Shown in pieces: positions 1 to 64,000 of a stretch of DNA of 64,000 nt. Each line of letters begins with the position of its first letter. Position 1 is the first letter of the stretch. Location of the stretch: contig NC_091142.1 in the NCBI RefSeq assembly GCF_041381155.1, forward strand, positions 23,088,362 through 23,152,361, in the 5' to 3' direction. The translations under genes and the position numbers were made by a program. The DNA is from Argopecten irradians. Lineage: Eukaryota; Mollusca; Bivalvia; Pectinida; Pectinidae. The notes under the pieces were generated by a model that was not told where the DNA came from, did no database searches, and saw nothing but the letters and a program-made list of their open reading frames with translations.

Positions 1-56
1 TATTTTGACTCAATAGGAAAATGAAATTTTAGAAAACCGACTGTTTTGTTCTACAG

Positions 57-3000
57 GGCGAGTACTATATTGACAGGACCACGGGAATACTCTACATGTG
101 GCCACCGACCGGAAGTGTGGGTCACCATGATGTCATATACGCCTCTGTTTTAGACCACTGCTTCACGTATGTGGTTATACAAATTACGTCATACGAATGC
201 ACTTGGTTCATGAATATCTTCAATACTACAAGAACGTGTCATAAATCGTGCGGTACTCGTCCATTCTTGATTGTAGTCATATATATAGTGTTGTATTCTT
301 TAAAGCCTTGTATTGATTTATATTGTCAGCGGACGACATATTCCTTAGTTTGCTTTACTCTTCTAGTACAAATTAAGGAAATGGAAATGTTAATGGACTG
401 TACATGGATAGTATTATCTAAGAGACATTTTAATACCTTTGAATATTTAAGCAAAGCATTCTATATACAGCGTCATCTCCATGTTAAACCGCTTAGTCAT
501 CGACCGAAGTAAACGAACAACTTCAAACATGATCCTAAAGTTGAAACATTATAAGCCATCGATAAAGTTTCTAAATCATTATTTCAAGCATTATTGTTTT
601 GCAGTCTGGACCATACATCTAATGTGGTTTTTGAAGGATTCACTTTAGAGGCCTGTCGCCGGAATCATTATTTCAAGCATTATTGTTTTGCAGTCTGGAC
701 CATACATCTAATGTGGTTTTTGAAGGATTCACTTTAGAGGCCTGTCGCCGGTATGGTCTGAATATCCGAAACGGACATAATATTACTATAGAGAGGATGG
801 AAGTAAAGAATATAGGTAACGTAACAGATTTAAAAATATACCGCGGTGACTGGGATTAAGGGCAACAGATGATTTGTCTGACCCGAAGACAAACTGTTGC
901 CTTCAATTCCAGTCAACAACTGTATACTATTACCTTGGTCGCAACACAGACATTGACGCTACTTTGGTCGAAACATAGGTAATGTTTCATTGATGAAAAA
1001 TGCACAAGTATAATGTACAAGGACGAAGCCATGTACTTGTACCAAGGTAGAGGCATAAGCAACGTCTCACTAAGGAAGCAAAAAATTAAAACGTAAAGTA
1101 AAGAAAATAGGTAGCGCGACATTAATGAAACAAAGTGCAGTATTAATACCTTGGTCGGAGTATACGCAACATCACGTCGACACCGCTTGAATTAAAACAT
1201 AGGTAGGTGGTGATGTTACATTGATGAGGAATACACTAGTATACCGGTATGTACAATGATGAAGCAATGTATATTAGTGGTCTGAATATAGGTAACGCGA
1301 TATATATGAATCAACGTACAGTACTGGTACCTTGGTTTTATTATAGGTAGCATTTCATCAATAATGTAATACACCTTGTACGATATAAAGGCGGCAACAC
1401 AGCATATCATGTGAAACGTTTTCCACATTACACAATATTTCATTGATTAAGCATTTTTTATGCATGTTAGATAAAATGTTAAATTTATTGTGTATATTGA
1501 TACCATAAAACGTAACATGTTCTAGGTTCATATGGAATCGCCTGTTTAAACTGCCAGACTTTGAATATAACTGGATGTGACATACATGATGTTGACGGAG
1601 GTATCAAAGTATCGGGTAGGTACCAACATATTGACGGACATGACTAATATATAGATATAGAGAGAGAGGTTTTACACGAGTGGCTATGTAAACATCGTCA
1701 AGATTGTATGATTCTATTGAACACATACCTTTTATCAATAGAAAAATATGTGAAAATTCTAATTTCGTCTTTATATAAAACATTAAAAATCCGGCTTGGA
1801 TAAGATGTTTCCTTCTCCCACCATTCTCTGATTTGTAAAGATTTTTAGCCGTTGGATATTTCTCTGTCAACCCCTAGGGTATGATAAATTGCGCGCGCTA
1901 ACCTTTTGAACCCGAAGACAATTACGTGACGTCATGGTTTAATGCGGTGTGACCGTGGCGTGCATTGTCGGTGACGTCATCAACATTGGCGTGCAGATGA
2001 CGGAATCATGTTCGTATCGCGATGAAAATGCTTCTTTTAGGCTATTATCTCATCTTTTTCTTTTGTTATGGGAAAAAGAGAATAATTCCCTATCTATGAG
2101 AGTGTGACAACTAAATCTCTATCCTCGGGGGAATTCCTGAATATCCGACCCTCGGCAATCCTCGGATTAGACGTTCATAAATTACCCCTCGGGTTGTGAT
2201 TTCGTTGCCACACCCTAAAGGTAGGGAAAGATTCCTTTAGTTTACTGAGACAATCATGAGACGTCATTTTCAGATTATGACGTCAAAACTACTTGTGACG
2301 TCAGGATAGTGTTATTACACGTTTGTCTACAATATTTATGACATGGCCGTATGACATTGATGGACAGGCCAGTTATGTGATAAAATACATTTGTAGATAT
2401 GAAGACTTTTCAACCTAAAATTGAATCACGAAATTAACACCAAATGATTGGTAGTTGATATAGACATACCTAACGATACTTTATGCATATGTTTGCAATT
2501 GTAAAATGATGGTTGATCTCTTATATAATCGCTCATTCTCGATATTCGTTATACCCAGTCTTGGCACATGTCAAGGTACCACTTGGGCATTTCAGGAGAA
2601 ACACAATTGACCACACAAGCCTAAAGAGATTGCTTTTGAGCATCCTAATACGTACCTTTATTAGAATATCTGTACATGTTGTTGTTTTTGGGTTTTTTTT
2701 TTTTTTTTTGTTTTTTTTTTTTTTTTTTTGTCACGGACATAGCCTTCATCTTCATCATGAAATTTACCAGGGTAGAGTGTGGTTTTGTTACTGTATGTTT
2801 ACTTATCTTTTTAGGAGGAGTCCGAGCTACCCTATCCCCCTCCCGGATATCTGTGACTGATAACCTCCTACATCGCTTCAGTAGAGAAATGGCAGTCGGG
2901 GCGAACGCCATATCAGCCTCTGGAGTAGGGATATACATGGCCCACAATGACATCCATACTGCCCAGTATACTGGTATCAGATGGAGTGTACGTAATATTG

Positions 3001-6000
3001 GTATCATTGTCATGTTATTCTAAAAATAATACATCTTTGCTTTTAGGAAATTATGGCAGATTTTTGTGATGTGCGAAAATCGCATTGCCTAAAAAACTGC
3101 TAAAACACTTGAGCTTATTGCCACTGCAATCGCCAAAATACATTGACGAAATTAAAAAAGATAAACTTACAAAACCTGTAGTTGTATTTCCTCTGTCACC
3201 AGGGTAACGATCACGTGATGGAGTATAACCATGTCCACCATCTTTGTCAGAATTCAAGCGATTGTGGCGCCCTTCACACTGGACGTGACTGGACGGGGGT
3301 ATGTCATTTAGTCTATATACTTGTAGTTATTTCAAGCATGAAGTCAATCTTTCCCATGGCGCATTGCGGTCTCCACAATATCACCTCTGTAAACGGCCCA
3401 GCGACATTTCAAGATTCTTGAAAAACGTATTTCGAAAGCATACTAAATTCTTAAATATATATTGTAAGTTCCCTTTTGTATCATTTTTCTGTAAACGACT
3501 GTCAGTTCTGACATGATATAATTTGATCATTCAATATCAAACCAAACAATAATGGATTATTTAGCGGATACACTAGATTTACTTAAATAGTCACGATTTG
3601 CATACTACGTCCGCCGTTTCAAAAACAATCACTGCGAAGTCATATATACAGGGGTGCAATGTATTAAACAATCGTCATAACGTAATATTATGTGGTCTAA
3701 GGTCAACAGACGGCCAGTTCTTGAGCCGTTGACAGAGGTGAAAGTGGGGACCGCAATAAACTCTGAGTTAATGTTTATCAATAATATTTTATGAATAGTA
3801 TGAATATGCATTTTTTTTTGTAAAGGAAATGTGATCATTGGTAATATAATATTGTGATTAACTGGCCATATAGTCGATCTTTCACAAATCATTGACATGG
3901 GTCAGTTGAATCCATGAAATTAAATCATAAGATATCAAATCATGTAAAAAAAATTCCTTGTCAAAGTGAACATAAAGGAAGTTTAAGTTGCGATAAAAGC
4001 CAATATGACGACAGTGATATACAACGCCATCGGCGCAGTTATATTGTTTCTTATGCAGAGAGGATGTGTCATTCGATACAACATTATCCATCACAACCTT
4101 CGGTTCCATCCCGGGGCAGACGTCCGAGGCATCATGCTCGACGATCAGTACGCAAGTGTCAACATTCACGACAATGTCTTCTATAACGTAAGTCATTAAT
4201 TCTAATTACAATTAAATGAAATTTTAATCCCACACTAACATCATACATTGTCATAGTGAGATGCACTTGATGTTACTGTATACTAAAGGGTTAAACGTCC
4301 TTCAATTGGCATTCATAGCCAAAATGAATGCCAATTGGACAGAAGCAAAGTCGTTGGATTTGCCTTTGTCCATGGGCAGTTGGAATTCATATTGGCTTGA
4401 ATTCTAACTTAAAGACGTTCAATGTTATATATTCAATATATAATTAAATATTTCTGCCTCAGAATGACGTACATGTCAACATTGGAGGAGGGCGTGACAA
4501 CGTCATTCATAACAACGTATTTTATGACGCCGTCAAATCATCCATGCAAGTAGATTCTAGAGGAGTTCCGCATAGTAGTTTTGAACAAACATTACAGCAA
4601 AATCTTCATGTAAGTATGAATGATGAATCTAAATTTGACCTAGATGCACAATGACTGTTACCGTCATAAGATAAAACTAATAATGTTTACGATTTCAGAT
4701 CGATCTTGGTCTATTTTCGGTCTACTATCATCACACACAATTATATTTTGTTTCAATTTACTATTGTCTTATAGATTAAGTTTTATTAGTTGTTTGGGAG
4801 ATTTTTGATAACATCAAATTCATTTTTATACAGTTTCCATGTAAAAGTATAATATTTTTCTCGGACGTATTTTCAAATCTCAAAAATACGTTAATGGTTT
4901 TAAGCTGTCTAGCAATCGTATTTATGCCTTTTCAATCTTCTCGAAATAATATAATGTTTTGTCTTTATTAACTTTTTTCTTTCTATTTGAATCATTTGGT
5001 GACGTCTTGTATTTCATCAATAACTCGTTTTATTTCCGTAGGCTGTGCCGTACACAAGTGCACTTTGGGCAAAGCGGTATCCCAAATTAGCCGTCATTGA
5101 CGCGAATGCACCCGATGAACCACGTGGTACGGGTTTTAATTTTAAAACATTTATTGGTTGCAATTCTTAAATACTTTACCATTTTTTATTGTAGAATGAA
5201 TTTGGTTGTTATTATGTTTTGATTTTTCGTTGTTTTAGGTAATGAAATTTCGATGAATATTTTCTACAATTCTGCTGCTCCTGATTTTACGGGTTCAGTG
5301 GAAAACCAACACTGGTTCAACGTTACTCTTAATCGACAGGTAAGCTATGTCATTTATATATCATACGACATAGTAACCGTTTATCTGCAACAATATGTTC
5401 ACCCAAAATGTATAAACCTATTTGTATTATTCAATTTTATCATTATTTTTGTTATTCAATTATATGACACTATTACGTCTGAATCGTAGATATTGTGAAT
5501 ATTTAAGATGTTCATTCCTCATCATTCAATAGTGTGATCCTGTAGCCATACAAATTTTCTTCACATCGCGTTTTGAACATTAGATCCACGTAACATTAGT
5601 AACTTGTGTGGCCATATATCGTATAGACGGCTATTTTCGAAGGTCAGATTTTTGCGATTTTTAACTAAAAACGAAGAAAATAAATTTAAACGGTTTTAAA
5701 TTTTCGTGGTCTGACTTAAATGCTCTATGTGAATCAACCATTTTTTAATACTTCGCGGATGAAATGTAGACGATCATAGCAAAATTTTAAAAATTGGGAA
5801 AATATTATTCCCGCGTATATAACTGGCTATACAATATATGATTTAAGTCACGTCGCAAAAATTTGAAGTCTCTAAAATTTTATTTTCTCTTTGTTAATTC
5901 CGAAAATGATGAAGTTACCAGCCTACACAGTATTGTTTTATTGAAATATATATTTTATATTAAAAAATATTTTTGAAGGCTGTAGATCCAGCTGACTTTA

Positions 6001-9000
6001 ATAACCCATCTGCGGTTGATTTTCGGCCACGATGTTCACTTGCTACCTACGCTAGTAAGGTCCACTTCCCTGACCCAGTGCGTCCGCACGAGGTCGGGCC
6101 GAGAGGCGTTGTCGGCCCAGCATACAAAACACATGGTATGTCTTAAACGTATGTAAGAGAGTGGAGACGAATAGTTTAATTAACGTTCATTGATTTGCTA
6201 AACATAAATGAAGTTTGGTATAGGCTGAACTGGTAAAATAAAACCGGTTGAGTAGAAAATGTGAGTAAAATGAAAAAGTGTATTCAAAATGTGTGGGTTT
6301 TTTTAAACTAAACAGCTGATATCGATAAACATTGTTTTTGAAAGCGAAAATAAACAATTATATTAAATAGGCGATGCCTGTTTGTATGACATGTTATATT
6401 CTTGATGTCTATGCATATTTTAATTTTGTCACATACATCGTTAGGCTCCATACGTGACGTCAGCACTGTTATTGATGACGCACCTGCTCCATGCGCCACA
6501 CATACACCGACGACGATTGTTCCAGTGACGTCATATTTACCAGACGGGTCGCACGCAAATACCATAAAACATACGCCAAGTGAAGGTGTAATGATCAAGT
6601 TTACTGATTACCGTTAAGCATGTTGTGGCGAAATGTGAAAACAATGTTTAAAACCATCGATCGGCCTGCCTAATAAACGTATCTCAGCGACTTCTCATGT
6701 CTGCCTTCACCTTAAGGATGATGGTTCAGTGTCAATATCTATTTAGATCTACATTTCTTCTCAGTCTTCGTCCAACTCACAGTTATATAATATTGGTAGA
6801 AGACACATATCCAGCCATAAAGATGTTCCACCGCCGACAAAACTTAAACGATGCTCAGCATTTGAACAATAACTAGTGCTTAATCGTATATATGGTTCTA
6901 ATGAACACAAAAAAAAATCTTGCAAAATGTTTTATTTTGCTTTTGGTGCATGCGCAATCAGAACTTTATTCTATATAGGGCATTGTGTCATGAAAATCTT
7001 TCGGGGCGCTATTAATTACTTAAAATAGTTTATGTTGAAAAGAAGATCAAAATATTTAATGGTGGTACTGGTGTGAAATAAGTAATGTTTGTAACTGAAA
7101 AAAATAATAATTCATCTGATCATGTTATGATGGAGAAAACATACCATTTGTCAGAGGTGTAGCCTCTTTAATGAATTGTTTTAGGTTGTTGGTTCAGTGC
7201 GGATAGTTGTCCTAATCATCCTGGCTTCACTTCGGGTCTACAACGGGATGTGGACGGTGAGAAACACCTAAACACAGGACATAACGAATCAGCTTGTCTG
7301 GCCCGTGTGCCCCATATGGTCAGCTATTGTGGCAGCCAATCAAAATTTTACGTCATTTATGGCCCGACAGGTAAGGTTTAATTTATACTTATATCTGTGA
7401 ATGAATAAAACGAAACGGAAATACATATACTTGTGTCTGTTTCATCCTTATAGGGAGGGTAAGTGATGCTGAAGTTAGAGTGTAATAAATGCTAATAAGT
7501 ATTAATACTGTCAATACGGGGGTTTCGAGATCCCAAAACGGCATGGATAAAGTACAATTTACTGTCGATTAATCCAACCTGTCGGTGATTATGACGTGAA
7601 ACTTTTGACGTGATTTTTGTGACGTCATAATCACCGGAAGGTGGGACTAATCGACGGTAAATTGTACTTTATCCATGTCGTTTTGGGATCTCGAAACCGC
7701 CGCATTAAGACAATAATAACGTGGTTATGCATTTTAATCGGGTATCAATTTCATTTATTGAAATATTTAAACCAAGCAGGTACGCGAAATTGTAGCTTCT
7801 CGATCGTCAAAGTTTACGCTATACCGGTAAGAAGGACACAACCTATATTTAATCCAGTATTGGTTAATGTTTGTTTTTGAGCGTGGTGCAGGTATACTAA
7901 CTCTTTCAATTATATAAAGGGTTTTTTTTAGTGTCTTTAGAGTTTCAAGAAATTACGTTTTGTGTATGAAATTTCAAACTTTATCAAGAATTAGGGTAAA
8001 GTCCTCAGAGAAGTCAATTTTTTCTGGTATTACACTTTTTTCTCATATAGGTTTTGGAAATAGGAGTTCATACTATAAAAGAAAACTGAAGAAAAAACAT
8101 ATGTCCGTGTGCTCGTTTTTGAGGTTTTGCACTCAAAGATACCTAGTTGACAAAATATTGGAATTTCTGGGATTTTGCCGTTTTGACCATATACACAAGA
8201 GATTAAAGCCATAATTTCCTAATTAGGTATTTGATATGTATGGATGTTTGTAGAATTTTCTTTCCTGTGGTCTTCTTTAAAAATGTACCAGTTTTGATTA
8301 TTAAGACTCATATTTTATCTTTTAAATGCACCATTTTTAGCCATTTTTGCCATATATAACCCGTTATAGAAACAATTCTGGTATTAAACTTTTGTTTATA
8401 TTTTGCATATCAATAGGGAAAGGTTTGTTCTTTCTAAATCAGGCAGACAAATTGCTTTTTAGCCCAATTTGAATATTTGTTATTTTTCAATATTTTAGAG
8501 TAAAAAAAATAAAGTGCTCAAATTACTATTAAATGTAAAAAATAATGTGACAACAGTGTACCATTTCACACATTGATGCTTAATATTTTAATTACCACGA
8601 ACCTAGTAAAGATTTACAGCAAAAAATAGCTCGATACAACTAAAAATCTGGCGCAGTGACGGTTTAAGTAAAAACAATTTCAATAGAAAAGGGTAAAACG
8701 GTGGTTCTGCTCAATGCGAAAAAAGACACAATTTCAAAATGGCCGCCAAATGGATCATTTACTAAAATCCCGGTATAAAAAATCCACACAAAAAAAGGTA
8801 TTTTTTTTTTACAAAATTTGCAACTGGCAACTTGCTACAGATATTGATAACTTGTATTTGAAAATCTCATAACTTCTTTGATTTTTGTCAAAACTAGACT
8901 TCAACGGGACTGAAACCTTAGAAGAATACATCCTTAAAACAGATAAACTCTCTCAAGTTCAGTGCATTGGATCAACAAAAGCTCATGTAAAACGCACACT

Positions 9001-10231
9001 TAATGTTCAACAGTAAAATGAATGGCCACTATATGTATACACCAAACAAGAGCAACTTACATTCCTCTCTTTATATTTTTGTTTTTCTAGGAGCCATGAC
9101 TCTGGGAGGAGCTGGGTGCTACTTCGCTCAATATGGCTGCCCGAAGTACCATAATTATCACGTCGGATTTGTCCGGGACACATGGGCTGAACAGCATCAG
9201 AATGCTGGCCATAACGAGAAAGTCTGTCTATCCCGTGCTGTAGCCGAGTGGAGGTACTGTGGATCTGACACCACTTACCCCATCACCAGTATCTATCTAC
9301 CAACAGGTGAAGAATGAGACTGGCTTTTTCGTATCTGTTGATTCCAAATCTTATTGTTGCACATGAAAGTTTTCATATGTATCAATAGTTTTTAGTTCAT
9401 TAAATGAAGCACGTCTCCGGGAAGTTTCAGTTATTTTATAAAAAAGATACACGTTTTTTCGTATTTGTTCATGCAATTATTTTATTGTCACCACAAACTG
9501 TATTTTTTGTGTTTCAGTAGATTCTTGGTTTAATCAAAATAAATTTATCTCCGGGAAATTTTAAGTTTCTATGTAAAAAATAATCTATTATTAGGTAAAC
9601 GGACTACTGCAGCAGGTGGCTGTTGGATTTACGTTACAAAGTGCCCTGCTGACCCCACAGTTAATGTGCCACATGATTTGTTCTTTGACAATTGGGGAGC
9701 AACAAATGTTGGATCAGGTGAGAACAATATCAGAAATACACAGATCAAAACTACAAGAAATAACCAAATACAATTGTTTTAGTGACAAAGTCTATAACAT
9801 GGCAAGGATAAGTATTAAGAAATTCTTTTCCGCCAATGTTAGTATAATGACGGATTGATTTTCACCCAGTGCCATTTTGAGGTCATTCTAATCGATTAGT
9901 CCTGATAGAATACGAAACGAAGGGAAGTAACTCTGATACGTCAGAATTGTTATAGCCGACGGATGATCTCAGCACCAGAAACTGATATAGCAATTTATAA
10001 TTGGAACTTTATTTTCCACATCATGCTAAATGTCTTCATTATTTCACATGTCGTTTATATATTTTGCATTTGGTTTGTGTAACTCCTATTTTAACATATC
10101 ATTCACCAGATAAGGACGCGGTCGCTTGCTTGCAAAGGGCTGAGGACTTCTGGCTTCAATGTGGAATGCATGCAGACGCCCCCGTCACCGCTTTCTATCG
10201 CCCAGAAGCTTTGTCCAGGACTGTTCCTTAA
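57..10231 (+). CDS. Secreted-type right-handed beta-helix protein with three C-terminal Cys-rich modules (5' truncated)
   Basis: Fifteen exons: 57-166, 694-815, 1526-1615, 2815-2987, 3203-3298, 4059-4187, 4463-4609, 5042-5126, 5239-5339, 5979-6135, 6445-6585, 7185-7370, 9091-9306, 9595-9717, 10110-10231. All have AG/GT borders, phases match at every junction, and the sum is 1,998 nt (665 residues plus stop). The 5' end, including any signal peptide, is outside the window. The first ten exons encode repeated Asn/Gly/His-rich beta-helix coils (for example NVIHNNVFYD, GIYMAHNDIHTAQYTGI) with the motif GALHTGRDWTG and an IGGGRDN turn. This resembles bacterial pectin-lyase-like right-handed beta-helix proteins. 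Exon 6445-6585 is a Pro/Thr-rich linker. The last four exons carry three modules of the form GC[WY]-x(5)-CP ... GHNE-x(2)-CL ... CG ... PTG; the third is divergent and split over two exons. A polysaccharide-binding or lyase role is inference; substrate unknown. Confidence 0.85.
574..751 (+). repeat. 89-bp perfect tandem duplication spanning a 3' splice site
   Basis: Copy 1 is 574-662 and copy 2 is 663-751. Each contains the intron 3' end (TTGTTTTGCAG) and the first 58 nt of the next exon, with no difference that I can see. Only the acceptor of copy 2 (exon from 694) gives an open frame; starting at 605 runs into copy 2 out of frame and soon meets a stop. Confidence 0.9.
816..1525 (+). repeat. 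Intron with degenerate tandem repeats
   Basis: Intron of the beta-helix gene. From about 915 to 1,440 it is made of diverged units of roughly 70-80 bp sharing pieces such as TACCTTGGTCG, ATAGGTAACG and CATTGATGA. One shared piece resembles the upstream exon's donor region (AATATAGGTAACG at 809-821). No coding sequence seen. Confidence 0.5.
1616..2814 (+). other. Intron with CRE-like TGACGTCA cluster and poly-T tract
   Basis: Intron of the beta-helix gene. Five TGACGTCA or near-TGACGTCA sites lie between about 1,925 and 2,305, along with CCTCGGG-type motifs at 2,120-2,200. A T-rich homopolymer run interrupted by single G residues covers about 2,692-2,730. No coding sequence seen. Confidence 0.45.
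4286..4425. repeat. Intronic palindromic element with perfect 14-bp hairpin
   Basis: The arms CAATTGGCATTCAT (4303-4316) and ATGAATGCCAATTG (4324-4337) pair perfectly around a 7-nt loop. Outer, weaker inverted similarity (TTAAACGTCC near 4291 against AAAGACGTTC near 4412) suggests a small MITE remnant in the intron before exon 4463-4609. Confidence 0.5.
6817..7171. mobile_element. TTAA-flanked MITE, family A, copy 1
   Basis: Its ends match copies 2 and 3 (13818-14171, 32992-33358): AGATGTTCCACCGCCGACA at the left and an inverted GAGGTGTAGCCTCTTTAA at the right. Internal landmarks such as CATTTGAACAATAACTAGTG and AATGGTGGTA are shared. TTAA-type borders and the terminal inverted repeat suggest a piggyBac-like non-autonomous DNA transposon (inference). 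It ends 13 bp before the acceptor of exon 7185-7370. Confidence 0.75.
7518..7704. mobile_element. Palindromic MITE, family B, copy 1
   Basis: About 78-bp inverted arms around a short centre: GGTTTCGAGATCCCAAAACG at the left and CGTTTTGGGATCTCGAAACC at the right, with GATTATGACG against CGTCATAATC inside. Lies in the intron after exon 7185-7370. A second, more diverged copy is at 18398-18546. No coding capacity. Confidence 0.75.
7705..9090 (+). other. AT-rich intron, nothing recognised
   Basis: Remainder of the intron before exon 9091-9306. It is AT-rich with homopolymer runs. Short open frames are present but lack domain signal and are not conserved features that I can support. Confidence 0.5.
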
Positions 10232-10276
10232 TATGATAACCAAATTGACCGACAGTAATGTGACAGTAATTATTCC

Positions 10277-10487
10277 TAAGTACTGTTAACCGACTTCACT
10301 GCGCGTCGACTTAATTTTGGGTTTTTATACTCCCATGAATTTGTTTCCACTGCGATTCATTCTCGCGGTTATGTTGTTTTCTCTGTACCAATATTTGAAC
10401 ATTATTTCTGGCGAATAGTTTTCGCAAATCCCACCAAAATACGCGAAATTGAAGTCCACGTGGAAACAAATTGGCTTACAGTACTTA
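10277..10487. mobile_element. Short MITE in the 3' UTR of the beta-helix gene
   Basis: Terminal inverted repeats: TAAGTACTGTTAACCGAC at the left and GGCTTACAGTACTTA at the right, with a second internal inverted pair (TTGTTTCCAC against GTGGAAACAA). It sits between the stop codon (10231) and the likely poly(A) signal (10532). Confidence 0.6.
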
Positions 10488-10531
10488 AACTAGATAATTC
10501 TTATGTTCTGTCCTATTTATAAGTGTACTTC

Positions 10532-10537
10532 AATAAA
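10532..10537 (+). terminator. Candidate poly(A) signal AATAAA of the beta-helix gene
   Basis: First good AATAAA after the stop at 10231, about 300 nt downstream. If used, the MITE at 10277-10487 is transcribed as 3' UTR. Confidence 0.5.
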
Positions 10538-11969
10538 GCTACAATGGAATGTGTTGTTTTCATTATCTACATCTTTGTTTATATTTTGTATAAATTCGCA
10601 CATGATTGATCGAGATAAAACCAATTATCAATGGTGTACCTCTGTTGCGATCAAAGCAAGATGTCTCAATTTAAGAGTTCATTTCTCTCTTCAATATCAG
10701 TTATTGTAATACCCTGCACGACATTTGTTAAGTTTGCTCATTTTTAAAACAATGGTAAAATGTAGGCTAGATGAACAATGAAGTATGTATATTTGGCTTT
10801 GTCAAAAAAAACGTACACTAAAAGTGTTTTATTTTGAAGAGAGCGTAAAATGTAAGTACACGTTCATATATCTATAGAATTTATTTTAATACAATTCGTA
10901 TCAAATAGTATTGAAAGAGATCTACGGGTAAGTAAAAACCAGACTCATAGGAAAGTAGTATAGTGCGTGTTCCTGATCCATACAAACAAATTACCAGAGA
11001 AAAAAAAAAAAAAAGAATATTAAAATTTTATTGATTTAGTACTTTATATATAAAATATTGCAACCGACATTGGTATCGTTCTTATCACTAGCAATTATCA
11101 ATCAAATAAATATATCCTTTTTAACATCAAATACAATAAACAATGATACATAATCAGAATGCATGTTAGTGGAGAAAGGAAATAATAAACGGTCGGTGAA
11201 CAATATAAAATCTTAATCAAATTGCCTCTGTTCAAGCAACTTCAAATACAAATATATGGTAGTTATAAGCTAGTGAAATGAGATTCATTGCCTTGTTAGA
11301 TTTAAGCAGATTGACCATAATTAAATAATGTGACACAATAGTCTTTATATTCGTTAAAAATGCTCACATAAAACTATATACCTTTGATTTAATAACATAT
11401 CGACCAGATACAGCGTATGAATATATGGCACCTTCTTAATTAAAATAGTGGCCTTAAAAGGCAACAAAAGATATTGTTAAAAGAAGTTAAGTAACTCAAC
11501 CGTGGTATAGAATTATATGTATGTGTACATATTGTATTTAAAGAAACATAAAATATTTAATACTTCAATGAGACAAGAACTTTCTATACGGTATAATAAT
11601 ACAGTATACTATAATCTGTAAATACAATGTAATACCATAGGGCTAACATAAATCAGCAAGAAAGGTTTTAATTTTCCGAGCATGAGTGGCACAGAGTGAT
11701 ACACTATTTCAACACAATTCTTTGGTTACGCCTCATTCAAATACAAACTAAATGATAACAGTTATACAAATTACACATGCTTTAGATTCATAATAACTAT
11801 ATTCTTAAAATAATTTTATAACAGCTACTTAATATGGAAACATAAAATGTTTAATATGTACTATTTTGTTCAGATATTAAAACTATTATTAAACCATTGC
11901 ATCCTACAAATTAGTAATGAGATCGGTTGAAACTATGAAATTTTAACATTTAAGAGTCATCTTAAAGAC
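10538..11969. other. Convergent intergenic region, no gene seen
   Basis: AT-rich sequence between the 3' end of the beta-helix gene and the minisatellite below NTAQ1. It may hold part of the NTAQ1 3' UTR (minus strand). No domain, RNA or clear repeat was recognised. Confidence 0.5.
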
Positions 11970-12895
11970 ACCAATATTAACATTTAACATTGTGTGCTAC
12001 AGGGAGTAATCCTAGTGACACCTATATTAATATTTAACATTGTGTGCTACAGGGAGTAATCCTAGTGACACCTATATTAATATTTAACATTGTGTGATAC
12101 AGGGAGTAATCCTAGTGACACCTATATTAATATTTAACATTGTGTGCTACAGGGAGTAATCCTAGTGACACCAATATTAAATATTTAACATTGTGTGCTA
12201 CAGGGAGTAATCCTAGTGACACCTAATATTAATATTTAACATTGTGTGCTACAGGGAGTAATCCTAGTGACACCAATATTAATATTTAACATTGTGTGCT
12301 ACAGGGGCACCAATATTAATATTAACATTGTGTGCTACAGGGAGTAATCCTAGTGACACCATATTAATATTTAACATTGTGTGCTACAGGGAGTAATCCT
12401 AGTGACACCAATTTAAATTTAACATTGTGTCTACAGGGAGTAATCCTAGTGACACCATATTAATATTTAACATTGTGTGCTACAGGGAGTAATCCTAGTG
12501 ACACCATATGTGTGATATTTAACATTGTGTGCTACAGGGAGTAATCCTAGTGACACCTATATTAATATTTAACATTGTGTGCTACAGGGAGTAATCCTAG
12601 TGACACCAATATTAATATTTAACATTGTGTGCTACAGGGAGTAATCCTAACATGGAGTGCTACAGGGAGTAATCCCAGCGACACCAATATTAAATAATTA
12701 ACATGGTGTGCTACAGGGAGTCATCCTAGTGACACCTATATTAATATTTAACATTGTGTGCTACAGGGAGTAATCCTAGTGACACCAATATTAATATTTA
12801 ACATTGTGTGCTACAGGGAGTAATCCTAGTGACACCAATATTAATATTTAACATTGTGTGCTACAGGGAGTAATCCTAGTGACACAATTATTAAA
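11970..12895. repeat. 50-bp minisatellite, about 19 units
   Basis: Units of about 50 bp containing TGTGTGCTACAGGGAGTAAT followed by CCTAGTGACACC and an AT-rich TAATATTTAACA segment. Most units differ at only a few bases; a few are shortened (around 12301 and 12650). Diverged units continue to about 13008, where a TTGTGTTCAACAAGGAGTCA-type unit runs across the NTAQ1 stop codon. The array lies in the 3' UTR or immediate 3' flank of NTAQ1. Confidence 0.9.
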
Positions 12896-13004
12896 CATTT
12901 TAGTAGTGTGTGATATTGGGAGCCACACTAATATTAAATATTTAAGATACCAGTTTAAATATCAATATTGTGTTCAACAAGGAGTCATCCTATTGACGTC
13001 AACA

Positions 13005-16000
13005 TTAACTCTTTGGCTTTTTGGAAAATTTGTGTACAAGTCCTTCAAAGTCCAGCACAGATCCTACTCCTTTAGCTGGGTCCATAGATATAAAGTCGTG
13101 TATGTTGTTTGTGGAATCTGAAAATTAAATTCCAGGTTCTTAAATCTCATTAGACATACAAGTAGTACTACAAATTTTAAGATATATTACAGAAATAATA
13201 AACATGTTTATTTCAAATAGATGTATTTATGATCAATGTTGCAATAAAATATAAGTGAGCTCAGTATTATAGATCCCCATTTGTATTAAACGTAACAAAC
13301 CATCAGTAAGAGAGCTTTTCGTACTATACAATAACAAATTAAGAATCTAATATGGTATTACATATGAGAGTTTTGTGATACCAATACTTTTTTGTTGCAA
13401 GATCGCAAAATTGCAACACTAAAACTTTTTAACTTTTGAAATTAAAAATTGATGTTTTCATGGTAAAAATAACAGGGTATTTGAAAAAAAAATGCTTGGT
13501 TATTTCTGCAATCACCTTTAAATATCGAATGACGTACTTATGCGATATTGTACAAAATTAATGCAAACACTGCATTGGCATATATGCTGTATTATTTGGT
13601 AACACAGTAATTCAATATGTATAACAGGAAATATAATCATATATATTTCGTTGAATAACGCATTTCATATATAGAATTGAAAGCATTGTTTCATTAGTTC
13701 TACATGAAGAACTTCATAAAGGATATTGAACAACAAAGAAAGACTGTGTTCCATACTTTTCAAAAAGCAATGACAGTTGTTACAGATAACAGCATTTCAA
13801 CCACTTGCACAAAAACCTTAAAAGATGCCCCATCGCCGACAGAGCATAAACAATACCCATCATTTGAACAACAACTAGTGTTTAATAAACACAAAAAAAT
13901 AATGTAAAATAGTTTATGATGTTTTTGGTGTATGAGCTATCAGTACTTCATTCCATGTAAGACATAGTGTCATGGAATTCTTTTCGGATGCAATTATTAA
14001 TATACATTTGTATAATATGTTTATGCTGAAGTGAAATCAGAAACTCAAACTATTAAATGGTGGTAACGGTGTAAGGTAATTAACTTTTGTAACTGAAAAA
14101 AAACACTTAATTCGTCTGCTCCGGTTTTGATAGATAAACCATACCATTTGTCTGAGGTGTGGTATCTTTAACGAATAAAATCACTGTCACTGAACTGATT
14201 ACAATAACCTTGTCTCCAATTAGTAGCTAACCAGTGGGTAATGTAAAAAGCTTTAATTACCCGACGTTTGTATAAATGGATATGATGGTAGCTCACTAAA
14301 CTTACCCAACGTTTGTATACATGGATATGATGGTAGCTCACTAAACTTACCAAACGTTTGTATACATGGATATGATGGTAGCTCACTAAGTGTACCTGAC
14401 GTTTGTATACATGGTTATGATGGTAGCTCACTAAGTTTACCTGACGTTTGTATACATGGATATGATGGTAGCTCACTAAGTGTACCTGACGTTTGAATAC
14501 ATGGACATGATGGTTGCTCACTAAACTTACCAAACGTTTGCATACATGGATATGATGGTAGCTCACTAAGTGTACCTGACGTTTGTATACACAGAAATGA
14601 TGGCTGCTCATTACGCTTAACTGACGTTTATATACAAAAATATGTACATGGATATGATGGCGGCTCACTAAAACATTATTTACCTGACGGTAACTTAACG
14701 GTAGCTCACTAAGTTTACCTGACGTTTGTATATGGACATGGACTTACGTAATAACGGTAGCTCACAAGTTTACTGACGTTGTTCCATTAATGCTAGCTCA
14801 CTTTTCCTGAAGATTGTATACATGGATATGATGGCGGCTCACTAAGCTTATCTGGCATTATTATGCATAGAAATGGTGGCTGCTCACTAAGTTTACCTGA
14901 TGTTTGTATACATGGATATGATGGTAGCTCACTAAGTTTACCTGTCGTTTGTATAAATGGATATGATGGCAACTCACTGGTTTCACTGAGTTTACCCTGT
15001 CGATATGATGATCATAGTTTACTGACGTTTGTATACATGGATATGATGGCGACTCACTAAGTTTACCTGACGTTTGTATAAATGGATATGATGGTAGCTC
15101 ACTAAGTTTACCTGACGTTTGTATACATGGATATGATGGCGACTCACTAAGTTTACCTGATGTTTGTATAAATGGATATGATGGTAGCTCACTAAGTTTA
15201 CCTGACGTTTGTATACATGGATATGATGGCAACTCACTAAGTTTACCTGACATTTGTATACATGGATATGATGGCGGCTCATTAAACTTACCTGACGTTT
15301 GTATACATGGATATGATGGCGGCTCACTAAGCCACTGTTTGTTGGCATCCAACATGTGAGATCTGTCGGAGGCAAATATCGATAGGAACTCAGACCCAGG
15401 TATTACCCGAAATTTTCTGAAATATCCATAATTCATTTTCAGGTTTTTGGTTTCATGTTATAATGTTCCTATACATCTACATATTAAGCAACATGTCTTT
15501 GGTAATATAAATTAATTATTAGCCTAACGTTAGTACTGTATATCAAACAACATGAGTCTAAACAACATGTGTCTAGCTTTGTACATTAGGTAATATCAGC
15601 ATAACTGTTGAAAAGTAGATTTAGGCAACATTGACAAGAGTTTGTTTCTGTGAATACCAGTCAATTTAAATATGTGTGGTAATGTATAATGAGTTAAACA
15701 TACTACTTTTTGCATATATATAATTTATATGATAGCCTAGCTGTGGTAGTACTGAAGGCTAACTGCATTATACTTAACCATGGTACTGTAAGCCAGTTAT
15801 TATACTAACTGTGCAATCTGTGGCACTGGCTGTCGACAATGATCATCTTGCCTGAGAAACTCTTGGCTGTAAGGCAGTTTTAAAATGACTGAACTGTAGT
15901 AGCCCATTACTTACCTGTGATATTGCTTTTTCAGTGTTAAGTTTGGTCTGATACCCTTGGCTGTATACTCGGAGAAGTCACAAGGAAAAGGCAGTTTGGT

Positions 16001-19000
16001 ATCTAGGTCATACACTAGGGAAGTATCATCATCATTGTAGATACATATCACATGGTAGTCCTATTAAAAACAATAATATATTATAGCAACAGGCCAAATG
16101 GGCTAAAGTTGCTCACCCTTTTTGAAACTACAGTTTCAAAAATTGCCTGTGATCTTACATGAAGGTCAATGTTGTTATTCATTTAAACAAACTGGTAACC
16201 TTATATCGCAGCATGCTAGAGGCCCAATGTCCCTGGACTCTTGTTGTAACAGAAAAGGATGTTATTTAAAAGTTGACTTTGCTTACCCTTTGACCAAGTG
16301 GCTAATGAATGTAATCAAGGTTTGTTTACTTTTCCAACATGGACATTAATACTAAAATGGACAAAACAACTGTTTATTATAATTGTCTGACATAGACAAT
16401 TTTAAACTGTCATAATGGTTAATATACATTTTTATTATATGACAGGTGCTTTTGTTGTCTTTTGATTGGCCGATACGCTTCTCAGAAGTATTCATCAACT
16501 GCAATATCAACCCCGAAATTGGCAGCGAAAAGCACGCAAGGTTACTGGAATCAATTTTGACATCGAGTTGTACCCAAATAAAGTGTAACGCGAGTTTCCC
16601 TCATTCAGTGACGTCGGAATAATCTATTGTGACGTCATTATTATAGTTTGCAACATATATGGTGGAAGGCAGCAAGTTTGCTGCGATCAACAGAAATGAA
16701 CTGCAAACTTCAATTTATGGAAAATGTTCAAGAACGCAAGAGGGGCTGCAGTTGATACAATATTCCGTGGCTCTATCAGTCTATAGCGTTAGCAAGAAGC
16801 ATTTGGATATTTACCATTCATACTACATGTAACTACTTTTGTAAACAGAAACAGAAACTCGAAAATCATATAACCGTCGGCCTCCAGCCTCGGGATATAT
16901 AACTTAATCGGGTTAATAACTCACCGTATCCACCTGAAAATAGGTCGATTATTGTATAATATTACCTTATTTAAATAAAATAAGAACAAAGCATTGTATG
17001 ACATGACATAGATCTGGGGCAAAGATTTAAGTTTTACTTTTATCCTCACTGTTAGAATTACTTCTTTGCCCTATATTTACTACGATTTGTACTTTGTATC
17101 CTACAGACATATGGCAGTAAGGATCCAGTGTTACCTGGAATACAACCATTGTTTTACTTCTTTGGCCATATCATATAAATATAAAAACATGTCAATTTAT
17201 ATTATTAGTTGTTATGAAATAATTGTTTTGATAAAGTAAAGGACTGCATTGAAAATAGGCAAACTTTTCACACCATTTAATTTGACTTTATGTGCATACT
17301 ATCATCAGTAATCTTATCCTTATAAGTATAATGACTGTATCTATATTTATTGAATATTAATATCTGGTGGTAATGACTGCAATAAACAATGTAAACAAAA
17401 GAAGTGAAATAAAGATCATCAGTGTCATCTTTCCATAGCTGTGAAGGTAAAGGAAAATGCTGTCATGAATAAATTCTTACCCATACTACAACTCCATCAG
17501 GTGAAGCACTCGATTTCTGGTAAAAGAGTGGAATCTAAAAAGCAAAGAAAAACATATCAAGGGAATTGATTCACTCAATGTTACTTTTGAAAATTACCAA
17601 GTTTTTCATCTCTGTTTCATTTCTGTTTTACTTCTGTAACATTAAGAATATTTAATAAATTAAAAAATTAAAAAGCTATTTGTTCAACTAGATTCAATGA
17701 AGTAATATACTACTTATATTTACATTTGTAATTTTAGTTTGATTAATATTTTGACGGAAAAAAAATACTTTATGTAACAACTAACAATTTGGTGCTTACA
17801 TATAAATATTATTTTTCCTGTCAATTTTGTTTGAAAACAATGAAGCAGTTTTTAGTTATGACGGGAAGAAAATAAAATAAAAGTTTTTAAACCAACCTGT
17901 TTGTTTTCATTTGATATAAACACACAATAGCAGTATGACATCTTGTTTGGACTTCTGTCCTTTACAAGCTCACAGAGTTTCCAAACATTTTCTTCACTGT
18001 AACAAACAAGTAACATATTAACAAAATTTTGATGGAATATCAATAACATGTACATACCATTTAAAGTACCTGAAATAGCCTGGTGGCAGCTATTTAATTT
18101 TCCTGAGTTTTTTTTGTGTATGTCCGTCAATACAACTAATACAGTATATATACATGTAGTTATATGGGGTTATCGGAAAAAAGAATTGAGGACAGAAGAA
18201 CAAACAAACAAAAAAGACTCTGCCGCAAGATGATAGAAATATTTCTAGTATTTTCACAAATTAATTCAGTTGTATGATATGTATAGTATATACATGTATA
18301 AAATTAAACAGAAAGAAATTATTAATGATTTTTTAAAGGTAATCACAAGTCCAACACAAATATTGACAAAAATAGATGGATTTTTTTGTCCAATACAGGG
18401 GTTTTGAGAGAATGATTTACAATTTTCCAGTGTATTGATTGTGACATCTCAAAAGTCATGTCCAAATTTGATGTCACAATTACCGGAGAGTGGGACTTAT
18501 CAATGACAATTTGTACTTTACCTACGTCGTTTTGGTATCTCGAAATTGAGGACAGAGGTATTCATTGAGAATTAAATGTTGTATCATATCATATATTGTG
18601 TGTGGCCAACAGGTCTGGATCAAGCTGGATAAATCCTTATGCAAAGGTAGAAGGTGACCGTATCACTTTCGTGCACTATTTACAATTTAAACTTCTATAT
18701 TTACAGAACCAGTTAATAGATTTCTAAAAGAAAACAGATTGATCAAATTCTGACAAATACTAGACAACATATATTATTGTGTAACAGGAAAGGAGAAAAT
18801 GTTTTTGTCATAGGTCTTGTCAAATATGTGTAACAAGAGAGAAGAAAATGTAGCGGCCAGACTGGGATTCGTACCCTGGACACTCCGAACACTAGCTGAA
18901 TGCTCTACCGCTGAGCTATCTGGTTATTGTTGATCAACTCAGTCCATTCCTGTTACACTCCCTCCCTCCTCTTTCAAAGTCTTCGCCCTCAAAGCCATGA

Positions 19001-19655
19001 GATCCTTCACCTTGTATCACCATGTTCAGATGGTATTTTAGTTGGGCGTCAATTTTGTAACAGGAGAGGCGAAAATATAGTAGCCAGACCGGAATTTCGA
19101 ACCTGGGACCTCTGAACACTAGCCAAATGCTCTATGGCTATGTCTAACCTGGTCACAAATGAACGAACCTGTCCAATCGCTACATGTGTACATTGTATAT
19201 GAAGCTACATGTAGATTCCACATGTACATAGCATTCAATTCACAGGTATGTGTAGCTTCGATATCACTATACACTGTACTGTGCAGTGTTTGTGTTTACA
19301 CTGTTCCTATATCCTTTTTACAGCTGTTTGAACTTTTAAGCATAGAGACCCAAAATGAACCCACATTTTTCCTGTGACTCCATTCCAATTACATAAGGGT
19401 ACCCCATTTCATCTGGGGACGGCTCCATTGATGGAACATCCAGTACAAAATCCATGTATGCACTCTAACATGTGTGAAGTACATGTACATGTAATCAAAG
19501 ACATAGAGCTATTGTGTAAAATATAGGTAAAACGAAAGTAAACAGATAATTTGAGTGTACAACATATCAGTAGGATAGTGTACTTACCAATAACAACTAG
19601 TGTATGTACATTTATCTGGAGTAGGAATTATATCAAGAATCTTGGCTTGATCCAT
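13005..19655 (-). CDS. NTAQ1: Protein N-terminal glutamine amidohydrolase (WDYHV1/NTAQ1), complete, six exons
   Basis: Deamidates N-terminal Gln to Glu in the Arg/N-degron pathway; the family is a small monomeric cytosolic/nuclear enzyme. Exons on the minus strand: 19655-19588, 17996-17897, 17534-17481, 16060-15915, 15416-15292, 13117-13005. All phases fit, giving 201 residues (human about 205). Motifs: [17 protein letters not shown] with catalytic Cys23, DYHV with His77 directly after VVVW, and [12 protein letters not shown] with Asp92, which together match the family's Cys-His-Asp triad. Later come [21 protein letters not shown] and DFISMDP. The catalytic Cys codon is split by intron 1 (TG|T). 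Start chosen at 19655: it is the first ATG before the CTYTSC motif and is only 187 nt from the divergent ISOC start. Intron 5 holds a 45-bp array copied from the end of exon 5, and a MITE. Confidence 0.95.
13818..14171. mobile_element. TTAA-flanked MITE, family A, copy 2
   Basis: Left end AAGATGCCCCATCGCCGACA and right end GAGGTGTGGTATCTTTAA match the other two copies, as does the interior (CATTTGAACAACAACTAGTG). Located in NTAQ1 intron 5, about 80 bp from the edge of the 45-bp array. Confidence 0.8.
14255..15337 (-). repeat. 45-bp tandem array derived from the 3' end of NTAQ1 exon 5, with repeated splice donors
   Basis: About 23 units of 45 bp, read on the minus strand as the exon-5 end (coding P-S-Y-P-C-I-Q-T-S), then CAG|GTAAGT or CAG|GTAAAC, then a short spacer that is again coding-like. 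The unit next to the real exon (ending 15292) has the best donor (CAGGTAAGT). Further units keep the donor core at 15247, 15202, 15157, 15112 and 15067. Forty-five is a multiple of three and the first six or so units are open in the exon frame. Units at the far end (below about 15020) are more diverged, with indels near 14690-14830 and 14980-15020. Confidence 0.92.
16061..17480 (-). other. NTAQ1 intron 3 with a truncated repeat end
   Basis: Near 16087-16120 the sequence AGGCCAAATGGGCT then GTTGCTCACC resembles the left end of the pearl-like element at 30565. AGAGGCCCAATGTCCCTGGA follows near 16218. CRE-like TGACGTC motifs occur near 16611 and 16631. The rest is AT-rich with no recognised feature. 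Confidence 0.4.
18398..18546. mobile_element. Palindromic MITE, family B, copy 2
   Basis: Diverged copy of the 7518-7704 element: GGTTTTGAGA at the left; CGTCGTTTTGGTATCTCGAA at the right; ATGTCACAATTACCGGAGAG inside, corresponding to CGTCATAATCACCGGAAGG. Lies in NTAQ1 intron 1. Confidence 0.65.
18850..19152 (-). mobile_element. tRNA-derived SINE, dimeric, copy 1
   Basis: Read on the minus strand, the left part is tRNA-like: A-box TAGCTCAGCGGTAGAGC (18902-18918) and B-box GGTACGAATCC (18865-18875). It has a plausible paired acceptor stem (CCAGAT/GTCTGG). A second, decayed tRNA-like head with B-box GGTTCGAAATTCC lies near 19090-19150. The linker contains GTTGGGCGTCAATTTTGTAA, shared with the copy at 20155. 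Confidence 0.75.
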
Positions 19656-19841
19656 GGTAAATTGTTTATTTAGCAACGTTTACATTGGTTTCCAAACGTC
19701 TTGTAGATCACGCTAAGCGCATCAATGACTACGACTGAAATGCCGGTAGTATAATCTTCCAGATGTTTGTTTTGAATGTGTATGGTCGCTCAAGCGTTTA
19801 AAGACCATGTGGGTCATGTGATCACTATTTTATCCGTAAAA
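19656..19841. promoter_or_regulatory. Divergent promoter between NTAQ1 (-) and ISOC (+)
   Basis: Only 186 bp separate the two start codons, so both 5' UTRs and core promoters must lie here or overlap the genes. The segment contains an E-box-like ATGTGATC/CATGTG stretch near 19805-19825 and no clear TATA box. Function is inferred from layout. Confidence 0.65.
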
Positions 19842-22800
19842 ATGGCTTCAGGAAAGCGTCTCGGCAATCTCGCGCTGGACAAGACAGTGATATTTGTGTG
19901 TGACATGCAAGAACGATTTCGTCCGGCTATCAGTTATTTTGCGGAGATCGTTGAAGTCGCAGGAAGAATTGTAAGATCAAATTTAGAGCAAAAAAAGTGC
20001 TACATATCATGTGTACCACATGCAGGTGCCTTGCCCTTGGTCAGTTTGTTCTGTAAAAATACAAAAACATATGAGATAAATTATACATTTTATAGCATCC
20101 CCTTACAGTACTATATATACAATATATACATATATACTTATGTATAGGAGAAATGTAGCGGGCAGACCGGGATTTGAACAAGAGACCCTTCGAACACTAT
20201 AGCCGAGTGCTCTAACCACTGAGTTACCTGGTCACCGATAATTGACCCAGTCCAATCCCGCCACACTCCTCCCTCCTTTCTTGAAGTCTTCGCCCTCGAA
20301 GACATACCAGACCCTTCCAAACACCAGTGACCACCAACACTGTAGGTTATGTAGTTGGGCGCCAATTCTGTAACGGGAGAGGAGAAAATGTAGGCCATAC
20401 TGGAATTCAAACCAGGGACCCTCCGAACACTAGCCGAGTGCTCTAAGGACTGAGCTACATATATGTACCTGGTCACCTATGATCGACCAAGTCCAATCTC
20501 ACCACAGTATATTACATGTACAAATGTATGCTGATATTGATAGGGAATGTGTATTATTTAACAAATATGACAAAAAGATACAAATGGAACTTAAATGTAT
20601 ATATGGTGCCATAAATGGATAGAAAAAAAAAACTGTGATTGATGACAATGATTATTGTATTATTCAAAGGAATGTACAGTAATGAGCCAGGGATCAATCT
20701 AGCTCTGATTTATTACCGTTTATGGGTAAATTTCCCCTCAAGGAATGAATTCCCCTCTGGCCTAAAATTCCCCTGAAGATTTAAAAATTCCCCATTTGAA
20801 GCTAAATAATGACCATTTTTGTAATGCAATTTCCCCTGTGATTTATTTTTCATTAATTTTTAAGACTTTTGTTTGCAAATTTCTTCATATTTATCATACA
20901 GCTACTGCATATTTAATGATAAACTCAAATTTTTCATTATTGAGCTTAAAAACTTGCTTTATTAAATCTAAAAATAAAATTACAATTTAGTTGTTTTACC
21001 GTACTTTTTCGTCAAAATGAATATAATTTTGATCCAAAATAAGAAGATTCAAATTCCCCTATATTTCGCCAAACTTTTCCCCTATTTTGAAAAAGGGAAG
21101 TTTCCCCAAAAACCTAGATTGATCCCTGTAAGCGCAAAGCACAAAGGTAACACACATGTAATCGGGTCAATATGTACAAGACTCAGTACATTACATTATC
21201 AATTAAGGCACTAGTGATATGGAAGTATAATTCCCCTTACAATTTTATATACATGTTTGAAAATTGTTTTAGTGAATATTACATATGTAATTAGCATTTT
21301 TTTTTGTCTTATTAGTATTTATGTAATATTTTTATTCAGATTGTTGAAGAATGGTAACCACTGATTTTATTCTTGCTTTATTTATTTTTTTGATTTGTTT
21401 TTAGCTTGAAGCCTCAAAACTTTTGAATATTCCAGTGATTGTAACAGAACAAGTAAGTTTCAATAATAATGACTTATCTACATGCATGTATGCATCTGCT
21501 ATATCCAGAATACAAAATTTAAAAAATATGAAAATCAAAGACCAAACTAAGAGTAATAAAACATATCAGTTACATGTTGATAATATTATTCACATTTACA
21601 TAAATTCATTTTGGAAGGAAGTTTTACTTCCTTATCAAAGTATAAAAAAAAAATATTTCAATAATTTGATTATAAGTAACAGTATACAATATAATAACAT
21701 TACTGACTTTCTATGCATTTTGAAAACAATTATTTGATACATCTTAATAAAAATACATTTTTTTCACCATGTTCAGTATCCTAAGGGTCTAGGCAGTACT
21801 GTGGAGGAGCTTGATATTAGCCATGCTGCAGGCAAGTTTGATAAGACAAAGTTCAGTATGATGTTACCAGAGGTGGAGGAAAAGCTGAAGACACTGTGTG
21901 GGGGAGATGTCCAACATGTTGTACTTCTTGGTATAGAGGTATGATCTACTATAGCTGGTTATTAAGTTGTGTTGATCAGCGATGTTGTTGTTAATATGTT
22001 ATCTGTGAGACGGTATTAAATGATGGATAATTATAGATCATGTATATAGCTGCTATTATTGTGAAAAATTGTAGTTTATTAAAATTACAGTTTAAGCTGA
22101 TACTTGATATGAACAGTTGTACTGTAGGTGTCTGAATCTGTAGAAATCATAACAGAATAAATATTCATTCAGGTGGTCTAATTTTATAGACAAAAATAAA
22201 AACATAGAATCTGATGTTAATTGAACAGCGAAGTACAGAAGAGGTTATATTAAAAGTAATAATAGAACTTTGTAATTAGCAGTTGCATGTATAATGAATC
22301 CAACATTTGTGACAAAGAATGTCATTTATTCTCCAGGCCCATGTGTGTGTCCAGCAGACTGTCATAGACCTGTTGTCTCGAGACATAGAAGTACATGTTG
22401 TAGCCGACGCCACTTCCTCCAGGTCACAAATGGACAGGGTATTTGCCTTTGAAGTGAGTCTGGATACTAATTAAAATGTTAATATCATCTACATTTAATT
22501 AATAAGAATTAGTACAATAGTGATAATTCTTATAAACAACTAAGGTCAATTGAGGTGGAGGAAAGTTGTGATACCTATCTGGCAACTTTGAACACAAAGC
22601 CTAAAAGTGGAAGTCCAGTGGTTGGAATACAAGAAAAGGCCTCTGCTACCACATCCCATAGATTTGTTTTAGTGTACAAGAGAAAGAAAGTTGTCACCAC
22701 AAAAATAACATTATTTCTGTGTATAAAGGGAGATAATTCAATCTTTTTGAGCCTTGATATTTCTTGTTCATTTTGATTATGTATTATATTTGAATTCACC

Positions 22801-23591
22801 CTGATAGTCACCAATTGTTGTTTCCTTTGATTTTCTTGTTGCTTAGTTCATTTTGAAAACCGTGACATGCTGTTACCATTCATAAATCAATATTTTGGCT
22901 CACGAATAGAGCTCAGGGCTGTGAGTGAGCTCATACTGTTGTTTCCTTTAAATAATATTTGGGTGTTTTTTATGTGACAACTGACAAGTGATGTCCTTTA
23001 AAGCCCTTTTCAGGGTCATGATCTGTTGTTTCTGTCGGTTAACTTACAGGTGAGCCACAGGGTTTTGACGCTATATATTTACAGACATCTTATTACAGTA
23101 TTACACATATAAAGGTGTCCATATATATCTATAAAGACAAAAACCTGTGGTTAAGCTGACTTTGAGAGATCCAAACTTCCGTTCCTTTGATAGGTTAATA
23201 TCTGCGTATAATCTGTGTTAATAGCTTTAATATTAACTTGTTCACCCCTGAAATTTCATAATGGACTTGTCTAGTCTATGATTAAGAAGAGCCTAAATGT
23301 ATCTCGAGGGGTGATTGAGTCAACTCATATATTCTCTTCAGTCCCACACTGCTGTGACTTTCGATTAATTAATATTTATGTCATAATGAGTGTACTAAAC
23401 CATTGTCACTCTGATTACTGATGTGAGACTTTGTTACTTGACAGAGATTCCGACACAGTGGGGCTACAGTCACCACCAGTGAGGCAGTGCTATTACAGTT
23501 TATAGGGGACAAAGACCATCCACAGTTTAAACCCATCCAGCAACTGATCAAGAAAAGTGCTCCCGATTCTGGACTTGTCACCAAACTATAG
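19842..23591 (+). CDS. ISOC2: Isochorismatase-domain protein (ISOC2/ISOC1-like), complete, five exons
   Basis: Cysteine-hydrolase superfamily with the isochorismatase fold; the animal members have no firmly established substrate. Exons 19842-19970, 21405-21452, 21777-21938, 22337-22453 and 23445-23591 are all phase 0 and give 200 residues, close to human ISOC2. The likely catalytic triad is visible: Asp21 in [11 protein letters not shown], Lys82 in FDKTKFSMM, Cys117 in [11 protein letters not shown]. Other family motifs are [24 protein letters not shown] and [10 protein letters not shown]. Start at 19842 (AAAATGG) chosen because it aligns with the family; an in-frame upstream ATG at 19776 would add 22 unlikely residues. 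The symbol is by similarity; the split between ISOC1 and ISOC2 is not certain. Partial copies of the last coding exon follow the stop codon. Confidence 0.93.
20155..20480 (-). mobile_element. tRNA-derived SINE, dimeric, copy 2
   Basis: Two tRNA-like heads on the minus strand, near 20162-20236 and 20395-20470, about 235 bp apart, joined by GTTGGGCGCCAATTCTGTAA and GGAGAGGAGAAAATGTAG. The same order is seen in the copy at 18850. Lies in ISOC intron 1. Confidence 0.75.
20688..21128. mobile_element. Non-autonomous DNA transposon with CAGGG/CCCTG ends
   Basis: Perfect 15-bp terminal inverted repeats CAGGGATCAATCTAG and CTAGATTGATCCCTG enclose about 440 bp rich in TTCCCCT motifs. The ends look hAT-like, but I could not find a convincing 8-bp target duplication. 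In ISOC intron 1. Confidence 0.75.
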
Positions 23592-23735
23592 ACTGTGTAA
23601 AATATGTACTCATCATTCATCAAGAAAAGTGCTCCTGATTCTGGGCTTGTCACCAAACTATTGACTGTGTAAAGTGCTCCCTATTCTGGATTTGTTACCG
23701 ACTATAGATTGTGTAAAAGGAAAAGTGCTTCTCTT
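23548..23735 (+). repeat. Tandem copies of the ISOC terminal coding segment
   Basis: The segment coding [14 protein letters not shown] plus the stop region (from 23548) is repeated from 23620 (period 72 bp), again shortened from about 23671, and very partially near 23721. The copies fall in the 3' UTR. The second copy has TTG where the first has the stop. Confidence 0.85.
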
Positions 23736-24137
23736 TTTGCGCTTGGCACATGTGACTGGTTAAGTGTAACATAACATAAAAAAGGAATCTACACCTTCCT
23801 GTAGGAACTCAAATAATTGTTTGATATTTTGGTTTTTGGACTGAGTGATCAGCAACACTTTTCTACTCATTGTTAAACTGGGTGAGTTATCTAACCCACT
23901 GAAAAAATGTGTCACCGATTTTAGATTTGTCACAACTTTAGATTTGTCGATGTTACATATCCTGTAAAATTGTCTCATTTAGAAAGATTATTTTACATCA
24001 TACTTAACAAATTCTATTCCTATATTTCATTTACTATGTAGAACAATTATATACCAATGTTGAATGAGTTCTACTTTTGATAATAACTCATATTTTCATT
24101 TCCTTTTTTACCTACCTATGAACAATATGTATTGTAA

Positions 24138-24143
24138 AATAAA
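24138..24143 (+). terminator. Candidate poly(A) signal AATAAA of ISOC
   Basis: AATAAA about 550 nt after the stop, followed by a T-rich stretch. The most plausible 3' end seen for this gene. Confidence 0.5.
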
Positions 24144-26420
24144 GACGTTTTTTATTCCACTCATTAGCACATCAAGTAGTTTTTTTCAAGCCATTTTTAT
24201 CGTTTAACATATGAGAATGATTAAATATCAAGCCATTTGTAGATCAAATACATGTTGAAATAAAACATTCTCTAACAAATATGTGTTGCGTTTGAAATTG
24301 CATTTATCAGATTGTCAGCTTTGAGCAAGCATTTCTGACCTACATGTGCTTATTCTATTTTGAATATTCTTCTAACAAAAGGAATGTTCCAAACACTGTT
24401 TCTTCTTCAGCCTTAAATTGGTTTGTAGATTATCTATTTGAACAACCATGGTCATTTAATGACAGACGCTGATGTGTGCAATTTGTTGCATGTGTGAGTG
24501 CCTATAAAGAAATAAAAAGTAAAAAGAAACTATACTGTTTGCAGCTATCCAAAATGTTTTTCAACGTAACTACAAAATTCTTGCAAATACTTTTTGTTGG
24601 CAGGAACATTGCTGAAAATTCTTGCAATATTTTTTGTGCAAGCAATGTCACACAAAGAGATTCAGAATGTAGAGCTGCCATTATGTTGTTTGCAAGAACT
24701 TTGGAGATATGTAATACAATTAAAATGACTGACCTAAAATGAGTCATCAGGCAGTCTCAGTTTGATGAGATATTCAAATTAAATTTGAACACTCAGATCA
24801 AAGACTGATATTTGTTTGTTACATTATTCTGGAAAATATTATGGATAATATTACTTCGAGAGCAGTCAGCACAATATAATCCAAAATTCTTTTAAATAAA
24901 TATGCACAGGTATGTAACCTTCATAGCTACATCATTTTAGAAATAATACAACTTACAACATTTATTATCACTCATCTGGTTCACATAAGGAAGTGAAGAG
25001 TTTTACGTGCCGCCACGCTATATATATCGTTTAGGAGCATAAGGAATGGAGAGTTTGTAATTATACTCAGTCTGACTAAAAATATCCAAATAAAAAGATT
25101 TAGGATTTTCAATTTGGGATAATTGATTAGTTAATTACACAACATAGAACAGTTGGATTTTCAACAATAGAATGTCATAATTGATTATTAAGTGTAGTTA
25201 TTTGAACGCTAAATTATGATATGCAATAGTATTTTGGCATAACTATAATGAAGTCAACAAATGAATCCGAGGGGTATTAAACACCCTGTACCCATCCTTT
25301 GGGGACATTTTGGCGATCGTATAACTTTTAGCGGCTGCATTCATTTTGTTCTTTATGACCGCCTTTGATTTGACATGTAGCTGATTCTCAATACAATGGC
25401 ACCATAAATTGTGATGCAAGTAAAAAGATTATTTCATATGGATTTTGTGTAAAAACGTGATCTTATTCAGTTTTAACATGAAAATGATGTGGATGCACGG
25501 GAGAACGGGAGTCTATGGTAGCTACGAGCCTGTATATTTTTTTCTTGTATACAAAGTTAGTTTAAACAAAATTATATCATGGTTGTACTTGGATGATTTG
25601 GTTTGGTCCATAGAAGCCATGAAATTGTTGCATGCGAGAACAATTTTATACTAACAATCAATTTTGACTAAAACAACTGAATTCATACATGCAATAAACC
25701 TGTTGAAACTCATGCTTAACAACTGTTTCTGGGAAAATTGTGGCAAATATTTGCGACAAAGTCGCAAAGTTTGGCGACCTTCGCAAATATTTGCAAGAAA
25801 ACTAATTGACAAGCGAAGTCTGAGTATTTGCTGCAAACTAACCTTTTATATGTTTTTGGGATCTGCAACATGTTCATGCTGTCTTTTTCTTCACCTTGCG
25901 TAATTAATATATATGCTGCTCAATAATTTCATTTTGAATTTGGCGTATTTGCAAAAAGCGGTGTAGTGGAATTAGAAATCCGGAAAACCTATCTCAGTGC
26001 AATTATAATATGCATCTATATATATATAATTACTGTTGGTTAAAAATTCGTGCCAGGTTCATGTGAAATATGTCGTCACCAAAATGTTTAGAATAATAAA
26101 TATATAGGCCTATAACGTAGTCTAAATTAGTCTTCATCAGTTATGTTTTGGATATAGTAATTACATGTACAATGAACCAACAGCAAAAGTCTTCCAACCG
26201 AGTAGAGATTCACATGTAATTAATTTGTGTTTGTTCTCTTAGGACTGTCTGCGCCATTTGGATATATCTTATCATAACTCTGAGCACGATATGCCAGGAC
26301 GTATGTGTCATATATAGGGAACATATGACTATGGTGTCCTCCTTATCTACGAGGCTTGGCCTAGACAGGAGTGTACTCAGCGACACTGATAAGAAGTTTA
26401 CTACAGAGGGATTCCTAACC
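24144..26420. other. Intergenic region, no gene seen
   Basis: AT-rich sequence between ISOC and the EF-hand gene; it should contain the EF-hand gene's promoter and 5' UTR near 26200-26420. Short open frames here have no recognised domain. Confidence 0.45.
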
Positions 26421-29400
26421 ATGGTCGGACAAACATTAATTTTATTGTCTGCCCTTTTCGGGTTGGCTTTCAGGTGAGAATCAGATGTTTGTCTTTTTTT
26501 TTTTTTTTTTTTAATCTTCGTTTTTAGCCCACCATCATCAGATGGTGGGCTATTCAAATCGCCTTTTTGTCCATGGTCCCTGGTCCGTCCTTCCGTCCGT
26601 CTGTTAACAATTCTTGTTATCGCTATTTCTCAGAAAGTGCTGAAGGGATCTGTCTCAAAATTCATATGTAGGTTCCCCTAGGGACCTAATTGTGCATATT
26701 GCATTTTGGGACCGATCGGTTAACAAGATGGCCGCCAGACAGCATCTTGGATTTTGATATTCAAAGTTTGTTATCGCTATTTCTCAGAAAGTACTAAATG
26801 GATCTGTCTCAAATTACATATGTAGGTTTCCCTAGGGACCTAGTTGTGCATATTGCATTTTGGGACCAATCAGACAACAAGATGACCACCAGGCAGCCAT
26901 CTTGGATTTTGATAGTTTAAGTTTGTTACTGCTATTTCTCAGAAAGTACTGAAGCGATCTGTCTCAAATTTTATGTGCATTATGTTTGAAAAAGTTTAAA
27001 AAGTAGAGAAAAGATCCATCTTTCTATTGTTAGACATATATCATTCTTTGGTGGGCGCCAAGATCGCTCCGGGATCTCTTGTGATAGTTCAAGTTTGTTA
27101 TCGCTATTTCTCAGAAAGTGCTGAATGGATTTTTCTCAAATTTCATATGTAAGTTCCCCTACGGCCCTAGTTGTGCATATTGCGTTTTGAGATCGGTCAG
27201 TCAACAATATGGCCGACCAGCTACCATCTTGGATTTTGATATTTACCGCTATTTCTCAGAAATTACTGAATGGGTCTCTCTCAAATTCAATAAGTAGGTT
27301 CCCCTTGGGTCATAGTTGTGCATAATGTCTTTTGGGACTGATTGTTCAACAAGATGGCCTACTAGCCGCAATCTTGGATTTTATCATTGAAGTTTGTTAC
27401 TGCTTGAAAGTACTGATGCGATCTGTCTCAAATTTTATATGTAGTATATATTTGAAAAAGTTTAAGCTCTTAAGTTTTGTGATCCTTTATAATTAAATCA
27501 TACCAACCAAGCCCTCCTGTTCAGCGTAAACAAATTTGTTTTTAAATCCAACGTTATCAAAGATAAGTACATTAAGTACATGCATACCGTTTACAAATGT
27601 GCGAAATTGTCACACATGTACTAAAACAGTACACGTAATATTTGGTTTACAACCCCCTTATCGGTTACGAGTCATATGTGTTCCATTTGTCCATGATTTT
27701 GACGTTTACACCTGACGAATGGTCAATGTCATTTTGGTAACTCTGAACAACCTTTTTCGCCTAAAATTCAGTTATTCTGTTTGTGTTTAAAAACCAGTCG
27801 AAAAGCACCCCGATTCGAAATTAATGTTCTATGTCATATTGTATGATGATTCCAACGTCTGCTATTGGAAGTAAGATACGACCTATGACAGATAATTTAC
27901 AAAGAAAACAACACTTTGTCAAACATACAAAACGGTCGGGTATCTCCTCACTCAACCTAAGAAGCCATGCATGCACATCATGATTTCCATCTAAGTCATA
28001 TTCGTCCTCTTCTTTGACTGGATTCCATCTAAGTCATATTCGTCCTCTTCTTTGACTGGTGAGGACGTGTTTATCAAACTCGAGTTGGTTAATTCTAAAC
28101 TGTGAAAAAACACGGGATTTTATCGAGTAACTCGTTGGGGAATTTGTTTACTATTGCTTTTTAGTATACAGTTGTTATAAAAAATGGTTTCTTGTTTATA
28201 TTCTAAGCAGCTAAGTAAAACATATGGTGTCATGCATGGCTTGATTTTAGCATAAGTGCCTAATAAGGAGTCTAAACAATTGCTTGTAACAAATCCAGTT
28301 GTATGGAAAGAAAATGCGTTTTGAAAAGTAGTTGAAAGTCATGAACCAATCGGAATGACGAGAGGTAACTGATTGGAGGGCGATATGACCAATGACATAT
28401 TCTGTATGTACACCGGGTGGGGGATCGCTATTTTATTGGATCCCATTTTCCTTAATTTGAATTTTAAAATTGATATAAAAAAACATGTGTGCCAAGGAAC
28501 ACTGGACTTATCTATGAATATTTTCAGTAGTTATTTCCAGAAAGACCTGGTAGTTTTCACGGTAAGTCCTGGAAGATTTCTCGAGTTGATACAGATATCG
28601 GGGGATTGTCGCATTTCAAAACAGAACATCACCAGAATTTCAGCTGGTATAGCCTACATACGTTAATGTATCTAACGTATTGTTATTATTGTTGTGTGCA
28701 TTGACCAATTTCTATTTAATGTGGAATCGTTTTATATTACCATCGACAGCGCCCATTCTAGTCCTAGTGGTGGAATGACAATTCCAGATATTGTGGACCG
28801 GTTATGGATCAACTCGGACATCAACGATGATGGTCATCTAAGTGAAACCGAGTTCTTCAGAGAGTTTATAGACAACTTCGATCACGATGGTATATTGGAG
28901 TTCTCTTTCAAATTATTTTTAATGTATTCAAATCAATTTGATAAATTATAGTTTTTTAGTTTTATAATACGTTTGCTCGAAGGAGATCATGAAATCTATG
29001 TTCTTTTTTATGATTTTTTGTTTGATTCGTTAGCGGTGGTGATACATAATGTTGTATTTGTGTAATAACTTGTCAGTATACGTGTCGCTATATGTGATAT
29101 CAACTTCCGATTGCCGGGGAAAATAAGATTGAAGTTGTTTTTATTCTTCAAAAGACATCTCAAAACTAGGAACCTTATCGAGTAGCATTCAGTGAACCTA
29201 TTTATAAAGCAGTTGTTTATATGTATCCACCAGCCAGCCAATCAGTGAGTGAGAGCGAGTTTTTACACCAGTGGAGCCACAATTACAATGAACGTCATGA
29301 CGTAACACTGCACGTATTTCAACACTTTGACCTTGACGGAGATACTTCCTTGACACACGCTGACCTCAGTCGGCTGTTCCATCATATGGACTTCAACAGT

Positions 29401-29945
29401 GAGCATGCGTTTTTATTCCAAGTTAACGTTACCTGGGATTTTAGTTCTGGTTTGTTTTGTATACATATGTATTAAGATTGGCTTTTCGCGTCAATTTGGT
29501 TCCCTGTTTACCTCATATATAGTTTTCACCATTGTTTAAACTTGAAACTACTAAGTTCAAGTTTGAACAGGGGTCATAACTATATAATTTTTTCAAAGTA
29601 AATTATTCTATCAAAGTACGATTGCCGATTAAATTTGCGACCCGAATTTTGGTCCTATTCTAGATACAAATTTTGCTGAATTTCATTATGCATAATTCAG
29701 TACATTCAGTACAAGTTGCAGTAGGAATAGGACTAATGTGCGGGTCGCAAATTTACTCAGCAAGTTTACTTTGATAAGATAGTTTACTTTGAAAAAATAA
29801 TGTGTTCACTGTAAAACTTTGTCACTGTAACACTATTTTCAGTATGAATAATGTTTTCATTTTTGTATTGACAGCTGACACTTTCATCAGTAAGGCAGAG
29901 TTTACCACCATGATGGCCTACGTAAGTATGATGACCTGTTTTTAA
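26421..29945 (+). CDS. Small secreted four-EF-hand calcium-binding protein, four exons
   Basis: Exons 26421-26473, 28750-28889, 29234-29398, 29875-29945 sum to 429 nt, in phase throughout, giving 142 residues. The start ATG has ACC before and G after. The N-terminus MVGQTLILLSALFGLAF is a signal peptide, with cleavage likely near AFS-A. The four loops read DINDDGHLSETE, DHDASQSVSESE, DLDGDTSLTHAD and DFNTDTFISKAE, with acidic or Ser/Thr/Asn ligands at positions 1, 3 and 5 and Glu/Asp at 12. Exon 3 could start at 29234 or 29246; 29234 was chosen because it completes loop 2. Loops 2 and 4 are each cut by a phase-1 intron after position 3, which suggests duplication of a two-hand unit. The last exon has a GTAAGT at 29922 and might instead splice on. 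A secreted Ca-binding role (for example matrix) is inference. Confidence 0.78.
26526..27083 (-). mobile_element. Pearl-like element, minus orientation, with terminal hairpin
   Basis: An 11-bp hairpin (arms AGCCCACCATC and GATGGTGGGCT, 26526-26551) is followed by CCGT-type microsatellite at about 26580-26601. Then come about 155-bp core units starting near 26612, 26769 and 26925, each with TATTTCTCAGAAAGT and GGATCTGTCTCAAA. The far end near 27040-27082 (GGTGGGCGCCAAGATCGCTC) looks like the opposite terminus. This order of arm, tandem core, (ACGG)n and hairpin matches pearl elements described in bivalves. In intron 1 of the EF-hand gene. Confidence 0.75.
27084..27480 (-). mobile_element. Second, truncated pearl-like element adjoining the first
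   Basis: Core units resume immediately (TTGTTATCGCTATTTCTCAG near 27096, then near 27240 and 27394) and end at GAAAAAGTTTAAG near 27450, the same arm sequence as near 26980 in the first element. The hairpin and microsatellite end is missing. Head-to-tail arrangement with the first. Confidence 0.6.
27481..28749 (+). other. Rest of EF-hand gene intron 1, with a short tandem duplication
   Basis: A roughly 38-42-bp duplication containing TTCCATCTAAGTCATATTCG occurs at about 27984-28060. An open stretch at 28373-28666 lacks domain signal and no splice partners were found. Nothing else recognised. Confidence 0.45.
29587..29801. mobile_element. MITE with about 70-bp inverted arms in the last EF-hand intron
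   Basis: Left arm from ATTTTTTCAAAGTAAA through AAATTTGCGACCCG to GGTCCTATTC; right arm is its inverted match (GAATAGGACT, CGGGTCGCAAATTT, TTTACTTTGAAAAAAT). A centre of about 60 bp separates them. Confidence 0.8.
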
Positions 29946-30564
29946 CATGTATCGTCAATGATTAAAATTTGGTATCAAGAACAAAATCAGGCACATAACC
30001 TACGTCAGAAATATGTACGAAACGCCGGAAAATGTTACTACATGTACTTATAGGCCTAACAAACATAGCTGTGTTTCTGGTAGCCTTACAGACCTTATTG
30101 AATAGGTTCTATCATGCAATATTTATTTGTCAACTATTAAGAACAAAAAACCAACTAAAGACATTTAATGTTTTACTAAAAAAATAAAACTTGTACACAA
30201 TATGAGTTATAATCAATTGTACCACTCTCTAATTGAACATTCGTATTTGTTCTAAGTAACTGTTACATTTAAAGTCGTTAACAAAATGAAAATAAAAAAG
30301 AAGGGCATACCTACCATTGGAATCAAATATTGCTTTATTTGGCCTTATCGTTTACTTTTTACAAAACAATATCAATATAAGAGACAATGAGCTCACGTGG
30401 CACTGTAGTGGACTTGTTACCTAAATGGTCTGTATATCCTTTACATCGTTACCATAATATGTTCCGCCGGAATAATAATACATGGTTGGAAGGTGTAAAC
30501 AAAAGTCAACTGTAATCGTTTATAATGCCAAAGTGACAGCTCCGTCTGTCTGTTCCAAAGAAAA
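29946..30564. other. Intergenic, nothing recognised
   Basis: AT-rich 3' flank of the EF-hand gene. A further EF-hand exon was looked for and not found. Confidence 0.4.
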
Positions 30565-32696
30565 ATGTAAAAATTATAAGAGGCCCAAATATCACGGCAT
30601 CGCTCACCTGGTTTGTAATGCCAAGTAATGTTCTGAATACAGGTTCATTGTTTCTTTTCTGAAGGAATTTTAATATTAACCTCTAAATCCCCTATTAGGC
30701 CCCACCCCTCCTGCCCCCAGGGGGTCAGAGCCAAAATTTATACAAGTTCTGTTCCCCTTCCCCCAAGGATGTTTGTGGCCAAATTTGGTTACAATCCATA
30801 CAGAACTCTATGACTAGTAGCGATTTAAAGAATTTACCTCTATTTCCCCTATTGGGCCCCGCCCCTCCTGCCCCCCGGGACCAGAGCCAAAATTTATACA
30901 AACTCAGTTCTTATTCTCCCAAGGATATTTCTGGCCAAATTTGGTTACATTCCATGCGGAACTCTGTGACTAGTAGCGATTTAAAGGATTTACCTCTATT
31001 TCCCCTATTAGGCTCCGCCCCTCCAGCCCCCGGGGGGCCAGAGCCAAAATTTATACAAGTTCTGTTCCCCTTCCCCCAAGGATGTTTGTGGCCAAATTTT
31101 GGTACATTCCATTCACAACTCTATGACTAGTAGCGATTTAAAGGATTTACCTCTATTTCCCCTATTGGGCCCCCGCCCCTCCTGCCCCTGGGTGATCAGA
31201 GCCAAAATTTATACAAGTACTGTTCCCCTTCCCCAAAGGTGTTTGTGTCTGATTTTGGTTACATTCCATGCCAAACTCTAGGACAAGTATCGATTTAAAG
31301 GATTTACCTCTATTTCCCCTATTGGGCCACGCCCCTCCTGCCCCTGGGGGATCAGAGCCAAAATTTATACAAGTTCTGTTCCCCTTCCCCCAAGGATGTT
31401 TGTGGCCAAATTTGGTTACATTTCATTCAGAACTCTATGACAAGTAGCGATTTAAAGGATTTACCTCTATTTCCCCTATTGGGCCCCGCCCCTCCTGCCC
31501 CCGGGGGGCCAGAGCCAAAATTTATACAAGTTCTGTTCCCCTTCCCCCAAGGATGTTTGTGGCCAAATTTGGTTCTAATCCATGCAGGACTCTATGACTA
31601 GTAGCGATTTAAAGGATTTACCTCTACTTCCCCTATTGGGCCCCGCCCCTCCTGCCCCTGGGGGATCAGAGCCAAAATTTATACAAGTTCTGTTCCCCTT
31701 CCCCCAAGGATGTTTGTGGCCAAATTTGGTTACATTTCATTCAGAACTCTATGACAAGTAGCGATTTAAAGGATTTACCTCTATTTCCCCTATTGGGCCC
31801 CGCCCCTCCTGCCCCCGGGGGGCCAGAGCCAAAATTTATACAAGTTCTGTTCCCCCTCCCCCAAGGATGTTTGTGGCCAAATTTGGTTCCAATCCATGCA
31901 GAACTCTATGACTAGTAGCGATTTAAAGGATTTACCTCTATTTCCCCTATTGGGCCCCACCCCTCCTGCCCCTGGGGGATCAGAGCCAAAATTTATACAA
32001 GTTCTGTTCCCCTTCCCCCAAGGATGTTTGTGGCTGATTTTGGTTACAATCCATGCCAAACTCTAGGACAAGTAGCGATTTAAAGGATTTACCTCTATTT
32101 CCCCTATTGGGCCCCGCCCCTCCTGCCCCTGGGGGGTCAGAGCCAAAATTTATACAAGTTCTGTTCCCCCTCCCCAAAGGATGTTTGTGGCCAAATTTGG
32201 TTCCAATCCATGCAGAACTCTATGACTAGTAGCGATTTAAAGGATTTACCTCTATTTCCCCTATTGGGCCCCGCCCCTCCTGCCCCTGGGGGATCAGAGC
32301 CAAAATTTATACAAGTTCTGTTCCCCTTCCCCCAAGGATGTATGTGGCTGATTTTGGTTACAATCCATGCCAAACTCTAGGACAAGTAGCGATTTAAAGG
32401 ATTTACCTTTATTTCCCCTATTGGGCCCCGTCCCTCCTGCCCCTGGGGGGTCAGAGCCAAAATTTATACAAGTTCTGTTCCCCCTCCCCCAAGGATGTTT
32501 GTGGCCAAATTTGGTTACAATCCATGCAGAACTCTAGGACAAGTAGCGATTTATAGGAAATGTTGACGGACGGACGGACGGACGGACGGACGACGGACGA
32601 CGGACGACGGACGACGGACGCCGCGCCATGACATAAGCTCACCGGCCCTTCGGGCCAGGTGATGTAAAAATTATAAGAGGCCCAAATATCACGGCA
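30565..32696 (+). mobile_element. Pearl-like element with 12-unit core, (ACGG)n, hairpin and 35-bp flanking direct repeats
   Basis: Starts with AAGAGGCCCAAAT and CGCTCACCTGG. The core at about 30672-32560 has 12 units of about 157 bp, each with CTCTATTTCCCCTATTGGGC and AGCGATTTAAAGGATTTACC. Then (ACGG)n/(ACG)n at 32565-32620 and a GGCCC-TTC-GGGCC hairpin at 32644-32656. The 35 bp from 30565 to 30599 recur exactly at 32662-32696. Open frames through the core are by-products of the repeat and resemble no protein. Confidence 0.85.
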
Positions 32697-32991
32697 GATA
32701 TGAAAACCATTTTTTAGTATGGTACAATGTGTTGGTATTGCCGCTGGTTAATACAAAACATGTGATTCCAACTTTCCTTTATTTCACTGTAGATCTTTGG
32801 CCGCCTTCCTTATGACTGATATACGATCTTACACAATCGCATAATATCGCAGCTTTAAACACTATGAAATGTTTTAATGCCTTGACATATAAATACATTT
32901 TGTTGTAATTATAACGCATTCTGAGTTTGTTGTTCTTCGCCCCTTGGACACTATAGTAGTATGAATTACATGATCAGGTCATACACTTCAA

Positions 32992-33358
32992 TTAAAGATG
33001 CTCCACCGCCGACAGAGCATAAATGATATTAATCACTTGAACAATAATTGGTGTTTAATCGTGTAAATATATGTTTAATTAACACAAAAAAAAAGATATA
33101 GAATAATTCATTTTGCCCTTAGTACATACGCAATCAGTACTTAATTCCATATAAGATATAGTGCCACGGAATTTTTTCGGGATGCAATTAATTATTTTTT
33201 GTAACTTTAACTTGAAGTAACATTAGAAGCTCAAACTTTTCAATGGTGGTAATGGTGTAGAGTAAAGTAACTTTTGTAACTGAAGAAAAATACTAAATCG
33301 TCTGCTCGTGTTTTTGATAGTGAAAAAATATCATTTGTCAGCGGTGGAGCATCTTTAA
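32992..33358. mobile_element. TTAA-flanked MITE, family A, copy 3 (best preserved)
   Basis: TTAA then AGATGCTCCACCGCCGACAG at the left and GTCAGCGGTGGAGCATCT then TTAA at the right. The terminal inverted repeat is about 18 bp and nearly perfect, and TTAA lies at both ends. No coding capacity. Confidence 0.88.
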
Positions 33359-34140
33359 GTGATGTTCGAGTATCAATTAATCAATTTTGATTTTTCTTCT
33401 ATCGTCTTCGATACGCAAATGTTTGAATGATGCTCCGTGTTAGTTCTGAATTGGGATGCATATTTTTTTTCTAATTTCAATATGTTCTTGTCCGTTAATA
33501 TCCTTCAAGGGGTCGATATCTATCTACCTTCAGATAGTTACTGCTCTTGTTTCGCTATTCAGAGAAGTACAGATAATTCTTTCCATGACGTTAAAAACTT
33601 GCTCGTCTCCAGAACTGTTCTGAGAGGTACCGATATATTGTACGTCCCCGATAATTACTGATAATGTTCTCATGAGAAGAACGCAATGGTACCTTTGTTC
33701 TGCCCCTAATTATACTATTCTAAGGAGAGGTACCGCTCTCATACTGTTTTCCTGCGAAGTACCGGTATCTTGCACACCATTGAAAGAGTTGATAATTATG
33801 TTGTCTTGTCATGTCAGTCATTCGTGTACGAATACAAAGCGTTCCAATGTCTTTATCTATTTTCGTTCTAGGCATTGCATTTTGATGTTTTCAATACTAA
33901 ACATATTTTCTTTTAACTCCCAATATCGCTTTCAAAATTAATCTATTTCTTTCTAAACGGTATCATCACCGTGCAACATATTGCCAGAGTCGCTGGGGCC
34001 GTGTAAACGTAACTCTTGATTTTTGTCCTTCGTAGCACTTAATATTTTTCCATCACCTTAAAATACGGTCGTCGGATGTTCCATTAGAAACATAATTTGG
34101 AATAAAAATCAAAGACATTTTTTTCTGAATATACCTTTTA
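33359..34140. other. Intergenic between EF-hand gene and Musashi, no gene supported
   Basis: Contains two adjacent open frames (33437-33661, 33672-33941) with small internal repeats around GAGGTACCG and GAAGTACCGG, but no domain or splice context. Left unassigned. Confidence 0.4.
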
Positions 34141-37100
34141 ATTCAAAGGAACGTTCACAAATACACTATACAAGAATGACACAGTTAGCCCGATAGATAA
34201 GAGTAATAACAGCAATCAGACACACAAACTTTCACTTAAAGATCCCCCCTTAACGGCTTCGGTCACAGCTTCCCAATAAACATACATATAATATTTTCAA
34301 CTTGATATGTATGGCCCAACCATTCTAAGCACAGGAGAAAAGGGACAGTCAGCACCTGTCAATCATCGTAGCAGTTTCCACGGTAACAGAGATGAGGGCG
34401 GGTCTTAAAACTACGGCCATCATATAACTTCGTGTTCAGTTGTGACAATCTGCGTCACAAACAAATAAAAATCTGCAACTTTGGCACATTTCAGATTTTT
34501 ACAAAAAGATAAAAATAATAACAATATGCCATTAATTATTCATAAATACTTTTAAAATGTTACTTTTTGTTTGTCTTTCAAAACATTATAAATTAAATAG
34601 CTACTCTAACTTTTCCATCTAATCTAATACAAGGAGAAACGCAGCAGTGAACAAATTTTGGGGAGCTCTTATTTCCATAGTATAACATTACAATTACATA
34701 CACCAAACATGTATTTTGTATAGACATTATTTAAAGCTAGGTACAAAATGTATCTAAATCCCGGACGAACGGGTTTGTAAAATTGAAAGACAATAGTCGT
34801 TTTTAATCAATTTGTTCTCATTAATATGCGAGATGACGACACATGCATTGTAAAGCAAACTATTAAACACTATGTCAAAAGGTCAAAAAGTTGTTTAAAT
34901 TATTGACCTCTGACCTCTACTTGTGGTGACACGATTAAATATGGCTAATAGGAAACATTTAAAACACGCGCGGCCCATCGTTATTGTTGTAAATATTTAT
35001 ACAAAACACATATATCACCTTTAGCCTGTTGTATTCTAAAAACATAAATTATTTCAGATCTTTGAAGAAAATGTACAAAATACTGGTAGAATGAAATAAA
35101 TATCAGACTTTTTTTTATCTTATAATATAAATCTATCTCTGACACTACGGTTTTCTACTTGTTAACTATTTTGAGATCAAAGTTAACTTGGACTGAAACT
35201 AGTATTAGTTACGAAACGGAGAAAAACAAATTATAGTCGGGGTTAGAGCTACTGGGACACTAACTACAATATATCTGTATAATGTACTCCAGTCGCCACA
35301 ACGACGGAGTTCGATATACAGCTTCCTGGTCCATCAGAGGGGTGAACAACTAACACTTTAATGTTTGATAACAAGGACTCATTCTTTTAATAATGACATT
35401 TTCAACTTTTCATCATTTGTTGGCATATTCTAAATACGCAATTCTACTACAAATTTTAAAATGTCTTATATTTTGGAATGAAATTCATAATTTTAATAAT
35501 TTGATTGAAAACATATTGGTTTTTACGTTTAATTAGTAATATTCCTGCATATGTATGTATCTTGTTTTCGTAAAATAATCTTATTGTAAACCAGCTAGTC
35601 TCTCCTTATGTTAAAGAAATCCTGAACCGATTAGTTGGCCTCCGATAGGACACAGGACTACACTACCTTTTGGACAGATCGGGGTACAGAGATATTTGGA
35701 TTCCAAGTGATGTTACACACACTTTATAGTTAACACAAGATACTGTACATTCACTACTAAACTCCAGTATTCTCTAGGTCACGTGGACAAACGTCACAGC
35801 GCAGGACTGGTTGAGATTTCTCCATAAACCACATTTGTAGAGGTTCAATTATTAATAATATTTTAGGACGCTGGAAAGTTTATCTTCAAATTATTTGTCT
35901 TAAAAAATTCTTAATTTCACATGCAAAATATTTCAGAGATATTTAAAATCTTATTTTGTATTCAGAGTTCCAAAAGCTTTCTTTCATTAAAGGTTTTGGT
36001 ACTAATTATTACTTCTGTATCATACCCAAATGAAGTAAAACGTAATAATAAAAGACAGACGGAAGAAGATATGTTTCAAAATTTGAATGGACAGTCCAAA
36101 ATCATGTCACGATGTCACGGGACCAAGAGAACTTTGGGATACTTGGAAATGTTTTACTACAATAAATAACATATACATCATATGCACATCTTATGAATGC
36201 TACACTAGTGTCGATGTAGACAGGGTATATCCCTTAAATATATAGATGTCTACTAGGTTCCCCTATTTCTACTTGAATGGTCAAAAGATTACATGAGTAC
36301 TGGGTTTTTCCTATTCTATATTCACAAAGACAAAACACACAAAATTTTCCCTGAGATCTTGTGTTTCATGGCAAACATGCAGGCCTCTGCAAACCTTATA
36401 CAAATTCAATAAATAAATTAATAAAATATTGAATGTAATACTAGTTTCAGTCCAAATGAATATACCCTATAAATACAACGAATAGCATTCCATTTGTTCA
36501 AAACGGCTCCCTCAGAAAAATGCCTGAAATCTGCCCGACGTAGGAAACGCCTAGGTTCGATGTTTCCTCTCATGATTGTATGTATGTGTGTATGTATATA
36601 TATATATATAACAGTCAGATATTTACTTTTGGGAGTACAACCTTATTGGTAAGAGTTTTGATACATCATATCAGATAGATGATCAGGCACAACCATGTGG
36701 GTCTGGGGTAGGAAACAATCATTTATTCATTAATCGGACACAACCTTTCGAGTAAAACAGTAGGACTAACTTTTAGGGTCAAGATGGGTCAAATACAACC
36801 TTTAATGGTCATGATTAGGATACAACCTTTTGGGTCCATGCATTATCTTTTGGATACAAAGGTCAGGTAGAGCCTATCTGGTTCAAGGAACACTACCTTT
36901 GGGTCGGGGTTATCAAACAACTTGCCCGGATTAGGGAATACATCTCAAATGCGAATAATTTAATACAATTTGGACCTAGATCACAACTATGACAAGGATG
37001 TTAGTATTGTGATATATATATATACATACGTACATCTTTTATCTAACACTTCCAAGACTTCAGACTGCTGGTTTCGAGAGCAATAGAAGGAATGTGGTTG

Positions 37101-40100
37101 ATGCTACTCACTACACATATACACACTACTACACAAATAGCGGCCCAATCCAGCGTTGATATCACCTGCCAGAAAATCTATGGGGCTTCCCACAGGATTT
37201 CTTGTAAGAATTGGTTTATCAATTTGGTAAGAGACTTCTCTTGGTAAAGTGCTGTCTTCGTTGATATGTAATAAAATGATAGTGTTCAGTAAAGCAATTA
37301 ATTCCAATTTAAGAAATCTTAAAATAAATATTTGTGATTCAGCCAAACGTGTTTGAAATTGTGATTGGATTATTAAGACAATCTTAATGGAAACTGTTAA
37401 GAAATTTGTGATAGGATGAATTATTGTAAAGCTCTTTGGGTAAATTCATCCGTGGGAACCCCATCTAAAGAACATATATACTAGCAATACAAGAGATTAA
37501 ATACAGTTATGTACAGAGGGCGGTAACATAATTTGTCCAGCAAAGGAACAAGTCTTAAATTACATTAGAGCAAAATACACAATATGCAACAGAACTTTAC
37601 ATAATATATAACAACGTGTTTTTCTATATGTCGAAAAAGGAGAAAAATCCACAAATCACAAACGACTTGCGTTTTGAGACAAGATTGGACCCTGAAATTC
37701 GTATTTTTCTGTTACAAACTTGACATGATAATACAGCATCCTACCATATATAGCACTATGGCATAATTCCAGATAAAAGTAGTCGCCTACATTAATGTTT
37801 ATCTGGCTCGTCAGTTTCCCATGAACAAAACATATGGACAGAATTTTTAAAGCATGGCAACAGTGCCATGGAAAGGACACATCCATTTTAATAAAGCCAG
37901 AACAGACAAACTGGTCTCTCAACTCAACCAAGAAAATGACGAATTCTCCCATCATTCGCTCTACCTACTTGCGAAAAATGGGCGAATTCAGCTGCAGTAA
38001 AACTTTCCCAGGTTTTCAAAGACAATTTCGCTTTTTTTCTCTCTCTTGTTCGTTTGGTTTCTTAAACCATATCCTACAACCGTTGTTTGATCTCGTGTAA
38101 ATGGACAGATTTGTCCAATTACAATTGGATGTAGTGTATCCTTCCTATGACAGTGTTGCCTACCTAACAAAAGAAGCTCATGATGGTTACAGTTGTGTAA
38201 AGCGATGATGAAATACTAGTTCACTACGTCATAACTACAATAAAATTTGTGACTAAAACCGATGGCAATCATTCAACATCATAATAAATCAACATGACAC
38301 TGTACAAACAGTTTCCCCCGAAGGGGCCCCAATATAAATCTTACAATATCTTAATAATTGTATGTATATATTTATATATACGGATACTCCTACTACAAAT
38401 GGTCATCCCAGAAAGGGCCTCTCCATCTTATAGGTCTTACGATATCTTCATAAGATCTTAAGTATACCACTACAACAAGATATTAAATATTACAATTTAT
38501 TAACATCATCATAAAAACAACAGGATAATATTCCTTGACAATTATATAAAACGTTATGTACACACTTGTGTAGACATGTTTGGTACCACATGTGTCACGC
38601 TGCAGTCTCCCTATTGTCACATGTGACAGATCATGTTGTATAACACAGAAGTGTTGATGGAAATCTGGACCGTAACTATCAGTAGATTGCCTCAATTAGT
38701 GATGTTCCCCCGAATGTTTCGAGGAAGTTGATGAGGGTTTGATCAAATCGAAAAGTACCAACATGACAACATCCTAACGGCATCATTGTTTTATGCGTAT
38801 GTATATATCATAATTATGCGTGAATTCTTGCGTAATCAACAAAACAAGAGTCATGATTTACAGATGGATGAGGAGGATTAAGTTAATACCGAGCTAGTTA
38901 CGGTACAAATATTGTACCAACATGTCTACATCTTACACATCGCACAATACTCACACAAAATCACACCAAATACTCAATTTACATATATTCGGGGCAAAGG
39001 GTAGTCAATTAGCTGTATTGGTTAAGATTAAATTAACTTGTAAAATAAAACTTACATGATTTTGAGATTTTTTTTTCCATTTTTATTTTTTTTAATCTCA
39101 TTTCACTTTATTTTTTGGTCTATTTTCACATAATTAATATTGGAATCACAAATCAAAAGCTAATTTGATAATAAATTTCCCCTTCAATCATACATCAGTC
39201 ATCTTTTATGTAAATTTTTTTGGTTAAGTTCATTATGATTATATAGTTAAGTACAATATTATACAGCAGTATACATATAACATTAGAAATAGTTTAAATT
39301 TAAAAATATCTTCAGTACCACCTGAAGTCCATTAAAACTTTACTCATGCATTATATATTTCTGTAAATATTTCATCTTGCAGATCATATCCTGTACCCTA
39401 TGATTATATATCATGACATTAGTCATAACCAGCTTTTGATATTCATGACGAATTTCATAGTAATGGTTGCAGTAGAATTGAGGTGTTCATTGACTATTGC
39501 TAGTAGCTGCTTTGTTTTTCTGTTTCAAAGAGGAGGATATGGTCTGTGAGATAGAAGAGATATTGCTTGATATTTCAACTAGTTTAAAAACGCATGCTAA
39601 ATCAATTTCATAAGGAAGAAATATTTGCCTAAAAGTATATTCTGAGCACACATTAGGGTTTAAATTTGTTTTTAACCCAACAGCAGATCTTAAAAAAACT
39701 ATTAATAACTTTGCTGCAGATATTGACTTAAAATTTCTTCATGGGCCAAACAAAGCAATAACATTGTTAAGATATACTTTAAAAAATTCCATAAAAATTA
39801 TCAAACCATACTATGTACATCATATTTTACAAATAAAATATGTCATTAAGAACCTTCTATCAGATGTGTGACTTCATAACATGGTAACTACATTGTAGCC
39901 ATAGCAACTGTTTAGAAATCAACAGAATGCTGCGAAAAGAGACAGACGGCCTTCATGTAATTGACATGCTCAAATTATAAACATGACATCCCCTTGTATA
40001 AACGACTTTCACTGAAAATAATAAGACCTTCCCCATATGACTATGAATCTGAAGACAATACTAAAGGTATTAAGGGTAAATGGCTGCATCTGTTGTTATC

Positions 40101-41719
40101 CATGACAACAGTGGCTATGGCTACGACTACAATCACAGAATCATAATATGTAAAGAGACAAAATCATTATTGCTATCTGACTGGAAGTCTGGTAAGCAAT
40201 TAGCGTTGCCAGCCTGACCCCAGGTTTTACATAATCTAATCAATTAAACTTAACAGATTTTAATTAACAAAGATTCTGGGAGAATTTCACACAGGCACGT
40301 CAAATCAAAAGCTTGCACAACCAGAAAACAACGTTCTTATAAAAAATCCCTTTCTATCACTCAGCCTGTTGTGGCACCGTCGAGTGTAAAACAAATAATG
40401 TACCAGAGTCTTGCTGGTCTACATGCTCTCCTTACATTTCCCTCCTAATCTAAACTACGATATTGAATGAATTAATTGTTCACAATTCAATTAAACATTT
40501 TAAAATAACAAAAACAGTCCAATATTCTCAAAATCATTTTGCGTATTTGACAAAATACATTATTTTAAAATAACACTAAAAGGTGAAATAAATTAGCACT
40601 CGATTTTCAGCTGATAAATCCGTTCTTCTAAAATTCCAAGTAAACATGGTTTGGTTGGAATATGGCAGGGTTCAACAGTCTGCTTGCAGTAGATCAACTT
40701 AAAAAAGATTTTCTTATTGCTGGTTAAAACTGTTATTGAACACAACTTCTGAACTTAAAGATACAAAGGCAGGCAGAAGTTAAAACAAAGTATAACAAAG
40801 ACAATCTATCCTTGATGTAGGTCTATGTACATTTCTTATCGCAAGATTTTAACAAATTAAAAATATGAAAAACAAGACTTAAAATCAGCAAATAAAACTC
40901 TTTTTACAAACATGTGAAAAATAATATACAAGACGAGGTTTTGGAAGGTCACAATTGGCGAAATCATACAAGATGGAAGCAAAATTGTCTATAAGCTAAT
41001 AAGGCAAAAATAAGAAGAAAATGTGGTTTACATAAGTGTATATATTTAAAAATGTATATGTTAAAATGTATTCATATCTCATGAAATGGTTTCATAACAA
41101 TTAACAGAATAAAGTGCCCTTTGGTACAAAAGCACAAGTTTTGATGATGATAAAAAATTATCTTGTCACATAAACTTGAGATGAAAAAGTAAATATGGAA
41201 TAATTTAGAACACAAATATAATGTAAGAGAGTTCAAATAAAATATGATCAATGTACCTTCCATATGTTAAGAAAAAGTATGATAGAGATATAAAAAATGA
41301 TCTTCTAAATTAAAATGTATAGCTTCCTTGCTACAGATGAACCGTCTCTTGGTATCCAACTATGTCGGCCATGAAATGCTTTCTTTATTGTTTAGTCTGA
41401 AATAAAGTACAAGACATAAACGAATTTTATAAGATATGATATGATTCATTTAAGATTTTTGAGAAGATATAAAGTATCACTTTAGTAGTCCATAATAAAA
41501 CTATTGTATAAACATTTATGATGGCTGAATTTAAAAGAAACAAATTGGAGAGAAAAAAACACATTCAATGCCCCAGATATGATATACATCTGAAGGCTGC
41601 CAAGGTTGGGACCTAGGGATCAGCCTTCAAAAATATAAACCAATTGAAAACTTCAAAATTAAACAATTGGAATATATATAGTAGTACAAATGATTTACAT
41701 ACCTGTATAGACTTGGTTT
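34141..41719 (-). other. Probable long 3' UTR and 3' flank of Musashi
   Basis: No coding exon is seen below the Musashi stop at 41720. Long 3' UTRs are usual for Musashi genes, and an ATTAAA on the minus strand near 34137-34142 could be a distal poly(A) signal; the true 3' end is unknown. Includes a TG/TA microsatellite at 36577-36611 and a diverged tandem region at 36640-36930 with ACAACCTTT/GGGTC motifs. Confidence 0.35.
36577..36611. repeat. (TG)n/(TA)n microsatellite
   Basis: TGTATGTGTGTATG passing into a run of TA dinucleotides. Confidence 0.9.
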
Positions 41720-44700
41720 TTAATGGTAACCATTCTGGAAATTAGTGGCTATAAGCTGTCCCTGGAAATAGCAAAATCCATTGTTACCTTCTAATTCTCA
41801 AATCGGTCATAGTCAGCATTTGCTTTTAATAGTTCTAGAACTGAACCTTAATCATATGCATTATTAGTTACATAGTTAGGATATCAATGTTTTACATGTA
41901 AATCGACATCAGGAATTATTAGGAAAACTCCCTACATGCTTTTAATGTGCATGTTTAACTTAATCTTCAATTACAACTTTACAACTGTAACAATATTTAA
42001 CAGTAGGTCAATTTTGGAAACTCTAGCAGTCAACATTAATTGCATTCAAAATAATACTAAAATAAGTATTATTTATCAACGATGACATGTGATGAACTTA
42101 CGGCTAGGTTGTGGCCAAAGCTGGATGGCTGGGGACTGGTGGCCTGAATGTAGCTAAGACCGTCCTGGCTGTACAGATCACAGGGCCCGGGGCTGTTGGC
42201 TAGCGGGATACCACGACTGCTAGTGGCTGGGGAGGTAGCTGTAGGGAAAGCCTGTTGTTGGCCAAGGTTATTTATCACAGCTGAAAACATAAATTATACA
42301 ATATATAAGGTTATGTTCGGCGGAAACGTGTTGATATTTAATAAAATACTGAAAACAAATAACATTAGATGAGAGGTCAAGGTCAAGTAAAGAAATATAA
42401 GGTCTTAGCAGAAAGACACAAAAACTACTGTTTTCAAAGTCAAGGTCTTGTTAGGGATGTGAAGCACTAAAGTAGAAATTTCCAAGAATTTGTTTCTATG
42501 TCCAAACAAGCTGCCTTCATGATATAATTGAAGAGTCAGCATGTTTGTGATAACGCACTAGTTTATCACTACTTAAAACATTCTACAAAATGTAAATAAT
42601 ACCATTACTATGGAAATATGGTATATAAAGGATGTGTGATATTTGACATGTAAGAAATCCGAGCTCATCAGGTACTAGGCTGTCGGATGAATGTTTTTGA
42701 TTTAATTTGTGTGCTTTTTTGGTTTTTTATATCTTGTTTTATAATATAACTCTATTAACGTTAAAACTAAATGAAACCTAGTCTAGATAGAAAACAAGGG
42801 AACACCATTGTACTTAGAGTAAACAGGAAGAGCAGCCTTAAGACATCAGATATTGACAAACTGCAGAAATTCCAACCCTACAGAGAAATATCTTTATCAT
42901 CAGAATTTCCGATTTATACAAGAGCTGACTATTAACAATATTTCTGCAAAGATAGGCTAATCAATTCTTTGTCCGCATGCTATCCAACACTTAACATGTA
43001 TAGAAAGCTGTAATTGGTGTTTTCCTTCTGAAGTTCTGTATCTTCATCTCTGATGGTTGGGTTCGTTTGTCTGTGAAAAGTGCTTAAACAACTCTATTGG
43101 TTTGATAAATGTTTCTGATGTCTTCCTACACCACCAGCCTGGTGTGCCAAAGGCCTCTAAGGTAACACATATGCCAATTTCAATTACTGAACATTTAAAG
43201 ATGAAATGTTTTCTTATCATTGCAACAGAATGCATATCGTCAGATGGAGAAACTAACAGAGATACGCCTAACTCCGATAGGCCTATCACAGGCCTCCTTC
43301 AGAGATCCCCAGGCGACCATTAAAAACAACCAAAGGCTCAGAAACACCCACAAATGGCAATGAAAATAAAACTTTCAAAATCAAAATGGCAAATAATCAA
43401 CTGTTTAAATGAGCCTGTGGCACGCTGTGCACCAGGGAATGACACAGTCAATTTAATCCTAACACAGAATTCCCCTCCTTTTTATCAATATTTCATTCTG
43501 AATTGGTCAATGCCGACAGAAGCACAGTCTGTCTCCCAACAGACAACATATAAACCATCCCTTTGATCTTGCACTGATGACGATTTTAACAGGAATCAGT
43601 CAGCTTGATCTTTCAGTCCTCATAACACTACACATACCGTATGGATATTTCCAATATTTAACTTTGGGAGATTAATAATTGCTTACTTTGACAAAAAATA
43701 TTTTGAAATAAGTATCCGATATTGATCTCATTAATGCATGCATGCCTGGTCTTCCTTAGTGGAAAATATTTTATTATTTTGGCTGAAATACACTAAAATT
43801 AAGTGCTCATACATATTTTGCCCAGCTGTCATATTTTCTTTCCGTATTACCGGATAACCTCATCAATAGAAATATTGTTGTTAATCATATAACAGCTGCA
43901 TATTTTTTTTTGCATATACATATTATATTGTCTTTTTTTGTTTTAGAAATGTTACAATACTTAAATGTTGGCATTTTTGTTTTATGACATAATTGATCAA
44001 CTGTTAATTTGTGCTTTCCTTTAGTTGGACTAAAGTACTTGTTTTGATAAATAAATCAAAACATACAGCATTCATATTTAATGACACTGTTGTTACTTGT
44101 ATCTGCAACCAATTGTTTCATTCTTGTTTTATTCCATGTCTAGAGTTTTTGTTCTATTCCTGTAGTATTTTGATACTGGTGGTTCCCATATCGGTAGTCT
44201 ATTTTAGTATAGTATTAACCTGAGCCACTATCAATAATAACGTACAAATACAATCCACCTAATACCAATGAAGACTCTACTGCTGTACAGAATTCATGTG
44301 TACGCTTCAATCAAAGTGCTCAGTGTAATCACAGTATACAAACTGACACTCATCAATTTTGCATGGCGAGGGGAGTCTAGTGCCCATCCCGACGGAATGT
44401 TTGGCAATTTCAGTGACGAGTAGGGTTTGGAGTCCCCCTCTACGAACACCTTAATTAGAGCATCGGACTTGACGGCTGATATTCAAGTCTGTAAGCTAGA
44501 ATGTGGCCCTGCAACCCTGTCAATAACTTGAAATTTATTTTCTTTCCCAACTCTCTTATTTAGTGCAAGAACAATCACTCCTATATCTGCAATTCCGTGG
44601 TGTAGTTTCTGTTTCAAATAAAACTAGCAATTTTATCGTCGGATATATATTTTTCTTCTTCTTTCCTATATCTGGATTCGATTAAATGTTGACTCTTTTA

Positions 44701-47700
44701 ATATTAATAGACACTTTATCTAATCCCAGGAACAAGGGACTCCGGAAGTATTAAAATAAAACGTTTTGTCATAGATGGTCAGTAAGGTACAAATGGTAGC
44801 GGGCTCTGATGTCAAAGTCAATGTCCCATGCAACAAAAAGATGAATGCCAAAACAATGAAAATACTGATACAAGACATCACACAACTGTCAGAAAGTGTT
44901 TTCCGTTAGAACAGAAAAGAATAGAACAATTTATAAATTAATCTAGAAATAAAGACGATCTAGATATACATCTTTTAAAGTTTGGTACATGTTACAGAAG
45001 TAACTTATTGCTAATGAGTATCAATACTAGTGTGTACAACATTTTGACCCATTGCATTGTTTATTTACTTGTCGGACAGCAGAGACATTATTATTCAGTC
45101 TGTAAGGGTGGAATGACCTCACCATAGTTGAATTATCAAACGTCATGCACATACTACGACTTGACGGATTCACAGAAAAAGCCACATTACATATTTATGT
45201 GAATCCATGTCATTTTGTAATACCCAGATTACCATGTTTAAGTCTTAATGAGTCTGCCCCGTTTTTCAAGAATGTGTCGCATTGTAAAATGTTTACTTAA
45301 TTTCTATTAAAATGACATTTTGGATTGAGTATAAATGTGCACTGTTCTGGTGCATGGCGATTTATATATATATATATATATATAACATCGCGCTTTACAG
45401 GGAAAGATGTTTCCCCATTTATCAGTTTTGTATGTGAAATCGTTGGTTTTGACAGTTCAATAAGTGGTGAAGTACAAGTGACAAGGATTGGGTCGTATAT
45501 ACATTCTAAGTATTAACGAAAACATCAGTCCCTAATAGAACTTGTAAAGAAGGTAAAATGGTGTACACACTATTACATTTTACTATCAGGGAAATGGTAC
45601 ACAAGCTTCTCGAAGGTCAAGGACAGAGTTATCAACAAGGTCAAGGACAATTACTATTATTAGATTGTTTAGTATAAGAGAGTATTATATGCTATAGTGA
45701 CTACTGTTATAATCAGGTGAACTCACAGGAGAGAGATTATGCAGTTAGTAGTACACTGCATGTCAGATATTGAGACAAAGTAACTACAAAATCCGATTAT
45801 GTTATGTGCAAAAGGATGGGAGGATCCATCACTACAAAACTCAACTACCTCTCAAATAAACAATTCCACTAATTTAGCTAATTACAAGAGAAAATTGCTT
45901 GAATTCATTAATGATTGTTTTATAAAGCAAATTTTGATTTGAGGCAGTGTCGTGAGAGTGATAGAGGGGGTTGTGTCACCAGTCCCAGGACGAAGCTTGT
46001 GTACCGTGCATCACACATCTACACGTGTCTAACACGCGCTACTACACAGCTACAGAGCAAACATGGAGGTGTGTGGCCTCGACGAACCTTGTGTGGACTG
46101 AGTCGACTTGACCACGACTTGGTACGGTTGTGTCCTTCCGTCGGTATGCATTTGTATGCACCGGTTAGTCAATGCTTTGCCTCCTACACCTTCAAGGGAA
46201 ACGTTGGGTTTTAGTTAAGTGGTGCCCATTGTATATACCATCAACAGAGTACCACCTTTTGGATGTTTTGTAAATGCTGCAAAGGGCGCTAAATGGCTCC
46301 ATGGAATTGCCTAACAGTCTGGGGGCACAATTCACCCAGTATAATTAATATAAATACCATACTTTTTTAGATTATTTTTCCTGAACACCAGCATGTTTAA
46401 ATTCAGTCTTCACGATTTTTTTCTATTATATTCTATTGCAGCAGCACCTAGTAGAAGTTCAGCATCGATAGTCCTACCCCTATCTTCAGAGCCTAGTAAT
46501 CACTATCAATCACACGTGGGTCGTTTTTTATAAGAAATATCTTTATATATCTTGCGTTCAATTTCCTCCAATTTAGAAAGGTCTTTTATCTAGTTATGCT
46601 AATGACTTTTTTATGAAGACATATATTCCCAAGTAACCTTTACGCAAATCAATTTCTGTATTTTCAAATATTCACTTTTCTCTGGGAATCTAATTTATCT
46701 GTAACTCATTGAAGCACTATCCTAACTTTTGTGCGGGCCGTCTGATATTCTTCTTCTACATATGCATTTGAATCACGTTTTTACCCCATATTTGGCACCA
46801 AATTGTAAGGTATGTTTTGTTCTGTGAATGTTTCATGAGCAGCACTTAATCAACCCTGTCTCCCCTAATTCCTACGCTGTAGTGACAGAAGAGGTAAGCA
46901 TGGAAATACTACTACTGGTAAAATAATCCAACAAATCTACGGAGAAAATAGAAGAAACAAAATCTCGAGGAGAGACTCATGCACAAAATGTTTCCTTCCT
47001 GGGGAAAGGTGTGGTTGAATGAGCAGTGATATTACCACATTAATAGAATTTCAACATTTGTTAAAGTCATGCTTTTAGTGTTTTAGGGAAAGACCCAAGA
47101 TGATTTTTCTAGAGTGGCGTTTATCAAGTGATGATAGTGATTCACCTAGACGGCTGTACTATCTATAACCAACAGATATACTGTATGGTGGACACTGCGA
47201 CATACAACGCAGAATGGTCGCAGCCCAATCTGATTAACTCACATTTCACTTAGAAGTGAATATCAGTCATAATTTCAAATGAGAACAATGACAATTAAGA
47301 TCTTACCAAATTTTACAAAATACCATGATGATGTTTAGTAAAAAAAATCAATCTTTTCATGTTGTCCTACACATATTGAAGAACATTGTATATACGCAAG
47401 TGGCAGGCAACCATACTGGTCATTGTCAAGCTAGTGTGTCACCGTACAAGGTGCCTGTTTACAAACTGTGAGGGGACTAAGTAGTATATCAACCATCACC
47501 ATGGGTAACAGAAAACTGTGCAGCAACTCAACACGTCACAGAGGTAACTTAGTCATATGGGAAAGGACTTGGAAGGGGCTGGATTCTGATAGAAACATGA
47601 GGTCAATCAAGATTGATAACCTGTGGTATATGGATGAACCTCAATAGAGAAATGCACTTAGTTGCAAGAAAGATCTGAATGAATTGGTAAAAAGCAACAT

Positions 47701-50700
47701 TACAACGATATGATTTTAATACATGACAACAATTCTCACTTCACTGACCGTTATGAAGGTCCTAGATCACAGAAGCCTAGTTTATATACAAACAAACCTG
47801 GGTGAACGCTTGATCCAAACATGAAGTTTCATTGGTAGATATGTAGGAGATAAAAGCTTGGGGAAAATGTCTTTTGATTAGGCTTAAGTCAAAAGGAAGG
47901 TCACCGATTGGTTTGACAGTTTGAACACTTACATTTGAAAAAAGACATTTGAAAAAGCAAATGAAAGGAGGCCATAACATCAATCAAGAAAAGGAGCTAT
48001 TGTCAGAGTGGCAGAAGGAAGACACTGTCAAAATATATATAACTTGAGGAACGTATTTTATATAGTATGTTGAATGGGGATGTTTTTATACATGCTTTTT
48101 TATCTTAAATATCCTTCATAATATCCCATTTCGTAAGACATTTTCCCAGTGATATGTATATGATGCCAGAAAACAAAATAATATGACGTAAAACCAAGAA
48201 TAATTGGGGAGGAATTAGTGGGATACCGACATCATGACTAGAACATGTCGTCAAACTTCCTACACATCTACAGGGGAATACAATGTCCTGGACAATGACA
48301 CCTTGATGTCACCACTTCTACCTACGTCGTACTTACCGGAGAGCCTTTCACCCCTCAGGTTCCACATTAAACTTTCCATTCCATTTAAACTGACCAGTCC
48401 ATTGTGGTCTGTAGGGGTGAAAGGAGGAGAGGAGGTCAACAATAGTCAATAAATATTACAAGGTTAGTGTCCATGTAAACAGATGTTACAACAGTTAGCC
48501 AATGTCACCTCCAAGTCCTCCTCATTGTAATCTTTACAAGTCATGTAAACATGACTAGGTATTTTCATTTTCAGAAATCCTGAACGTATTTAGCGTATGT
48601 TCTAATGCAATGTCTTGACATTGAGACGTTTTCTTTTTGATATCTCTAAATCATCATATTTCATTTTCCTTCAAAAGATAAAACGTCAAGTTCAATTACT
48701 TTCATGTTTGGTTTTGTTATTTTACTTTGTTTTGTTTTTCACTATTTTTTCTGACTTTGAAACTGTTGTTGTATGTAAAAGATGGTAGTTTTACGTTGAC
48801 CTCACTAATTTCTCTTATAATTTTGCATATATTTATTTCAAAGTTCGTTAATATAGAAATAAATTTCACGTTTTTTTCTCTCTTAAAGGTAAGGCTCCAA
48901 ATGTGTCGATCTGTTAATTTTGAAATATCTTTTTTCTTTTTTGCAATTTCAACGACAGGCACAAATTTAAAAAGATGACTTGGTTCTTTTGCTCCAGCAC
49001 CATTCTCTTCATCAACATGTTGTAGTTCCAATGCGGGCATTTGCCAGGCCACCTCATCAATCACTCCACAAAGAGGCTCCATCTCCATTGGCAAAAAAAT
49101 GCCATATGCCAATAGACGTCCTGGTAAGGTGATAATTTCTCTGCCTCCCCGGAGAAGGTAAAGTTATCTACTTTTTGTGTATGATAGACATATCAAACAG
49201 GTCTTCCTACATTTATTAAAAAATCCAATTTGACAACTAACAAAATTGAACTACGAATGTCGTATTTCTTTCTATTGCTATTTCAAATTAATGTCTTTTT
49301 GATGTCCTTCCGGCTATGTTAAAATTACCCTAGTCAGTTCAAATTTACAAATCTTTCTTTGTCATAAATTACATGCACATGTCTTCATTTCTTTTTATTG
49401 TTAAAATTTTATTTTTGCTGCCAAAGAATGAACTGTTTCCCAGTTGCATATTTACTATATTTCTCTTTTAAAAACCTGACTATCATAAACATGTAATTTT
49501 AGTCATGTGTTTTACAAACTGTTCCTGTGTGATTTTGTCTAGTGTTAAGCACATTTCGCCTTTTCTGTCGATGTATATCATGTAATGTGTTGTTGAACTG
49601 GATTTTGACTTTACATCCCAGTTGAATTGTCCTGGTAAGGGAACGGTAGAGTACATATGTACCATTTATATGCCTATAACTGTCGTGGTCAGACAGTGCT
49701 GTGCCAATATATCCTGTGTCAATACTGCCCATGCTGATCACTCAGCGTTCCCTCTAGCCGTTCATTTCTCTTCCTTCTGAACTAGAATGTAGCCACGATT
49801 GCTTTTCAATGTTTACACAATTGGTCTGCCAATTCAATAAGGTTTTTTTTCTCTGGTGCTCGCTGAAGTTCCCCATAGTTCATTTATTCCCTGATGTTCA
49901 TCAAACGAGTTTCCAAACAATACACGAATTTCCATTCAAGAAATGAAGTTCTATATGTTATTTTACTTCAGTAAATCACCATTAAGATGTTATTTTTGTT
50001 TGTTACTTTAGTTTTTTCTTTTTTTTTTCATAAAGATATTGCATTCCAATGATTCTGGAATTCTATACTATACAGCTAGCAGCAAGTTTTATTAAACGAC
50101 AAAAAGTTTATTTCCAGATTAAATCCTACTGCATTTTTTGGTTGTGAAGGTCATTGGAAGCCCTTACAAAGGTTTGTATTTAGAATCAGCATTTTATTTG
50201 ACCAACGTTTGCGTAGTTGATATTTCATTTATTCTCTGTGTATTATTATCATGAGGTGTATATGACAAACTTGGTCTCGAACAGGAAGGTAGCATTATAG
50301 ATGTAAGTAGCTAAGACAGTGGCGACGCGATTTGTTCAATATGTCTCGTTTTGAACACAAGACTTGTCAGCAAGAAATAATTAGTTATAGAAATTAATGT
50401 TATATTCAGTAAGAATTTGATTTTGAGAAAGATACTCGCATAAAATTCACACAAATTGGACTTCTAAGAAGTAAAATTGTAATTTGTAAAGAGTTGAAAA
50501 ATTAATTTGTTAATTCCTTTTTTATATTTATCAATTAGTACCCACAACTGGTCCACAAATTAGAAGTGCCTTTATCAACATACACATAGTCTTGCGCATA
50601 TATATCTATACATTTCTACTAAGGGAAGATAAATCTCGCTCTACAACATAAATTAGTCTACTACTAAAATGAATATAGACATGAAGCCATTCTAAGCCGA

Positions 50701-53700
50701 GTAGCAGCATTCACATAACAAGTAAAGGTATAACTATTTACACATTGGACTATTGTGTGGGTATATAAAGTGATCTAGAATGTAAAGGACGAAAAAAATA
50801 GAAAATAAAATCCACCTACAAATTAGAAATCATGTATGTGAAAGGGAAAATACGTAAAATTTAATTAGAACACTACTTTTATGTGATTGAAAAAATTGAA
50901 GCAATCAGAAATATGAGAAGTTAAATATCTTAAAGAATTGAATGGAGAAATTTGCGTTGACTGTATTAGTGCTATTATGAGCGTCCACCAATCACCAGTT
51001 ATATAACAAGGGAAGTAGGCAATCATAGAAAACTCCTGCTAGAGGATCATATGCTGAAGCAAACGAGGAAGATGCCCAGTAAGTCAAAATCAAGGGAGAT
51101 AATAAAGTAGTTTTCACAAAAAAATCTTTCACATTTAAAATTAGGAAATTTAAACTAGGCGTAATGACAATGGGAAACTATATATAAACAAAAGGGAACT
51201 AATGACAAGTTATAAACATAGGGACCAGCTGTACTGTATGTTTATATGGGAGATGGAGAATAAAGGGAGACAAACCAGTACCTGTAGCACGCTGGGCAGT
51301 AAGTATATGATCGCCAACACGATGTAGAGGCGAGGTGCTGACCGGCAGCGGTGAATGTTCGCTCCTTTGTAAGCCTGCGGTCAATTGATTGGCCGTCGCA
51401 GCACCAAGGTCGGCATAGATGGGGGACATGTGTCTCTCCCCCGGGGCAGAGGGGGTGGTAGGGAGGTACCCAGCATAACCAGGGAGCCCTAAATAAGAGA
51501 GGAGAAATACGTCTCTAAGCCAGTGATACTTTAGCTGTAAACACACTGCCTATGTTATCGGGATAATATACGCAGCGGCAATAAACATCCTATAATCTAA
51601 TGAAATATATAACAATGCTGAGTACACGAGTATAACACTACGTTTAACCAGCATGGCTATTGGTTCCAGCAATTTTAGGATGAATATAGGCTTTCCTAGC
51701 CTACAACTCAGCAATTTCCACAGACAGGGCCAAATAGTGTTTCAAAGAGGTCTAAATGCTTGATCAATCCATTTTTTTCTTTTTGTTTTCTTATCTTTTT
51801 TGTCCGGATTTTTGAAGGATTTGTTGAGCTATAGACTTGCTATATAGAGCGACTGGCATTATATAGCTGCCTGGAGTGCCTATGCTATAATGTGTCACAA
51901 GAACACATGATTCCAGTATAAATAAGAGATTTCTGGCTTCCCTGGTTTTGCACTGTCTAAGTTGGAGTCACACTGCACACAAACATAACGACGGCTACAA
52001 TTGTCTAGACACTACAAGTATATACATGATCAATGCATTAAATACATCACTGACAGGGTAAAATTACAAAGCTTTTCAAAAAGAGTTTGTCCAGAATATT
52101 TCATGTTTTGTTTTGTTTTCTCTTCTTTTTTATTAAAAAAATATAGCTAGGGAAATGATTTTCACTAAGGATGGGGTTATGTTTATCTCATGCATGTTGT
52201 CACTACAAGCAATACTATGAAACTAAGTTCTAGAAAAAGCAGTAATTTCAGAGTAAACAACAGTGTGCTGTGTCGACTAACACTTTAGACATGCAAAATC
52301 GTAGTAGCCATAAATATCAACAATGGGTTATAACCATACATAAGTGACATCTCTGTCTCCCACGACAACACACAAGAACATCTAACATTGAAATTCCACA
52401 ATAAAGCAATAGCTCTGTTTGCAAAAGAAACAATACAAATATTACCTTTTTCCAAATACAAGAACTAGCAACTTGTAATGTAATTTGTTCAAATAGGAAA
52501 TAATAGAAATGCTATTTAGCAAACCGTTCAAAATCTTAAAACGTTATTAGCAGTCTGTTACACTGCAGAAATTATATTTTACATTTAAACCAATTTGTAT
52601 TGTCATAGATTTCCAATGTCTTTTCAACAAATAGCCAATGAGTTATGTAATGTGGTGTTGGAGTGATTGAGATAGAGATGTCATTTTAGCGTAAGTAGGT
52701 AACAATCAATTCTACTATTAAACTCTAGTACATCCATGGGTTCAAACTCAACATAGTCATAAACATTTCAATAAAATCGTATAGCAATTCATATAATTCA
52801 ACATAAAAGCCTGAGTTTGAAATTTGGATGTCAAAAATTAATAGGATATTTTGTCCATATAGTCGAATTCTAAACACAAATACGAAGTCTGTTGTCAATT
52901 CTAATTCATATTAATACTAATAAGACCTTCAATATAACAGAATAGTTTTGCATCTCTTTCTAAAATACAACTTAACTTCTCCAATTCAAAGCCACTTATG
53001 GAAGTACCCTTTTGACAAGTACATATATTGTCCATTGATATATGAATTGAACTTTACTTTGGCATGTTTTTTTTTCCAATTAAAGGTCTTATTAATGTTA
53101 AGTAGCCAAGTAATATTGGCTATTAATAGTCAGTTAAGTCAATTACGAACAATTTCAATATAACAATAGTCAAAAGTCAATCAATATAACAGTAATTTCT
53201 GTAACGAAGATACAATTTTTGAACATCAAATTGCAGCACAATATCAAATCATATTCAAGAAAATAGACAAAAAACACTCAAATGAAAAAATATTGGGTTA
53301 CCATAGCAACCATGTAGGTTAATCAAAGCAAGCTTGAAAATATTTAGGCATAGCATTAACAGCGGACCACACAAGAAACAATTTCAATATATACTTCATA
53401 TATCATTGGTTTTTCAAAACGACAATAATTACAAAAATCTGAAGAAAAAGTAACAAATAAATAATAATCAATACACGGATAGTTTGGTCTGACCACAGGA
53501 GATGATAACATACAACAATATTCAAAATGTCTACAATCCACAAACTACACATCTGCCACACAATGAGTGGTGGGAAGACAACTACAGGCAGTTAGTTGTT
53601 ATAAACTGGATAAAACACCACATAACTGCACCCCATATACAAACACCACGGTGCAAGGACTGAAAAAAGCTGGAAGCAACAACTGTATAGGAGGCCATTG

Positions 53701-56700
53701 TCACAAAGTCAAGTGATTCTATCATAAGACATCAAGACATAAACCCTCAATTTATTTTCTCAGTAGATCAATTTTCTGATGAGCATTAACAAAACTTGAT
53801 TATCAAGACAGGCTCAGGTTTTATGTATGAATCGTCGTTTCAGACTAAAAATGAGTAAACACAAGATCATTGAACTGTGGTCTTTGACTAAATCTGGGAA
53901 AACCATTGAGGATGTATGTCAAGTCTTGTACAGATACACCTGAAGTTGTGCCAATGCATGAAGGAAGTGGCAATATGTTTTACAAGTGTGGACTGAACAC
54001 GAGCAGTGGGGCTTACCGGGAGTAGAGGGGACACTTAAAATGCTCCGTCCCGCACGCGGTGCCCCGGAGCCACGAGCTGCTGCGGCCGCAACCACACTGC
54101 GAGCCGCAGCGGCCGAGACCATTGAGGACGGACTATACGCTGTACCAAGTCCTGCATGTGACAAACAATGAACAGAGTGAGAATTGGCGCTTTTCCTGAG
54201 GCCAAATCAGGCTTAACACTCTAAATGGACGCTGGATATCTTAATTTTGAAATTTCTTTGATAAAAGTTATGATTTTTATACTAACTTCTACTAGACAAG
54301 ATTTTGTTTTTCATATTTCTCATTTCTATTTTCTTAAAATTGAGATTGAGAAAGTTAACATTGCTTCAAAAACCACTTTTCAGTGCCCTAAAGAAAGTTT
54401 TTCTGGTGTTTGTTTATCTACTTCAGAGAGGTGCAAGTTTGACTTGTAGTAGGAAACCATAGTAAACAATGGAGAAGAGAAAGAAAGAAAAGAAATCTTG
54501 TTAACAAAATTTTATTCCCATAAAAAGACCATTCCAACCATATAGTCACATTATTAATGAGAACAGATTTTTTACATTCATGAACAGTAATTAGTGGTAT
54601 AACTGAAAAGGTCATTCCTTTGCTCAGCTGTACCCAATGAAAAAACAGCCAATTTACAACATATCAGGATCACGCTGGCTTCTAAACTGACCAAGGTGAC
54701 TGAGTATAACGTTGTTTAGAAACAGATACGGAATTATAATGCATATTGTATGTTTTTTCAAAACCAAAATCTACTGTAATTATCAGACTTTTTCTGGTTT
54801 TTTTTAATATAACTTTAACTTTTGTTTTTACTATGTCTGCTATACATGGTACCTAAAGAAATGGTTAGCTTTTGAGAGCCCTTAATCACAGCCTCCATTG
54901 CCCAACACCTTGGTCCTTATCACCATGGTGAACCTGACAATGCAATGACATGACCCAGTGACAAAAACATCAACGTTTATAGTATACAATCATATACATA
55001 TGAGTAGATAGATAAAGCAGTTTCGCTAAAAAAATCACAACTATTTTGAAAAATTCTACAAACAAAGCAGTTTACATTATCATTTTATCTTTTACATAAG
55101 AGGGTATTGAGGAAGCTCCTACGGTGATACAAGTATCGATACAAAAAGCTTAACTGTCCCAAGACAAGTAAACCTTTTAGCCTACAACCAAACTAAACAG
55201 CACATCACAGCACTGGTTTAGGTACATGTTTCCACGACGGACAAACCACAGAACATCAACATATTGATGATACACATCCGCTCTACTAAGGGGAGACAAC
55301 CACCAACTTTAAGGATTTATAAATCTTTAACAGCCTTTATAACTTTCCTTATAAATTCAAAGACTACATAATTTTGGGGACAGATATTTACTTTTATCTT
55401 TACAACACTATTGGTTTTATTAGCAGCATATTCAAACAGATAGCTTTACTAAATTGGTTTCATCAAATGATTTAAATTTTCAATGAAGAATTTTCTCGCA
55501 ACTTGATGTAGTGGTTCAGTATCTTCAATACTGTTTTTGGTCTGTGGTAAAAACACTACAAATATTATCCTAAACACATCTGCTAAAAATGGCAGATTTT
55601 GGTTGTTTCATGTCATACAGCATTAACACAGAACGGCAGTCATCAACTTTACTAGCGGAATGAAATTAAACCTCAATTCAAAAGGGATTTTTCCATTAAT
55701 GTATCGTGGCAAATAGAGATAAATATATAGGCTTCAAAACTAGCACAATACTCCATAAAAATAAATGAATAAAGAGCATATTGTTTATTTCAAAACAAGA
55801 AAATATTTCTTCTTTATCATGGAAAAATGCAACACTATAAATTCATCATATGAAATATCTTTGTGAAACAACATGATTTATTTTCAGTATGTGTCGCAAA
55901 TGGATAAAATATTAGTATGATTTATTTTTAGTTGTAAAAAATAAAATAAAATAAATTAAAATTCATTGTATGTTCTCCAACAATAATATCCAATAATAAC
56001 ATAAGCAACAATTTTTGTCCACTTATTCGATCCCTTTCTTACAACGAAACCGTTTGACAATTCCATGGCCATTAACTCATAAAATATGCATGCATAGATT
56101 AATTCATAAAGAAAGACAACAATGTTTTATCATATGTACAAATATTGCCCTGTTTTTTTTTACAATAAATTAACCGTGCTGCTTGGTGACCAAACGGCCA
56201 TTCTAGCAATAAAATAAGCACATCATTTCCCGCAGAAAGCTTCCCCGGTAAAATTCTTATTGCTAATGTGAATATAACACCATATATGGGTTAAGAAAGG
56301 TAAAACTGATCACAGTTAACACAAAGTAAAATCATTCATTTCTTAAACACAAACAAATCTATATTAATTATTAATTAATATTTCTTGTAAAACTATTCTG
56401 CCTATTATTCTATTTACCTCATTTTCTTTTTTATTTAAAAAAACTTACTTTACTATATTTGTATTTCAATGATATTTTTTTTTGCTACATTTTACATATA
56501 TATTCCTATGGTATTCATTCATTATTTCAACTCACATTTCATGCATTAATTTCAGAACAATTTGTCAGGTTTTGTATGATTTATACCATCTTTTTTTTCT
56601 TTCTCAAACATTTTTGACAAATCCTAACCTATGTAGAATTCAAAGTCTATCTCTCATTATCTTTAAATTATATTATATAATATTACATTATTATTTTTTT

Positions 56701-59700
56701 AATGCCACTTTAACATCAATTAGATCTAAACTAAAGTTTGGCCAATACAGGTACATGAGAAAGATACAGAAAATTTTCTAACATTCTAGTTATTGGAAAT
56801 ACATGTAGATAACAAGTCAGGTATTTTGCATAATCACATCCATATGGTGTAACATTTTTGTTAACCTGGCCTTAGTTGCCAAGGATACTGGGTGAATGAG
56901 GTAGAATGGTTAACCTAGTTATTTTATCCTTAAAAAGTCTCTTTTAATGGTTCCTAAATCATTATCACCCACTTATAATCGTACATGGAAGATTTATTTC
57001 AACAAATCTCTAAGGAAAATGTAAAACAATACATTTATTTATTTATTTGAATAAAAGGATTGAATTTATACCATCAAATTTCAATAAATTATAATTGAAA
57101 ATTATGCCATGCTAAAGAATATTCATTCATTTTATTTGGAAAGATCTTCTATTTCAGAATACAGAATAAAGGTAAAATTAGGGAAATTGCTTAAAATATG
57201 AAGGGATGTGAAATGGCACATTTATCAACCAAAGCTCAGACCAAAATCAGAGGATTTTAAGACATTTATTTTGTTTTACATTTTTATCATGTAAATGTGT
57301 CAAAAACACAAACCAAAATGGTCACATATTCCTGTGTTAATCCTTCTAATGTATGTCTGTTATTTAAGATCTTGAATGCTTAGCTAGCAAGGGAGGTAAC
57401 TTCACACAAGGGAGATAACTGTTAGTTTATTTTGAGTTGCAGGATACAATTTGCACCAGCAGAACAAAAGGCATATTGTGTTTGTGTCGCTGAAAGCTTC
57501 TAAAATATAACAATCCTGAGGTTGGTACATTTGTAGTTTCATAAAAATATGGTTGACATCTGTTTGCACAGCATTAATATCCTCTTAAAATTTCTGAGTA
57601 TATAACACAGTGTAAAAAAGTAACAGGGGTTTTGAGGGGCTCTATCTAGTAATATATTATATCTACTATACAACTAAATAAATATAATTTATTTACTTGA
57701 TAAATATAAAGATAACTCAGTTGAAAAGGAACTTGGAAAAAAAATTCAATTGACAATGATACAATTTAATAAACAGTGGTTTGTCATTAAATAGTTTTAA
57801 TACAATTTGTCTACGAATACTTAGCTACTAAAAATGTTTTGGTTAGGTTAACATATATTTTGTCTATATTTTTCATACACTACGAATACATAATCAAACA
57901 ATACTCTTCTCAAAAAATGGTTTGCAAAAATAAACAAAACAATGAATGATATATTATTTGTAGAAAACTCAAATACAGGAAATAGCACCTAAATAATAAA
58001 AGAAATCAATACGATTCATACACACTCTTAAATACTACATTTACAAACATGCCTCTTAAATAGATTATTGAATTTCAACAACAAAAACAGACAAAAATAA
58101 ACCTGTATGATGGTCGCATGGCAACCGCACGTTATCTTAAATAGTGAATAAATAATTTAGCAAAACAAAGGCAACAGTACTATTTTTGTTTGGTCGTTCC
58201 AGAGTGATTACCACATGCTGTAAATTTCTATGCATAAGTGAAGTAACTTCGCTATAATTAATATCATAATTAATGCTTTTCGTTTAGTTGATATTTGGCA
58301 CATCAGCGTTAATAGTGCAAAGGTGGGCAACTGTCCATTCTAGGACTAATATGACATAAAATAAGTACCCATAATACATCAGGTTTTTCCCGTATGATAT
58401 CAGTAAATTTTATGGCTGCTGAAAATGGCAAAGGCAGCATTGGTACAGGAGCGACACAAAAATAAATACGTTTGCCTCATCATCTTGTACAAACAAGATT
58501 TAAAGTTGACCGTTGGTCTTTGACTGTACATAGTACTCGGTACCAGTCCTACAATTTGTAGTCATTTGCTTTCGTAAAGCAACTCATCACATGAAACCAG
58601 ATCAGCATGTCTCAGAAACAACAACAAATGTTCAATTCATGTTTTTATACCATTGTCAAGCCAACAAGAAGCTGTTTTCCCCCTAGAATCAGGACTATTT
58701 TTTGTTTTAGATGAATTTAATTGCAAATTATCCTTCTTTGATTTGTTAAAAGAAGTGACAAGTTTGTTTCCAAACAGTTTGACCGAAACTTGTGTATCTA
58801 TGAAATCTTCACTTTTTTAATGATTCATTGGTGATGATTTCCATATTTTCATGTGTTCATTTTTGTTACACAGATTGAAGATTACGCTTAGTGTAACCAT
58901 TCAATATATATTGAAATCTGAGACATGTTGCTCCCTGTACATATACAAATAAATAACACATTGGTCCATTTAGAACCATATCTGACCTTATCAATAACTT
59001 AACAATTAAGATAGAAAGCTTACACAATTTTAGACATTTCACAAATCCATAAGATTTTGTCACTACAAATACGTCTGATATGTGTCCACACAAAAAATCT
59101 TGAGATTTCACATTCTTCTTAAGTCAACAAGTGTCCTGAATCCCACGGGACAATATCCTATCTGATTGGCTGAAAGTTTAAAGATCAATTGTTTTGATGT
59201 CTTCCTGATTAGCTGAAAACTTAAGGTCAAATGTCCAATCTCCTTCCTGAATGGCTGAAAACTTAAGGTCAGAGTTCAGACAGAAAGCAGACAGAGAGGT
59301 GGTTTTTAGAAGGGGTACCACTGCCCTAAGTCTAATATTTCCATACCTGGATAGTAGTACCCTGCAGGGGCAATGGCGGGAAATCCACGGCCAGCATAGG
59401 GGTAGGCAGCAGTATGTAGTCCATGGGGCAGGAAGCCTGTGAGGAAAGAAACATTTTAATTTTATAATACTTCATCACATGGAAACTATATGGAAAGTGA
59501 AAGTTAAATGAATAGGCTTCAAAACATGAATTTATAATGATTTATCTAATAAATGAAAATAAAATAAGCTTTTGATAAAAGAAATGAAAAATATTAGATG
59601 TATAAATATGATTTCTGTTTTACTAGCTCTGTGATTTACTATGAGAAAATCATTTCTGAGTAGTTAAGTTTCATTTTAGAAGAAAAATAATAATAGGGAA

Positions 59701-62700
59701 AACGATTAAAAATAGGAGGTATATTCACATGACACAGGAGAAGGGGAGGAGATGGTTAGAGATTTTAAGGAAAACCTAGCATTGCCCAAACTTTTACTGG
59801 CATCAATGCCAAAACTTTTAAGATGTTATAACTTCAAACAAAATACCAAAGAATCAAAATGAAAATTGGTATCAAACCAAATATTCTATTAATCAATGTT
59901 TTTGAAAAGGCTTTTTGAACTTGAAATACAAATATTCCGCTGCATAAATTTTGTTTATCCAAATGATATGAATATTGCATCAAAGTATTGCAGGGTTGAA
60001 TGTCGAAAGATCTGACTAATTAGGAAATTAAGATAAATGGCAACATGCAGGCTTCAGCCATGCAGTGGTTTGTCTACATAGAAAAAGATCACAACAATTT
60101 TACGTGAAAATTAGTAAAATCAGTAACATCAAAAGCATATCAGTTTGAGCACATCACACCAGTTTGTCTCTAGAACGACTGAATGCGATTACACATATAT
60201 GTGACCAAGTAGAATATGAAGCATTCTAAAACTGCTATTATGAAGTTGTCACTACGTCTACAAGCCAGCTCAGCAGGATGAATGGTAACCCCTGGAATTC
60301 TGTAATGAACTCTTCCTGGCTTTGAATAGGAAAAGTTCAATTTTGTTTCCAGGGATGAAATTGTTAATATCGAAATCCCTGCTAATGCAGTAAAATGGAG
60401 ATTCAAAATTCTACCGATGAACTGATACACTATAAAATAAGCAAGATAATGAAACGTTCAATATATAGGCTTTACATTTGTAGGAGTAGGATTTTAAAAA
60501 AATATTTGGAGAGTGAAATAGTGTTTTACTTTATGTATCAATAAATCAAAAATTAACCAAGCATCACAGCAAAACTCAAAATGCAATCAATTTGAACAGA
60601 ATTCAACTTTATGCTTATTGCAACATGAACAAAATTGGTCTGCTTTCTGGGTGTCATGTTTTTTTACAATGAAATAAACTCTAGAACTAGTAATCCTGTG
60701 ATATTACTGGTTAATGTGTCAACCAATAAAAATCAGACCTGTGTCCTGTGATTCGTTTGGTCAGTGTATTGACCAATCACTTGACCTGTGCTTTAGACAA
60801 TGTGAGTGACCATGAGAAAATACCAACCTTCCACACCGCTTGTCAAGGGAACACCTCCAAGATGGGGAGAGGTCACTGAAAGAGTCGAGAATTCCTTTTT
60901 TGCTATATTCCAATCAATGTTTGTTGATTAAATACAATTTTAACTTTAGTAAATAAGAATGAAAAATAAAATGAGTAGGTTTATTTTGAAAACTAGAAAA
61001 GTTTTGAATCGTCAATTTTTGATAAGATGAAATCTGCCAACATTAGAAATAACCTTAATGCATGTATTGTGAGTTATGTTAATAATTATATAGATGATGG
61101 GAAGCAATATTAGATTGGAGATTTTCAGAGGTAAAAAGGTCAAAACTGTTAAATATTCATTCAAATCTTAAATGGTTTTACAAATTCCCTAAACTGCACT
61201 ATTTGTTTAGCTTTGTATTAGTTAGAACAAGAACTCAAGAATACTTTTTACTGGATTTTTATATTCTTTTTTTATATTGATTATTATGTTTGATGTGGGT
61301 CATTTATACTAGCAGCCATTCCTGTTGATTTTTATATCTTAAAAATTGTTTTTAATATTTCACCCTGGACTTTCAGTGTTTGAATGAGTTGCAAACTAAA
61401 TGTATCATTTTCGAAAAATATGATATTGCTAACAGGAATACCATTGCTATCTAAGACAAAGCTAATTGTGCACTGAAATCTATCCCTACACACCATGCCT
61501 GCCTATGGCACGTTATAAATACTACTCATAATTGGATGCTGCACTGCAGCTCGGCTCAAGCTACCTTAACATCAGAAACCAATGTTATTGCCACTATTTC
61601 ATCTTCCAAATCAAATTTTGTCTGCTGTCCTATTCATATAAAAATATGGTCCTATATATGTTACCAATAATGGAGTAAGAGCAGCTGGTGCAATATCCAC
61701 CCAATATAATGCATATCAATCACATTACAGATAACTATGACTTTCGGGAAAGACAGAACAATATCTAGCAAGTTAACAAGAAATTACATCTATGTATTTT
61801 CAAACTCACCCCCAGTTAACAAGCTCATCTAACAACACCACTATTCTATACTTCATTAGTCTATCTGCTGGGATTTAGTCCATGGATTTAGTCCATTCTA
61901 AAAATGCTTTTGACAGCTCTAGTCTATTGTCTAGTAAGGTACTGATACAAGGTTTTATTTTTTGTGGCTTAAATTATAGGTTTGTGGGTGTCTGGTTCAT
62001 AGTAAAGATAATAAGAAGTCAATGTTTTTTGGGTGTTTTTAAACAAAACTTTTTTTTTTATTTTAACGCTTTTGCAAGCTCTTCTTATTTCAATTTCTTA
62101 TTGATGAACAACTAACATTGTGATGCTGTGGGCTGATAATGGAGCATTTGTATTATTATAGCTTAATCTACCAAGCTACAGACATGTGTTAGCAGACAAA
62201 TCATGTGATGGATCACACAAAGCCAGCATGCTGGGAGGCCTACCCAGAAATGGTATATTAACTTATCAATTCATCAAATCTTTAATTTTGTCATTTTGTT
62301 CCTAATTTGTTCAAATTTACATATAACACGTCCTACAGAAAATTGAAAAAAAAAAAAAAAATGTTCGGAAAAATGATGTAATGATAATTTTTAATGATTC
62401 TGCTTCAAATGATCTGTAAAAGAAACGAAGTCAAAAAAGTTAGATAATATTTGTTAGACAGTTTCATGCACCACAGCAAATCACTACGATGCCAAAATGC
62501 AAAATCTAACAACTAAATCAAGATGTATACAGACAAGTACTCCACAGTACAGAATTTTCTCTACTCTGATTGGTGGGCCAGGCATCGCCATGGATACCCG
62601 ACCCTAATCAAGGTCATGCAACCTACATATATATATGTCACAGAGATAGCCCATGTTAACAGCTGATGGCGTGGTGTTGCTTGGGTACAGCAGACATTTA

Positions 62701-63290
62701 AACACATACTTTTCCGTATCAAAATGTAGATTTTTGTTCAGGATTAATTAATATTCTTTTGTTTAATTCAAAACTTCAGTTTTAAAAATATTTCTTTTTC
62801 AAAAAAGCAATTCCAAATCAGTGCTAGAATATATACCCCCTTCATAGATGAAATGTAAAGCAAAATTTCACTGGCAAAATGCATAAATGCATAAAAATGT
62901 ACTCTTCTAATACAAATTTTCAAACTTTCAGTCACATAATCTAACAGCAAAAGCAATAAGTATTAGTTGTTATACAAGCCTCAAATTCACCAACATTGAA
63001 CTCACCATCAGGCCCCCTGATTGGTCAAAACTATTTGACCAATGAATGAGCTTGATTTGAAACAGCTTGATTTGATGAAGTTGAAGCCTGTATTGTCTGG
63101 ACAGATTGACCAGGCAGACTTATTCCTCCTTGTATACACCCCAATCGTGCCCGGTAAAAAAGTCTGAGCAAAATTATAAATTGAGGTGAATGAGGGGAGT
63201 GAAACATTGGAAGGGAGGTGAACTTACACAGCTCTGGCATTATAATGTCGCTTGATAAATCCCACACAAGCTCGCCATCTTCATTCGTCA
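41720..63290 (-). CDS. MSI: Musashi RNA-binding protein, C-terminal half (5' part with RRMs beyond the window)
   Basis: Musashi proteins bind UAG-containing mRNAs through two RRMs and control translation. Only C-terminal exons are present: 63290-63228, 60875-60828, 59436-59347, 54151-54017, 51488-51282, 48408-48337, 42280-42102, 41761-41720. All have AG/GT borders and matching phases. Diagnostic segments: YPYAGRGFPAIAPAGYYYPG (compare vertebrate YGRGFPGFAP and YQFPG), an Ala-rich VVAAAAARGSG, ANSPGPCDLY with SQDGLSYIQATSPQPSSFGH, and a C-terminus GQLIATNFQNGYH (compare GPLIATAFTNGYH). The first six exons are all 3n long and phase 1 at both ends (63, 48, 90, 135, 207, 72 nt). Which of them are constitutive is unknown; 63290-63228 and 48408-48337 have no vertebrate match that I recall. 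Failure to use the donor at 42101 would end the protein at 42069 with V-S-S-S-H-V-I-V-D-K. Confidence 0.88.
42281..48336 (-). other. Musashi intron, no further exon supported
   Basis: About 6 kb between exons 48408-48337 and 42280-42102. An AT dinucleotide run lies at 45363-45384. GC-richer patches at 44370-44520 and 45950-46210 were read on both strands without finding a border-consistent exon. Confidence 0.45.
45363..45384. repeat. (AT)n microsatellite
   Basis: Run of TA dinucleotides within the Musashi intron. Confidence 0.85.
48717..49760 (-). pseudogene. Decayed coding-like remnants of unknown family in a Musashi intron
   Basis: The minus strand holds protein-like stretches with ordinary amino-acid composition (for example MEPLCGVIDEVAWQMPALEL near 49090-49020 and TGYIGTALSDHDSY near 49725-49680) in a region otherwise lacking splice sites that fit Musashi phases. 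It appears broken in several places. I do not recognise the family; it may be an old inserted element or a processed copy of a host gene. Confidence 0.35.
49761..51281 (-). other. Musashi intron, nothing recognised
   Basis: AT-rich intron sequence before exon 51488-51282, with scattered homopolymer runs. Confidence 0.5.
51489..54016 (-). other. Musashi intron, nothing recognised
   Basis: AT-rich intron between exons 54151-54017 and 51488-51282; no exon, RNA or element identified. Confidence 0.5.
54152..59346 (-). other. Musashi intron, with short repeats near its 5' end
   Basis: About 5.2 kb, AT-rich. Just inside the neighbouring exon, near 59155-59275, three loose copies of a CTGATTGGCTGAAAACTTAAGG-like unit start; each copy is shorter than 60 bp. 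Only the first part of the unit (CTGATTGGCTGAAA) is well kept. No exon found. Confidence 0.45.
59437..60827 (-). other. Musashi intron, nothing recognised
   Basis: AT-rich. Near 60710-60800 two copies of a GACCAATCA/ACCTGTG-containing segment lie close to exon 60875-60828 and may be splicing-regulatory; this is speculative. Confidence 0.4.
60876..63227 (-). other. Musashi intron, nothing recognised
   Basis: AT-rich intron with an A-run at 62346-62361; no exon or element identified. Confidence 0.5.
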
Positions 63291-64000
63291 CTACGAAAGG
63301 ATTAGAAAAAAAAGGGAAACAAGTTTTAGTGGCAGCAGAGATAAGCACACACATGTATAGAGCTAGGGTCCTGGTGAAAGGTCCTGTCCCCACACCAGCG
63401 GTCAGTCTAAACCCCCCTGTTGCAGGGACGTCCACATCTGCCATAGGGAGGTGTAGACTGTAATATCTTGTGTTATCTAGATTCCCGGAATGCTGCGGTC
63501 TATATTGGAGCTCCGACCATTGTCACTGCGCGCAGCCATTATACACAGCGATATACTATTGAAGCCAACAGATGTAAATACACGAGTATTCCTTGGGAGT
63601 ATGATGTCTAACCCAGTGCACCTCACACCAAAAGTGCAAAAAATACAAATCATCTACGACAACAATAGTTCTACAGTGATAATCGCGACTCTGTCACACC
63701 ATCTCACTGGCCAATCGCAACGTTGAAGGTCCGCAGCAAATGGCCTCCGGTGTGATAAAGTCACCATACATACACAACATATACCAAAATTTCCTATCTT
63801 CTACTGCTAATGTTAATGACTGCTTGGATATCTAATACTCTTTTATCTATTTTGTTTTTCTTTATAACAAAAATTGAAAATTACATTTAAAATTTCTAAA
63901 CAACAATAAAATTACTTGTAATTTCAAATTCATATGAGTTTCTCATTTTCAAACGAAGAAACAAACAGAATGACAAAATGCCAATGCAGTGTTACAGTCG
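63291..64000 (-). other. Musashi intron running off the window; possible alternative 5' exon
   Basis: An ATG at 63444 on the minus strand opens a frame (MADVDVPATGG) that runs through the acceptor into exon 63290-63228. It could be an internal first exon of an RRM-less isoform, but no promoter evidence is visible and simple read-through of an intron is equally likely. No RRM motif is present. Confidence 0.3.

Follow-up and report, generated by a model that had tools for sequence, protein, structure and literature searches.

This study analyzed a 64,000-nucleotide stretch of DNA (the window) and identified an intact NTAQ1-type gene on its minus strand. Six exons, the edges of which were placed by splice signals and homology, were joined into a product of 201 aa without stops (Table 1). 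The product matched the Pfam profile PF09764 (Nt_Gln_amidase) with an E value of 1.5e-70 and 237 bits (cut-off, 27) over profile positions 1-183 of 184. It also matched human NTAQ1 (3c9q) with an E value of 1.5e-60, and this alignment was gapless across the exon 5/6 junction. The results bear out the gene identity proposed in an earlier note on this DNA, and the gapless human alignment over the junction indicates that the donor at 15292 yields the conserved protein. The stretches SCYCEENVW, WDYHV, and YDLDT of the predicted protein aligned with the human stretches holding Cys28, His81, and Asp97, which form the catalytic triad of human NTAQ1 according to the available part of PMC4214742. No relatives of NTAQ1 were found in viral_contigs. 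A tRNA-Thr call in intron 1 resembles the head of a short interspersed element of the tRNA-derived type. A reading frame lying head to head with NTAQ1 presumably resembles an isochorismatase-domain protein.

Table 1. Features of the window; positions are counted from its first letter, and a slash marks a splice boundary.
Feature	Position	Strand	Basis or remark
NTAQ1 exon 1	19655..19588	minus	splice signals and homology
NTAQ1 exon 2	17996..17897	minus	splice signals and homology
NTAQ1 exon 3	17534..17481	minus	splice signals and homology
NTAQ1 exon 4	16060..15915	minus	splice signals and homology
NTAQ1 exon 5, 125 nt	15292..15416	minus	acceptor ATTTCAG/AAAA, donor CAG/GTAAGT
True exon 5 donor CAG/GTAAGT, exon end 15292	15283..15294	minus	U1 pairing -12.1 kcal/mol, best in the array
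Units 1 to 5 of the 45-bp array, end donors 15247, 15202, 15157, 15112, 15067	15067..15291	minus	all CAG/GTAAAC, frame to exon 6 kept
Unit 6 (15066..15023, open, 1 nt lost at donor) and start of degenerate middle	14996..15066	minus	TCA/GTAAAC, -1.9 kcal/mol
NTAQ1 exon 6, coding part, TAA stop at 13007..13005	13005..13117	minus	acceptor TTTTCAG/ATTCC
50-bp array region, second minisatellite in NTAQ1	11967-13008	minus	degenerate first unit covers 13008..12946
tRNA-Thr (anticodon agt), in NTAQ1 intron 1	18853-18925	minus	called by ARAGORN
Reading frame head to head with NTAQ1	19776-20147	plus	no Pfam match at 0.001
157-bp tandem array	30675-32558		12 copies, 90% matches

Tandem Repeats Finder placed a 45-bp array at 14257..15331 on the minus strand, with 24.0 copies, 76% matches, 8% indels, and a score of 1049. 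A wraparound alignment divided the array into 24 units, numbered 0 to 23, and unit 0 is the last 40 nt of NTAQ1 exon 5 (15331..15292). Each unit comprises 40 nt of the exon 5 end, CTTAGTGAG...CAAACGTCAG, followed by 5 nt of the intron 5 start, mostly GTAAA, GTAAG, or GTACA. At its far end, the array breaks at GTAA and passes into other intron 5 sequence. Units 1 to 6, 9, and 17 to 23 are regular, except that one base is missing at the end of unit 6; units 7, 8, and 12 to 15 contain indels, and units 10, 11, and 16 are 45 nt long yet more diverged. The earlier note had described a real array of period 45, derived from the end of NTAQ1 exon 5 and its donor, with the exon ending at 15292, and all of these points held, the first copy being the exon end itself. 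The exonic part of the unit, however, had been given as approximately 29 nt and is 40 nt.

A 24-nt core of the unit matched 18 places in the window at up to three mismatches, all on the minus strand within the array, compared with a maximum of 0 in 100 shuffles; this result excludes a chance origin of the array. When the first five copies (15331..15112) were compared with the window by using blastn, with 14201-15400 masked, the only place outside the array was one of 19 nt (36851-36869; E = 0.13), which was matched by three copies. The exact 32-nt unit core had 0 matches in viral_contigs. The proximal array (15331..15067) showed no stronger RNA structure than shuffled sequences (z = -0.35), with 72 of 200 shuffles being equally or more stable.

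We compiled the 24 unit boundaries by hand from the unit alignment and the gene join. G/GTA was present at 19 boundaries, a weak CA/GTAAAC at two, and no GT at the other three; GT was kept at 21 of the 24, and CAG/GT was found at 14. The units had previously been described as carrying CAG/GTAAGT or CAG/GTAAAC. The second form is indeed present at the five in-frame copies, but CAG/GTAAGT occurs only once within the array, at donor 15292. The other boundaries with GTAAGT (14531, 14351, and 14306) have TTG, TTG, and TGG, respectively, on the exon side, and three boundaries (14576, 14486, and 14396) read CAG/GTACAC.

Donor strength was expressed as the ViennaRNA pairing to the U1 5' end, a measure that takes no account of exon-definition signals and does not amount to a splice-site model. 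By this measure, the claim that the first donor is the best was confirmed, because donor 15292 paired at -12.1 kcal/mol, compared with -10.3 kcal/mol at best for the remaining boundaries (14306, TGG/GTAAGT). The five in-frame copies each paired at -8.3 kcal/mol, and two boundaries were nearly dead at -1.9 kcal/mol. Thirteen copied donors (14 with donor 1) paired at -8.0 kcal/mol or lower, a level that none of the 70 other GT sites of intron 5 reached. The other four donors of NTAQ1 paired at -10.5, -8.0, -9.2, and -13.7 kcal/mol, the value of -8.0 belonging to the intron 2 donor CAG/GTTGGT. Because these donors span -8.0 to -13.7 kcal/mol, the array copies are weak yet within the gene's own range.

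If splicing used donors 2 to 6, the protein would gain 15, 30, 45, 60, or 75 residues, in agreement with the in-frame insertion that had been proposed; the predicted products via the donors from 15247 to 15067 comprise 216, 231, 246, 261, and 276 aa and retain the normal C-terminus. About six further units had been claimed to be open, and six are open in the exon's frame; the donor of the sixth, however, has lost a G, leaving five donors that keep the frame. The normal C-terminus was not obtained from the remaining 18 boundaries. At 15023, 14996, 14942, and 14897, the frame is shifted and a stop is predicted by length arithmetic at codon 271 to 313 in exon 6, and at the other 14, of which three lack GT, a stop is predicted at codon 307 inside the array. 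Some copies alter residues common to the human and predicted proteins (P to L or S, and C to F). The open frame was rejected as a sign of selection, since units 1-6 contain no stop in three of the six frames (two of the three on the minus strand and one of the three on the plus strand), and two of these open frames are not that of the exon. As 45 is divisible by 3, a single unit free of stops suffices to make the whole array stop-free.

Divergence was compared among 18 of the 24 units, with units 7, 8, 12, 13, 14, and 15 dropped for indels, and the mean pairwise difference was 0.138. The neighbouring 90-bp dimers of units 3+4 and 5+6 differ at one of 90 positions (the base lost after unit 6 being uncounted), and this near identity points to a probable recent expansion next to exon 5. 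Column variation across the 18 units averaged 0.059 at GT, 0.069 at columns 7-42, and 0.130 at CAG, and was highest (0.288) at +5 and +6. Since variation at GT is close to that at columns 7-42, the comparison reveals no clear mark of selection keeping the copied donors. The -1 G was invariant in the 18 units compared, and two boundaries outside the compared columns lack a G. Codon differences from the consensus numbered nine synonymous and eight non-synonymous in six proximal units, compared with 17 and 31, respectively, in eleven other units; this tilt, from small counts in non-independent units and without a statistical test, would lean towards constraint in the proximal units.

None of the three GTAAGT boundaries other than the first has CAG on its exon side, a pattern that would fit an avoidance of perfect donor copies; two of the three resemble copies of what is likely one event, and the pattern was not counted as a test. 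GTAAGT is present both at these boundaries and at the donor of exon 5 itself, which is suggestive, though not proof, of GTAAGT being an older founding intron start than GTAAAC. The exon copy encodes a segment common to the human enzyme (YPCIET in the human protein and YPCIQT here), and exon 5 is therefore the likely source of the array. For the same reason, capture of the exon end from a pre-existing satellite was rejected as unlikely.

We consider it likely that the array is a minisatellite that arose by tandem duplication across the exon 5 donor, that its copies are weaker decoys, and that splicing is mostly normal. The order of events, the dominant use of donor 1, and a low level of leakage are what we infer, as follows. 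A segment across the exon 5/intron 5 edge (40 nt of exon and 5 nt of intron) would have been duplicated in tandem, and slippage or unequal exchange would then have raised the copy number to about 24. The resulting minisatellite would begin inside exon 5 and fill the start of intron 5. The spliceosome would mostly take donor 15292, because this donor is both the nearest to the exon and the strongest. Occasional use of the next five donors would lengthen the protein in frame by 15 to 75 residues, and use of a later copy would end at a wrong-frame stop in exon 6 or at a stop inside the array. Findings that count against this reading are that, by U1 pairing alone, the decoys are non-negligible, with 13 copies at -8.0 kcal/mol or lower and the gene's own intron 2 donor at no better than -8.0 kcal/mol; that the codon differences would lean towards constraint in the proximal units; and that the -1 G is invariant in the 18 units compared.

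A different reading holds that donors 1 to 6 are all used and that splice choice, together with the array of each individual, sets an isoform ladder with 0 to 5 extra 15-residue blocks in a length-variable enzyme. The frame is kept to the true stop by the five downstream CAG/GTAAAC donors (216 to 276 aa), which pair slightly better than the gene's intron 2 donor (-8.3 versus -8.0 kcal/mol), and the catalytic Cys28, His81, and Asp97 of the human enzyme, as given in the available part of PMC4214742, lie upstream of the insertion point. We nevertheless regard this reading as unlikely: the five copies all have GTAAAC, with a CAG/GTAAGT donor at least 45 nt upstream of them; frames other than that of the exon are open as well (three of six in total); some copies change the human-common residues (P to L or S, and C to F); and an insertion would split a stretch that aligns gapless to the human protein. 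That the length of NTAQ1 is a readout of splice-site choice and array copy number, with up to five 15-residue blocks after YPCIQTS and with recent 90-bp expansions altering the ladder between individuals, appears quite unlikely.

The copied donors may instead putatively bind U1 unspliced, as a decoy or enhancer array that affects splicing speed or guards the intron from early polyadenylation. The excess of donors at -8.0 kcal/mol or lower (13 copies, compared with 0 of the 70 GT sites that intron 5 has outside the array) is consistent with this role, which we consider very doubtful because the GT columns are about as variable as the rest of the unit (0.059 versus 0.069), three of the 24 boundaries lack GT, and two are nearly dead at -1.9 kcal/mol. 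It is highly improbable that introns are being born in the array, with TCAG and GTAA serving as acceptor and donor, respectively, and with whole units removed as new introns or by recursive splicing. Although AG/GT recurs at 45-nt steps, with CAG/GT at 14 of the 24 boundaries, and the available part of PMC4974935 describes introns spanning tandem AGGT copies in SPOG_01682 and SOCG_00815 of fission yeast, a typical unit, read directly from the sequence, has no pyrimidine tract in the approximately 20 nt preceding its AG. NTAQ1 reads correctly with the existing intron 5 alone, and no new intron is evident.

The minisatellite reading that we prefer can be set beside known systems. The NTAQ1 array is similar to ordinary minisatellites, other arrays of which are present in the same window, in its tandem growth, homogenised blocks, and degenerate stretches; it differs from them in that it includes coding sequence and a working donor. 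Some copies of a VNTR in human CBS are reportedly used in mRNA, in the work of Kraus 1998 and Lievers 2001. This 31-bp VNTR, c.1444_1467+7(16_21), comprises by its name 24 exonic and 7 intronic nt at the donor in 16 to 21 copies, and its length varies between people (PMC2630376, available part). As in NTAQ1, the repeat unit is an exon end with its donor and the first copy lies in the exon; in contrast to the NTAQ1 period of 45, which keeps the frame, 31 is not a multiple of 3, and the next CBS donor would shift the frame. A repeat across an exon/donor boundary is thus an architecture already known from human CBS, as far as the accessible text of that source describes it, and frame preservation is the distinctive property of the NTAQ1 array.

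Tandem duplication is treated as a genuine route of intron gain in the available part of a review (PMC3443670). The tandem-AGGT intron cases (ATP2A1 and the fission yeast genes SPOG_01682 and SOCG_00815) have copies with AG/GT at their junctions, like the NTAQ1 array. These cases, however, start from an exonic segment, which in a potato case (PMC4974935) is an acceptor-side boundary, and create a new intron (available parts of PMC4974935 and PMC3443670), whereas in NTAQ1 an intron that already existed received copies of its donor-side boundary. Judging from titles and abstract openings, no description of the NTAQ1 array was found among the papers listed from a partial literature collection. 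The array constitutes a natural series of near-identical donors placed at 45-nt steps behind one perfect donor, with the first five in the same frame, and such a series could serve to measure how donor strength and distance set splice-site choice. If the copies were used, the array would be a case of a minisatellite supplying an enzyme with extra coding blocks by way of splicing.

A 50-bp tandem array is present on the minus strand after the NTAQ1 stop codon, as overlapping Tandem Repeats Finder rows within 11967 to 12932. Its unit, when doubled, aligned to 13008..12946, stop codon included, with a score of 66, whereas the highest score among 60 other stretches of the window was 26. On the minus strand, the interval from 13005 to 11000 has its first AATAAA or ATTAAA at 11855, beyond this array; the array may therefore lie in the NTAQ1 3'UTR. 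Both NTAQ1 arrays touch an exon end or stop codon. A further tandem array in the window has a unit of 157 bp.
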